This document shows positions 1 to 45,437 of a stretch of DNA of 45,437 nucleotides, in pieces; position 1 is the stretch's first letter; the number at the start of each line of letters is the position of its first letter. The stretch is from Occallatibacter sp. GTDB lineage: Bacteria; Acidobacteriota; Terriglobia; Terriglobales; Acidobacteriaceae. The position numbers and the translations under genes are program-made. Below the pieces are notes generated by a model. The model made no database searches and was not told where the DNA came from. It worked only from the letters and a program-made list of their open reading frames with translations. Location of the stretch: the NCBI GenBank assembly GCA_031296305.1, contig JARLFZ010000021.1:1-45437 (forward strand), written 5' to 3'.

Positions 1-471
1 GCGATTCTTCGCTCCGCGCTGCCCGCGGGAAAGGTGAAGTTGATTCTCGACGATCGCGCCGACCTCGTTGAGCGGACGGGTTTTGATGGCGTGCACGTCG
101 ACGCTGGCGATGCAGCGCCGGCAGAAGCGCGGCGGCTGGTGGGCCCCGGACGGATCGTGGGCACCTTCGGCGGCAGCGAGGCGCTGTTGCCGGGGATCCT
201 GAAAGAGCCCGCGGATTACCTGTCGATCGGCCCGGTGTTCGCGACCACGACCAAGCAAACCACCAAGGCCCCGATTGGCGTGGAAGGCGTACGCAAACTG
301 CGGCAGGAAGCCGGCTCCAGTGCAGTGCTGGTGGCTGTGGGAGGAATAACGCTCGAGCGCGCGCCTGCGGTCCTGGAGGCAGGAGCCAGTGTGATTGCCG
401 TGGCTGCGGCCATCTTCCGCAGCGCCGATCCGGCGGCCGAGTTCCGGCGGTGGAAGGCGGCACTTCATTAA
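1..471 (+). CDS. thiE: Thiamine-phosphate synthase, 3' part
   Basis: Partial gene: the frame is open from base 1, so the start lies outside the window; 156 residues remain. ThiE couples the thiazole phosphate and pyrimidine diphosphate moieties to form thiamine monophosphate in the cytoplasm. Visible family features are the strand LILDDRADLV near the left edge, GVHVDAGD (an altered form of the usual GVHLGQ-D segment), GTFGGSEA, YLSIGPVFATTTK (the phosphate-binding GPvf-T-TK motif), and VLVAVGGITLERAPAVLEAGA followed by a final IAVAAAIF strand, i.e. the C-terminal half of a TIM barrel. The domain order and length to the stop are normal. No thi neighbours are visible downstream; the next gene is a transporter 272 bp away. 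Confidence 0.9.
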   Translation, partial: AILRSALPAGKVKLILDDRADLVERTGFDGVHVDAGDAAPAEARRLVGPGRIVGTFGGSEALLPGILKEPADYLSIGPVFATTTKQTTKAPIGVEGVRKLRQEAGSSAVLVAVGGITLERAPAVLEAGASVIAVAAAIFRSADPAAEFRRWKAALH

Positions 472-743
472 AAGTGCCACGAGTGTCCGGAAACAAGACA
501 AAACCGTCCAAGTCCAGGACAGTGTACGCCGCAAAACGAGGCATTCCTGCCTTGAAGCGGGACAGACGCTGCCCGGAATCGATACAGCCGCAAGGAACGC
601 AGGAGGCAGGTCGCGCGGCTGGGGCCGGCATCATGTAAGCCCTTGGTTTCGTGTCGTATGATTGCGTTACGGTTCCTGCACGCGCATTTTGCCATACACA
701 GTTTTGTCCCATTCAACTTAATCACCAGGGAGGAAGCCGCCCT

Positions 744-2279
744 TTGATTTCCCGATTGCTGCGTATTAAGCCCATGTCGATGCTCTCCGCGGAAGCGGGC
801 GAGCAGGGTGAGCACACACTAAAGCGTTCGCTGGGCGCCGTGAACCTGATCACGTTGGGAATTGGGGCCATTATCGGCGCCGGTATCTTCGTGCTCACCG
901 GAACAGCGGCGGCTAACAACGCAGGTCCGGCGGTTTCTCTCAGCTTTGTGCTTGCGGGCATTACCTGCGCCTTTGCCGGATTGTGTTACGCCGAGTTTGC
1001 ATCGATCATTCCCATTGCGGGTTCGGCTTATACGTATGGGTACGCGACACTGGGCGAGTTAGTGGCGTGGATCATCGGCTGGGATCTCTGTCTCGAATAC
1101 GGCTTCGGCGCTGCTACTGTCGCCTCGGGCTGGTCAGGATACTTTACGGCTCTGCTGGCGCAGTTTCATATCTATATCGCGCCACAATTCACGGCGACGC
1201 CCGGAGCAAAACTCGTCTTCTTCAAGAGCGAGTGGATGCCGCTAGCTTCACTTCCGTCGGGAATCGACGGCTCTTTGCTTCCGCACGCGACCGGAGCATT
1301 CAATCTGGTGGCCTTCCTTGCCATCCTCGTCGTGACTTCTGTCCTGGTGATTGGCATCAAAGAATCGGCCAATCTTAACAGTGTGATTGTCTTCGTCAAG
1401 CTCACCGTAGTCGCCATCTTCATCATTGTTGGCGGCTGGTTCCTCATCAAGCATCCCGATCTTGCTACGCACAACTGGCATCCGTTCATTCCCAAGGCAG
1501 ACGGCCACGGCAATTTCGGAATGAACGGCATCGCCGTGGGAGCAGCATCGGTCTTCTTCGCCTATATTGGATTCGACGCAGTGTCGACGGCCGCGCAGGA
1601 AGCGAAAAATCCCAAGCGCGACATGCCCATCGGCATACTGGGCTCGCTGGTCATCTGCACCGTCCTTTACATCATCGTCTCCACCATTCTCACCGGCCTT
1701 GTGAACTACAAGGCTCTCAACGTGGCGGCTCCGGTTGCGCTGGGCATCAAAGTCACCGGCGTCAGTTGGGGTGAGTTGCTCGTAACCATCGGTGCAGTAT
1801 TTGGCCTGGGCACGGTCATGCTCGTCATGCTCCTCGGCCAGTCTCGCGTCTTGTACTCCATGTCGAAAGACGGCTTGCTCTGGCATTGGGTTTCTGCCAT
1901 TCACCCGAAATTCCGGACGCCCTGGATTTCGACCATCGTCGTCGGAGTCCTTGTTGCCGTTATGCCTGCGTTCTTCGATGTGGAGCAACTCTCAAAGCTC
2001 GTCAACATCGGCACGTTACTGGCCTTTACCATCGTGAGCGCAGGCGTCTGGGTTCTGCGCGTTCGCCGTCCCGATCTGCCGCGGCCTTTCAAAACGCCGC
2101 TCGTTCCACTGGTACCGATCCTTGGTATTATCTCGGCGCTCTTTCTTATGACGCGCCTTCCCCTGTTCACATGGAAGGTGATGATTGGATGGCTGCTCTT
2201 CGGTCTGATCATCTACTTTAGTTACTCGCGCAAGCACAGCAAGGTGCAGCAGATGAAGAATGCGCAGGCGGCCGATTAA
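744..2279 (+). CDS. APC-family amino acid permease (YfnA/CAT-like)
   Basis: Twelve-helix secondary transporter, probably for cationic or neutral amino acids, in the inner membrane. The family signature is clear at the start of helix 1 (ITLGIGAIIGAGIFVLTG), followed by GLCYAEFASIIP in helix 2, FFAYIGFDAVSTAAQEAKNP between helices 6 and 7, and GQSRVLYSMSKDGLLW in helix 8. I chose TTG at 744 because GGGAGGAAG at 728-736 is correctly spaced and the resulting N-terminus (ISRLLRIKPMSML) resembles relatives that begin with a short R-x-KP segment; ATG at 774 is the alternative. Either way about 500-511 aa, normal for the family. It stands alone. The 272 bp upstream show no riboswitch that I can recognise. 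Substrate is not determined by the sequence. Confidence 0.92.
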   Translation: MISRLLRIKPMSMLSAEAGEQGEHTLKRSLGAVNLITLGIGAIIGAGIFVLTGTAAANNAGPAVSLSFVLAGITCAFAGLCYAEFASIIPIAGSAYTYGYATLGELVAWIIGWDLCLEYGFGAATVASGWSGYFTALLAQFHIYIAPQFTATPGAKLVFFKSEWMPLASLPSGIDGSLLPHATGAFNLVAFLAILVVTSVLVIGIKESANLNSVIVFVKLTVVAIFIIVGGWFLIKHPDLATHNWHPFIPKADGHGNFGMNGIAVGAASVFFAYIGFDAVSTAAQEAKNPKRDMPIGILGSLVICTVLYIIVSTILTGLVNYKALNVAAPVALGIKVTGVSWGELLVTIGAVFGLGTVMLVMLLGQSRVLYSMSKDGLLWHWVSAIHPKFRTPWISTIVVGVLVAVMPAFFDVEQLSKLVNIGTLLAFTIVSAGVWVLRVRRPDLPRPFKTPLVPLVPILGIISALFLMTRLPLFTWKVMIGWLLFGLIIYFSYSRKHSKVQQMKNAQAAD

Positions 2280-2304
2280 GACCGCGGGAATCGAAGAGCA
2301 AAAA

Positions 2305-2333
2305 CAACGGCCTCTCTGTGCGAGAGGCCGTTG
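2305..2333 (-). terminator. Rho-independent terminator of the bacilliredoxin gene
   Basis: Perfect 12-bp stem CAACGGCCTCTC/GAGAGGCCGTTG with a 5-nt loop. Read on the minus strand it is followed by TTTTTGC, which fits termination of the minus-strand gene ending at 2357. It may also stop the convergent permease transcript, although no T-tract follows on the plus side. Confidence 0.85.
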
Positions 2334-2356
2334 TGCGTGCGGAGATAGTTGCCGCG

Positions 2357-2785
2357 TTACGCCGTCGTCTTGGCGCAGTAGGCGTCGAAGGCGCGCAGAA
2401 GCTCGTCGGCGATCGATTGTGCAGTGGACTGCTCAATGACGGCGCGCTGCATCAGGTAGACCAGCTTGCCGTCGCGCATGATGGCGACCGCGGGCGAGCT
2501 GGGCGGATGGCCTTCAAAGTAGCTGCGAGCGCGGTCCGTGGCTTCGCGGTCCTGCCCGGCAAACACCGTGATCTTGCGATCGGGCGGGTTGGGGGTGTTT
2601 GAGAGCGCGAGACGGATGCCGGGGCGAGCTTTGCCCGCCGCGCAACCGCAAATGGAGTTGACGACGACCAGGGTCGTTCCCGGCTCGGCCAGTGCGGCGT
2701 CAACTTCTTCGGCCGTCCGGGTTTCCTTGATCCCGGCACGCACGAGTTCCTCGCGCATAGGGATCACCATCAATTCTGGATACAT
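2357..2785 (-). CDS. BrxA/BrxB-family bacilliredoxin (YphP/YqiW-like)
   Basis: 142-residue thioredoxin-fold protein of the bacilliredoxin family (DUF1094), normal in length. The active site is the CGC of NSICGCAAGKARP, which replaces the usual CxxC; SPAVAIMRDGKLVYLMQR is the conserved C-terminal half of the fold. In Firmicutes these proteins remove bacillithiol from mixed disulfides; whether this host makes bacillithiol cannot be told from the window. Start ATG at 2785 has GGAGG five bases upstream. Monocistronic, divergent from murB, and ends at a strong terminator (2305-2333). Confidence 0.93.
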   Translation of the reverse strand: MYPELMVIPMREELVRAGIKETRTAEEVDAALAEPGTTLVVVNSICGCAAGKARPGIRLALSNTPNPPDRKITVFAGQDREATDRARSYFEGHPPSSPAVAIMRDGKLVYLMQRAVIEQSTAQSIADELLRAFDAYCAKTTA

Positions 2786-2890
2786 GTTTGCCTCCGGCAG
2801 GAGAAGCTGCCTGTCACTATTCTACGTGCTGGGGCCGCGCGAGGCTACTGCCGCGTCCGCACTAGGATCACTCAGCCGGCACGCAGCCGC

Positions 2891-2940
2891 GTAGCGCCGG
2901 TCTCCAGACCGGCTGTCGTGCGGGCGTCCTCGCCCGCACC
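2891..2940. repeat. Two-hairpin dispersed repeat, copy 1
   Basis: Begins GTAGC and contains hairpin 1 (GCCGGTCT-CC-AGACCGGC), spacer TGTC, then hairpin 2 (GTGCGGGCG-TCCT-CGCCCGCAC). It lies in the divergent intergenic space between the bacilliredoxin and murB. Same family as the copies at 5966, 9444, 12956, 16366, 27934, 38348 and 41460. Confidence 0.9.
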
Positions 2941-2987
2941 TATGACAGAACGATTCCGAATTGCGCCCGTTGCGATAGTCTTGATTT

Positions 2988-4022
2988 TTGAAGATTCTCG
3001 AGAACATCGCGCTGGCGCCGTCGACGACCCTTGGCATAGGGGGCCCGGCGCGTTGGCTTGTCGACGCCACCAGCGAAGCGGAAATTGCCGAGGCGTGCCT
3101 GTGGGCGCGTAAACGGGAAGTGCCGCTGTTTGTGCTGGGCGGCGGCAGCAACGTGCTGGTGGCAGACACGGGCTTCGACGGTCTGGCCCTGCACATTGCG
3201 TTCACGGGCATGGAACTCGAGGGGGAACTGCTGCGCGCCGCTGCCGGCACCCCTTGGGAGCACTGCGTGCAGCAGGCCACGGAGGTCGAATTGGCCGGGA
3301 TAGAATGCCTCGCCGGAATTCCCGGCACCGTGGGTGGCACTCCCGTGCAGAATGTAGGCGCGTACGGGCAGGAGGTCGCATCGGTCATCGAGCGCGTGCG
3401 GGCGTTCGACCTTGCGGCGCAGAAGTTCGTGGAGTTCGCGAACGCCGACTGCGGATTCTCGTATCGCAGGAGCCGCTTCAACACCACGGATCGAGGGCGG
3501 TACGTGGTGACGCGCGTGGATTACCGGTTGCGCAAGAAGGTCGCGCCAACATTGAATTACGCGGAGCTTAAGGCGCATTTCAGCGGGCGGGAGAACTTGC
3601 CGTCGCTGGCCGAGGTCGCAGAGGCGGTACGCGGAATCCGCAAGAGCAAGGGAATGCTGCTGGTCGAGGGCGATCCGGATTGCCGCAGTGCGGGCAGTTT
3701 TTTCAAGAACCCGTCGGTCGCGCCGGTGGTTGCCGAACGCGTAAAGCAAATTGCCGCGGATTCCGGTGTTGCGGTACGCATGTTTCCCGCAGAGGGCGGG
3801 TTGGTCAAGATCTCCGCGGCGTGGCTGATCGAGCAGGCGGGCTTCCGCAAGGGATACGCGATGGGCGCGGCAGGCATCTCGTCGCGGCACACGCTGGCGT
3901 TGATCAATCGCGGCGGCGCAACGGCCGCAGAGATACTGGCGCTTGCCCAAAGAATTCAGACGGCGGTTGAGGCTCGGTTCGGTATCCAGTTGCAGATGGA
4001 GCCGGAGATCGTGGGGTTCTAG
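2988..4022 (+). CDS. murB: UDP-N-acetylmuramate dehydrogenase
   Basis: Flavoenzyme that reduces UDP-GlcNAc-enolpyruvate to UDP-MurNAc, the second committed step of peptidoglycan precursor synthesis. 344 aa. Motifs in order: TTLGIGGPARWLV at the N-terminus, LGGGSNVLVAD (FAD binding), GIPGTVGGTPVQNVGAYGQE, YRRSRFN (the YRxSxF of type I MurB) and SAGSFFKNP with the catalytic serine. The C-terminal AAWLIEQAGFRKG and QMEPEIVGF are also typical. The start is the TTG at 2988: an in-frame TGA ends at 2984, leaving no room upstream, and the N-terminus KILENIALAPSTTLG matches relatives. No good ribosome binding site is visible, so translation may be weak. Confidence 0.95.
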   Translation: MKILENIALAPSTTLGIGGPARWLVDATSEAEIAEACLWARKREVPLFVLGGGSNVLVADTGFDGLALHIAFTGMELEGELLRAAAGTPWEHCVQQATEVELAGIECLAGIPGTVGGTPVQNVGAYGQEVASVIERVRAFDLAAQKFVEFANADCGFSYRRSRFNTTDRGRYVVTRVDYRLRKKVAPTLNYAELKAHFSGRENLPSLAEVAEAVRGIRKSKGMLLVEGDPDCRSAGSFFKNPSVAPVVAERVKQIAADSGVAVRMFPAEGGLVKISAAWLIEQAGFRKGYAMGAAGISSRHTLALINRGGATAAEILALAQRIQTAVEARFGIQLQMEPEIVGF

Positions 4023-4063
4023 CGGAGGTCGATGCCGACAGCCTGATTTGGGAGATGAGAGAG

Positions 4064-4552
4064 ATGGGAAGCGCCAAGCAGTTTCTGATTCGATTCTGGA
4101 GCCTCATCGCTGCTGTATTAGTTTCCTATTTGACGTTCCGCGCTGACCCCTTCGCAGATTCAATTAGCGGGGAAACGCCGAATGCGGTCGTGTGGGTTTG
4201 GAGCCTTTGCGCACTAGCCTTAGGTGGAACCTGCATGAATATTATTCTGCTGGAACATTCGTGGAAGATTCAGCGAACCCATGCGAAAGGAAAGTGGCAA
4301 CGGGTATTCTGGGCTCATCTGTTGATACTGCCTCTTCTCGTTGTGGTGGTCCGCGGCCTTCACAACATTCAGATTGCAACCTACGATTTTTCGATTGAGC
4401 ATGACCGATTTCAAATGCTCAACTTCCGCGCGGGGCAAGTTAAAGATGTGCTGATTTGGCTTCTTCCTCTCGATGTCTTTCTGATTGTGATTTGGGGAAT
4501 AGTGGCTCTTATCAACAGCATTGGCTCGAAAGCGACGATACACGATCTTTAA
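4064..4552 (+). CDS. Small multi-pass membrane protein, unknown function
   Basis: About 162 residues, not recognised. Four hydrophobic segments are visible, near residues 5-25, 42-65, 80-100 and 125-150, with a polar loop (TYDFSIEHDRFQMLNFRAGQ) between the third and fourth. ATG 4064 is preferred over ATG 4055 because GGGAG at 4050-4054 is nine bases before the former and directly abuts the latter. It follows murB by about 40 bp and may be co-transcribed. Base composition is clearly more AT-rich than the neighbours, which hints at later acquisition. Its stop overlaps the convergent modC stop. Confidence 0.7.
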   Translation: MGSAKQFLIRFWSLIAAVLVSYLTFRADPFADSISGETPNAVVWVWSLCALALGGTCMNIILLEHSWKIQRTHAKGKWQRVFWAHLLILPLLVVVVRGLHNIQIATYDFSIEHDRFQMLNFRAGQVKDVLIWLLPLDVFLIVIWGIVALINSIGSKATIHDL

Positions 4553-5253
4553 ATCGTTCTCAGTCGCAACGCAATCCGCTCCCGCTCAGCAGCGAGAACT
4601 TGCGCCGCAGGGCCTAGCGCGATCACGCGGCCTTCGCGCAGCAACAATACCTCGGCGCTTGTAGCTAATGCATCCGTCACGTCGTGCGTGGCCATTACAG
4701 CCTGAACCGCATTTTTCCGCAGCCACAATTGCAGCCGCTCCAGCAGCGCATCGCTCGCCACGCCGTCGAGCGCGGAAAAAGGCTCGTCGAGCAGCAGAAG
4801 CCGGGGCGCGGGTGCGAGTGCGCGTGCCAGCGCCACGCGTTGCGCCTCGCCGCCCGAGAGTTCCTGGGGGCGACGCCCTGCGAGATCGGTTGCACCGGCG
4901 AGGGCGAGCATCTCTTCGACACGTGCCGCGCGGGTTGCATGATCGAGACCGCGCAGGCCATAGGCCACGTTGGCGGCGACGCTGAGGTGAGGGAAGAGCG
5001 CGGGCTGCTGCGCGACCAGCGCAGTTGAGCGGCGGCCGGGCGCGAGATGCAAGCCGATGGCGGTGTCAGTGAGCGTGCGGGAATTGAGAGCGATGCGGCC
5101 GCGTATGGGACGGTCGAGGCCCGCGAGCAGACGGAGCAACGTGCTTTTACCCGAGCCCGAAGGCCCGAAGACCACGGTCCAGTCGGAGTGAAACGCGCAT
5201 TCCACCTGGAGATGGAAGCTGCCCCGCCGCGCATCAAGAGAGAACTCAAGCAC
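4549..5253 (-). CDS. modC: Molybdate ABC transporter ATP-binding protein
   Basis: ATPase subunit of a molybdate (possibly tungstate) importer, on the cytoplasmic face. Walker A GPSGSGKST, the Q-loop after ALVAQQ, signature LSGGEAQR, Walker B LLLLDEP and the switch histidine in ATHD are all intact. The protein ends soon after the ATPase fold, at about 234 residues, and lacks the C-terminal TOBE/MOP molybdate-binding domain of E. coli ModC (about 350 aa). GTG 5253 is preferred: it has GGAG six bases upstream and overlaps the modB stop by a few bases; ATG 5304 would overlap modB by 59 bp. Third gene of modABC. Confidence 0.88.
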   Translation of the reverse strand: MLEFSLDARRGSFHLQVECAFHSDWTVVFGPSGSGKSTLLRLLAGLDRPIRGRIALNSRTLTDTAIGLHLAPGRRSTALVAQQPALFPHLSVAANVAYGLRGLDHATRAARVEEMLALAGATDLAGRRPQELSGGEAQRVALARALAPAPRLLLLDEPFSALDGVASDALLERLQLWLRKNAVQAVMATHDVTDALATSAEVLLLREGRVIALGPAAQVLAAERERIALRLRTI

Positions 5254-5947
5254 GGCGCGCTCCGCGCTCTTGCGTTTTGGACGCGCCCCCGTGCCTTTGC
5301 GCATTGGAGTAGATCAGTGCCAGGGCGACAACGCTCATACCGAGCAAAATGGCCGCGGTGCGATTGGCGGCGGCGTAGTCGAAGTTTTCCACCTGGTTAT
5401 AAAGCACGATGGAAAGCGTGCGCGTCGAGCCGGGAATGTCGCCGCCGAGCATGAGCACGACGCCGAATTCGCCAATGGTGTGCAGAAAACTGAGCACGAT
5501 GGCGGCGAGCAGCGAGCGGCGCGCCAGAGGAACGAGAATGCTCGTGACCACACGCACGGGACCTGCGCCGAGCAGCCGCGCGGCGTCGACGAGCGCAGTG
5601 TCGACCGATGCGAAACCGGCCACCAGCGGCTGCACCGCAAAGGGAAGGCTGTAGATCACCGATCCGACCACGAGGCCGTTGAAGGAGAAGGCGAGCGGAT
5701 GGCCTAGCAGCGCCGTAATGCCGCGGCCAACGGCCGTGCGGGGGCCGAGCAGGACGAGCAGAAAGAATCCAAGCACAGTGGGCGGCAGAACCATGGGCAG
5801 TGTGGCCAGAGCTTCCAGCGCAGCCAGCCAGCGGCTGCGCCCCAGCACCAGCAGCGCCGCAAGAGGCACGGCGATGGCGAGAAGAATCGCCGTGGTCACC
5901 GTGGCCAAACGAAGCGAGAGTGCAAAAGCTTGCCAGTCCATTTCCAT
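5246..5947 (-). CDS. modB: Molybdate ABC transporter permease
   Basis: Inner-membrane channel subunit, 233 residues, about normal for ModB. Segment order fits the binding-protein-dependent permease family: LRLATVTTAILLAIAVPLAALL, LATLPMVLPPTVLGFFLLVLLG, LVVGSVIYSLPFAVQPLVAGF, then the EAA-loop equivalent VDAARLLGAGPVRVVTSILVPLARRSLLAAIVLSFLHTIGEFGVVLMLGG, which contacts ModC. The frame stays open upstream into a dispersed repeat, giving a spurious N-terminal extension, so ATG 5947 (or 5941) is chosen. No clear ribosome binding site. Separated from modA by 121 bp holding the repeat and a 9-bp tandem array. Confidence 0.9.
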   Translation of the reverse strand: MEMDWQAFALSLRLATVTTAILLAIAVPLAALLVLGRSRWLAALEALATLPMVLPPTVLGFFLLVLLGPRTAVGRGITALLGHPLAFSFNGLVVGSVIYSLPFAVQPLVAGFASVDTALVDAARLLGAGPVRVVTSILVPLARRSLLAAIVLSFLHTIGEFGVVLMLGGDIPGSTRTLSIVLYNQVENFDYAAANRTAAILLGMSVVALALIYSNAQRHGGASKTQERGARRA

Positions 5948-5965
5948 TAACAGACTACGGCATGC

Positions 5966-6012
5966 AACGCCGGTCTCCAGACCGGCTGTCGTGCGGGCGT
6001 CCGCGCCCGCAC
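5966..6012. repeat. Two-hairpin dispersed repeat, copy 2
   Basis: Hairpin 1 GCCGGTCT-CC-AGACCGGC and hairpin 2 GTGCGGGCG-TCCG-CGCCCGCAC. It lies between modA and modB, so it is transcribed within the operon and could affect the relative expression of binding protein and permease. Confidence 0.9.
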
Positions 6013-6028
6013 CCATTCTTGACTGAAC

Positions 6029-6064
6029 AACTCCGCTAACCCCGCTAGCTCCGCCAACTCCGCT
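6029..6064. repeat. 9-bp tandem array, AACTCCGCT type
   Basis: Four consecutive 9-bp units: AACTCCGCT, AACCCCGCT, AGCTCCGCC, AACTCCGCT. It ends five bases from the modA stop codon. A near-identical array lies at 38465-38500, next to the apt stop codon. Confidence 0.85.
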
Positions 6065-6068
6065 AATG

Positions 6069-6863
6069 TCACCTCACCGGCGTGAGCCCGCTCTTGGCAA
6101 ATTGCGCCTGCACTGCTGGCGAGAGCAGAAAGTCGAGCAGCTTGTGCACGGCAGCGCGTTGCTTCGTGCTGCTGACGATGACCGCGCCCTGCTCAATGGG
6201 CGGATAGAGATTGCGCGGAACGACGAAATACGTCCCGTCTCCGCTAAGGCGCGGCGTGAGCGCAGAGGTCAGCGAGATCAATCCCGCGTCCGCATTAGCC
6301 GAGTCGGCGAACTGCGCAGCCTGGGCGATATTTTCCGCAGTAACGAGGCGTGCCTTGAGGGCGTCGTAGAGATTGAGGTTTTGCAGTGCCGCGACGGCAG
6401 CTCTGCCATACGGCGCGCGATCCGGGTTGGCGATGGCGAGCCGCTTGAGGGCCGGCGAGCGCAGCAAATCGAGCGACGGCGGTGGCAGATGCGAATCCTT
6501 CCGCGCCCACAGAACGAGCGTGCCGCGAGCGTAAATGATGGGCGTAGTCGAATCAGCCGATCCCGCCGCGTCCGCCAGCCCATCGTCGATCAGTTTCTTA
6601 GGGTAGCTCAGGTCAGCCGATAGAAAAAGATCGAAAGGCGCGCCATTTTCGATTTCTGTAGTGAGCATGGCTGAGGCCTGGTAAGTAACCTCTGCATGGA
6701 CACCGGTGGCCTGCTGAAATCGCGCGAGAATGGGCGGCAGAACCGGCTCAAGGTCGGCAGCCGCGGCGACGCGCAACGGAGCCTGCGCGCCGAGCGGCGT
6801 GGCCAGCACGCACGCGAAGATTGCGGCGAAAAACGCCCTCGAGATCAACAGCAAACCCTCCAT
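6069..6863 (-). CDS. modA: Molybdate-binding periplasmic protein
   Basis: Substrate-binding protein of the molybdate importer. A Sec signal peptide (ISRAFFAAIFACVLATPLGAQA) is followed by LRVAAAADLEPVLPPI, the first strand and anion-binding loop of ModA, then VTYQASAMLTTEIENGAPFDLFLSADLSYPKKL, the second oxyanion-binding region. Later come LAIANPDRAPYGRAAVAAL and ENIAQAAQFADSANADAGLISLTSAL, typical of the family. 264 residues, normal size. ATG 6863 is chosen; a TTG nine bases upstream is possible. First gene of modABC, divergent from thrC with 46 bp between, so the two promoters must overlap or be very short. Confidence 0.92.
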   Translation of the reverse strand: MEGLLLISRAFFAAIFACVLATPLGAQAPLRVAAAADLEPVLPPILARFQQATGVHAEVTYQASAMLTTEIENGAPFDLFLSADLSYPKKLIDDGLADAAGSADSTTPIIYARGTLVLWARKDSHLPPPSLDLLRSPALKRLAIANPDRAPYGRAAVAALQNLNLYDALKARLVTAENIAQAAQFADSANADAGLISLTSALTPRLSGDGTYFVVPRNLYPPIEQGAVIVSSTKQRAAVHKLLDFLLSPAVQAQFAKSGLTPVR

Positions 6864-6909
6864 CCACAGCAAGAATCGCCGTACACTGGTAGGCTAACAC
6901 CAGGGAATT

Positions 6910-8265
6910 ATGAACGATAACTTGCATCAATTGCGCTGTTTCGGGTGCGGAAGCCGGATTGCGGGCGCAGAGGCGCGACCCGATTTTCGCTGCGCCCAGT
7001 GCGGAGATTTGTTTGAGGTCGAGTATCCGGGCTGGAGCCAGCGCGGGGGACACGACCGGCCGAATCCCGGAGCCTTGAAGTGGCTCTGGCGTGAACGCCG
7101 CTGCTCGGGAGAGGCACTCGACGCGTCGGGCGTGTGGCGTTTCCGCGAGCTGCTGCCGATTCTGGATAGCTTTGGCAACGCCATTTCTCTGCGCGAAGGC
7201 AATACGCCGCTGTATCACCTGCCGCGCGCGGCAAAAGCGCTCGGCATCGATCGCATCTTCGCCAAGCACCAGGGTATGAATCCCACCGGCTCGTTCAAGG
7301 ACACGGGCATGACCGCGGCGTTGAGCGTGGCCAAAGAGCGAGGATTCCAGTGGGTGGCATGCGCGTCCACGGGCAACACGTCGGCGGCAATGGCGGCGTA
7401 TGCGGCGCGTGCAGGCCTGCGCGCGCTGGTGCTGATTCCCGATGGCAAAATCGCGTGGGGCAAGCTCTCGCAGGCCATGGATTACGGCGCCGTGACCTAT
7501 CAGTTGAAGACGGATTTCGATGGCTGCCTGAACGTGCTCACCGAGATTGTGAAGCAGGCGCCGATTTACCTGCTGAATTCGGTGAACCCCTACCGGCTTG
7601 AGGGCCAAAAGACGCCGGCCTTCGAAATTGCCGAAGCCATGGATTGGAATGTGCCCGACCACCTGATCGTTCCCGGCGGCAACCTGGGCAACAGCTCGGC
7701 GCTGGGCAAAGGCTTTCGGGAGATGCGCGAACTGGGCCTGATAGCGCGCATCCCGAAGATCTCGGTGATCCAGGCTGCGGGTGCGAATCCACTGGTGCGC
7801 AGCATAGCCGCGAATCACGGCACCTCGCTGGAGCCGGTGGAAGCGCACACCCGGGCCACAGCCATTCGCATCGGGAATCCGGCTTCGTGGCGCAAGGCTG
7901 CAAAGGTGATTGAAGAAAGCGGCGGTTGGTGCCTCGACGTAACCGAGACGGAGATTGCCATTGCCAAGGCGGAGATCGGCGCCGAGGGACTGGGTTGCGA
8001 GCCGGCTTCGGCGGTGACGCTAGCTGGGCTGAAAAAGTTGTGTGCGCAAGGATCGATCCAGTCAAGCGAGACGGTGGTTCTGGTGCTCACGGGGCATACG
8101 CTCAAGGATGCCGATTACACCATCGATTTCCATCGCGGCACGCTGCTGACCGATGAAGAAAAGAAGGGACACGAGACTGAGATCGACGCGTTGCGCCGCG
8201 ACGCCGTCACCCTGGATGCGACTCCCGCCGCGGTGCTGGCTGCCCTGAAGGGTCAAGTAGGATGA
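6910..8265 (+). CDS. thrC: Threonine synthase
   Basis: PLP enzyme converting O-phosphohomoserine to threonine. 451 aa. An N-terminal zinc-ribbon-like pair (CFGCG near residue 10, CAQC near residue 28) precedes the fold-type II domain, as in the bacterial/plant-like class. The PLP lysine lies in MNPTGSFKDTGM; CASTGNTSAAMAAYAARAG is the phosphate/substrate-binding loop and VPGGNLGNSSALGKGF the PLP-phosphate loop. SD AGGGA precedes the ATG. The stop overlaps the thrB start by four bases (ATGA), so the two are translationally coupled. Confidence 0.95.
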   Translation: MNDNLHQLRCFGCGSRIAGAEARPDFRCAQCGDLFEVEYPGWSQRGGHDRPNPGALKWLWRERRCSGEALDASGVWRFRELLPILDSFGNAISLREGNTPLYHLPRAAKALGIDRIFAKHQGMNPTGSFKDTGMTAALSVAKERGFQWVACASTGNTSAAMAAYAARAGLRALVLIPDGKIAWGKLSQAMDYGAVTYQLKTDFDGCLNVLTEIVKQAPIYLLNSVNPYRLEGQKTPAFEIAEAMDWNVPDHLIVPGGNLGNSSALGKGFREMRELGLIARIPKISVIQAAGANPLVRSIAANHGTSLEPVEAHTRATAIRIGNPASWRKAAKVIEESGGWCLDVTETEIAIAKAEIGAEGLGCEPASAVTLAGLKKLCAQGSIQSSETVVLVLTGHTLKDADYTIDFHRGTLLTDEEKKGHETEIDALRRDAVTLDATPAAVLAALKGQVG

Positions 8266-9191
8266 AGGACGCGCGAACCATGGATCGGCTCCGGCTCCGC
8301 TTGCCCGCAACCTCTGCGAATCTCGGCCCCGGATTCGATGCCGTCGCCGTGGCCCTGGACTTTGCCCTGGAGATTGAGGCCGCGGCGGCGGAGGAGTTTG
8401 CAATTTCCGCGACCGGGCGCGACGCTGAGCGTTGCGGGCGGCTCCATAATAACCTCATTCTCGAAATCTATAAGGACCTTCTCGAGGCCAACGGGCGGCC
8501 GATTGTGCCGCTCTCGTTGCAGTTGACGAACGGAATCCCGCTCGGCATGGGATGCGGTTCGTCGGCAGCCTCGCGGCTGGCAGCCATCGCCCTGGCGGCG
8601 CACTTTGGCCAGCTCAATTGGGACACGGATCGGGTTCTCGAAGAGGCGTATGCGCTCGAAGGACATCCCGACAATGTCGCGGCATGCTGGCTGGGCGGAT
8701 TTGTAAGTGCGGTGTGCGAGGGAAGGCGCGTGCACGTGGCGCGTGTCGACCCGCCCGAGGAGTGGCGTGCGATTGTGGCGCTGCCGTCCGAGCCCCTGGC
8801 CACCAGCAAAGCCCGCGCGGTGCTGCCGGCAACCTACTCAATGGAAGACGTGGTGGCGAATCTGCAATCGGTGGCCGTCCTTGGGTTGGCGTTCGCCCAA
8901 GCGCGGGGCGATCTGCTGCGCCTCGCCATGAACGACCGCATTCACCAGCCCTATCGCGCGACCTTCTGCCCGCTGCTGCCGCTTTTGCTCCCCCTGGTCG
9001 GGAAAGATGGGATTCTAGGTGTTGCCTTAAGTGGTGCGGGCCCGGCGGTTCTGATGGTCGTCGAAGGCGAAGAGAGCTTGCAGGCAGCTAGCTCCGCCAT
9101 CGGAAAAGTGACCGAAAATCGCGTTGCGGCGGAGTTAACAATCTGCCGGTTTTCGCGGGTCGGAGCTAGTCAAGCTACTGAAACTAAATAA
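8262..9191 (+). CDS. thrB: Homoserine kinase
   Basis: GHMP-family kinase that phosphorylates homoserine, giving the substrate of the upstream thrC product. 309 aa, normal. Motif 1 LPATSANLGPGFDAVAVAL, the ATP-binding GHMP motif IPLGMGCGSSAASRLAA, and the C-terminal GVALSGAGPAVLMVV are all present. The start at 8262 overlaps the thrC stop; an alternative ATG at 8280 has AAGGA upstream. The homoserine dehydrogenase and aspartokinase genes are not in the window. Confidence 0.95.
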   Translation: MKDARTMDRLRLRLPATSANLGPGFDAVAVALDFALEIEAAAAEEFAISATGRDAERCGRLHNNLILEIYKDLLEANGRPIVPLSLQLTNGIPLGMGCGSSAASRLAAIALAAHFGQLNWDTDRVLEEAYALEGHPDNVAACWLGGFVSAVCEGRRVHVARVDPPEEWRAIVALPSEPLATSKARAVLPATYSMEDVVANLQSVAVLGLAFAQARGDLLRLAMNDRIHQPYRATFCPLLPLLLPLVGKDGILGVALSGAGPAVLMVVEGEESLQAASSAIGKVTENRVAAELTICRFSRVGASQATETK

Positions 9192-9443
9192 GTTCGGTGA
9201 GATTATTGCGCATAATGCGTGGCTAGCCTGTGCGTTATCAATGAGTTAAGGTGGTTGCCGAGGTAGATAATCACCTCGTCCATGGTTACCCTACACATTA
9301 CCTAAGTTTGCTTGCCATTTATTCATTTAACAACTACATTCGCTGCGTGAGCAGTTCTGGGGGAGGGCTGCTCTAGCGCCCGCGATCCTGTATGGATCCG
9401 GGCGCTTCTCTTTGTGCAGTTTGACCGTAAATTGCGCACTCAT
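9192..9443 (+). other. Structured, AT-richer intergenic region; possible small RNA or leader
   Basis: The 426-bp gap between thrB and trxA has no convincing reading frame. It holds four stem-loops in a row. The first is 9212-9238 (ATAATGC with GCGTTAT, enclosing GGCTAGCC). The second is 9259-9278 (CGAGGT/ACCTCG), with a weaker outer helix. The third is 9349-9373 (GAGCAG/CTGCTC). The fourth is 9375-9406 (AGCGCCCG-GATCC with GGATC-CGGGCGCT, one bulge), followed by TTCTCTTTG like a terminator. This could be a small RNA, a long thrCB trailer or a trxA leader. I cannot assign it to a known RNA family. Confidence 0.35.
9375..9410 (+). terminator. Probable terminator hairpin downstream of thrB or of a small RNA
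   Basis: A 13-pair stem with one bulged C and loop TGTAT, then TTCTCTTT. It is about 185 bp after the thrB stop, farther than usual for thrB itself, which is why a separate transcript is considered. Confidence 0.5.
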
Positions 9444-9494
9444 GTAGCGCCGGTCTCCTGACCGGCTGTACTGGCGGCGTCCTCGCCGCCAGCG
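9444..9494. repeat. Two-hairpin dispersed repeat, copy 3
   Basis: Hairpin 1 GCCGGTC-TCCT-GACCGGC; hairpin 2 CTGGCGGCG-TCCT-CGCCGCCAG. Hairpin 2 has a different sequence from other copies but is still perfectly paired. It lies about 120 bp upstream of trxA. Confidence 0.9.
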
Positions 9495-9617
9495 TCCGCG
9501 TGCAATCCCAGAAGCTCCTCCAAAGGCGCGCAGGCGCTTGCGACTTTGCTGATCCACGCGCATCCGATATGTATACGGTTTCCTGTACAATGACCGTTGG
9601 GACTCGCAAGGAGGATC

Positions 9618-9950
9618 ATGGCTGGGTTAGGTGTTTTGGAAGTGAACGACGCGAATTTTGACCAGGAAGTGCTGCGCAGTGAGGAGCCGGTTCTGGTGGA
9701 TTTTTGGGCTGTCTGGTGCGGTCCGTGCAAAGCGATTGCACCGATCGTGGATAGCGTGGCCGCGGCTTACGCGGGCAAGCTAAAGGTGGCCAAAGTGAAC
9801 GTGGATCAGAATGGCGCGACGCCGTCGCGTTTTGGAATCCGCGGCATTCCGGCGCTCTTGTTTTTCAAGGGCGGCAAGGTAGCCGATCAGATTGTGGGCT
9901 ACGTCCCGCAGAGCGTGATTGAAGAGAAGGTGAAGAGCCTGCTGGCGTAA
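9618..9950 (+). CDS. trxA: Thioredoxin
   Basis: 110-residue classical thioredoxin, a cytosolic disulfide reductant. The WCGPC active site is at residues 33-37 within VDFWAVWCGPCKAIAP; the buried Asp28 and the cis-proline region FGIRGIPALLFFKGG are present, as is the closing QIVGYVPQSVIEEKVKSLL helix. ATG 9618 has a strong AAGGAGG a few bases upstream. Monocistronic; it ends at a good terminator (9987-10013). Confidence 0.96.
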   Translation: MAGLGVLEVNDANFDQEVLRSEEPVLVDFWAVWCGPCKAIAPIVDSVAAAYAGKLKVAKVNVDQNGATPSRFGIRGIPALLFFKGGKVADQIVGYVPQSVIEEKVKSLLA

Positions 9951-9986
9951 CCGGCACCACGAATTCTATAGGTCGAAAACGAGCGA

Positions 9987-10013
9987 GGCTCGGGCAATGC
10001 GCCCGGGCCTTTT
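9987..10013 (+). terminator. trxA terminator, probably bidirectional
   Basis: Stem GGCTCGGGC/GCCCGGGCC (9 pairs, one G-T) with loop AATGC, followed by TTTTGCTTTG on the plus strand. The left flank CGAAAACG gives a short T-tract on the minus strand, so it can also end the S4-protein gene that stops at 10021. Confidence 0.85.
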
Positions 10014-10020
10014 GCTTTGT

Positions 10021-10401
10021 TTAGGCGCGGCCGCGAAATTGGATAATGCGCCGCCGATCGCGCTTGCTGGGCCGATGCACCGGCAGGGGCGCGTACTGCT
10101 GCATGGTTTTGCGCTCTTCCGCAACGCGCAGACGCGCTTCACGGCTGGCTTCAGTCTCGCGGTAAAGAGTTTGCGCCACCGGTGCCGGGCCGCGGATGTG
10201 GCTCACGCCAAGGACATCGATCTCAAAGCGCCCAGCATCGTTTTCGATCTGCAGGCGATCGCCGGGGCGGACGTCGCGTGCGGGCTTGGCGCGGAAGCCG
10301 TTCGATTCAATCCGGCCCAGATCGCAGGCGCGCGAGGCCATGGCGCGGGTCTTGAAGAAGCGCGCCGCCCAGAGCCATTTGTCGATACGTACGGCGTCCA
10401 T
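10021..10401 (-). CDS. S4-domain RNA-binding protein (Hsp15/HslR-like)
   Basis: 126 residues. The N-terminal S4 domain is clear: VRIDKWLWAARFFKTRAMASRACDLGRIESNG, then AKPARDVRPGDRLQI. The C-terminal tail is basic (KRDRRRIIQFRGRA), as in Hsp15, which binds free 50S subunits carrying peptidyl-tRNA and helps rescue stalled ribosomes. The match to the Hsp15 family is good; the exact role in Acidobacteriota is inference. Convergent with trxA; no operon partner is seen. Confidence 0.88.
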   Translation of the reverse strand: MDAVRIDKWLWAARFFKTRAMASRACDLGRIESNGFRAKPARDVRPGDRLQIENDAGRFEIDVLGVSHIRGPAPVAQTLYRETEASREARLRVAEERKTMQQYAPLPVHRPSKRDRRRIIQFRGRA

Positions 10402-10684
10402 TCCGGAATCCAGTGGGTGCGAAAATCTGTCAGGCGATGGCTATCGTATCAGGCTTCGCGGCCGGCTTCCAGCGCGAAAGGTGGCCGGAGATCCCCTTTA
10501 ACGGCAGGTAAAAATCACGCCATTGGGTAAAAATTTCACCTTCTACAGGCTTTTATCCCCAAGGATGCCTGGGTCCCAATGCCTGCAAATCCTTGAATTT
10601 ACACCAGAACTCCAGAAAATTCTCCGAACCGGATATATGGAACGCAACGTGCTACATCAAAAGTGGTAGTGAGGAGAAGTGTCT

Positions 10685-11176
10685 ATGGGCCGAACAGTCT
10701 CCCCGTCAGCGGCGCTGGCCAGCGAGGCGTCGCTTTCTCACAAAAGCGGAAGACGTTCCAGGATTCTGGTTGTGGACGAGGAATCGGTGACCGCCGACGC
10801 CCTTGCAGAAATCCTGCGCCAAAACGGCTATGCGACCGAGGCCGTATACGACGGGAACAGCGCGCTTCAAAGGGCGCTCCTCTCGCCGCCCGAGCTCGTC
10901 ATCACCGACGTTGCATTACCGGGCATGAGCGGAGTCCAACTTGCCATCACCATCAAGCGCGTGTACCCGGATTCCAAGATTCTGCTCTACTCCGGTCAGG
11001 CGTCGACGCCTGAGCTGATCCGGTCGCCCCATTTTGCGCCCTACGACTTTACGCTGCTAAGCAAGCCTGTGCGGCCCAGCGACCTGCTTGCGCTGGTGGA
11101 ACACCGGCTGGGTACTGCCGGATCAGTGTTGCTGCCAACTGCGGCTGAAGCCTACCATCCCGCCCATTTAAGTTAA
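10685..11176 (+). CDS. Receiver-only response regulator, paralog A
   Basis: 163 residues: a roughly 20-residue polar N-terminal extension and one CheY-like receiver (RILVVDEESV, phosphoacceptor Asp in VITDVALPGMSG, Ser in LLYSGQAS, Lys in LLSKPVRPSDLL) with no output domain. The first acidic pair is D-E instead of D-D, which is tolerated. ATG 10685 has GAGGAG eight bases upstream; a GTG at 10679 sits too close to it. The product shares long segments with the protein at 12472 (SPPELxITDVxLPGMSGxxLAITI), so the two are paralogs 1.3 kb apart. The partner kinase is not adjacent. Two GGTAAAAAT motifs lie 150-180 bp upstream. Confidence 0.9.
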   Translation: MGRTVSPSAALASEASLSHKSGRRSRILVVDEESVTADALAEILRQNGYATEAVYDGNSALQRALLSPPELVITDVALPGMSGVQLAITIKRVYPDSKILLYSGQASTPELIRSPHFAPYDFTLLSKPVRPSDLLALVEHRLGTAGSVLLPTAAEAYHPAHLS

Positions 11177-11422
11177 AGCATCTATCCCATCCCCGTTCTA
11201 TCCGTTCGTGGGCTAGCCCCGCGAGCGTCAGCGCTTCGGCGCGGAATCGCAGTGCATGAGCGCCTGATAGCGGCGCGCGTATTCGGCTTTCTACGCGGCG
11301 ACGGCGCGGTCGTAGCTGAGATGGAGGTAAGCAGGTGATGGGAATCACGGGCAAGCGTGTTTGAGCGGGCCTACACTTCGTCATCGCAGTGGAACCTTTG
11401 CCTGTGAAGGAGGGGTCTCAAG

Positions 11423-11845
11423 ATGAGTGGAGCCTGTCAAAAGTGTGGAACGCGCCTCGAAAGCCCATGGAAGTTCTGTCCCCTTTGCGGAGCTGAGAAC
11501 GCACACGGGGAGATTGCCAAAGCGCACCCGGAACATGAGAAGGCGCCGGTAAAGGGCGGAATCAGCGGGCTGGTCCTGGGCCTGATCATGGCGCCGGTCT
11601 TGATCATCTACGGAACACTGATCTGCTTGATGGTGGGGCCGTGGATGGTGCTGGGAATTCCCATGATCGTCGCCGGCATCTGTGCGCCGATCATAGGGCC
11701 CTTCATCGCCATCAGTGCGGTGCGTGGAAGTTGCCCCTGGTGCGGGGTGAAGATCTCCAGCGTGGGCCCAATGAACGCGTTTTACTGCTACGCGTGCAGC
11801 CAGCGGATCGTGGTCGAAAAGAGGGAACTGGTGCGGGCAAAGTAA
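11423..11845 (+). CDS. Membrane protein flanked by two zinc ribbons
   Basis: 140 residues, function unknown. The N-terminal zinc ribbon (CQKCG near residue 5, CPLCG near residue 19) is followed by a charged linker. Two adjacent transmembrane segments come next (ISGLVLGLIMAPVLIIYGTLICLMV and MVLGIPMIVAGICAPIIGPFIAI). A second ribbon closes the protein (CPWCG ... CYAC). The hairpin topology would place both ribbons on the same, presumably cytoplasmic, side. A strong AAGGAGG precedes the ATG by nine bases. It is located between the two paralogous receivers, but a functional link is only suggested by position. Confidence 0.8.
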   Translation: MSGACQKCGTRLESPWKFCPLCGAENAHGEIAKAHPEHEKAPVKGGISGLVLGLIMAPVLIIYGTLICLMVGPWMVLGIPMIVAGICAPIIGPFIAISAVRGSCPWCGVKISSVGPMNAFYCYACSQRIVVEKRELVRAK

Positions 11846-11912
11846 ACTGTACGCCAACTTGAAACACTGGCATTTGTCCCGCCAGCGAAAAAGTCCGATC
11901 TCTCTTTCGACG

Positions 11913-12200
11913 CTATTCTTGGGGCTCCGTCTTCCAGATATAAAGGTACTCGGCGTCGCTTGACGTGGCGACCTCAATGCCGCGCAAGTGGGTGGCGCGG
12001 TTAAGAGCGGCTCGAATGTTCTCCTTGGAGTCCGGTAACGCCTCCAGGGGGATCTTCAGTGCTTTTCCCGCTTGGAGTTGATCGATATCCTTCAGGAGCC
12101 GGGAGACAATCCGCTTATGCTTGCCGTCGCGACCCTTGGGGACATCGGCCTGTAGGATCGACTCAAAATTCAGCTCTATAGCTTCACCATCCATCTTCAC
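11913..12200 (-). CDS. Small hypothetical protein
   Basis: About 95 residues, not recognised. Soluble and charged with no signal peptide or membrane segment. MDGEAIELNFESILQADVPKGRDGKHKRIVSRLLKDIDQL looks like a folded domain, and the hydrophobic pattern of its predicted helices and strands supports a real gene. GTG 12200 is chosen because GGGGAGG lies six bases upstream; ATG 12194 and GTG 12215 are alternatives. It is convergent with the zinc-ribbon gene and divergent from the second receiver gene. Confidence 0.65.
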   Translation of the reverse strand: MKMDGEAIELNFESILQADVPKGRDGKHKRIVSRLLKDIDQLQAGKALKIPLEALPDSKENIRAALNRATHLRGIEVATSSDAEYLYIWKTEPQE

Positions 12201-12405
12201 CGTGGACCTCCCCACGCACAGATAGAAATCTGGAGCGTATCAGCAACCTAATTTGAAAATCGTATCTCGCAATAGTGATGCAAATCAAGTCTAAACGTAT
12301 GCTTATCCTATGGGAAAATTTCGCAGACGATGATGAAAAAATCTTCAACAGTTCGTAGAAGCGGTCTTTTAACGACGTAAAGATCCTCAACTTAAAAGAT
12401 TTATC

Positions 12406-12450
12406 CCGTAGCAGGAAGATTCTCCCCGTTAAGAAAGAATGCTGCTACGG
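12406..12450 (+). promoter_or_regulatory. Inverted repeat in the leader of the second receiver gene
   Basis: Perfect 9-bp arms CCGTAGCAG (12406-12414) and CTGCTACGG (12442-12450), with an inner ATTCT/AGAAT pair. It lies 22 bp upstream of the ATG and just before the ribosome binding site AGAGGTGA, in a 270-bp AT-rich stretch. It could be an operator or an RNA hairpin that affects translation. Confidence 0.5.
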
Positions 12451-12471
12451 TGCATTCAGAGGTGATTTCAC

Positions 12472-12927
12472 ATGAGTAATGGAAGACGAAACTCCCCAGT
12501 CGTCCCCATCAATGAAGCCCCACCAGCCGACACCAGCCCCTATCGCCGCACCGTGCTTGTCGTCGATGATGAGTCGGTGATTGCCGAAACCGTGGCAGCA
12601 ATTCTCTCGAAGAGCGGATATGCCGCAACCACCGCGTACGATGGGCCAGAGGCGCTCGAGATTGCATTGCTCTCCCCGCCTGAGTTGCTCATCACCGACG
12701 TATCGCTGCCGGGCATGAGCGGCATTGAACTAGCGATTACCATCAGACGCATCTTTCCCGACTGCAAGGTTCTTCTGTTCTCAGGCCACGCGGCCACCGC
12801 CGGATTGATGGCAGGTGCAGAGCGCGCCGGGCACACATTTACCCTGCTGTCGAAGCCCGTGCATCCAAGGGACCTCCTGGCATGGGTCTCGCAAAGCCTG
12901 CCGCAGGTGAATCACGCCACTGTATAG
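12472..12927 (+). CDS. Receiver-only response regulator, paralog B
   Basis: 151 residues: a proline-rich N-terminal extension, then one receiver domain (VLVVDDESV, phosphoacceptor Asp in LITDVSLPGMSG, FSGHAA, Lys in LLSKPVHPRDLL) and no output domain. It is closely related to the protein at 10685. The ribosome binding site AGAGGTGA is well placed. A CheY-like or Spo0F-like role as a phosphorelay or protein-interaction switch is inferred only from the lack of an effector. It is followed by a dispersed repeat and then convergent uvrC. Confidence 0.9.
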   Translation: MSNGRRNSPVVPINEAPPADTSPYRRTVLVVDDESVIAETVAAILSKSGYAATTAYDGPEALEIALLSPPELLITDVSLPGMSGIELAITIRRIFPDCKVLLFSGHAATAGLMAGAERAGHTFTLLSKPVHPRDLLAWVSQSLPQVNHATV

Positions 12928-12955
12928 CACCGCACCTCGCACGCCGCAAGAATTA

Positions 12956-13006
12956 GTAGCGCCGGTCTCCTGACCGGTTGTAGCGGGGGTCTCCAGACCC
13001 CCGCCG
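12956..13006. repeat. Two-hairpin dispersed repeat, copy 4
   Basis: Hairpin 1 GCCGGTC-TCCT-GACCGGT; hairpin 2 GCGGGGGTCT-CC-AGACCCCCGC. It lies between the convergent second receiver gene and uvrC, where it could help end both transcripts. Confidence 0.9.
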
Positions 13007-13020
13007 GCTGCCAACTGCAA

Positions 13021-15108
13021 TTAACCCGTCGTTGATTCCCGATGAAAATGCCGCCAGATGCTCTCCGCCGTATTGCGCGAGACCACGGCGGCGAGCGACT
13101 CAGCCGTAGCCTGCTGCACGTCGCGCAGACTCCCGAAATGCGTGAGCAAACGCTGGCGGGTCTGCGCACCCACACCGGGAATGTTCAGCAACTCGGAGTC
13201 TCTATCCCGCATCGCCCGGCGCTGCCTGTGATAGCCCACGGCGAAGCGATGGCTCTCATCGCGAATAAGCTGCACAAGATGGAGCACGGGCGAGCGTCGA
13301 TCGAGAACGATGGGTTCATCCTCATTGCCGTAGAGATAAATGATCTCTTCCTTCTTGGCGATGGAGGCGAGCGGCTGCGAAGTAAAACCCAGCGACTCGA
13401 GCGCCTCGGCAGCGGCGTGCAATTGGCCCAGGCCGCCGTCGACGAGGACAAGTGATGGCATGGTCTTGGGCTCTTTGCTGCGGGAAGAACTTCCCTCAAG
13501 GGCCAAAGCCCCGTCGTTTTTGTCGTCGTGATCGGCAAGACTTGAGCCGTGCCCGTTCGCGGAAGTTTCAATTTGGACGAGTGCGGCAGCATCGCGGATG
13601 CGCCGATAGCGGCGCTCCACCACCTCGCGCATGGCGGCGAAATCGTCAACGCCGGCAACGGTCTTCACCTTGAACTTGCGATAGGCCGACTTGTTCATCT
13701 TGCCGTCTTCCCACACCACCATGGAGGCAACGGTCTCCGCGCCCTGGATGTGCGAGATATCGAAGCACTCGATGCGGCGGGGAAGCTCGGGCAGCATCAG
13801 CACATCTGCAAGCGCCTCCTGAATAGCCTTGCGCGAGGGCTCCAGCACGCGGAAGCGCTGCGTGTAAGACTGCTTCGCATTCTGTCCGGCGAGATCGACG
13901 AGGGAGCGTTTTTCGCCGCGTTGCGGCACAGCGATTTCGATCTTGTGCCCGGTGCGCTCGCTCAAGAGTGCGGCCAGAGTCTCGCGATCGTCGAAGTCGA
14001 CCGGAGAGAGAATGGTGCGCGGCACATACTGCTGGTCGATGTAGAGCTGCTTGAGCAATGCGCTGAAGACCGCGCCAGCGTTGAAGACCTGATCTCTGAC
14101 TTCGGTGTTCTGGCTTTCTTGTGCCCTTGTTCCCTCGTTCCCTTTGTCCCAATCTTTCTTGCTCCCTTGTTCCTTCGTTCCCTTGTTCCCTGCCTTTCTT
14201 GTTCCCTCGCTCCCTGCCTGTTCGACGCCCGCGTCGAGCAGGCTCGGCAAGTCTTCCCAGAAAAACTCGCGCCGGTCCACGATTTTGCCGTTGCGCATGT
14301 GGAAGAGATTGACGGCGAGCGAACCGTCTTCGAAGTGGTAGCCGAAGACGTCGGCGTCGTCGCCCAACTCCGCCGTCGCGATGCGCTGCTTCTCCTCGAG
14401 CTGATGCACCGTGGAAAGCTGATCGCGCAATCGCGCGGCGGCCTCGAACTGCTCGGCTTCGGCGGCGGCCATCATGCGCGCTGTCAGGGTGCGCTCCAGC
14501 TCCGCGTGACGGCCTTCAAGAAACAGTTGTGCGTCGCGGACGGCGTCCTGGTAGGCCTCGGGCGTGGTGAGGCCTTCGACGCAAGGGCCGAGGCAGCGGT
14601 GAATGTAGTACTGCAGGCAGGCGCGAGGATGGTAGCGCGAGAGATCGACCTTGCAACTCGGCAAAAGAAAACTGCGGTGAATCAGCTCGACTACGCGATA
14701 AGCCAGATTGCCTGGGAAGTAAGGACCGTAGTAAGCGGCGCCGTCTTTGCGCAGGCGGCGCGTCGCGAAGACCTTGGGGAAACGGTCGGCGAGCGTGAGC
14801 TTCACGTAGGGGTAGGTCTTGTCGTCGCGCAGCAAAATGTTGAAGCGCGGCTTGCGCTGTTTGATGAGATTGTTCTCGAGCGCGAGAGCTTCGTGCTCGT
14901 TGGCGACGAGGATGTACTCAATGTCGACGGCCTCGCGCATCAGCGAGCCGGTTTTTGCATTGGCCTGCGAGGCCTCAAGCAGATAGGAGCGCACGCGCGA
15001 GCGCAGGTTGTTGGCCTTGCCCACGTAGATCACTTCGCCCTCGGCGTTTTTGTAGAGATACACGCCGGGTTGCGTGGGCAGGCTGCGGATTTTTTCGTAG
15101 AGGTCCAT
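13021..15108 (-). CDS. uvrC: Excinuclease ABC subunit C
   Basis: Nuclease of UvrABC nucleotide excision repair; makes both incisions. 695 aa, against about 600 for most UvrC. Domains: GIY-YIG nuclease at the N-terminus (PGVYLYKNAEGEVIYVGKANNLRSRV), a Cys-rich segment (HPRACLQYYIHRCLGPC), the UVR motif (EAAARLRDQL), the RNase H-like second nuclease (CFDISHIQG, LVLVDGGLGQL) and a C-terminal helix-hairpin-helix (LLNIPGVGAQTRQRLL). Extra length comes from an insert of about 45 residues around 292-337 encoded by an 8-bp tandem repeat, and a low-complexity linker around 506-546. Both fall in variable linkers, so the enzyme is probably active. Confidence 0.96.
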   Translation of the reverse strand: MDLYEKIRSLPTQPGVYLYKNAEGEVIYVGKANNLRSRVRSYLLEASQANAKTGSLMREAVDIEYILVANEHEALALENNLIKQRKPRFNILLRDDKTYPYVKLTLADRFPKVFATRRLRKDGAAYYGPYFPGNLAYRVVELIHRSFLLPSCKVDLSRYHPRACLQYYIHRCLGPCVEGLTTPEAYQDAVRDAQLFLEGRHAELERTLTARMMAAAEAEQFEAAARLRDQLSTVHQLEEKQRIATAELGDDADVFGYHFEDGSLAVNLFHMRNGKIVDRREFFWEDLPSLLDAGVEQAGSEGTRKAGNKGTKEQGSKKDWDKGNEGTRAQESQNTEVRDQVFNAGAVFSALLKQLYIDQQYVPRTILSPVDFDDRETLAALLSERTGHKIEIAVPQRGEKRSLVDLAGQNAKQSYTQRFRVLEPSRKAIQEALADVLMLPELPRRIECFDISHIQGAETVASMVVWEDGKMNKSAYRKFKVKTVAGVDDFAAMREVVERRYRRIRDAAALVQIETSANGHGSSLADHDDKNDGALALEGSSSRSKEPKTMPSLVLVDGGLGQLHAAAEALESLGFTSQPLASIAKKEEIIYLYGNEDEPIVLDRRSPVLHLVQLIRDESHRFAVGYHRQRRAMRDRDSELLNIPGVGAQTRQRLLTHFGSLRDVQQATAESLAAVVSRNTAESIWRHFHRESTTG
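14097..14235 (-). repeat. 8-bp tandem repeat array inside uvrC
   Basis: Degenerate array of 8-bp units of the type TTGTTCCC/TCGTTCCC (plus strand as given), with TTTCTTG interruptions. It is read in frame within uvrC and encodes a Gly/Lys/Glu/Gln-rich stretch (for example NKGTKEQGSKK). The same unit type occurs between genes at 31062-31112 and, in related form, at 39109-39289. Confidence 0.8.
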
Positions 15109-15470
15109 GAAGGAGGACGGATTCGATGCGCTCGAAGCCAGTTCTTAGGATAGCGGGAACGGCGCTCTGAATCTCGCCCCGAAATTCTCGGTTGCCCCAT
15201 CCTAAACGCGCATTAGGCGTTTAGGGTGGGATCGCACGATCGCACCGCCCATGGTTGCGGCAGCCCGCTAGTGAGCAATCATTACCGGGTTTGGTAAAAA
15301 TTACATGCTTTCTGCGCCTGCTGACGGTTTGAGGTGTCCGCCTAACGTCATCATTTTAAAATACTTGCTTAAATTCCCTTGATTGGATAGCGGCGTGCAC
15401 TTCTCCAGGGCGAAGCAAGAAACTCTCACTGCAGGGAATTCCCCAGGCAGAAGACGGAAGGTGAAGAAAT
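15109..15470. other. Intergenic region with hairpin upstream of the OmpA-like gene
   Basis: 362 bp between the divergent uvrC and OmpA-like genes, with no gene seen. It contains a 14-pair hairpin at 15196-15230 (CCCATCCTAAACGC/GCGTTTAGGGTGGG, one G-T, 7-nt loop) that looks like a small dispersed element, and a GGTAAAAAT motif at 15293-15301 that also occurs twice upstream of the first receiver gene. Confidence 0.6.
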
Positions 15471-16241
15471 ATGACCAGCCAGCGATTTGGATTTGTGATG
15501 ACCGCCGCGGCGCTTGTGGCGCTTGGAGTGTCAGGGTGCGCCAGCAAGAATTACGTGCGCACGCAGACGGGACCGCTGATCAATCATTCCGATCAACTGG
15601 ACCAGAAGTCGGCGGAGAACAACCGGGCGATTCACGATGTGAATGACCGCGCGCAGGCGGGCATCACCAAGGCGCAAAGCTCAGCCGACTCGGCGAACGC
15701 GAACGCAGAGAATGCAAGCCAGCAGGCAAATACGGCCGACACCGCAGCCAACGACGTGGCCCATCGCGCCGACACCCTGGACAGCGTGGTGAAAGGGCTC
15801 GACAACTACAGGGAAGTGACGAAGACCTCCGTGACCTTCGGATTCGACAAGGCCAATCTCACCACCGACGACAAGGCGCAGTTGGATACTTTCGCCGGCC
15901 AGTTAGGCTCCGCGAAGAGCTACATTCTTGAAGTGACTGGCGGGACCGATTCGGTGGGTCCGGCGCAGTACAACTACGAACTGAGCCAGCGTCGCGCCGA
16001 TGCGGTAGTGCAGTATCTGGCGGCGAAGTACAACATCCAGCCCCACCGGTTTTATCTGATCGGTATCGGCAAGGATCAGTACGTCGCGGACAACAAGACG
16101 GCGGAAGGCCGCAAGGAAAATCGTCGCGTGCAGGTTCGCCTGCTCTCGAACATGAACGGCGACAACGCCCCCAGCAACCAGCCCGCAGTGACCGGCCAGG
16201 CCACGCCCCCCAGCAAGGCGCCAACCACGGTTGACGAGTAG
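15471..16241 (+). CDS. OmpA-family lipoprotein with coiled-coil spacer
   Basis: 256 residues. Lipoprotein signal peptide ending in a lipobox (LGVSGC, Cys near residue 23). Residues about 40-110 are Ala/Asn/Asp/Gln-rich with heptad character, like the helical stalk of Lpp or Pal-type spacers. The C-terminal OmpA domain (TSVTFGFDKANLTTDDKAQLDTFA, then VTGGTDSVGPAQYNYELSQRRADAVVQYL and ENRRVQVRLL) binds peptidoglycan diaminopimelate. It ends with a Pro/Thr-rich tail. The likely role is anchoring the outer membrane to the wall. RBS GAAGGTGAAG. Monocistronic, with its own terminator. Confidence 0.9.
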   Translation: MTSQRFGFVMTAAALVALGVSGCASKNYVRTQTGPLINHSDQLDQKSAENNRAIHDVNDRAQAGITKAQSSADSANANAENASQQANTADTAANDVAHRADTLDSVVKGLDNYREVTKTSVTFGFDKANLTTDDKAQLDTFAGQLGSAKSYILEVTGGTDSVGPAQYNYELSQRRADAVVQYLAAKYNIQPHRFYLIGIGKDQYVADNKTAEGRKENRRVQVRLLSNMNGDNAPSNQPAVTGQATPPSKAPTTVDE

Positions 16242-16290
16242 CGCGAAGCTTCCCCATGGTGCAATTGAAGTAATTGATCATCCCCGAGAA

Positions 16291-16320
16291 AAAGGGCAGG
16301 CTCATACGGGCCTGCCCTTT
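16291..16320 (+). terminator. Terminator of the OmpA-like gene
   Basis: Perfect 11-bp stem AAAGGGCAGGC/GCCTGCCCTTT with an 8-nt loop. The A-tract before and the T-tract within the stem make it usable in both directions. Confidence 0.85.
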
Positions 16321-16365
16321 GCGTATTTGCAGCCAGCCCGCATTTGTCGAACGCGCCGAAAACTT

Positions 16366-16417
16366 GTAGCGCCGGTCTCCAGGCCGGCTGTCGCGGGGGT
16401 CTCCCGACCCCCGCCGG
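16366..16417. repeat. Two-hairpin dispersed repeat, copy 5
   Basis: Hairpin 1 has arms GCCGG and CCGGC; hairpin 2 is GCGGGGGTC-TCCC-GACCCCCGC. It lies between the convergent OmpA-like gene and pyrE. Confidence 0.9.
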
Positions 16418-16480
16418 AGAGCGGCGATTGAAAATGCACCAACTCGTCCGTCAAAGGAATATCTGTGAGAAAATCCCGGC

Positions 16481-17095
16481 TTAGGATTTCTCAGCCGCCA
16501 GTTGCTTCACATGCTCGGCGCGGACGTCATTGGCAGTAAACAGCCGCAAGAACGGAGCCCCGTGCGCAGCAGCTTCGACGGCGGGGCGCCCGTTGGCCTC
16601 CTCCCGCTCCACTATGCAGACCACGGCGGCGACAATCATGCCCGCCTCCTGCGCGGCCTCAATCGCAGCGATGGTAGAGGCGCCCGTGGTGCAGACGTCG
16701 TCGACGATTACGACACGCGCGCCGGGACGATAGAAGCCCTCGATGCGGCGCCCCGTCCCGTGAGCCTTTTCAGTTTTGCGCACGAGGAATCCGTGCAGCA
16801 GCGGCGCGTCAGGCCGCAAAGTCGCGCGCCAGGCGCTCGCCGTGGCCACGTTGGAGACGATAGGATCGGCCCCCATGGTGATTCCACCCACAGCCTCCGC
16901 GTCAATCGTGTTGGCTTCAAGCAGCTCGAGAATGGCGTGCCCGGTAAGGCGTCCGCCCTCGGCGTGCAGCGTGGTGGTGCGGCAATCGATGTAGTAGTCG
17001 CTTGTCGCCCCGGAAGAAAGTTTGAACTCGCCGAGCTTAAAGCTGGTGCGGGCGAGGAGGGCGAGAAGTTGTTGAGCGTAGCTTTGCGAGGTCAT
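16481..17095 (-). CDS. pyrE: Orotate phosphoribosyltransferase
   Basis: Fifth enzyme of pyrimidine synthesis, joining orotate and PRPP to give OMP. 204 residues from ATG 17095 (ATG 17104 is also possible). Features: FKLGEFKLSSGATSDYYIDCR at the N-terminus (substrate and PRPP contact), VGGITMGADPIV, LVRKTEKAHGTGRRIEG (the flexible catalytic loop with Lys and His), and the PRPP-binding motif VVIVDDVCTTGAS. Monocistronic on the minus strand; no other pyr genes are visible. Confidence 0.95.
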   Translation of the reverse strand: MTSQSYAQQLLALLARTSFKLGEFKLSSGATSDYYIDCRTTTLHAEGGRLTGHAILELLEANTIDAEAVGGITMGADPIVSNVATASAWRATLRPDAPLLHGFLVRKTEKAHGTGRRIEGFYRPGARVVIVDDVCTTGASTIAAIEAAQEAGMIVAAVVCIVEREEANGRPAVEAAAHGAPFLRLFTANDVRAEHVKQLAAEKS

Positions 17096-17193
17096 CGAGA
17101 CCATTCTAGCCGGAAGCTCGTAGCTTGTGATGCGAAGGAGCTACGGGCTACCGGCTGCTTATTACGTCTTGTCAAAGTGGCGGAAGCCGCCAG

Positions 17194-17661
17194 TCAATGG
17201 ACAATTACGAACTCATGCCCGCCCGTGCAGTCGGGGTAAACAGGTGAGACGTCAATTAACACTGACTGGTTGCGCTGGAGGCGATGGACAATTTGGATGG
17301 TGTAGGTATCGCCGCCCCACAGCGTGTCGATGTCGAGAAAATAATGACCATCCGGCGCATTGCTGAGGTCGAATTCACCGTTCTTTCCGGTCTTTGTTCG
17401 CGCAATTATTCTGAGTTTGCCCTTGTCCTCAACTGGCCAACGGTATTCCCTGAGGGTGACAAGAAGTCCTTCCTGCGTCACTCGCTGCCGCATCAATCTG
17501 GATTCATGTCGCAGATCATGGTTGGCTACCCCAACAATAGTGCCGCGCAAATTCGAAACCTGGTAGAAATAGCCGATGGGAAAACTACAGGCGTAGCTTA
17601 AAGGAACGCTCACCGCGAGCACGAGAATAAAGAATGTTTGTTTCGGAACCAGTCGTTGCAT
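17194..17661 (-). CDS. Secreted hypothetical protein
   Basis: 155 residues, not recognised as a named family. The signal peptide (TFFILVLAVSVPLSYAC) may end at a weak lipobox. The mature part is beta-rich, and KTGKNGEFDLSNAPDGHYFLDIDT resembles the carboxypeptidase-regulatory-like fold, in which a loop of sequence G-x-F-x-L is followed by a G-x-Y strand. It has GAGGA close upstream of the ATG and sits between the CPBP protease gene and pyrE on the same strand. More AT-rich than its neighbours. Confidence 0.7.
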   Translation of the reverse strand: MQRLVPKQTFFILVLAVSVPLSYACSFPIGYFYQVSNLRGTIVGVANHDLRHESRLMRQRVTQEGLLVTLREYRWPVEDKGKLRIIARTKTGKNGEFDLSNAPDGHYFLDIDTLWGGDTYTIQIVHRLQRNQSVLIDVSPVYPDCTGGHEFVIVH

Positions 17662-17700
17662 TGGATTCCTCGACTATTAATCGATGGTACCTGGCGCCGC

Positions 17701-18812
17701 CTACATTTTGTCGAAGTGCCGAAACCCGCCCGTCACCGCCAGGGTCAAAGAAAAGATGTAGAAGTTGTAACTCGCGTGGACCAGTGTACTGGCGGCCAGC
17801 GACCTGAATTTGAGGCGCACCGCACAAAGAATCAGACTGACGGCGATCAGCAGAAGGAACGGCCCCAGCGCGTGGCCCTGCTGGTCGACGTGCAATCCAG
17901 CAAAGGGAACGCTGGTGAGCACGGAGCCGATGATCATGGCAGGAAGCGACCACTGTGGATGGCCGTTGGCGTCGAGGGGACGGGGAAGCGAGTGCTGCGT
18001 CTTTTCAACGATCCAGTCGCATGCCGTGCAAAGCGACGGCAGAAGAAAACCGCGGAAGAACATCTCCTCGAAGAAGGGCGCCATGGTGACGCCGAAAGCG
18101 AACATCAGCCACGCTGCTCCGGGAGAACTGATCATTTTTTCAATGGGCGAGTTGGCGGGGCCGGGCATCACAACCTGGTCGAGGATTGCCAGACCGAAGC
18201 AGCCCGCGGCCGTTGCGGCCAGCGGCTTGAATTTTGAAAGCGCCACCTTGCCGCGCCATTGCAATCCTGCGAAGAGGCTCTCATTCCACACCATGGGAAA
18301 AACGAAGAGGCTGAAACCGAAGGTGACGAGGTAGAGAATGACTTCGCTGACGAGGTTGAAGCCGAGGTCGGTGGCAGATTTTTGCGAAAGCCGGAAGCCG
18401 AAAAGATGAAAGTGTGAGACGAGAGCCAGGGCGATCATCAAAATGCTGAAGGCGACAGTAATCAGCAGCGATAAAAGCAGAAGATGGCCGAAATTGGGGA
18501 TGCGCACAAAGCGGCGCGCCGGCGGCTCTGAGTAGGAATAGAAGAGTGGCCGATCGAAACTTGAAGGCGAAGGGCCGACAGGCGGAGGGCTCGCAGCCGG
18601 AATGCTCGCAGCCGGAACGTAGGAGTAGACCGGTCCCGATTGCGCGGTTCCGGCTGGATCCGCGCCGAGATTCGTGTCGAGATTTGTTTGAGGAGACGTA
18701 TACGCAGTGGTTTGCTCCGGCGCGGCGTCGAGCGCCGGCATTACGCCGGAACCTGCGGATTCGTCACCGGGCAAAATCACCGGCTCGCGTGCGTCGTCTT
18801 CGTGAGGGTCGG

Positions 18813-18816
<4 letters not shown>
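17701..18816 (-). CDS. CPBP-family intramembrane metalloprotease
   Basis: 371 residues. The first roughly 105 residues are Pro/Ala/Thr-rich and probably disordered in the cytoplasm. Then come about eight membrane segments containing the CPBP (CAAX/bacteriocin-processing) motifs: the glutamate pair and Arg in [17 protein letters not shown], and a conserved His in FAGLHVDQQ. The family includes prenyl-protein and bacteriocin-immunity proteases; the substrate here is unknown. Its ATG overlaps the uvrA stop by four bases, so it is translationally coupled to uvrA, an unusual partner. Confidence 0.88.
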
Positions 18817-21968
<3,152 letters not shown>

Positions 21969-22201
21969 TGAGCTGGGCGTTGACGGCAGGTCCGTTTTGA
22001 GACGCGAATTACCAATGGCACTAGGGGTATTCTATTTGGCAACAGAAATGAGGGTCAACGCGGTCAGTAATCTGCGACAATCGCATTGACGCCTGTCAGG
22101 CTTGCCGGCACCCTAAGTCGACCGGAATTTGACGACAGGCGGCGGGACGCGCACGTTGCGGCCGTAGCGCACACCACGGAGAAGCGGTAGCAATGGCAAA
22201 T

Positions 22202-22360
22202 TTGCTGGATTTGGCGATGTTGATTCTGGCGTCCCTGGGCGCATTGGCGTTTGGCATTCTCACCGCTTATGCGATTCTGCGCGTGGGTTTTGCGTTGATG
22301 CGAGTACCGCGCCGGCCAGCCCTTGTGAAAACCCAGCCCCAGGCGCCGCGGATCGCGTAA
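22202..22360 (+). CDS. Possible small single-pass membrane protein
   Basis: From TTG 22202 the frame gives 52 residues: a strongly hydrophobic helix (ILASLGALAFGILTAYAILRVGFAL), then a basic tail (MRVPRRPALVKTQPQAPRIA). The hydrophobic-then-basic design is typical of small inner-membrane proteins. No good ribosome binding site precedes TTG 22202 or ATG 22217. An ATG at 22192 with GGAG upstream is in another frame and would join this one if one T of the TTTT run at 22200-22203 were absent. Possible frameshift, or not a gene. Confidence 0.4.
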   Translation: MLDLAMLILASLGALAFGILTAYAILRVGFALMRVPRRPALVKTQPQAPRIA

Positions 22361-22403
22361 AACAGCTTTCAGCTTTTCACTGCGAGCCGGCGGCCCCATC
22401 CCT

Positions 22404-23306
22404 CTATTGCGGATTCTCTGGATTGTTCTGCTGCTCCTCCTGCTGTTGCCGCATCTGTTGCATCTGCTGCTCTCGGCGCTGCTCCATTAGCTGCTGCTGC
22501 TGCATCATTACCTGCGGAGAGCGGGCCGGCACGGGCGGTGGCGGGATACTTCCCGGTATCTGAGGCTGCGGTCCGGTCGGCTGCGCTTCCGGTGCCGTCA
22601 TCTGCTCGTCGTCAGCTTCTGTAGTGCTTGGGGCGGAGGGCTGTGCAGCGCCGGTGGGGCGGCCGCTTAGTACGATCCTTCGCGGCGTTCCCTGGCCCAG
22701 ATCGCCCACCAGGAGAATGTTGTAGCCGGAGCCCTCCAGAAGCTCGCCGAGCACATCGCGGACTGGCCCGGGACCGTAGGTTCCAAAAACCCGCTCGTCC
22801 GCGCCCATGCCTTCCACCTTCGCGCCGGTCTTCAGCGAAATGTCCCTCAGAATCTGGTCCAGGCTGGAGTTGGAGGCTTGGATGAACAGCCCGTGGCTGT
22901 CCCAGACAACCGACGCCTCAGAAGGTCTCTTGTTGGCGGGCCAGTTGGGAATGCAAGGCGTCGCGGGCGAGGGGACCGGGGCCGATCCCGCTGCAGGACA
23001 AGGGACCGGAGCCGATTGCGCGATAGATGCAGGGGCCGGCGCTGATTGGGCCGCGGGCTTATGAGCTGAGGGCTTCTTGCGTGGATGCACCGCCGGATGC
23101 GCGGGTGCCGGAGCCGCGGGAGCAGGCGATTGCGCGGCCAGCGCCAACCCAGAGACAAATAGCGCCGCGAAAAATCCCGATGCGGCGAGAAGTGCAGGCA
23201 GAGGTCGCGTGGCGGCGCATGGCCGGCGACGCACCAGGGCGCGGAACCCGCTTCGCGTTTTAGCGCGGTCAGGGGATTCCGGCTGCTGCGGTTCGAAGCT
23301 TCGCAT
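22404..23306 (-). CDS. Exported STN/secretin-N-like protein with Gln-rich tail
   Basis: 300 residues. A basic N-terminus and signal or anchor segment (LLAASGFFAALFVSGLALAA) is followed by a Pro/Ala-rich linker to about residue 120. The one folded domain, about 130-210 (VVWDSHGLFIQASNSSLDQILRDISLKTGAKVEG ... GPVRDVLGELLEGSGYNILLVGD), has the pattern of the STN domain found in secretins and TonB-dependent receptors. The C-terminus is Met/Gln/Arg-rich (QQQQLMEQRREQQMQQMRQQ). It might assist a secretion or pilus system, but none is visible nearby. AAGGAG precedes the ATG. Confidence 0.75.
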   Translation of the reverse strand: MRSFEPQQPESPDRAKTRSGFRALVRRRPCAATRPLPALLAASGFFAALFVSGLALAAQSPAPAAPAPAHPAVHPRKKPSAHKPAAQSAPAPASIAQSAPVPCPAAGSAPVPSPATPCIPNWPANKRPSEASVVWDSHGLFIQASNSSLDQILRDISLKTGAKVEGMGADERVFGTYGPGPVRDVLGELLEGSGYNILLVGDLGQGTPRRIVLSGRPTGAAQPSAPSTTEADDEQMTAPEAQPTGPQPQIPGSIPPPPVPARSPQVMMQQQQLMEQRREQQMQQMRQQQEEQQNNPENPQ

Positions 23307-23437
23307 CGGAATCGGCTCCTTGCGGCAGAACGCGGCACACGCTCGCCGCGATCCATAGCCGCTTACTGTACTAGACTAGCAGTGGCCGGGCGACGCTCAT
23401 AGGGCCGTCGAAAAAAGAGATTTTCCCGTCAAAAAGG

Positions 23438-24445
23438 ATGAAGGTGGCGATGCGCTTGAGCTGTGTGAATGCGGCTTGGATAGTTTTGATGGCGTCAGCG
23501 GTTCTGTCCGCGCCATGGACGAGCTGGGCGGCGAGTTGCACCCCCGAGCCCCAGCTCGGATCGCTCGACCGCGATGCGCTGTCCGCGATCGTCACCAAAG
23601 TGGCAAACGCCGTGACGGCGCAGGATGAGTCCACCCTGCAAGCCGTGCTGTTGCCGCAGGAAGCGTCGCAGTGGGACGGAATCCGTGCGACGGTTGAACA
23701 GGCGGCGCCGCTGCTCAAGGGCGGCCATTTCCAGTTGCGTAATCTCTATCTCCTCGACGCGAGCGAGCAGACTGCGCCCCAGGACACGCAGTTCTTCTGC
23801 TCCAACGCCGCAGGCTCGTTGACCGTGACCGTCAATATGAACGATCTGCCGCCCGGTCGTTACGCCGTGGTGCTGGCCGATGCTGCCGGAGCGCCGTCGG
23901 CAGGGCAGATCGGGATCATTCTGGCATGGGACGGCGCGGCGGTCGCATGGAAACTCGCTGGGTTGACGATTCGTCCCGGCGTCTTCGATGGGCACGACGG
24001 GGTCTGGTACTGGGTGCGCGGGCGCGCGCTGGCCAAGGCCGACCCGTGGAGCGCCTGGTACAGCTACGATGCGGCCCGCTACCTGCTGCTGCCGGTAGAT
24101 TTTCTCTCCTCGCCGAATCTGGAAAAACTGCGTCAGGAGCAGGCGCTCATCATGCCCTCGCCGCAAAGCGCGTTTCCGTTGTCGCTGCCAGATGGCGATC
24201 GCACCTGGAAGATCGAGGCAGTGGGATTCGATCCTACATTGCGCGAGGCGGATCTGGGCGTGGTCTATCAATCCACCGGCGTCACCGATCCAGCCGCGCT
24301 GCGCACAGAAGCAACGGCGGTGCTGAGCGCGTTTCTGAAAACGCAGCCGGGAATCCGCGCGAATTTTCACGGCCTCTGGGCCTACGCGGAGAAGGATGGC
24401 AAGCGTTCGCCTGTAATGGAGCTGCCGATGAAGGAGATTCCGTAG
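23438..24445 (+). CDS. Secreted hypothetical protein
   Basis: 335 residues. Signal peptide (NAAWIVLMASAVLSAPWTSWAASC) followed by a globular, mostly beta-rich region; no named family recognised. Conserved-looking stretches are GGHFQLRNLYLLDAS, PPGRYAVVLADAAG, IGIILAWDGAAVAWKLAGL and DGHDGVWYWVRGRALAKADPWSAWYSYDAARYLLLPVDFLSSPNL. Sequence character suggests a conserved extracytoplasmic protein. It is divergent from the STN-like gene with a 131-bp shared promoter region. Its TAG stop is the first base triplet of the inverted-repeat element at 24443-24576. Confidence 0.78.
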   Translation: MKVAMRLSCVNAAWIVLMASAVLSAPWTSWAASCTPEPQLGSLDRDALSAIVTKVANAVTAQDESTLQAVLLPQEASQWDGIRATVEQAAPLLKGGHFQLRNLYLLDASEQTAPQDTQFFCSNAAGSLTVTVNMNDLPPGRYAVVLADAAGAPSAGQIGIILAWDGAAVAWKLAGLTIRPGVFDGHDGVWYWVRGRALAKADPWSAWYSYDAARYLLLPVDFLSSPNLEKLRQEQALIMPSPQSAFPLSLPDGDRTWKIEAVGFDPTLREADLGVVYQSTGVTDPAALRTEATAVLSAFLKTQPGIRANFHGLWAYAEKDGKRSPVMELPMKEIP

Positions 24446-24576
24446 AGCTGGTTGCATAAATGGTCTCGTGAAAGGGCACGACTTTAGTCGTGCCGTAAAA
24501 GCCGCATAAACATTGGGGCTTTAGCCCCTGAGGGAAGCTTCCTCATCGCCTCGGACTATTTATGCAACCAGTTCTA
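24443..24576. repeat. IR-flanked hairpin element, copy 1 (MITE-like)
   Basis: Outer arms TAGAGCTGGTTGCATAAAT (24443-24461) and ATTTATGCAACCAGTTCTA (24558-24576) pair over 19 bases with one G-T. Inside are two hairpins, GGCACGACTTTAGTCGTGCC (24475-24494) and GGGGCTTTAGCCCC (24515-24528). The left arm contains the stop codon of the upstream gene; the right arm ends 23 bp before the ltaE start. A second copy is at 37434-37552. Confidence 0.85.
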
Positions 24577-24599
24577 GTAGGCAGGAAAGGCGAAAGACA

Positions 24600-25658
24600 T
24601 TGTCCGCAATCATTGATCTACGTTCCGACACAGTAACCCGCCCCACGCCGGAAATGCGCGCTGCCATGGCCGCCGCTGAAGTGGGCGACGACGTCTACGG
24701 CGAAGACCCGACCGTCAATCACCTCGAGCGTCGCGCGGCAGAAATCTTCGGCCGCGAGGCCGCGCTGTTTGTTCCCACCGGCACCATGGGCAACCAGATT
24801 GCGATCCGCTTACTGACGCAGCCCGGCCAGGAAGTGATTGCCGAATCGCGCGCCCACATTCTCGACTTCGAGATGGCGACGACAGCGGTCTTTTCCGGCT
24901 GCCTCATCCGCGCCGTGCCCGCCGAGGGCGGCATCCTCACCTGGAAACACATCGAGTCCGCCATCACTCCCGTAGGGCCCTTCCGCGCGCCCACCGGCCT
25001 CATCGAAATCGAGAACACCGCCAACCTCGCCGGCGGACGGGTCACGCCGCTCGCAGTATTGGATGAAATCGTCCAAAACGCAAAACAACGCAAGTTGCCG
25101 CTGCACCTCGACGGAGCCCGCATCTTCAACGCCGCCGTGGCGCTCAGCGTCGACGTACAAACACTGACGCGCGGCTTCGACACAGTGATGTTCTGCCTGT
25201 CGAAGGGCCTCGGTGCGCCGGTAGGTTCCATGCTGGTCGGTTCGGCAGAACGCATGGCGCGGGCGCGCATATTGCGCAAGTGCCTGGGAGGCGGCATGAG
25301 GCAAGTGGGAGTTCTTGCCGCGGCCGGGCTCATCGCGCTCGAAGACGGCCCAAAGCATCTCCGCGAGGATCACGCCAACGCGCGCCTCCTGGCCGAAGCG
25401 CTATCGCACATCGAGGGCGTCGCGATCGACCTCACGTCAGTAGAAACCAACATCGTCGTCTTCCGATTGGCAGCGGGGAAGGGCGCCGCCGATCTTGCAG
25501 CGCGGCTCAAGGCCCGCGGCGTACTCGCCGGAGCCTTCGGGCCGGATGCCGTCCGCCTCGTGACGCATCGCGACGTGACCCGCAACGACTGCATCGACGC
25601 CGCCGAGGCACTGACCGAAGAAATTCAGGCCGTAACGAATGTGGAAGGCCGTGCTTGA
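24600..25658 (+). CDS. ltaE: Low-specificity L-threonine aldolase
   Basis: PLP enzyme cleaving L-threonine or allo-threonine to glycine and acetaldehyde. 352 residues, normal. IDLRSDTVTRPTPEMRAAM is the characteristic N-terminus, GDDVYGEDPTVNHLE and FVPTGTMGNQIA follow, the PLP lysine is K202 in FCLSKGLGAPVGSML, and HLDGARIFNAAVAL holds the PLP-binding Asp. The start is TTG 24600 with AGGAAAGG about nine bases upstream; no in-frame ATG is near. It lies directly downstream of the IR-flanked element. A relic of a related gene end is at 26522. Confidence 0.94.
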   Translation: MSAIIDLRSDTVTRPTPEMRAAMAAAEVGDDVYGEDPTVNHLERRAAEIFGREAALFVPTGTMGNQIAIRLLTQPGQEVIAESRAHILDFEMATTAVFSGCLIRAVPAEGGILTWKHIESAITPVGPFRAPTGLIEIENTANLAGGRVTPLAVLDEIVQNAKQRKLPLHLDGARIFNAAVALSVDVQTLTRGFDTVMFCLSKGLGAPVGSMLVGSAERMARARILRKCLGGGMRQVGVLAAAGLIALEDGPKHLREDHANARLLAEALSHIEGVAIDLTSVETNIVVFRLAAGKGAADLAARLKARGVLAGAFGPDAVRLVTHRDVTRNDCIDAAEALTEEIQAVTNVEGRA

Positions 25659-25779
25659 TCGAGGCTTTCCAAGAACGAATTCGGTTTTGATTCCATCACG
25701 GCATCACCTGCCGTGAAGCCGATCCTGACATGCCTTCACCAGTGCCGCGTATGCGCTCGAACTCTTGCCGGCGATCTCC

Positions 25780-26328
25780 CTAAGGCACGACGTCCATTTC
25801 CCCTTTTACATGCTCTCTTTCGTAATATGTAGTCGTTCCGCCCCCTGAGATGGTGCACTTCTTACCATGGAACGACAGGGTTGCCTGGCGGACGACTTTC
25901 CCGCCTTTTTTAGCAGTCTGCTGCAACTCGTGTTCGTTCACCTGCGTATAGGACCAGGTGTCTGCGTCCGGGTCGCCCTGCACGGGGTAGTCGCTGCCAT
26001 CGAATTTGCCTTTCCAGGAGTAATGCACGTCTTGCGTCGTCTGGCCGCCGACGAGGATCTGACTTACCGTCGCGTAGACGTCGCCCTTCGAACTCAGCAA
26101 GAAGACGAATGCAACTTCAACCGGTGTGTTGGCCGTTTTCAGTGTGAGTTGAGGGGAACCGCCGGGTCCGACTGTGATACCTGTTCCGACGATGGCGGAT
26201 TCAGTCTTCGTCATTACCCAGATGCCAACATAGCCGGGCAGGCTATCCTTCGCGAGGCACGTCGCCCCGCTGCCCAACAACGTCACCGCTAAGAACGCTG
26301 CGAGAATTGGTGCTTTCATAACTTTCAT
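25780..26328 (-). CDS. Secreted hypothetical protein
   Basis: 182 residues with a clear signal peptide (PILAAFLAVTLLGSGATCLA). The mature part begins with a Trp-containing segment (LPGYVGIWVMTKTESAIV) and contains HYSWKGKFDGSDYPVQGDPDADTWSYTQVNEHELQQTAKKGGKVVRQATLSF. That is the pattern of a small beta-barrel or lipocalin-like family with a D-G-x-D/S-YP-x-x-G-x-P/D motif seen in soil bacteria; I cannot name it. GGAGAGG precedes the ATG. It sits between ltaE and the ltaE relic, in the opposite orientation. Confidence 0.75.
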   Translation of the reverse strand: MKVMKAPILAAFLAVTLLGSGATCLAKDSLPGYVGIWVMTKTESAIVGTGITVGPGGSPQLTLKTANTPVEVAFVFLLSSKGDVYATVSQILVGGQTTQDVHYSWKGKFDGSDYPVQGDPDADTWSYTQVNEHELQQTAKKGGKVVRQATLSFHGKKCTISGGGTTTYYEREHVKGEMDVVP

Positions 26329-26654
26329 TGAACCTCTCCGTACGAAGCTCCTCCGTGTAGTTCATTGATGTCCCGGGAGATTGCAATCAGCCTAACATAA
26401 GAAGACCGGCCGGCTTGAGGCAAACCGGCTGCTTCGAACGTGTCCAGGTGAACTCAAGCTCTCAGCAAAGTGCGCGAAAAGGATGGGGCATGGATGGTGT
26501 CTCTCGCGCAGACTTCAAACTTGCGACGTGACCCGCAAAGACTGCCTCGCCGCCGCTGAAGCCCTGACGGAAGAGATTGAAGCCGCCGTGACGGCAGCGT
26601 GAGCCAGGCTGGTAAGATGGCTTGAAGAATCGATTTACTTAGGGGTGATCTGCC
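26329..26654. other. Intergenic region containing a gene relic
   Basis: 326 bp between divergent genes. The left part is the promoter region of the secreted hypothetical protein and a weak GCCGG/CCGGC hairpin near 26410. The right part holds the threonine aldolase relic at 26522-26602, then the start region of the SGNH hydrolase. Confidence 0.6.
26522..26602 (+). pseudogene. Relic of a threonine aldolase 3' end
   Basis: Twenty-six codons plus stop reading CDVTRKDCLAAAEALTEEIEAAV, closely matching the intact C-terminus at about 25570-25658 (RDVTRNDCIDAAEALTEEIQAV). The DNA also aligns well over this stretch, with many third-position changes. No start and no upstream homology is seen, so it is a fragment left from a second ltaE copy or a partial duplication. 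Confidence 0.75.
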
Positions 26655-27908
26655 ATGCTTCGTCCCCAGCCTGCCCGCTCCGGCATAGCTGCCGCGCTCA
26701 TTGTTCTAGCCTTCTCCGCCGTCGGGGTCGCGCAGCAAGCGCCCCATCAATTCTGGGTCACCACCTGGGGCGCGTCGCAGCAAATCCCCGAGCCGCAGAA
26801 CACGCTGCTCGCCGACTACCTGCGCGACTCCACGCTGCGCCAGATCGTGCACGTCTCCATGGGCGGCAGCGAGCTCCGCGTCCACCTCTCTAATGTGATG
26901 GGCATTGTGGCGCTGCACTTCACCTCGGTGCATATCGCCAAGCCCCTGGCTCCCGACGGCTCCGCGATCGACCCAGCGACAGACCACGCACTCACTTTTA
27001 GCGGCGCCCTTGACGTCACCATCCCGCCCGGCGCAGAGTACATTTCCGATCCCATCGCTTACGCGCTGAAGCCGCTCTCGGATGTTGCCATCAGCTTTCA
27101 TCTCGACGATCCGCCTGTGCCGGAGACCGGCCATCCAGGCTCTCGCTCCACCTCGTATTACGTGCATGGCGACGAGGTGAGTATGCCGGTCCTCGACGGG
27201 GCGGGCAAGGTCGACCACTGGTATCAGATCGCCTCCATCGACGTGCAGGCCTCGCCGGGCGCGGCATCGGTAGTGGCGCTGGGCGATTCCATCACCGATG
27301 GCCACGCCACCACCACCAACGGCAACGACCGCTGGACCGACGTGCTGGCCCAGCGCCTGCAGCAATCGCCGAGGACGCAGGACATTGGTGTTTCCAACCA
27401 GGGCATCGGCGGCAACCATCTGCTCACGGACGGGCTCGGGCCCGACGCACTGGCGCGCCTGGACCGCGATGTTCTGGCGCCCGCCGGCGTGCGCTGGGTA
27501 GTTGTTTTCGAGGGAGTGAACGATCTTGGAGCTTTGTCGCGCCGCGGCGATGTTGCGCCCTCCGAACACGCCGCCCTGGTCGCCCGTATCGAAGCCGCGT
27601 ACGAGCAGATTGTCAGCCGCGCTCACGCGCATGGCATTCGCGTGATTGGAGCCACGATCACGCCCTACTCCGGCTCGGGTTACTACCATCCCGGCTCGGC
27701 CCAGGAGGCCGACCGTGAAGCAGTGAACGCCTGGATCCGCACCCCGGGCCACTTCGATGACGTCATCGATTTTGACCGTGTTGTCAGCGATCCCGAGCAT
27801 CCCGATCGCTTGCTTCCCGCCTACGATTGCGGCGACCACCTGCATCCCTCGCCGGCCGGTTACCGGGCAATGGGAACGGCGATTCCGTTGAGTTTGTTCG
27901 AGCGCTGA
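26655..27908 (+). CDS. Secreted SGNH/GDSL-family hydrolase
   Basis: 417 residues with a signal peptide (IAAALIVLAFSAVGVAQQ). Residues about 30-200 form a beta-rich N-terminal domain. The SGNH hydrolase then shows all four blocks: GDSITDG (Ser212), GIGGN (oxyanion Gly), FEGVNDLGAL (Asn) and CGDHLHPSPAGYRAMG (Asp394, His397). This layout fits the subgroup of esterases/acylhydrolases active on plant cell-wall or pectic esters, but the substrate is not shown by sequence. GGGGTGA precedes the ATG. Monocistronic, convergent with glnA. Confidence 0.92.
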   Translation: MLRPQPARSGIAAALIVLAFSAVGVAQQAPHQFWVTTWGASQQIPEPQNTLLADYLRDSTLRQIVHVSMGGSELRVHLSNVMGIVALHFTSVHIAKPLAPDGSAIDPATDHALTFSGALDVTIPPGAEYISDPIAYALKPLSDVAISFHLDDPPVPETGHPGSRSTSYYVHGDEVSMPVLDGAGKVDHWYQIASIDVQASPGAASVVALGDSITDGHATTTNGNDRWTDVLAQRLQQSPRTQDIGVSNQGIGGNHLLTDGLGPDALARLDRDVLAPAGVRWVVVFEGVNDLGALSRRGDVAPSEHAALVARIEAAYEQIVSRAHAHGIRVIGATITPYSGSGYYHPGSAQEADREAVNAWIRTPGHFDDVIDFDRVVSDPEHPDRLLPAYDCGDHLHPSPAGYRAMGTAIPLSLFER

Positions 27909-27933
27909 CGCAGCATCGTCGCCCAAAAGAAAA

Positions 27934-27983
27934 TCGCGGAGGCCAGGAGGCCTCCGCGACAGCCGGCTGTGAACCGGCGGTAC
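27934..27983 (-). terminator. glnA terminator formed by a dispersed-repeat copy (copy 6)
   Basis: On the minus strand the sequence reads GTACCGCCGG, a GCCGG/CCGGC hairpin, TGTC, then the perfect 10-11 bp hairpin CGCGGAGGCC-TCCT-GGCCTCCGCG, followed by TTTTCTTTT. The layout is that of the two-hairpin repeat family, and the T-tract about 40 nt after the glnA stop makes the second hairpin a convincing terminator. Confidence 0.8.
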
Positions 27984-28000
27984 TCATCGTTGGCTGATCG

Positions 28001-29431
28001 CTAAAACAAATTCCACAACGACTGGTTATAGACCGAGTGATGGAACTGCACTTCGGAGCCCTTGACAATGCTTCCGAGATCGTGCGGCGAACGGTTGGCA
28101 GCAGCCTGTTTCAGATCCGCATAGCGTCCCTGCACATCGGCGCCGAGTACCTTGGCGATCCACTTCGATGCGGTGAAATCATCGATGGCCTTTTGGATGT
28201 TGTCGGGCAGATAACGGCCGCCGGCACGCAGGTCCTTGGCCTTTGAAATATCGCCGTCGATGCCAGTTTTGAAGATGCTGTAGAGAGACAGATAGGGATT
28301 CGCGTCCGGCGCTACCGCGCGCACCTCGGTGCGCATGGAGCGATGGTTGCCGATGGGAACGCGAACCATGGCGCCACGGTCAACGGCAGAAGCGCGAATC
28401 TGATTGGGCGCTTCAAAGTGTGGATCGAGACGGCGATACGCGTTGACGCTCGAATTGAAGATCAGGCAAAGATCGAGAGCGTGGGTCAAGATGCGATCCA
28501 GGAAGTCCCAGCCGAATTTTGACAACTGCTCCTCGCCCTTCTCGTCCCAGAAGAGGTTGGTCTTGCCTTTGGAAACCGATACGTTGGTATGCATGCCGCT
28601 GCCGTTGACGCCCACGATCGGCTTAGGCAGGAAGCTGGCCGTGTAGCCCATGTTGTTGGCAATCTGGCGGCACAGCAGCTTGTAGAGCTGAATCTGGTCG
28701 GCCGCGGCTACCACTTCGGCATAGCTGAAGTTGATCTCAAACTGGCTGGGCGCCACTTCCGGGTGATCCTTTTCGTTCTGGAAGCCCATGGCGCGCTGCA
28801 CTTCGGCGGCGGTGTCGATGAACATACGCAGCGGATCGAGTGGCAGCACGTGGTAGTAGCCGCCGGTATTGATGAACTCAAACTTGCCCGTCTCGTGGTA
28901 GCGCTGCTCGGCGTCTTTGCCGGCAAACAGGAAGCCCTCAATCTCAGCAGACGCATTCAGGGTGTAGCCCTGCTCCTTGAACAGCTTTTCGGAGTAGTTC
29001 TTCAACACGCCGCGCAGGTCGCCCGAATAAGGGGTGCCGTCTTTATCGATGACATTGCCGAAGACCAGTACTTTGCCGTTGCCGAAAACATCGGCCGGCA
29101 CCCAGTAGAAAGCGCTCCAGTCGATTCCCAGGCGCAGGTCGCTTTCCTTCTGCGCCGTAAAGCCGCGGATCGACGAGCCGTCGAACGTCAGGTTTTCGTA
29201 GGAGCCGAGTAGAAACTTCTTGTCATAGTCGAGCAGATGCAGGCGTCCCTCAAGATCGGAGAACAAGACAGTCACAGCCTTGATGCGCTTCTCGTCTGTA
29301 AGGTATTTCAGGCGTTTTTCACGAACTTCGCCGGCGGCCGTGCGCTTGGTGCGGTCAGCCTTGGCCTGCAGGTTCAGGGTCTCAAGTTCCTCGTAGGAGA
29401 GAGCGAGAAAGTTCCGATAATCCGTGGACAT
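28001..29431 (-). CDS. glnA: Glutamine synthetase, type I-like
   Basis: ATP-dependent ligation of ammonia to glutamate; 476 residues. Domain order: N-terminal beta-grasp (VLFSDLEGRLHLLDYDKKFL, LTFDGSSIRGF), then the catalytic barrel with SAEIEGFLF (metal Glu), HPEVAPSQFEINF, VNGSGMHTNVS (ATP/glutamate), NSSVNAYRRLDP and NHRSMRTEVRAVAPDANPYL. An N-terminal extension of about 45 charged residues is longer than in E. coli GlnA. No clear adenylylation motif (NLYDLPP) is visible, so regulation by adenylylation is unlikely. ATG 29431 has AAAGGAG upstream. It lies last in a minus-strand row with a Ser/Thr kinase, phosphatase, permease and porin. Confidence 0.94.
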   Translation of the reverse strand: MSTDYRNFLALSYEELETLNLQAKADRTKRTAAGEVREKRLKYLTDEKRIKAVTVLFSDLEGRLHLLDYDKKFLLGSYENLTFDGSSIRGFTAQKESDLRLGIDWSAFYWVPADVFGNGKVLVFGNVIDKDGTPYSGDLRGVLKNYSEKLFKEQGYTLNASAEIEGFLFAGKDAEQRYHETGKFEFINTGGYYHVLPLDPLRMFIDTAAEVQRAMGFQNEKDHPEVAPSQFEINFSYAEVVAAADQIQLYKLLCRQIANNMGYTASFLPKPIVGVNGSGMHTNVSVSKGKTNLFWDEKGEEQLSKFGWDFLDRILTHALDLCLIFNSSVNAYRRLDPHFEAPNQIRASAVDRGAMVRVPIGNHRSMRTEVRAVAPDANPYLSLYSIFKTGIDGDISKAKDLRAGGRYLPDNIQKAIDDFTASKWIAKVLGADVQGRYADLKQAAANRSPHDLGSIVKGSEVQFHHSVYNQSLWNLF

Positions 29432-29913
29432 ACTACTCCTTTCATTGCTTCCGAACGGCGGTTCGGAGTGCTGGCAAATGCACTTCAAACGGAGCGAGGT
29501 TTTCGAGGGAGTTTGGGAGCCAGGAAAAACACTCGTATTTGCTTATTTCGCTCCGTGTCGGACAGGCGATGCAGGCGATTTTCGCGGACTTCGCGGGCCG
29601 CGGGCCGGTTCCTCTTAATGGTTTTGGCTACCAGGTTACGCGCTTCCAACTGTGCTCACCGGACAACTAAGAACTTACCCGCCCCGCGGGCAAAACTTCT
29701 GGCGGCGCAAAGATAGAGCGGAACCCTTCCCGCAAAATCTATCATTCGCGCCCGAAGCAAAGCAACCTGAACGGAAGCGGTCACCGCCCGGACTTTGATG
29801 ACTCCACTGCGATCCTGTTTCAGGTCGTGCCAGATGTGGTTTTCACGCAAATCCTTGAGCGGTCCGCATAAAGAATTCGTCAAGATTTGGAAGATGGGGT
29901 GTGGAAAACCCTC
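29432..29913 (-). promoter_or_regulatory. Long glnA upstream region with two dyads
   Basis: 482 bp with no convincing gene between the kinase stop and glnA. Near glnA are two symmetric elements: CCGAAC-GGCG-GTTCGG (29451-29466) and AGTGC-TGGCAAAT-GCACT (29467-29484), directly adjacent, 20-50 bp upstream of the start. They may be operators for a nitrogen regulator. A TGGCACG sequence occurs farther upstream but lacks the second half of a sigma-54 promoter. Confidence 0.5.
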
Positions 29914-30888
29914 TCAGCGGTGGTGGGCGATCAGAATCATGAGCAACAGAATGACCACGGGAATGAGGGCCAAACCACCGTAGTAGAGGAGCTTGCGAAC
30001 CATGGGCGACTTGCGGTTCTGCCAGTCGCGGATTTCGGTGCGGTCCTCGACGCCGACCTCTTCCGGATGTTCCAGATCGTGGAGAAACTCCTCCGCCTTG
30101 GCATAGCGGTTCCTGGGATCGCGCTCCAGAGCGCGGTAAAGAATCTCCTGCATTTGTGGGGAGACGGAGGGGTCGGCCACCTGCGGCGGCGTGGGATGAT
30201 TCAGCAGGCGGTCGTTCATGGCGGCCAGCGGCGTGGGGCCATGGAAGGGCAGTTTACCGGTGAGCATTTCGTAGAGAATCACGCCCATCGAGTAGATGTC
30301 GGTGCGGCCGTCGCCGCGCTTGCCCTTCACCTGTTCGGGAGAGATGTAATCCGGCGTGCCCAGCGCGGTGGTGAAGTTAGCATAGGTCAGCCGCCGCGAG
30401 GACGAATCGCCGGCGATGCCGAAGTCGATCAGCTTGATGTTATCGTTGTCGTCAACCAGAATGTTTTCCGGTTTCAGGTCGCGATGCACCACGCCGTTGG
30501 CATGGATGTAGGCCAGAGCCTTGAGTACACCCTCGGCAATGTGGACGGCGCGGTCGTAGGAGAGCCGCCCTTCGTCCATAATGCGGCGCAGCGAACGGCC
30601 CTCGCACCATTCCATCACCATGTAAATGCGGGAACGCTTTTCACCACCAAAAACGTGCATGACATTCGGGTGGTCGAGGCGTTCGCCGATAGCACCCTCG
30701 CGCTGGAAGCGATCGGAAAAAAGCGGATCGGCCTCCATGTCGGGATGGGGAATCTTCAATGCAACGGTGCGACCGTCGCGCGAGTCCGTGGCGCGGTAAA
30801 TTGTGGCCATGCCGCTGCGCGCAACCACCGCATCGATGCGGTAGGAATCGATCTGTGCGCCGGGCTCCAGTGCATCGTAAAAACTCAT
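29914..30888 (-). CDS. Ser/Thr protein kinase, tail-anchored
   Basis: 324 residues from ATG 30888. Hanks-type kinase: Lys45 in VALKIPH, HRDLKPEN (Asp137), DFG (155-157), GTPDYISPEQ in the P+1 loop and DIYSMGVILYEMLTG. The glycine-rich loop is degenerate (VARSGMATIY, lacking the first conserved Gly). No PASTA or other sensor domain: after a basic stretch the chain ends with one transmembrane helix (GGLALIPVVILLLMILIA) and HHR, so the kinase is held on the inner face of the membrane by its C-terminus. Downstream of a PP2C phosphatase that probably opposes it. Confidence 0.93.
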   Translation of the reverse strand: MSFYDALEPGAQIDSYRIDAVVARSGMATIYRATDSRDGRTVALKIPHPDMEADPLFSDRFQREGAIGERLDHPNVMHVFGGEKRSRIYMVMEWCEGRSLRRIMDEGRLSYDRAVHIAEGVLKALAYIHANGVVHRDLKPENILVDDNDNIKLIDFGIAGDSSSRRLTYANFTTALGTPDYISPEQVKGKRGDGRTDIYSMGVILYEMLTGKLPFHGPTPLAAMNDRLLNHPTPPQVADPSVSPQMQEILYRALERDPRNRYAKAEEFLHDLEHPEEVGVEDRTEIRDWQNRKSPMVRKLLYYGGLALIPVVILLLMILIAHHR

Positions 30889-31061
30889 CGTGCTTCGGGC
30901 TCCATCGGGTAGCTTTCTCAACTGTATCGGGAAAGAGCTGCGGGGAACTAAGGAATTCGTAAGGAGATCGGGAGCCGGGGAGCAGGTCCGCAACGCGGGA
31001 ATCCAGCCGACCTGAGGTGAGCGATTTTTTGTCGCCAGACGAAGACTTCCTTGATTCTTCG

Positions 31062-31112
31062 GTCCCTTGCTTTCTTGTTCCCTTGGTCCCTTGTTCCTTT
31101 GGTCCCTGTTCT
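31062..31112. repeat. 8-bp tandem repeat between phosphatase and kinase genes
   Basis: Degenerate 8-bp units such as TTGGTCCC, TTGTTCCC and TTTGGTCC, between the PP2C stop and the kinase start. Same unit type as the array inside uvrC. Confidence 0.75.
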
Positions 31113-31114
31113 TC

Positions 31115-31918
31115 TCAAATCGGCAGCCTGTAAGGCCGGCCGCGATACATGCCCACCTGCTCCACCGAGCGCACGCGAATTACCTGCGCGGTGGTGTTGT
31201 CGCCGCCGTCGATCTCCACGGCGCGCGCCACCAGCTCGCGAGCGATCTGCGTGGCGTCCTTCTTCTGCGAAGCAATGGAGGCAATCTCCGGTTCGCGCAT
31301 CTCGTCGTGAAGCCCGTCGGTAGAGAGCACCAGCACGTCACCCGGCTGCAGAGTGACGGCCGTGGTGTCCGGGGAAACAAACATCTCCGGCCCCACCGAG
31401 CGAATCAGCACATGACGCGAATCGGACGATGCGATGTCATCCTGAGAGATCAGTCCCATCCTGCGCTGTTCGTTCACCAGCGTATGGTCCTGCGTGATCT
31501 GCCGCGCCTGGCCGTTGCGTACCAAATAGCAGCGCGAATCGCCGACGTGCGAAACTACGGCCTGGTCATAGCGCAAGGCGCAGGCCACGATCGTGGTGGC
31601 CATCCTATGGCCGTTGTGCTTCGAGTTCACCGTGCAATCGTGCACCGCCGCATTGGCGCGCTGGATCAGCCGCGGCAGAAGACTGATGAGCATGGATCCG
31701 GGTTGCGCTTTGCCGAACTCTTCGGTGAGCACGGAGACCGCGGTTGACGAGGCCACTTCGCCCAGGTCCATGCCGCCAACTCCGTCGGCAACCACAAAAA
31801 GATAACCGTGAGACCGCGTCTGCTGGCGCGATGCAGGGATAAACGACCCCATGGCGTCCTCATTATTGGTGCGGACTTTGCCGAAGTCGCTTGCCTGGCC
31901 GAACTGTACATCTAACAT
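31115..31918 (-). CDS. PP2C-family Ser/Thr protein phosphatase (PrpC/PstP-like)
   Basis: 267 residues from ATG 31918. Metal-dependent phosphatase motifs in order: VRTNNEDAMG, FVVADGVGGMDLGEVAS, MATTIVACALRYDQAVVSHVGDSRCYLVRNG, TQDHTLV, LSTDGLHDEM and DGGDNTTAQVIRV, giving the Asp set for two or three Mn/Mg ions. No membrane segment; cytosolic. Paired with the kinase encoded 226 bp downstream on the same strand, as is usual for PrpC/PrkC-type couples, though here a tandem repeat separates them. Confidence 0.94.
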   Translation of the reverse strand: MLDVQFGQASDFGKVRTNNEDAMGSFIPASRQQTRSHGYLFVVADGVGGMDLGEVASSTAVSVLTEEFGKAQPGSMLISLLPRLIQRANAAVHDCTVNSKHNGHRMATTIVACALRYDQAVVSHVGDSRCYLVRNGQARQITQDHTLVNEQRRMGLISQDDIASSDSRHVLIRSVGPEMFVSPDTTAVTLQPGDVLVLSTDGLHDEMREPEIASIASQKKDATQIARELVARAVEIDGGDNTTAQVIRVRSVEQVGMYRGRPYRLPI

Positions 31919-32075
31919 GGGTGCCGCCGTGTGAAGCATCTCGCGAAGTCGTAGCGGAAGGCTTCCGTTCAGGGGATGAGGGAATCACGCTTGAAAACCG
32001 CAATTGGGCGAACCCCCTCTCCGGCCTCTCGTATCGAGGCCAGAGAGGAGATCCACCCAGGATCTGAATCAGAGT

Positions 32076-33887
32076 TTAACGTTCGGACAACGAGATTTGC
32101 TCTTTGCTACTCAACATTGTCGACTTGCCTTTGGCTTTCGAAGAGCGGATGAAGTACACCGCCCCGTAGAGGCCCCAGACAGCGGAGATGCCCAGGGCAG
32201 TTAATGGTTCCATCTTAGTGCCAAGGTTAAAGAACGGTCCTGCCACGTAAAAGGCCATGCAGGTGAGGTTCGCCAGCAAACCGAAGCCGGGAATCAGCCA
32301 ATGCTTGAGCATGCTGAAGTCCGAACGCCCGGTGTAGGCGACCATGCACAGGAAACAACTGAGCGCGTAGAGAATAAACGTGCCGAAGTTGGAGGTGAGC
32401 GTCATGGCAAGCAGCGAGTTGGGCAGCGCGGCCATCTTGTCGTGGGTGGTATAGCCGAAGCTGGAGAAGATGTTGTGCGGCAGGGCAGCGATCGATGCGT
32501 CGCTGGGTGCGCCGGCATCGCCGAAGGCCAGCGAAACGGCGATCACGCCGATGACCGCGGAGATGACGGCCAGCGTCCAGATAGCGCGCCGCGGCGAGAG
32601 CGACTCGGCATGCAGCAGGCCGAAGTGCTCGGGAACTTCCTCATCCTTGCCCATGGCGTAGGTCACGCGGGCACCGGTGTTCATGCAGCTCAGCGTGGTG
32701 CCGATGAGCGCCAGGAACACCGTGAAGGCCTCGATCAGCATGAAGTACCTGCCATGGCCCTGGCCCAGCAACTGATCGCCCACGATGATCATCATGTCGC
32801 CGATGGGCGCAGCCGAAGCCGCCGCACTTTGCATCGTATACCCCGAGTTGAGGAAGTAATTGGCGCAGAAATACTCAAACAGGTAGCAGAACAATCCCTG
32901 GATAAGCAGCGAGGCAATGACGGCGATCGGTATATGCTTGGTTGGATTCTTGGCCTCGCCTCCCATCGAGGTGACCGATTCGAAGCCGACCAGAATGAGA
33001 ATCGCAACCGTTGCCTGGATGAACATCCAACTGAATTTGTGCACGCCGACCACGGAAGCAGCGTTGGGATGGGTAAGGAAGTTGCCGCTCGAGTCAGTGG
33101 TTGGATAGTCGATCGTGAACGGGGTCGGCTTTCCGGTGCTATCGAGCAGCGGAAGCGGATCGCCGTTTGCGTCACGCATGATGGAACTGTCTTTGGGATT
33201 GGTGGCGAATTGGTAGGTGAACGTCTTCTGGGTCTGGCCGTCGTACTGGAAGGCCGGTGTGCCGGCCGGGTGGTTGGCACGATAGCCCAGTGCCAGAACG
33301 CTGAACACGATCAGCGCGGAAATCTGAATAATGTTAATCGCGATGTTGACGGCTGTGGAGGCGCCGGCGCCCTTGGATGCGATCCATGCGACAAAGAACG
33401 AGAACACGACCGCTACTGAACCCATGAACACAGGTCCGGGGTTGGAGCCGCTGAGGAAGCTGGGATAGAGGAAGCCAACTACGTAACCCACAAAGATACC
33501 GGTGACGGCCACCATCACGCCGGGATAGACCCAGTAGTAGAGATGCGAGCCCCAGCCGACGATGAACTTGGAGATGCGTGCGTACTTGAACCCGGCGTCC
33601 TTTGAGAGCATGGCCTGCTCGGCGTAATAGTAGCTGGAGCCGGTGCCGGGGTAGAGCTTGGAAATTTCGGCGTAGGATACGGCGGTCGCTAGGCACAGCA
33701 ACAACGCGGCGAAGATGCCGATCCACATGGACGGCGCTGTCGAGGGCTGGCCGGCAACGCCGGTAGTCGCCTGGATGAAGAAGGTGAGCCACAGGAAGGC
33801 GCCGGGTGCGATGAGCGCCATCGCATTACTGGTTAAACCAGTGAGGCCGAGCGTAGCCTGCATCTGAGGTGCTTTCTGATCTGCCAT
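32076..33887 (-). CDS. APC-superfamily amino acid permease
   Basis: 603 residues from ATG 33887, which has AGGAG seven bases upstream. The N-terminus LGLTGLTSNAMALIAPGAFLWLTFFIQ is the helix-1 signature of a subgroup of APC permeases, and YYYAEQAMLSKD and LVGFESVTSMGGEAKNPTKHIP are conserved inter-helix loops. Extra length comes from a roughly 75-residue polar loop around residues 225-300 (NHPAGTPAFQYDGQTQKTF ...) and a long segment near residue 460. About 12-14 membrane helices. The substrate is not evident. Upstream lies a porin gene and downstream PP2C, kinase and glnA, all minus. Confidence 0.9.
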   Translation of the reverse strand: MADQKAPQMQATLGLTGLTSNAMALIAPGAFLWLTFFIQATTGVAGQPSTAPSMWIGIFAALLLCLATAVSYAEISKLYPGTGSSYYYAEQAMLSKDAGFKYARISKFIVGWGSHLYYWVYPGVMVAVTGIFVGYVVGFLYPSFLSGSNPGPVFMGSVAVVFSFFVAWIASKGAGASTAVNIAINIIQISALIVFSVLALGYRANHPAGTPAFQYDGQTQKTFTYQFATNPKDSSIMRDANGDPLPLLDSTGKPTPFTIDYPTTDSSGNFLTHPNAASVVGVHKFSWMFIQATVAILILVGFESVTSMGGEAKNPTKHIPIAVIASLLIQGLFCYLFEYFCANYFLNSGYTMQSAAASAAPIGDMMIIVGDQLLGQGHGRYFMLIEAFTVFLALIGTTLSCMNTGARVTYAMGKDEEVPEHFGLLHAESLSPRRAIWTLAVISAVIGVIAVSLAFGDAGAPSDASIAALPHNIFSSFGYTTHDKMAALPNSLLAMTLTSNFGTFILYALSCFLCMVAYTGRSDFSMLKHWLIPGFGLLANLTCMAFYVAGPFFNLGTKMEPLTALGISAVWGLYGAVYFIRSSKAKGKSTMLSSKEQISLSER

Positions 33888-34022
33888 GAATATTCTCCTG
33901 AGGGTTGAAATTCGTCTGGCTGCTCCCGGTGGTTGGCCCCCGGGAAATTGCGAAAACAACTAGCTGCGGCACATCCTCCACCGCGAACGCCGGGTCGAGA
34001 TGCGACGTTGGTTAGGGCGGTC

Positions 34023-34046
34023 CCGGCCAGGTGCAGTGCTGGCCGG
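34023..34046 (-). terminator. Possible hairpin between porin and permease genes
   Basis: Stem CCGGCCAG/CTGGCCGG, loop GTGCAGTG, about 80 bp after the porin stop. No T-tract, so it may be an RNA-stabilising or attenuating hairpin and not a true terminator. Confidence 0.35.
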
Positions 34047-34123
34047 TCCCGATTGATTAGCGGTGAGCCGAGTCTATCGTCCGGCTCATGAGGACGAAAT
34101 AAGGAACGATCGAGGATGTGTTC

Positions 34124-35365
34124 TTAACGCTTGGGCCCAAAGAAGGCGATGAACGCGATGCTGAGCGTCTGCTGCTGGCTTACGGCGCCCTTGCTGAGGC
34201 TGTAATTCGCCTGCTTGGAGAAGAAGTTCACGTTGGATGCGTCACAGCGATATTCAACCCGCACCAGCGCGCCTTCTACCCACTTGTATTCATAGGTGAA
34301 GGTTCCTTCCGCAAGGTGCTGCGGGGTACCCGTCTGGAAGCCGTCGGGATCGTTGAAGTATTCACCGCGCAGCGCGATGGCGTTTTTGGGGTTGGCCTGC
34401 GCATGAAGCGCTCCGGCCACGCCCCACCAGTCATGCAGCTTGGTGTCGCCGTACGCGCCCTCACCCGATCCTACGATGGCATCCCTGTTCGAGCCGTAGT
34501 CGTAGTTGATGTAGGCGGTGTATTTTCCTGGCGGCGTCAACGTCAAAGTTGTATCGATCAGGTTGCGCAGTCCGCTGGTCGTGCCGTAGTTTTGCGGACC
34601 GACGATATAGTTGATGGCCCATGCGGCCTTGGGCTTGGTGTACGTATTCGTGAACACGCCCGTCACTCCGCCCTGGGACTTGGACACATTGTTCCAGCCA
34701 TTGACCAGCTGCAAGCCGACCGTATCCGTCTTCGACACCGGGTACGAAGTGCGCACCCCGAAGTGCCAGTAGGGAATTGCATTCACGAACAGCAGTGAAC
34801 GCGAGTAATTCCAGTTGTCCTTGGCTTCGATCACTTCCGCTCCGGCCGAGGTAACAAACTTTCCGAAGTCCAGTTCAAAGCCCTTGCCCTTGGGCGGCTT
34901 GATGCTCAGGAATGCCTGCTCGATGTAGTTGAGCTGATCGGCGGAGGTGCTGTCGACCGGTGGCGTGTTGATCAGCGTGTTGGTGCGGCCGTACATGAAG
35001 TCGATATGCGCGCCGATCGGATCGGGATCGTGGTTCAGCGTCAGCTTGGCGGCGCTTAATTCAAATTGATCCGTCTTGTCGTTGAAGTTATAAAGCTGGT
35101 TGATCTGGTCGCCTAGGGAATTGGCGGTCGGCCGGTTGAAGTTGAAGCTGTAGTAGCCGTCGATGAACCCGCTCAGATCCATGGGGCCAACGCTCCACGT
35201 GGGAGCGGCTGCAGGGGCGGCGGGGGGCGCAGGTGCGGGACTTTGTGCGGCCGGCGTTGACGTTGGCTCCGGTGAGGGGGCGGGGGCTTGTGCAGCAGCC
35301 ATGAGCGCCAATGTCATCGCGGCTCCAGCAATGGATCGAAGTAGGACCACAGCGTTTGATTGCAT
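34124..35365 (-). CDS. Outer-membrane beta-barrel porin (BBP2/OmpL-like)
   Basis: 413 residues. Signal peptide (VVLLRSIAGAAMTLALMAAAQA), a Pro/Ala-rich linker, then VGPMDLSGFIDGYYSFNFNRP, the first strand of the putative beta-barrel porin-2 family. Amphipathic strands follow to a C-terminal aromatic-containing end (TLSIAFIAFFGPKR). Motifs such as GAHIDFMYGRTN, FELDFGKFVTSAGAEVIEAKDNWNYSRS and FGVRTSYPVS are typical. GGAGG precedes GTG 35371 and ATG 35365; ATG chosen. With the permease just downstream it may bring amino acids or peptides across the outer membrane. Confidence 0.9.
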   Translation of the reverse strand: MQSNAVVLLRSIAGAAMTLALMAAAQAPAPSPEPTSTPAAQSPAPAPPAAPAAAPTWSVGPMDLSGFIDGYYSFNFNRPTANSLGDQINQLYNFNDKTDQFELSAAKLTLNHDPDPIGAHIDFMYGRTNTLINTPPVDSTSADQLNYIEQAFLSIKPPKGKGFELDFGKFVTSAGAEVIEAKDNWNYSRSLLFVNAIPYWHFGVRTSYPVSKTDTVGLQLVNGWNNVSKSQGGVTGVFTNTYTKPKAAWAINYIVGPQNYGTTSGLRNLIDTTLTLTPPGKYTAYINYDYGSNRDAIVGSGEGAYGDTKLHDWWGVAGALHAQANPKNAIALRGEYFNDPDGFQTGTPQHLAEGTFTYEYKWVEGALVRVEYRCDASNVNFFSKQANYSLSKGAVSQQQTLSIAFIAFFGPKR

Positions 35366-35914
35366 CGACACGAATCCTCCAAACAAAAATTTGTGAAAGA
35401 ACGCAAGACATAGTGAGATCGTTTAGGCGCGACAGCGCACGCCCACTCAAGCCCCGTGCGGGGGCCTTTCGAGGTTGCAGGGAATGACACACACTTGCGG
35501 TTGAGACTGCCTGGAGAAACTATCGGCAGTCAACGTAGGGGCCTGGAGCCGTGAAAAAAGTGAAACTGTCTAGCACTAGGTTTGCAAACAAAGCATAAAG
35601 AAAATATGAGGATCAGAAAAAGATTTCCCCGGAGCCAGACCCAATGGCCGCTATCCCCTTTTGCGCGCAGGGCCTTACGGCGCATTCAGAGGAGGGTTGG
35701 ATGAGCCGGTGCGCACCGTGAAAAACGTCTAAAGAACCTGCTAAACTTTACTTTCTCCTGCTCAGGCGCACGAATCTGAAGACCATTCCGCATTGCGGCG
35801 GCGGCGATTTCCACAGGGCAGCGGCAGCTATCTCTGCAGATTGACGGTTCGAGTGCGGGCTGTCCGAGCTTCCAGAACTGACCCTGGCTGCGCACCCCGG
35901 CGTGGACACAGGGC
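35366..35914. other. Long divergent intergenic region, porin and histidine kinase
   Basis: 549 bp, no gene seen. It has a GCCCC-GTGC-GGGGGC hairpin near 35447, a perfect palindrome GTTTGCAAAC near 35580, and an AT-rich stretch (AAAGCATAAAGAAAATATGA) that could hold promoters for either side. A second T/A-rich segment near 35740 may drive the kinase gene. Confidence 0.5.
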
Positions 35915-37450
35915 ATGCGAGAACAGAAGGTGAGTGCAGGGTTGACTCAGAGCTACCTTATGCGTTCGGTTTTCGGGCCATGGCGCTCGCGCGGTTCGGG
36001 TACACGCATTCTTCTGTTCACGCTCGAGTCCGCACTGGGCGCAGTGATCGTGGTGTTGATGGCGGCGCTGGCGCATTGGTTCAGTTGGCTGGCTCCCATC
36101 GCCGCATTGCTCTATCTGTCGATCGTGGTTCCCACAGCGCTGCTGTGCGGCTTCTGGCAGGCCGCGATTGTTTCGCTCACGGCAGTAGTGGCGCAAAGCT
36201 GGTATTCGGCGCGGCATCCGGAGCTCGCCCTGGCCGCCGACCCGGCAAATACGATCGCGCTGGTGGTGTTTGTGCTGGTGGCCCTTACCGTGAGCCGGCT
36301 TTCGTCGCGCATCACCGAGCACGCGCGCGAGGCGGAGTCGCGGGGCGGCCAGATGGAGGATCTCTACGAGTTCACGCGGCGCACCCTGCAGATGAACCTG
36401 TACATCGAGCCTGGGCCGCAGTTGGCCGAGCTGGTGCACGATATCTTCGACCTCGAAGCCGTCGCGGTCTTCGACGCCGATTTGCACGACGTCTACCAGG
36501 CAGGCTACTGGAACGTCGATCCCCAGGAGATGGCGCAGAACGTCTACTATTTCGAAACCTCGGACGACGATCCGGCGAGCGGGATTGGACGGCGCGTGGT
36601 GCGCCTGGGCGCGGTGCCCATCGGCAGCCTGGTGGTGCGCGGCGACACCAGCCCCTTGATCAACAACGCCATTGCATCGCTCATTGCCATCACCTTCGAT
36701 CGCTATCGCGCCTTCGCCAACGAAAGCCGCATCGAGACCGAGCGGCGCACAGAACAACTGCGCTCCACCGTGCTCGACAGTCTGGCGCACGCCTACAAGA
36801 CCCCGCTCACGGCGATTCGCGCGGCGTCCACAGGCTTGACCGAGATGGGTCGTCTTTCGCCAGGGCAGGCGGAGCTGGTATCTCTGATCGACGAGCAGAC
36901 GCGCCTCTTGGGCGACCTGACCACGCGCCTGCTGACCACGGCGCGTCTGGATGCGGGCGAAGTTTCCATTCACGTCGAGAGCGTGAATGCGGGAACGCTC
37001 GTCGAAGAGGTCGTGAGCAGCCTAAAAGACCGCCTGGCCAGCATGAAAGTTGCCATGGAAATCGAGGACGAGGACATGATGCTGAGCTGCGACCGCCAGT
37101 TGATGGTGATGCTGCTGACCCAGTACATTGACAACGCGTGCAAATACTCGCATTTCGGCACCACGATCACCATCCGGGTTCTTGCCGTCGGGGCAGAGGC
37201 GATTTTTTCCGTGCACAGTTTCGGGCCGGTAATCCCCATGGCCGACCGCGAGCGCATCTTTGACCGGTACTACCGCTCCTCTGGCTATGCCAATCGTGCC
37301 ACCGGAACGGGTATCGGACTTTCCGTGGCCAGGCGCGCGGCGCAGATCCATGGCGGCTACGTGTGGGTGACCAGCGACGAGCAGGAAGGTACCACGTTCT
37401 TTGCAGCGATTCCTCTGACAATGGATAAGGAGAGTAGTGAGACAGTTTGA
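35915..37450 (+). CDS. KdpD-like sensor histidine kinase
   Basis: 511 residues. A DUF4118-type four-helix membrane region (LLFTLESALGAVIVVLMAALAHWFSWLAPIAALLYL ...) is followed by a GAF-like domain (about 145-270), then HisKA with phospho-His in SLAHAYKTPLTAIRA and HATPase_c (N box QYIDNACKYS, F/G boxes DRYYRSSG and GTGIGLSVARRAA). The KdpD Usp/osmosensing N-terminal half is absent and no kdpABC is present, so potassium sensing is not implied. The ATG at 35915 has a weak RBS; ATG 35960 is possible. The IR-flanked element begins inside its last codons and separates it from its regulator. Confidence 0.92.
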   Translation: MREQKVSAGLTQSYLMRSVFGPWRSRGSGTRILLFTLESALGAVIVVLMAALAHWFSWLAPIAALLYLSIVVPTALLCGFWQAAIVSLTAVVAQSWYSARHPELALAADPANTIALVVFVLVALTVSRLSSRITEHAREAESRGGQMEDLYEFTRRTLQMNLYIEPGPQLAELVHDIFDLEAVAVFDADLHDVYQAGYWNVDPQEMAQNVYYFETSDDDPASGIGRRVVRLGAVPIGSLVVRGDTSPLINNAIASLIAITFDRYRAFANESRIETERRTEQLRSTVLDSLAHAYKTPLTAIRAASTGLTEMGRLSPGQAELVSLIDEQTRLLGDLTTRLLTTARLDAGEVSIHVESVNAGTLVEEVVSSLKDRLASMKVAMEIEDEDMMLSCDRQLMVMLLTQYIDNACKYSHFGTTITIRVLAVGAEAIFSVHSFGPVIPMADRERIFDRYYRSSGYANRATGTGIGLSVARRAAQIHGGYVWVTSDEQEGTTFFAAIPLTMDKESSETV

Positions 37451-37552
37451 AGCCGTCGTGAAAGGGCACGACTTTAGTCGTGCCGTAAGGGCAATGAAAT
37501 GATTGAGGGCTTTAGCCCCCGCGAAACGGTTTTGTTCAAACTGGCCCACTAC
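37434..37552. repeat. IR-flanked hairpin element, copy 2
   Basis: Outer arms GTAGTGAGACAGTTTGAA (37434-37451) and TTCAAACTGGCCCACTAC (37535-37552), 16 of 18 paired. The inner hairpins are GGCACGACTTTAGTCGTGCC (37465-37484) and GGGCTTTAGCCC (37507-37518). The 33-bp block 37456-37488 is identical to 24466-24498, while the outer arms differ from those of copy 1. The left arm holds the kinase TGA stop. Confidence 0.85.
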
Positions 37553-37569
37553 GAAAAGGAGAGTTCGGG

Positions 37570-38340
37570 ATGATGCAGCAGGCAATCCGCATTCTGGTGG
37601 TAGACGATGAATCGGCAATCCGCCGGGCGTTGCGGCCTCCGCTCGTGGAGCTGGGCTTTCAAGTGGCTGAAGCCTCGCGCGGCGAGGAGGCGCTGCAAGT
37701 GCTGCGCAACGCCACCTACGACGCCGTGCTGCTCGACATCAACATGCCGGGCATCGGCGGCATCGAGACGCTGCGGCGCATCCGCACCTTCGCCCCGCGC
37801 CTGCCGGTGCTCATGCTCACCGTGCGCGACGAGGAAGAGGATAAGGTGGAGGCGCTGGACCTGGGCGCCGACGATTACGTGACCAAGCCCTTCAGCACGC
37901 GGGAGCTGATCGCGCGCATTCGCAGCGCGGTGCGGCGTGTGCGCGCTCCGGCACGGCCCGAAGACGCGCCGATTGAGATTGGGGAGATTCGCCTCGAGCC
38001 ATTGAAGCGGCGCGTGACCAAGCGCGGCGCGCCGGTGAAGATGACGCGCAAGGAGTTCGACATTCTGTATTGCCTGATGAGCCGGGCGGGGCGCGTGGTG
38101 ACGTATGCCAAGCTGCTCACCGCCGTGTGGGGCGCAGAATGCCGCGAAGAAGTCGAGTATCTCCGCACCTTCGTGCGTCAACTGCGCAAGAAGATCGAGG
38201 ACGACCCTTCGCGCCCACTCTATCTGCTCACCGATGTCTACGTCGGCTACCGCTTTGCCGACGCGCTGATGTTTCAGCAGGAATCCGCGGCCGGCGGCGG
38301 CTCGCTGGAGCCGCCAGAAGAGACGACAGAAGAGGCATAG
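37570..38340 (+). CDS. OmpR/KdpE-family response regulator
   Basis: 256 residues. Receiver: ILVVDDESAIR, phosphoacceptor Asp in VLLDINMPGIGG, Thr in MLTVRDEEED, Lys in DDYVTKPFSTRELIARI. A short linker leads to a winged helix-turn-helix: IRLEPLKRRVTKRGAPVKMTRKEFDILYCLMSRAGRVVTYAKLL, then VEYLRTFVRQLRKKIEDDPSRP (recognition helix) and GYRFAD. A Glu/Gly-rich tail of about 25 residues is extra. AAGGAG is well placed before the ATG. Partner of the kinase 120 bp upstream, from which it is separated by the IR-flanked element, so expression of the pair may be uncoupled. Confidence 0.94.
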   Translation: MMQQAIRILVVDDESAIRRALRPPLVELGFQVAEASRGEEALQVLRNATYDAVLLDINMPGIGGIETLRRIRTFAPRLPVLMLTVRDEEEDKVEALDLGADDYVTKPFSTRELIARIRSAVRRVRAPARPEDAPIEIGEIRLEPLKRRVTKRGAPVKMTRKEFDILYCLMSRAGRVVTYAKLLTAVWGAECREEVEYLRTFVRQLRKKIEDDPSRPLYLLTDVYVGYRFADALMFQQESAAGGGSLEPPEETTEEA

Positions 38341-38347
38341 ACAAAAT

Positions 38348-38393
38348 GTAGCGCCGGTCTCCCGACCGGCTGTAGCGCGGGCGTCCGCGCCCG
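38348..38393. repeat. Two-hairpin dispersed repeat, copy 7
   Basis: Hairpin 1 GCCGGTC-TCCC-GACCGGC; hairpin 2 GCGCGGGCG-TCCG-CGCCCGCGC. It starts seven bases after the response-regulator stop, between convergent genes. Confidence 0.9.
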
Positions 38394-38464
38394 CGCTCGC
38401 CCAAGATCATCACGAAACTAAGTGGACACGGTGTGGACACGGTTCAAGCGCCGCTAACACTGCG

Positions 38465-38500
38465 AGCTCCGCCAACCCCGCCAACTCCGCTAGCTCCGCT
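38465..38500. repeat. 9-bp tandem array next to apt
   Basis: Units AGCTCCGCC, AACCCCGCC, AACTCCGCT, AGCTCCGCT. Same family as 6029-6064, and like it abuts the stop codon of a minus-strand gene and follows a two-hairpin repeat. Confidence 0.85.
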
Positions 38501-38501
38501 C

Positions 38502-39050
38502 TCACTCGTCGTAGTGCAGCAGGCTGAACACGTCGTATTCCTTGAAGCGCTCGCGCCCCTTCAGAAAATCGAGCTCGATGGCAAACCCCAACCCGGAAAT
38601 CACGCCGCCCAACTGCTTCACCAGTTTCACGGTAGCTTCCATGGTGCCGCCGGTCGCGAGCAGGTCGTCAACCAGCACCACATTCTGGCCGGGCGCGATC
38701 GCGTCCATGTGAATCTCCAGCGTGTCGGTGCCGTATTCGAGGTCGTAGGTCACGCGAGCCACCGGAGCGGGCAGCTTCCTGGGCTTTCGCACCGGAACAA
38801 ATCCGGCGTTCAGACGATAGGCCAGCGCGGGGCCGAAGATGAAGCCGCGCGCCTCAATGCCCAGCACCAGATCGACCCTGCGCCCGATGTAATGCGCGGC
38901 CATCGCGTCAATCAACTGCGCAAATCCGGTCTTGTCCTTCAGGAGCGTGGTGATGTCGTAAAACAGAATCCCCGGCTTGGGAAAATCGGGTACAGTGCGG
39001 ACCAGTTTCTTCAGGTCCTCTACGTTCACAGGCTTGCTGGTTTCAGACAT
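38502..39050 (-). CDS. apt: Adenine phosphoribosyltransferase
   Basis: Purine salvage enzyme turning adenine and PRPP into AMP. 182 residues from ATG 39050 (a GTG at 39074 would add eight). Typical order: [52 protein letters not shown] (flexible loop and substrate contacts), [27 protein letters not shown] (PRPP motif) and a C-terminal hydrophobic strand. Minus strand, downstream of acylphosphatase with a tandem-repeat-filled gap of 240 bp. Confidence 0.95.
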
Positions 39051-39108
39051 GGCAGTGCGTCGCTCCTCGGTCACAGATCGATTGTCGGTGAGCCGTTCCC
39101 AGTCTACT

Positions 39109-39289
39109 AAAGACAGGGACTAAGGGACTAAGGGACTGAGGGACTAAGGGACTGAGGGACTGAGGGACTCGGGACTAGAACACCTTCCGAGGAAGCAGTG
39201 GTTGCGATTTAGTTTAGGGCTGCTCTCGCTTTACGCGTGACCGCAACTTTCGTTAGTCCCTAGTCCCTAGTCCCTTAGTCCCTGTCTTT
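39109..39289. repeat. 8-bp tandem repeats in inverted orientation between acyP and apt
   Basis: The left array (39109-39176) is built of AAGGGACT/GAGGGACT units starting AAAGACAGGGAC. The right array (39253-39289) is its reverse complement in kind, ending GTCCCTGTCTTT. The two can pair over 35 or so bases around a 75-100 bp loop. It lies at the acyP 3' end and upstream of apt. Confidence 0.85.
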
Positions 39290-39290
39290 T

Positions 39291-39572
39291 TCACCACGCC
39301 CCATCAATGCGAAACGAATCGAGGCTCTCCCCTTCGCTGTCGTTGAGCGTGTGTTCCACGAAGCGATCGACGCGGCTGCCGCGCGGGCCGCGTTTCAAAC
39401 TGGATCGAAGCTCGTCGAGGTCGGCTGCCTCGCCGGCGGCGACAACTTCCACGTCGCCCTCCTCGGTGTTGCGCACCCAGCCGCGCAGGTCGAGTTCGCT
39501 GGCCTCGCGCTGCACAAACCAGCGGAAGCCCACGCCCTGCACGCGGCCCTGAATCAGAAAGTGAAGGACCAT
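39291..39572 (-). CDS. acyP: Acylphosphatase
   Basis: 93 residues, the normal size. Hydrolyses carboxyl-phosphate bonds such as acetyl or carbamoyl phosphate. The catalytic Arg lies in IQGRVQGVGFRWFVQREA and the catalytic Asn in LRGWVRNTEEGDVEVVAAG, both intact. ATG 39572 is preferred to the upstream TTG 39578; the RBS is weak. Minus strand, downstream of the MarR gene by about 50 bp. Confidence 0.95.
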   Translation of the reverse strand: MVLHFLIQGRVQGVGFRWFVQREASELDLRGWVRNTEEGDVEVVAAGEAADLDELRSSLKRGPRGSRVDRFVEHTLNDSEGESLDSFRIDGAW

Positions 39573-39621
39573 GGTCAATCAGCAGTTTTGCAGATAGGCG
39601 CGAGCGGGCGCAACTGACGCG

Positions 39622-40110
39622 TTACACGGCGGGCGACCGCGCCTCTTCAAGGAGCTGGCGCAGTCGCCGCAAAGTCTGTTCGATGGCATTGCGTTCTCTG
39701 GGCTTGGCGCGCTTGAGAGCCGCCTGAAGCGGGCCCTGCGTCAGAGCGGGGAGTTGTGTGCGAAGGAATTCCTTGACCTCAGGCGCCGGATGAATGCGGC
39801 TGATGCGGCCGTCCTGCGGGTCGTTGTGTCGCACCAGCAGGCCGCGTCCCTCGAGCCGGTCCACGATGCCGCTGACCGTGGAATGCGCCAGACTCAACTG
39901 GCGGCTCAGTTCCTTCAGACTTACACCGTTCTGAAGGACCACCGCACGCATCAGCGCCGTCTGTGGCACGGTGAGGCCCGCTTGAGCAAATTCCGCCTCC
40001 GCAGGCTTACGCATTGCATGGCGGATGGCGGCCAGGTCGCTGTCGATGCGTTCGGCCTGCGCACCGATCTTCCGGATTCCCTGCCGGCCGGGATGTTGCT
40101 CTGCTGGCAT
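39622..40110 (-). CDS. MarR-family transcriptional regulator
   Basis: 162 residues. Winged helix-turn-helix with MarR order: LTVPQTALMRAVVLQNGVSLKELSRQLSLAHSTVSGIVDRLEGRGLLVRHNDPQDGRISRIHPAPE, where SLAHSTVSGIVDRLE is the recognition helix and DPQDGRISRI the wing. Flanking helices form the dimer domain. TTAGGAG precedes the ATG. It begins 12 bp after the methyltransferase gene, so they form an operon. The palindromic site at 40708-40733 in that operon's promoter is a strong candidate for autoregulation. Confidence 0.93.
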   Translation of the reverse strand: MPAEQHPGRQGIRKIGAQAERIDSDLAAIRHAMRKPAEAEFAQAGLTVPQTALMRAVVLQNGVSLKELSRQLSLAHSTVSGIVDRLEGRGLLVRHNDPQDGRISRIHPAPEVKEFLRTQLPALTQGPLQAALKRAKPRERNAIEQTLRRLRQLLEEARSPAV

Positions 40111-40122
40111 GCCGCAAATCTC

Positions 40123-40695
40123 CTAAAGCACGCCGGGGATCAGCGCCTTCACGCGCGTGCGGTAGGCAGGATACGCATGAGGAAAGGTCTGCTCCATCAG
40201 GCGCTCTTCCTGGCGCATCTTTACCGCAAGCGACGCAACGATGATAACGAAACCAACGATACCGCGCCAACGGCCAACTGCGAGAACAGTTCCGGCAAGC
40301 GCAAATAGAAGTCCCGTGTAGATCGGATGGCGGGCCAGTGCGTAGGGGCCGTTAACGATCAACTCATGCCCGCTCTTGACCATGGCGCGGCCGCTCCAAT
40401 TCGCACCCAGCGTAAGGCGCGCCCAGCCTGCGAAAATGCAGCCGATCGCAGTCGCGGCCAAGCCGGCAAGCTCCATCGCGCGCGTGTGCGGAACAAAATA
40501 TGCGTCCATCCAGGTGCCTGGGAATATGAATCCGCCAATGCAAAGGCCGCCGAGCAGCGCGAGCAGATTCTGCGCCACGCGGTTCCCCAGGGGCCCGGAG
40601 CGCTCGGTGCGCTTGGTGAATAGCATTCCGGCAAGCCAAAACAGGGCGATGAGCTTCCAGCAGTAGTCGATGGCGCTGAGGGGATCGAATGCCAC
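40123..40695 (-). CDS. ICMT-family integral membrane methyltransferase
   Basis: 190 residues. Five or so membrane helices (CWKLIALFWLAGMLF, LLALLGGLCIGGFIF, LAGLAATAIGCIFAGWARL ...) and the isoprenylcysteine carboxyl methyltransferase (ICMT/PEMT-like) C-terminal motif: GPYALARHPIYTGLLFALAGT, then RQEERLMEQTFPHAYPAYRTRVKALIP. These bind SAM; in bacteria the substrate is usually unknown. GTG 40695 is chosen because GGAGG lies seven bases upstream and the chain then begins with the first helix. First gene of a two-gene operon with MarR. Confidence 0.88.
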   Translation of the reverse strand: MAFDPLSAIDYCWKLIALFWLAGMLFTKRTERSGPLGNRVAQNLLALLGGLCIGGFIFPGTWMDAYFVPHTRAMELAGLAATAIGCIFAGWARLTLGANWSGRAMVKSGHELIVNGPYALARHPIYTGLLFALAGTVLAVGRWRGIVGFVIIVASLAVKMRQEERLMEQTFPHAYPAYRTRVKALIPGVL

Positions 40696-40707
40696 GATGT
40701 TACCTCC

Positions 40708-40733
40708 GTCGTATACGATACGTCGTATACGAC
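40708..40733 (-). promoter_or_regulatory. Palindromic operator upstream of the ICMT-MarR operon
   Basis: GTATACGA-TACG-TCGTATAC (40711-40730) is a perfect 8+8 inverted repeat. It is also two near-identical 11-12 bp palindromes, GTCGTATACGA at 40708 and GTCGTATACGAC at 40722, 14 bp apart. On the minus strand it lies just upstream of the GGAGG and overlaps a likely -10 region, with TTTGCG as a possible -35. Confidence 0.75.
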
Positions 40734-40814
40734 ACATAATGACGCAAAGTCCGGCGGCTGTCAAGAGGAATTCTCATGGCCCGGGACAACCTTCGCGCTA
40801 CACTGGAACTCACG

Positions 40815-41405
40815 ATGGTCTTCGTCCTCGACAACTACGATTCCTTCACCTACAACCTGGTCCAGTATCTGGGCGAGCTGGGCGCGGAGGTCGTGGTGCG
40901 CCGCAACGACGAAGTCACGCCCGAAGAAGTCGAGGCCATGAAGCCGGAGCGCATTCTGCTTTCGCCGGGCCCGTGCACGCCCGCAGAGGCCGGCATCCTG
41001 GTCCCCCTCATTCGCCATATGGCAGGAAAAACGCCGATTCTGGGTGTCTGCCTCGGCCACCAGGCCATCGGCGAAGCCTTCGGCGGCAAGGTCGTCCGCG
41101 CCAAAACCTTGATGCACGGCAAGACCAGCGCGGTGGATCACGATGGCACAGGCATCTTCGCCGGCCTACCCACGCCGCTCACCTGCACGCGTTATCACTC
41201 GCTCATCGTGGAACAGAAATCGCTGCCCGCCGAGCTCACCGTAACGGCGCGGACCGCGGAAGCCAACGGATCGGGCCCCGGCAGTGAAACTGTCATTATG
41301 GGTCTGCGCCATCGCACGTTGCCCATTGAGGGCGTGCAGTTCCACCCCGAGAGTGTGCTCACCGAAGGCGGCCATCAAATGATCCGCAATTTCCTGGACA
41401 TGTAA
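40815..41405 (+). CDS. pabA: Aminodeoxychorismate/anthranilate synthase glutamine amidotransferase subunit
   Basis: 196 residues from ATG 40815, where the family N-terminus [18 protein letters not shown] begins; ATG 40776 would add a 13-residue non-conserved leader. Class I glutamine amidotransferase: nucleophile Cys79 in [15 protein letters not shown], then [13 protein letters not shown] with His177 and Glu179. It delivers ammonia to a TrpE or PabB partner to make anthranilate or aminodeoxychorismate; sequence alone does not separate TrpG from PabA, and neither partner is adjacent. Standing alone favours a shared PabA/TrpG role. Confidence 0.92.
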
Positions 41406-41459
41406 GTCATGCACGGAACGCCAAAGGCCACAACTCGCCGCGCAAGCACCTTACGCGAA

Positions 41460-41554
41460 GTACCGCCGGTCTCCAGACCGGGGTCCCCGGCAAGCCCGCT
41501 TTTGGCTTGTTGGGGTGGGAGACCAGCTGTCGTGCGGGCGTCCACGCCCGCACC
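41460..41554. repeat. Two-hairpin dispersed repeat, copy 8, with nested insertion
   Basis: The first hairpin is GCCGGTCT-CC-AGACC. A 40-bp stretch (41480-41519) follows, then AGACC again (41520-41524), then AGCTGTC and the second hairpin GTGCGGGCG-TCCA-CGCCCGCAC. Removing 41480-41524 restores the canonical repeat except for one base. The insert itself folds: CCCCGGCAAGCC pairs with GGCTTGTTGGGG, the GG/TT positions as wobbles. Confidence 0.85.
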
Positions 41555-42557
41555 GGTCGCAGCGCGACTACGAATCCAAGGCGTTTGGGCATTAGCCCTG
41601 AGCGTTTTCTCAATCGCCGGATCGGCGCTCTATGCGCAGACAACTCCGACGGCAAGTCCCGCGAACGAGCCGCCAGCGCCCACCGCGCAGCCCGATCAGT
41701 CCCCAACCTTCGCCACACCTCCCGTCGCCATTGTTCCGCTGGACAAGTCGATCCCCGGAGCGGCCCTCGATGTCGCAGGCTCTTTGCAGACTTGGAACGG
41801 TCGCGCGTACCTCACCGCCAGCGGCAGCATTTCTGCCGGCACGGCCACGGCAGAGGTCACGTTGCCCTATCGAGGAACACTCCGAATATGCGCCTCAAGC
41901 ACAGTCAAGCTTGCAGCCGACGCCAGTGCGCCCGTCGGCGAGGTTCCAGGTTTGCTCATCGCGCTCGATCGCGGCGCAGTGGAGATGAGTTTTGCCGCCA
42001 GCACCGCGCGCGAAAAAAATGCCGACACCTTGCAGACGCCGTACTTCCGTATTCTTATCGGCGGCCCGAATGCGGCCGATGTAAAAGTGCGGCTCGGCGA
42101 GCACGGCGATACCTGCGTAGATAACGCCGGCGCCAACGCGCCTTATGTCGTCGTCAGCAGCGTCTTCGAGGGCGGCGTCTACCGCGTGCAGCCCGGCCAG
42201 CGCGTCATGTTCGAGCACGGCAGCCTGCAATCGGTGGTCGACCAGGAAAAAGAACCCTGCGGATGCCCACCACCGGTAAAGTCTGAGGGCAACGAGTTTC
42301 CGCTGGCGCAGAGTGAAGGACTCGCGCCCGGCTCGGCGCAAGCTCCAGTAGTTACCGCCCCACCGCCACCTGTCGCCAATGCCTCCACCGCGCTCAGCTA
42401 CAACGGCGCCGATCACGCAGCGCAAATCGCCGCGCCGGCAACGCCCGCTCCGGCTGCGAGCGCGACGCCCCCGCCCCAAACTCCCGCCCCGCAGAAAAAG
42501 CCAGGATTCTTCGGCAAGATCGGGCGGTTTTTCAAGCGCATGTTCGGCGCTGAATAA
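41532..42557 (+). CDS. Secreted FecR-like hypothetical protein
   Basis: 341 residues from GTG 41532; the same frame extends to ATG 41409 through the dispersed repeat. A signal peptide (GVWALALSVFSIAGSALYAQ) and a Pro/Ala-rich linker precede a beta-rich domain (about residues 75-245: LQTWNGRAYLTASGSI ... VTLPYRGTLRICASSTVKL ... LLIALDRGAVEMSF) with the strand pattern of FecR-type domains. Cysteines at ICASS, TCVDN and PCGC may form disulfides. The tail is Pro-rich, ending in a basic amphipathic helix (KKPGFFGKIGRFFKRMFG). Function unknown. Upstream of the deacetylase-caspase gene and possibly co-transcribed. Confidence 0.7.
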   Translation: MRASTPAPVAARLRIQGVWALALSVFSIAGSALYAQTTPTASPANEPPAPTAQPDQSPTFATPPVAIVPLDKSIPGAALDVAGSLQTWNGRAYLTASGSISAGTATAEVTLPYRGTLRICASSTVKLAADASAPVGEVPGLLIALDRGAVEMSFAASTAREKNADTLQTPYFRILIGGPNAADVKVRLGEHGDTCVDNAGANAPYVVVSSVFEGGVYRVQPGQRVMFEHGSLQSVVDQEKEPCGCPPPVKSEGNEFPLAQSEGLAPGSAQAPVVTAPPPPVANASTALSYNGADHAAQIAAPATPAPAASATPPPQTPAPQKKPGFFGKIGRFFKRMFGAE

Positions 42558-42708
42558 CCAGCAGGCACACCGGGAACGAGCGACCGGCGCAACGTCCCCC
42601 AGTTTTTGCTCCCTCGCTCCCAACTTTTCCCACATCACGCCCGACGGCCCGCATCACCGCCTGCGCGTTGGAGTACCCTAATCCTGAGATTCCGTTTCAG
42701 GTGTTTCC

Positions 42709-45437
42709 ATGCACACTTTTCATCTACCCCTGTGGGCCGCCGTGGCCGCGCTTTCGCTGGGCGCCGTCTCCTCCGCATCGCAACAAACCATTGCTTCGCA
42801 AGCTGCGTCGCCGTCAATTTCAGGGCCAGACACCCCTGCTGCAGTTGCCGCAGACGTAGATGCCAGCGTCGCCTCCTACCGCAAAATCATTGTGCTCATG
42901 GACGACTCTGCGGCTCTCGACGAGGGAAATCTCCAGCGCGTGCGCACCGCCGCCTGGATTCTTTTTGAGCGGAATCGCGACCGCCTCGATCAGTTGGAAG
43001 AAAGCCTTCGCGCGGACGCTGCCGGAAATAGCTCCCCGCTCGCCACCGCTTTTCTTGATCGGCTGGAAAACGACGCCGAATTTCGCGATGCCGACAAGCT
43101 TGTCTTCCGCGATCTCCTCGACGACCTGGCCGCGATCCCTGCGGCGCAGATCCCCAGCGCTTCGCTGCGTCAACGCATCGGCGACGACGCGGCGGCTCTC
43201 GAGAAGATCCAGGCTCTCTATCAGGCCGAGATTTCACAGATCTTCTCAGGGCTTCAGACCCGCGGCATGGCGGTGCACCGCGAAGCCTGGGATCACTACA
43301 TCACATTTCTCAAGTCGAAATACAAGCGTGAAGCGATTCTCAAAGAGAGCAACTCCGAGCTTCCTCCCGCGGAGTCGCGCGGCGGCGCAGCAGCCCGCAG
43401 CAAGTTGGAGATTTCGGGATTGGAGCTTCCCAGGAAGACCGTGGCTCTCACCTTTGACGACGGTCCCCATCCGCGCTACACCGATCAAGTGCTTGCCATC
43501 CTCAAGAAGTACGACCTGCACGCAGTCTTCTTTGAGGTCGGCAAGAACCTGGGAACAGTCAACGGTAACAACGAAGTGAAGCTCGGCTTTTCTTCCGCCG
43601 TCAGCTACCGCATTCTCGCATCGGGCTCGTTCCTCGGCAATCACACCTACAGCCATCCCGTTCTGCCCAAGCTGGACGCGGCCGATCAGTCGCGGGAGAT
43701 CGATTCCACCAGCCTGCTCCTCACCAGCATTCTCAAATCGCCACCGGTTCTGTTTAGGCCGCCTTACGGCGCGGCGAATGCAGACATTCTCTCCGAAGTG
43801 CAATCGGACAAAATGAAAACGGTCATTTGGAATGTAGATTCTGAAGACTGGGCCGATCCGGTGCCGAACTCAGTAGCGCAAAGAGTAATTACCGACGTCG
43901 AAAAGCAGCAGCGCGGAATTATTCTCTTCCACGACATTCACAAAGTTGCTCTCGACGCCCTTCCGGTTGTGATTGAGACGCTGGAAGCCGATGGATATAC
44001 CTTCGTCACGTGGAATGGCACGGCCTTTGGCGCGCCCGAAACGCGCGGCCAACAGCCGGAGGCGGCTGCCCCTCCGCCCGCGGTCGAGCCCTATCGCGAG
44101 AGCTGGGCAGCGATCGTCGGCATCGATGACTACGTCAACTGGCAGAAGCTGCAATATGCGGTGCACGATGCACTGGGCGTGAAAGACACGCTCATTCAGA
44201 AGTACGGCTTCAAGCCGGATCACGTGTTCACTCTTCTGGATGGACAGGCCACGCGGCAGAACATTCTCTCGCTGCTTGGCGACAAGCTGGGCGGCGCAAC
44301 GGTGCAGCACGAAGATCGCGTCTTCGTCTTTTTTGCCGGCCATGGCGCCACGCGCAAGCTCGCCTCGGGAAGGGAACTGGGCTACATCGTGCCGGTCGAT
44401 GCGGACCTCGCAGACCTCGAGGGCAGCGCCATCTCCATGACAAACTTTCAGGACATCTCAGAGGCCATCCCCGCCAAGCACGTGCTGTTCGTCATGGATT
44501 CCTGCTACAGCGGCCTGGCGCTCACCCGCGGCGGCATGCCGGCGTTCTCGCAGAATTACCTTAACGAGATCTCGCGCCGCGAAGCCCGCCAGATGTTTAC
44601 CGCCGGCGGAGCCGACCAGCAGGTTGCCGACAACGGACCCAACGGGCACTCCGTCTTCACCTGGACGATGCTACAGGGCCTCGATGGTCGCGCCGATTTG
44701 AATGGCGATGGCGTCATCACGGCCACGGAGCTGGCTGCCTATGTGGCTCCTGCCGTCTCAGCGCTCTCCCATCAAACTCCAGCATTCGGCAATCTGCCCG
44801 GCACTGAAGGCGGCGACTTCATCTTCAGCCTCAAGCACGATACCGAATTCCTCAACGAAGATTCGGCGCAGCTCGACGATCAAGCCATCAAAGTCAACGC
44901 CGAACTCGACACGCTCCGCAAGCAGATGCGCGAAGAAGAGCGCGCCAACCAGGAGCTGCGCAAGCAACTGGCAACTGCTGAAGCCAGGTTGAAGCAGGAC
45001 ACGCAGACTACAGGTGCAGGCCCGGCCCATTCCACGACGCCAGCGCTGGGCAGCTCCTCCGCATCCACCTCGGCCAGCGCTTCGCCTCCTCCGGCCTCGC
45101 CAACGTCGAACTCCACCGCTCCCGAACCGCCAAAGTCGGACACTGCCAAATCGCCCTCCGAGATTGCCGCCGCCGCCAACGACGAAGGCATGCGACTCTA
45201 CCAGGAAAAGCACTATCAGGATGCGGCCATCAAATTCATGCAGGCGTCCAATCTACAGCCAAACATGGCGCTCTATGCCAACAATGCCGGCTTTGCGTTC
45301 TTCCGCATGAGCCAGTACGATGATGCCGTGAAATGGTTCAAGCAGACCATCACACTCGATCCCAAACGTGCCGTTGCCTGGCTGAATTTGGGTGATGTTT
45401 ACGTCCATCTCAAGAACAATGCAGAAGCTCGCGACGC
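42709..45437 (+). CDS. Exported polysaccharide deacetylase / caspase-like / TPR fusion, partial
   Basis: Open to the window edge; 909 residues visible. Signal peptide (PLWAAVAALSLGAVSSAS), then a helical region (about 50-235). The NodB deacetylase has every motif: TFDDGP (248-253), HTYSH (312-316, metal His pair), RPPYG (350-354), DSEDW (377-381) and LFHD (406-409). A caspase-like (C14) domain starts at WAAIVGIDDY (466), with catalytic His545 in FFAGHG and Cys599 in MDSCYSG. DLNGDGVITATE (from 663) is EF-hand-like. A coiled coil (about 723-763), a Ser/Pro-rich linker and TPRs (from about 822) follow. It should act outside the cytoplasmic membrane. The start is ATG 42709; RBS weak. Confidence 0.9.
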   Translation, partial: MHTFHLPLWAAVAALSLGAVSSASQQTIASQAASPSISGPDTPAAVAADVDASVASYRKIIVLMDDSAALDEGNLQRVRTAAWILFERNRDRLDQLEESLRADAAGNSSPLATAFLDRLENDAEFRDADKLVFRDLLDDLAAIPAAQIPSASLRQRIGDDAAALEKIQALYQAEISQIFSGLQTRGMAVHREAWDHYITFLKSKYKREAILKESNSELPPAESRGGAAARSKLEISGLELPRKTVALTFDDGPHPRYTDQVLAILKKYDLHAVFFEVGKNLGTVNGNNEVKLGFSSAVSYRILASGSFLGNHTYSHPVLPKLDAADQSREIDSTSLLLTSILKSPPVLFRPPYGAANADILSEVQSDKMKTVIWNVDSEDWADPVPNSVAQRVITDVEKQQRGIILFHDIHKVALDALPVVIETLEADGYTFVTWNGTAFGAPETRGQQPEAAAPPPAVEPYRESWAAIVGIDDYVNWQKLQYAVHDALGVKDTLIQKYGFKPDHVFTLLDGQATRQNILSLLGDKLGGATVQHEDRVFVFFAGHGATRKLASGRELGYIVPVDADLADLEGSAISMTNFQDISEAIPAKHVLFVMDSCYSGLALTRGGMPAFSQNYLNEISRREARQMFTAGGADQQVADNGPNGHSVFTWTMLQGLDGRADLNGDGVITATELAAYVAPAVSALSHQTPAFGNLPGTEGGDFIFSLKHDTEFLNEDSAQLDDQAIKVNAELDTLRKQMREEERANQELRKQLATAEARLKQDTQTTGAGPAHSTTPALGSSSASTSASASPPPASPTSNSTAPEPPKSDTAKSPSEIAAAANDEGMRLYQEKHYQDAAIKFMQASNLQPNMALYANNAGFAFFRMSQYDDAVKWFKQTITLDPKRAVAWLNLGDVYVHLKNNAEARD

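Follow-up and report, generated by a model that had tools for sequence, protein, structure and literature searches.

A deacetylase-caspase-TPR fusion gene of the Xanthomonas type in an Occallatibacter contig

Xanthomonas-type metacaspases and the fusion gene

Proteins in which a polysaccharide deacetylase is joined to a metacaspase have been catalogued by Asplund-Samuelsson et al. in 2012 (PMC3501461), who, in the sections of the paper available, report 17 of them under the name of Xanthomonas-type metacaspases, two Acidobacteria, Solibacter and Koribacter, being included in the group. According to the same sections one to three TPRs are the rule, though some members have none, possible auto-processing is discussed, and trmE adjoins the gene in Xanthomonas, Xylella and Stenotrophomonas. 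A general literature search, not dedicated to assays and among sources available in part, gave no report in which a member had been purified and assayed. Other described proteins resemble portions of the chain. Bd3279 of Bdellovibrio (PDB 5jp6) carries a CE4 domain behind a helical N-terminal one, and VIA aligns the two to the protein described here; Bd3279 has neither caspase nor TPR. PgdA and PdaC (2c1g, 6h8l) share the CE4 fold and motifs, with 34-42% identity in structural alignments, but carry no caspase fusion. Orthocaspases and metacaspases (AtMCA4 6w8r, Yca1 4f6o) share the caspase fold, the His/Cys dyad and conserved acidic residues, and the MALT1 paracaspase is similar by fold; the protein described here differs from the former in its probable export and its deacetylase, and its profile match to solved metacaspases covers the p20 part only.

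The window, that is the whole stretch of 45,437 nucleotides analysed, is an entire contig (G000:C86:1-45437) of a 4.10 Mb genome assembled in 171 contigs and 84% complete. The fusion gene begins with ATG, runs for 909 codons with no internal stop and is still open at the contig end (Table 1). Since the window is the whole contig, the C-terminus of the protein is cut, and the gene lacks its stop and about 26 codons before it. The missing end is supplied by P0002, a protein of 935 amino acids which differs from the window protein at a single residue, 417, and has a mass of 101.5 kDa with the signal and 99.0 kDa from residue 25. A single uninterrupted frame joining both enzymes had been predicted and is confirmed; deacetylase and caspase-like protease in one exported-type chain are a genuine combination. 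As in Xanthomonas-type metacaspases, PF01522, PF00656 and TPR follow each other in one chain, the Cys/His dyad is intact, and the predicted mass stated for Xanthomonas, about 97-100 kDa, is close to the values of P0002. By its sequence the window protein is assigned to this family; the architecture, published in 2012, is not new, and the finding is the correct reading of an uncommon arrangement. The upstream neighbours of the window gene are pabA and a gene of 382 amino acids, not the trmE of the Gammaproteobacteria, and the downstream neighbour lies beyond the contig. A MnmE/TrmE gene adjoins the fusion in two loci (L159, L160) found in the class of a Roseateles genome.

Table 1. Features of the fusion gene and its product in the window
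Feature	Residues	Coordinates	Strand	Basis or remark
Deacetylase-caspase-TPR fusion gene		42709..45435	+	ORF; ending from P0002
Probable Sec signal peptide	1 to about 24	42709..42780	+	read by eye from sequence
N-terminal all-helical domain, unnamed	44-237	42838..43419	+	structural alignment to Bd3279 NTD
Possible cleavage site A, linker before deacetylase	R224-G225	43378..43383	+	lineage-restricted
CE4/NodB polysaccharide deacetylase domain	240-440	43426..44028	+	Pfam, alignment, structural alignment
Arg-Gly in deacetylase/caspase linker	R446-G447	44044..44049	+	120/120 close; RG there in 5/33 distant
Caspase-like C14 domain	462-707	44092..44829	+	Pfam, alignment, structure comparison
Catalytic His	His545	44341..44343	+	His in 153/153
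Catalytic Cys, sole cysteine of the window protein	Cys599	44503..44505	+	Cys in 152/153
Possible self-processing site B, loop after catalytic Cys	Arg607	44527..44529	+	Arg in 161/161
EF-hand-type loop DLNGDGVITATE	663-674	44695..44730	+	between two helices of small-subunit region
Coiled-coil-like long helix	724-763	44878..44997	+	
TPR region, cut by contig end	819 onward	45163..45435	+	Pfam

Relatives have been collected in two ways. In a protein search the 7994 best candidates were scored, 2321 of them at E <= 0.001, and 120, 67-100% identical, were listed; both domains are aligned in all 120, P0117 beginning inside the N-domain. Among the best 80 of 320 relatives from a scan of GTDB genomes, 37 (L007-L043) extend well into the caspase, 42 match essentially the deacetylase, and L044, cut short by the end of its contig, spans N-domain and deacetylase. 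The 120 listed proteins (close members) and 33 of the 38 loci L007-L044 (distant members) make up an alignment of 153 rows. Nine new loci (L152-L160) provided hold-outs; eight were used, L158, the same record as L042, having been dropped because its frame is broken. Deacetylase is followed by caspase in one chain in 153/153 rows and in 8/8 hold-outs, and the TPR part is aligned in 153/153, though the tail of P0118 is frameshifted. The original prediction had reckoned with a frameshift or chimeric join around the domain junction (43950-44110) and with absence of the fusion in relatives. The junction artefact is excluded because all 153 aligned rows carry both domains in one chain, and the search for architecture and phyletic spread proposed at the same time retrieved the same fusion in the 120 listed proteins and 33 loci, from several phyla.

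Export signal, deacetylase and caspase

The hydrophobic segment read as a signal peptide has counterparts in several of the 33 distant members, whose signals were read from the sequences, some starts being ambiguous. A lipobox-like motif occurs in several of them (e.g. L017, L020, L023, L029), a membrane-helix-like N-terminal stretch in others (L012, L015, L021, L027). Because of these features and of the signal-like segment in the window protein, a cytoplasmic location is unlikely; export, as predicted, is probable, and the protein presumably works in the cell envelope.

The helical domain that follows has no Pfam match and no sequence match in PDB. It is placed like the N-terminal domain of Bd3279 in one structural alignment (VIA), but Foldseek superposes 5jp6 only at an rmsd of 10.7, and comparison of sequence profiles with Bdellovibrio-type N-domains indicated no relation (probability 0.4%), so that homology to Bd3279 by sequence is unsupported. 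N-domain and deacetylase are found together with no caspase in P0133 (421 aa), and likewise in P0132 (440 aa), which is perhaps a truncated fusion; the two hint that caspase and TPR were gained or lost as one block.

The deacetylase domain is matched by Pfam PF01522 at residues 240-371 (E 2.3e-28). The five NodB motifs, TFDDGP, HTYSH, RPPYG, DSEDW and LFHD, are all present, as the prediction had it. Residues D251, H312, H316, R350, W381, H408 and D409 are kept in all 153 aligned sequences and D250 in 152, and the Asp-His-His metal triad of CE4 enzymes is intact in the window protein and in the aligned relatives. P0037 is the sole exception at both D250 and C599 (D250N, C599Y), and is possibly a double pseudoenzyme or a sequencing error. 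The closest solved deacetylases act on peptidoglycan (five of the top six VIA rows, all top six Foldseek rows); chitin and xylan CE4 enzymes also appear in the same structural match lists. We infer an active deacetylase of peptidoglycan GlcNAc or of a related amino-sugar polymer.

The caspase-like domain matches PF00656 (Peptidase_C14) at residues 466-680 (E 3e-16). Orthocaspases have no p10 domain by sequence; here the profile match to metacaspases ends after p20, but the structure model aligns with caspase-fold structures over nearly the whole length. The catalytic dyad, H545 and C599, had been predicted as intact and correctly numbered, and is conserved in the family as given in Table 1. 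Mean identity to P0002, calculated over the 33 distant members, is 65% for the caspase, 51% for the deacetylase, 41% for the TPR part and 35% for the N-domain: the caspase is the most conserved part of the fusion protein. The mature part contains a single cysteine in 92 of the 120 close members, 27 of the 33 distant ones and five of the eight hold-outs; P0037 lacks cysteine altogether, and eleven occur in P0118, whose tail is frameshifted. In a loose comparison with 75 other deacetylases, shorter and of unchecked export, the mean was 4.9 cysteines per 1000 residues, and 10 of the 75 had none. The one-cysteine composition fits a thiol enzyme working in an oxidising compartment, and is suggestive of it, not proof. 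Acidic residues D487 and D597, kept in 153/153, both align with acids of solved metacaspases, which presumably line the specificity pocket, and predict cleavage after Arg or Lys. C14 members other than caspases, where characterised, do cut after Arg/Lys owing to an acidic pocket, in the available parts of PMC5756287, and an acidic specificity pocket of C14 orthocaspases is described also in those of PMC6426788.

A calcium loop after the protease had been proposed as a possible metacaspase-like feature. An EF-type loop is indeed present after the dyad, where the Pfam EF-hand_5 match (E 0.008) stays below its cut-off, but it is not special to the fusion: of 27 caspase loci surveyed at class level 18 showed the dyad pattern, nine (L001 and L002 among them) not matching it as written, and the loop is found at the same place in 8 of the 18, two of the eight being fusion members. 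In the alignment the acidic stretch after the catalytic His of AtMCA4, which we assume to be a calcium site, faces a less acidic stretch in the window protein. The EF-type loop is an element distinct from the p20/p10 calcium sites of metacaspases. The TPRs of the prediction have been found again by Pfam (TPR_2, E 1.6e-9). Three further caspase-domain proteins (L001, L002, L003) are encoded in the same genome, and the genome search gave no deacetylase match on any of their contigs; L003 has SEL1-like-looking repeats and a degenerate EF-type loop.

Distribution and genomic neighbourhood

Fusion loci come from Acidobacteriota, Myxococcaceae, Burkholderiales, other Pseudomonadota, Syntrophorhabdus and one MAG labelled Acidimicrobiia, but are sparse within taxa. 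A close caspase match (E <= 1e-60) was found in 1 of 80 genomes of the genus, the own genome only. The phylum sample gave a match in 8 of 396 genomes, the own genome included and one of the eight (G040) having a broken frame, and at E <= 1e-50 three of the 369 genomes in the class of a Roseateles genome had one, counting that genome itself. Many surveyed genomes are incomplete, and in the genus two contigs stop close to the position where the fusion starts. These are MAG contigs (G019, G041) interrupted inside or just after the 382-aa gene, corresponding to 42557-42709 of the window; their ends may conceal additional fusion genes, or differences between strains. No match was found in the phage records searched. 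Plasmid records with a caspase match were 140, all under 60% identity, and the one inspected, the best, has no deacetylase motif. In a quick tree rooted at the midpoint, four hold-outs from Acidobacteriota cluster with Pseudomonadota (SH-aLRT 99), which suggests transfer; paralogy or mis-binning may also lie behind the grouping. The patchy, partly cross-phylum distribution suggests that the fusion is an accessory, transferable function.

Upstream of the fusion, the window features at 35915-42557 a block formed by a histidine kinase, a response regulator, apt, MarR, an ICMT-like gene, pabA and the 382-aa gene, the last with no Pfam match. The block is found, whole or partial, in all 12 genus stretches fetched (L130-L141; all 12 contain pabA and 11 the 382-aa gene); of 59 genus genomes, 53 have pabA. 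For these reasons the contig belongs to the genus, and the hypothesis of a contig from a wrong genome has been rejected. The block is followed by trpE in 7 of the 10 genus stretches examined (Pfam on one of the stretches); trpE was not found at E <= 1e-50 in the genome of the window, 84% complete. As the fusion was found in a single genome out of the 80 of the genus, the assembly may be chimeric upstream of the domain junction, in the stretch that separates the 382-aa gene from the fusion gene; the intergenic DNA resembles that of G019 (69% over 380 columns) up to about 42670. Across 38 loci, the window included, the neighbours recurring in different lineages are response regulators (7, counting that of the window) and ABC ATPases (3), as clustered on simple ORF calls, many spurious in high-GC DNA. 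No operon partner other than such ubiquitous families recurs across lineages in the 38 loci, all other clusters being confined to one lineage, and gene context therefore indicates no pathway.

Candidate cleavage sites and possible roles

Arg607 follows the catalytic Cys at a distance of eight residues; it is kept in all 153 aligned members and in the 8 hold-outs, and lies in a loop with pLDDT below 50. It is a plausible self-processing site, but could instead be structural. The Arg-Gly of site A was found in 120/120 close and 29/33 distant members (149/153), though linker length varies greatly. The prediction drawn from these counts was fixed before the hold-outs were inspected, and only one of the eight has the dipeptide. 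Six of the seven without it form, with L015 and L036, one eight-row clade (L015, L036, L153-L155, L157, L159, L160; SH-aLRT 99). L187, seen later, has the dipeptide, and so does L177, which is probably the same record as L012. As a family-wide rule site A has been rejected, and because of the hold-out failure and of the clade lacking it, it is lineage-restricted at best. Conservation of R446-G447 does not extend beyond the close relatives. Self-processing, part of the original prediction, retains a candidate in the invariant Arg607, whereas the cleavage-like site beside the deacetylase is missing in seven of the eight hold-outs.

The most likely reading, which we favour with some reserve, is that in this member of the Xanthomonas-type family a deacetylase of the envelope is coupled to a protease which is active and specific for Arg/Lys. 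The CE4 domain would deacetylate peptidoglycan GlcNAc or a related amino-sugar polymer in the envelope, and the C14 domain would be an active protease cutting after Arg or Lys, matured by self-cleavage at Arg607. Metal in the EF-type loop might modulate the protease, while TPRs and coiled coil would bring substrates or partners. At the place of deacetylation the protease would most likely cut proteins of the envelope, or linkers of its own chain, and proteolysis might control deacetylation. What is added here to the catalogued architecture is the mostly single, catalytic cysteine, the caspase as the most conserved part, the invariant Arg607, the lineage-limited Arg-Gly and the patchy gene. The conservation pattern, and an N-domain aligning with the capped deacetylase of a predator, make a catalogue entry of 2012 cheaply testable, and open the question of whether caspase-type proteolysis in the bacterial envelope controls wall chemistry.

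A different coupling would make the protein a self-unlocking zymogen, in which the helical N-domain would hold the deacetylase, as a cap or a tether, until the caspase frees it by cutting the Arg-Gly site at R224 and so switches on wall deacetylation. This is unlikely: the switch is weakened because site A failed in the hold-outs, an entire clade (2 discovery and 6 hold-out rows) lacks the dipeptide, and neither the profile comparison nor Foldseek brings the N-domain close to the capped deacetylase. Still more doubtful is an extended form of it, a single-chain envelope switch. An exported, one-cysteine, Arg-specific caspase would first mature by self-cleavage after Arg607 and next sever the Arg-Gly linker between the deacetylase and an N-domain that would serve as a cap and, in many relatives, as a membrane anchor; activation of the protease, perhaps metal-gated by the EF-type loop, would release or unlock wall deacetylation. 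If true, this would be a zymogen driven by a caspase and located outside the cytoplasm, in those lineages at least that keep the Arg-Gly site. The caspase might otherwise be an executioner of programmed cell death, a role claimed in the case of Xanthomonas campestris, with the deacetylase helping to dismantle the wall. In the sections available, PMC3501461 cites that in Xanthomonas the expression and activity of caspase are correlated with programmed cell death, places a homologue of the fusion family in X. campestris pv. glycines, and confronts a 55-kDa caspase with precursors near 100 kDa; the masses calculated here are 52.9 kDa for residues 447-935 and 101.5 kDa for the whole protein, a loose agreement, and the link of the gene itself is, in the same source, an antibody cross-reaction. 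The protein is moreover probably exported, and 79 of the 80 genus genomes do not have the fusion. Caspase-3-like activity is cleavage after Asp. The activity followed in Xanthomonas is, in the available part of PMC4006831, caspase-3-like, against the Arg/Lys specificity predicted here from the acidic residues, and we hold the executioner role to be improbable.

The preferred reading, a deacetylase coupled to the protease, has finally to be set against two enzymes merely exported together and acting independently on different envelope targets. To this, a possibility to be taken with considerable doubt, the existence of N-domain and deacetylase with no caspase in P0133, and perhaps P0132, would conform, as would the poor conservation of the deacetylase/caspase linker in distant members. 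The order deacetylase-caspase is, on the other side, constant in the 153 rows and the 8 hold-outs, drawn from several phyla, and suggests a coupled role.
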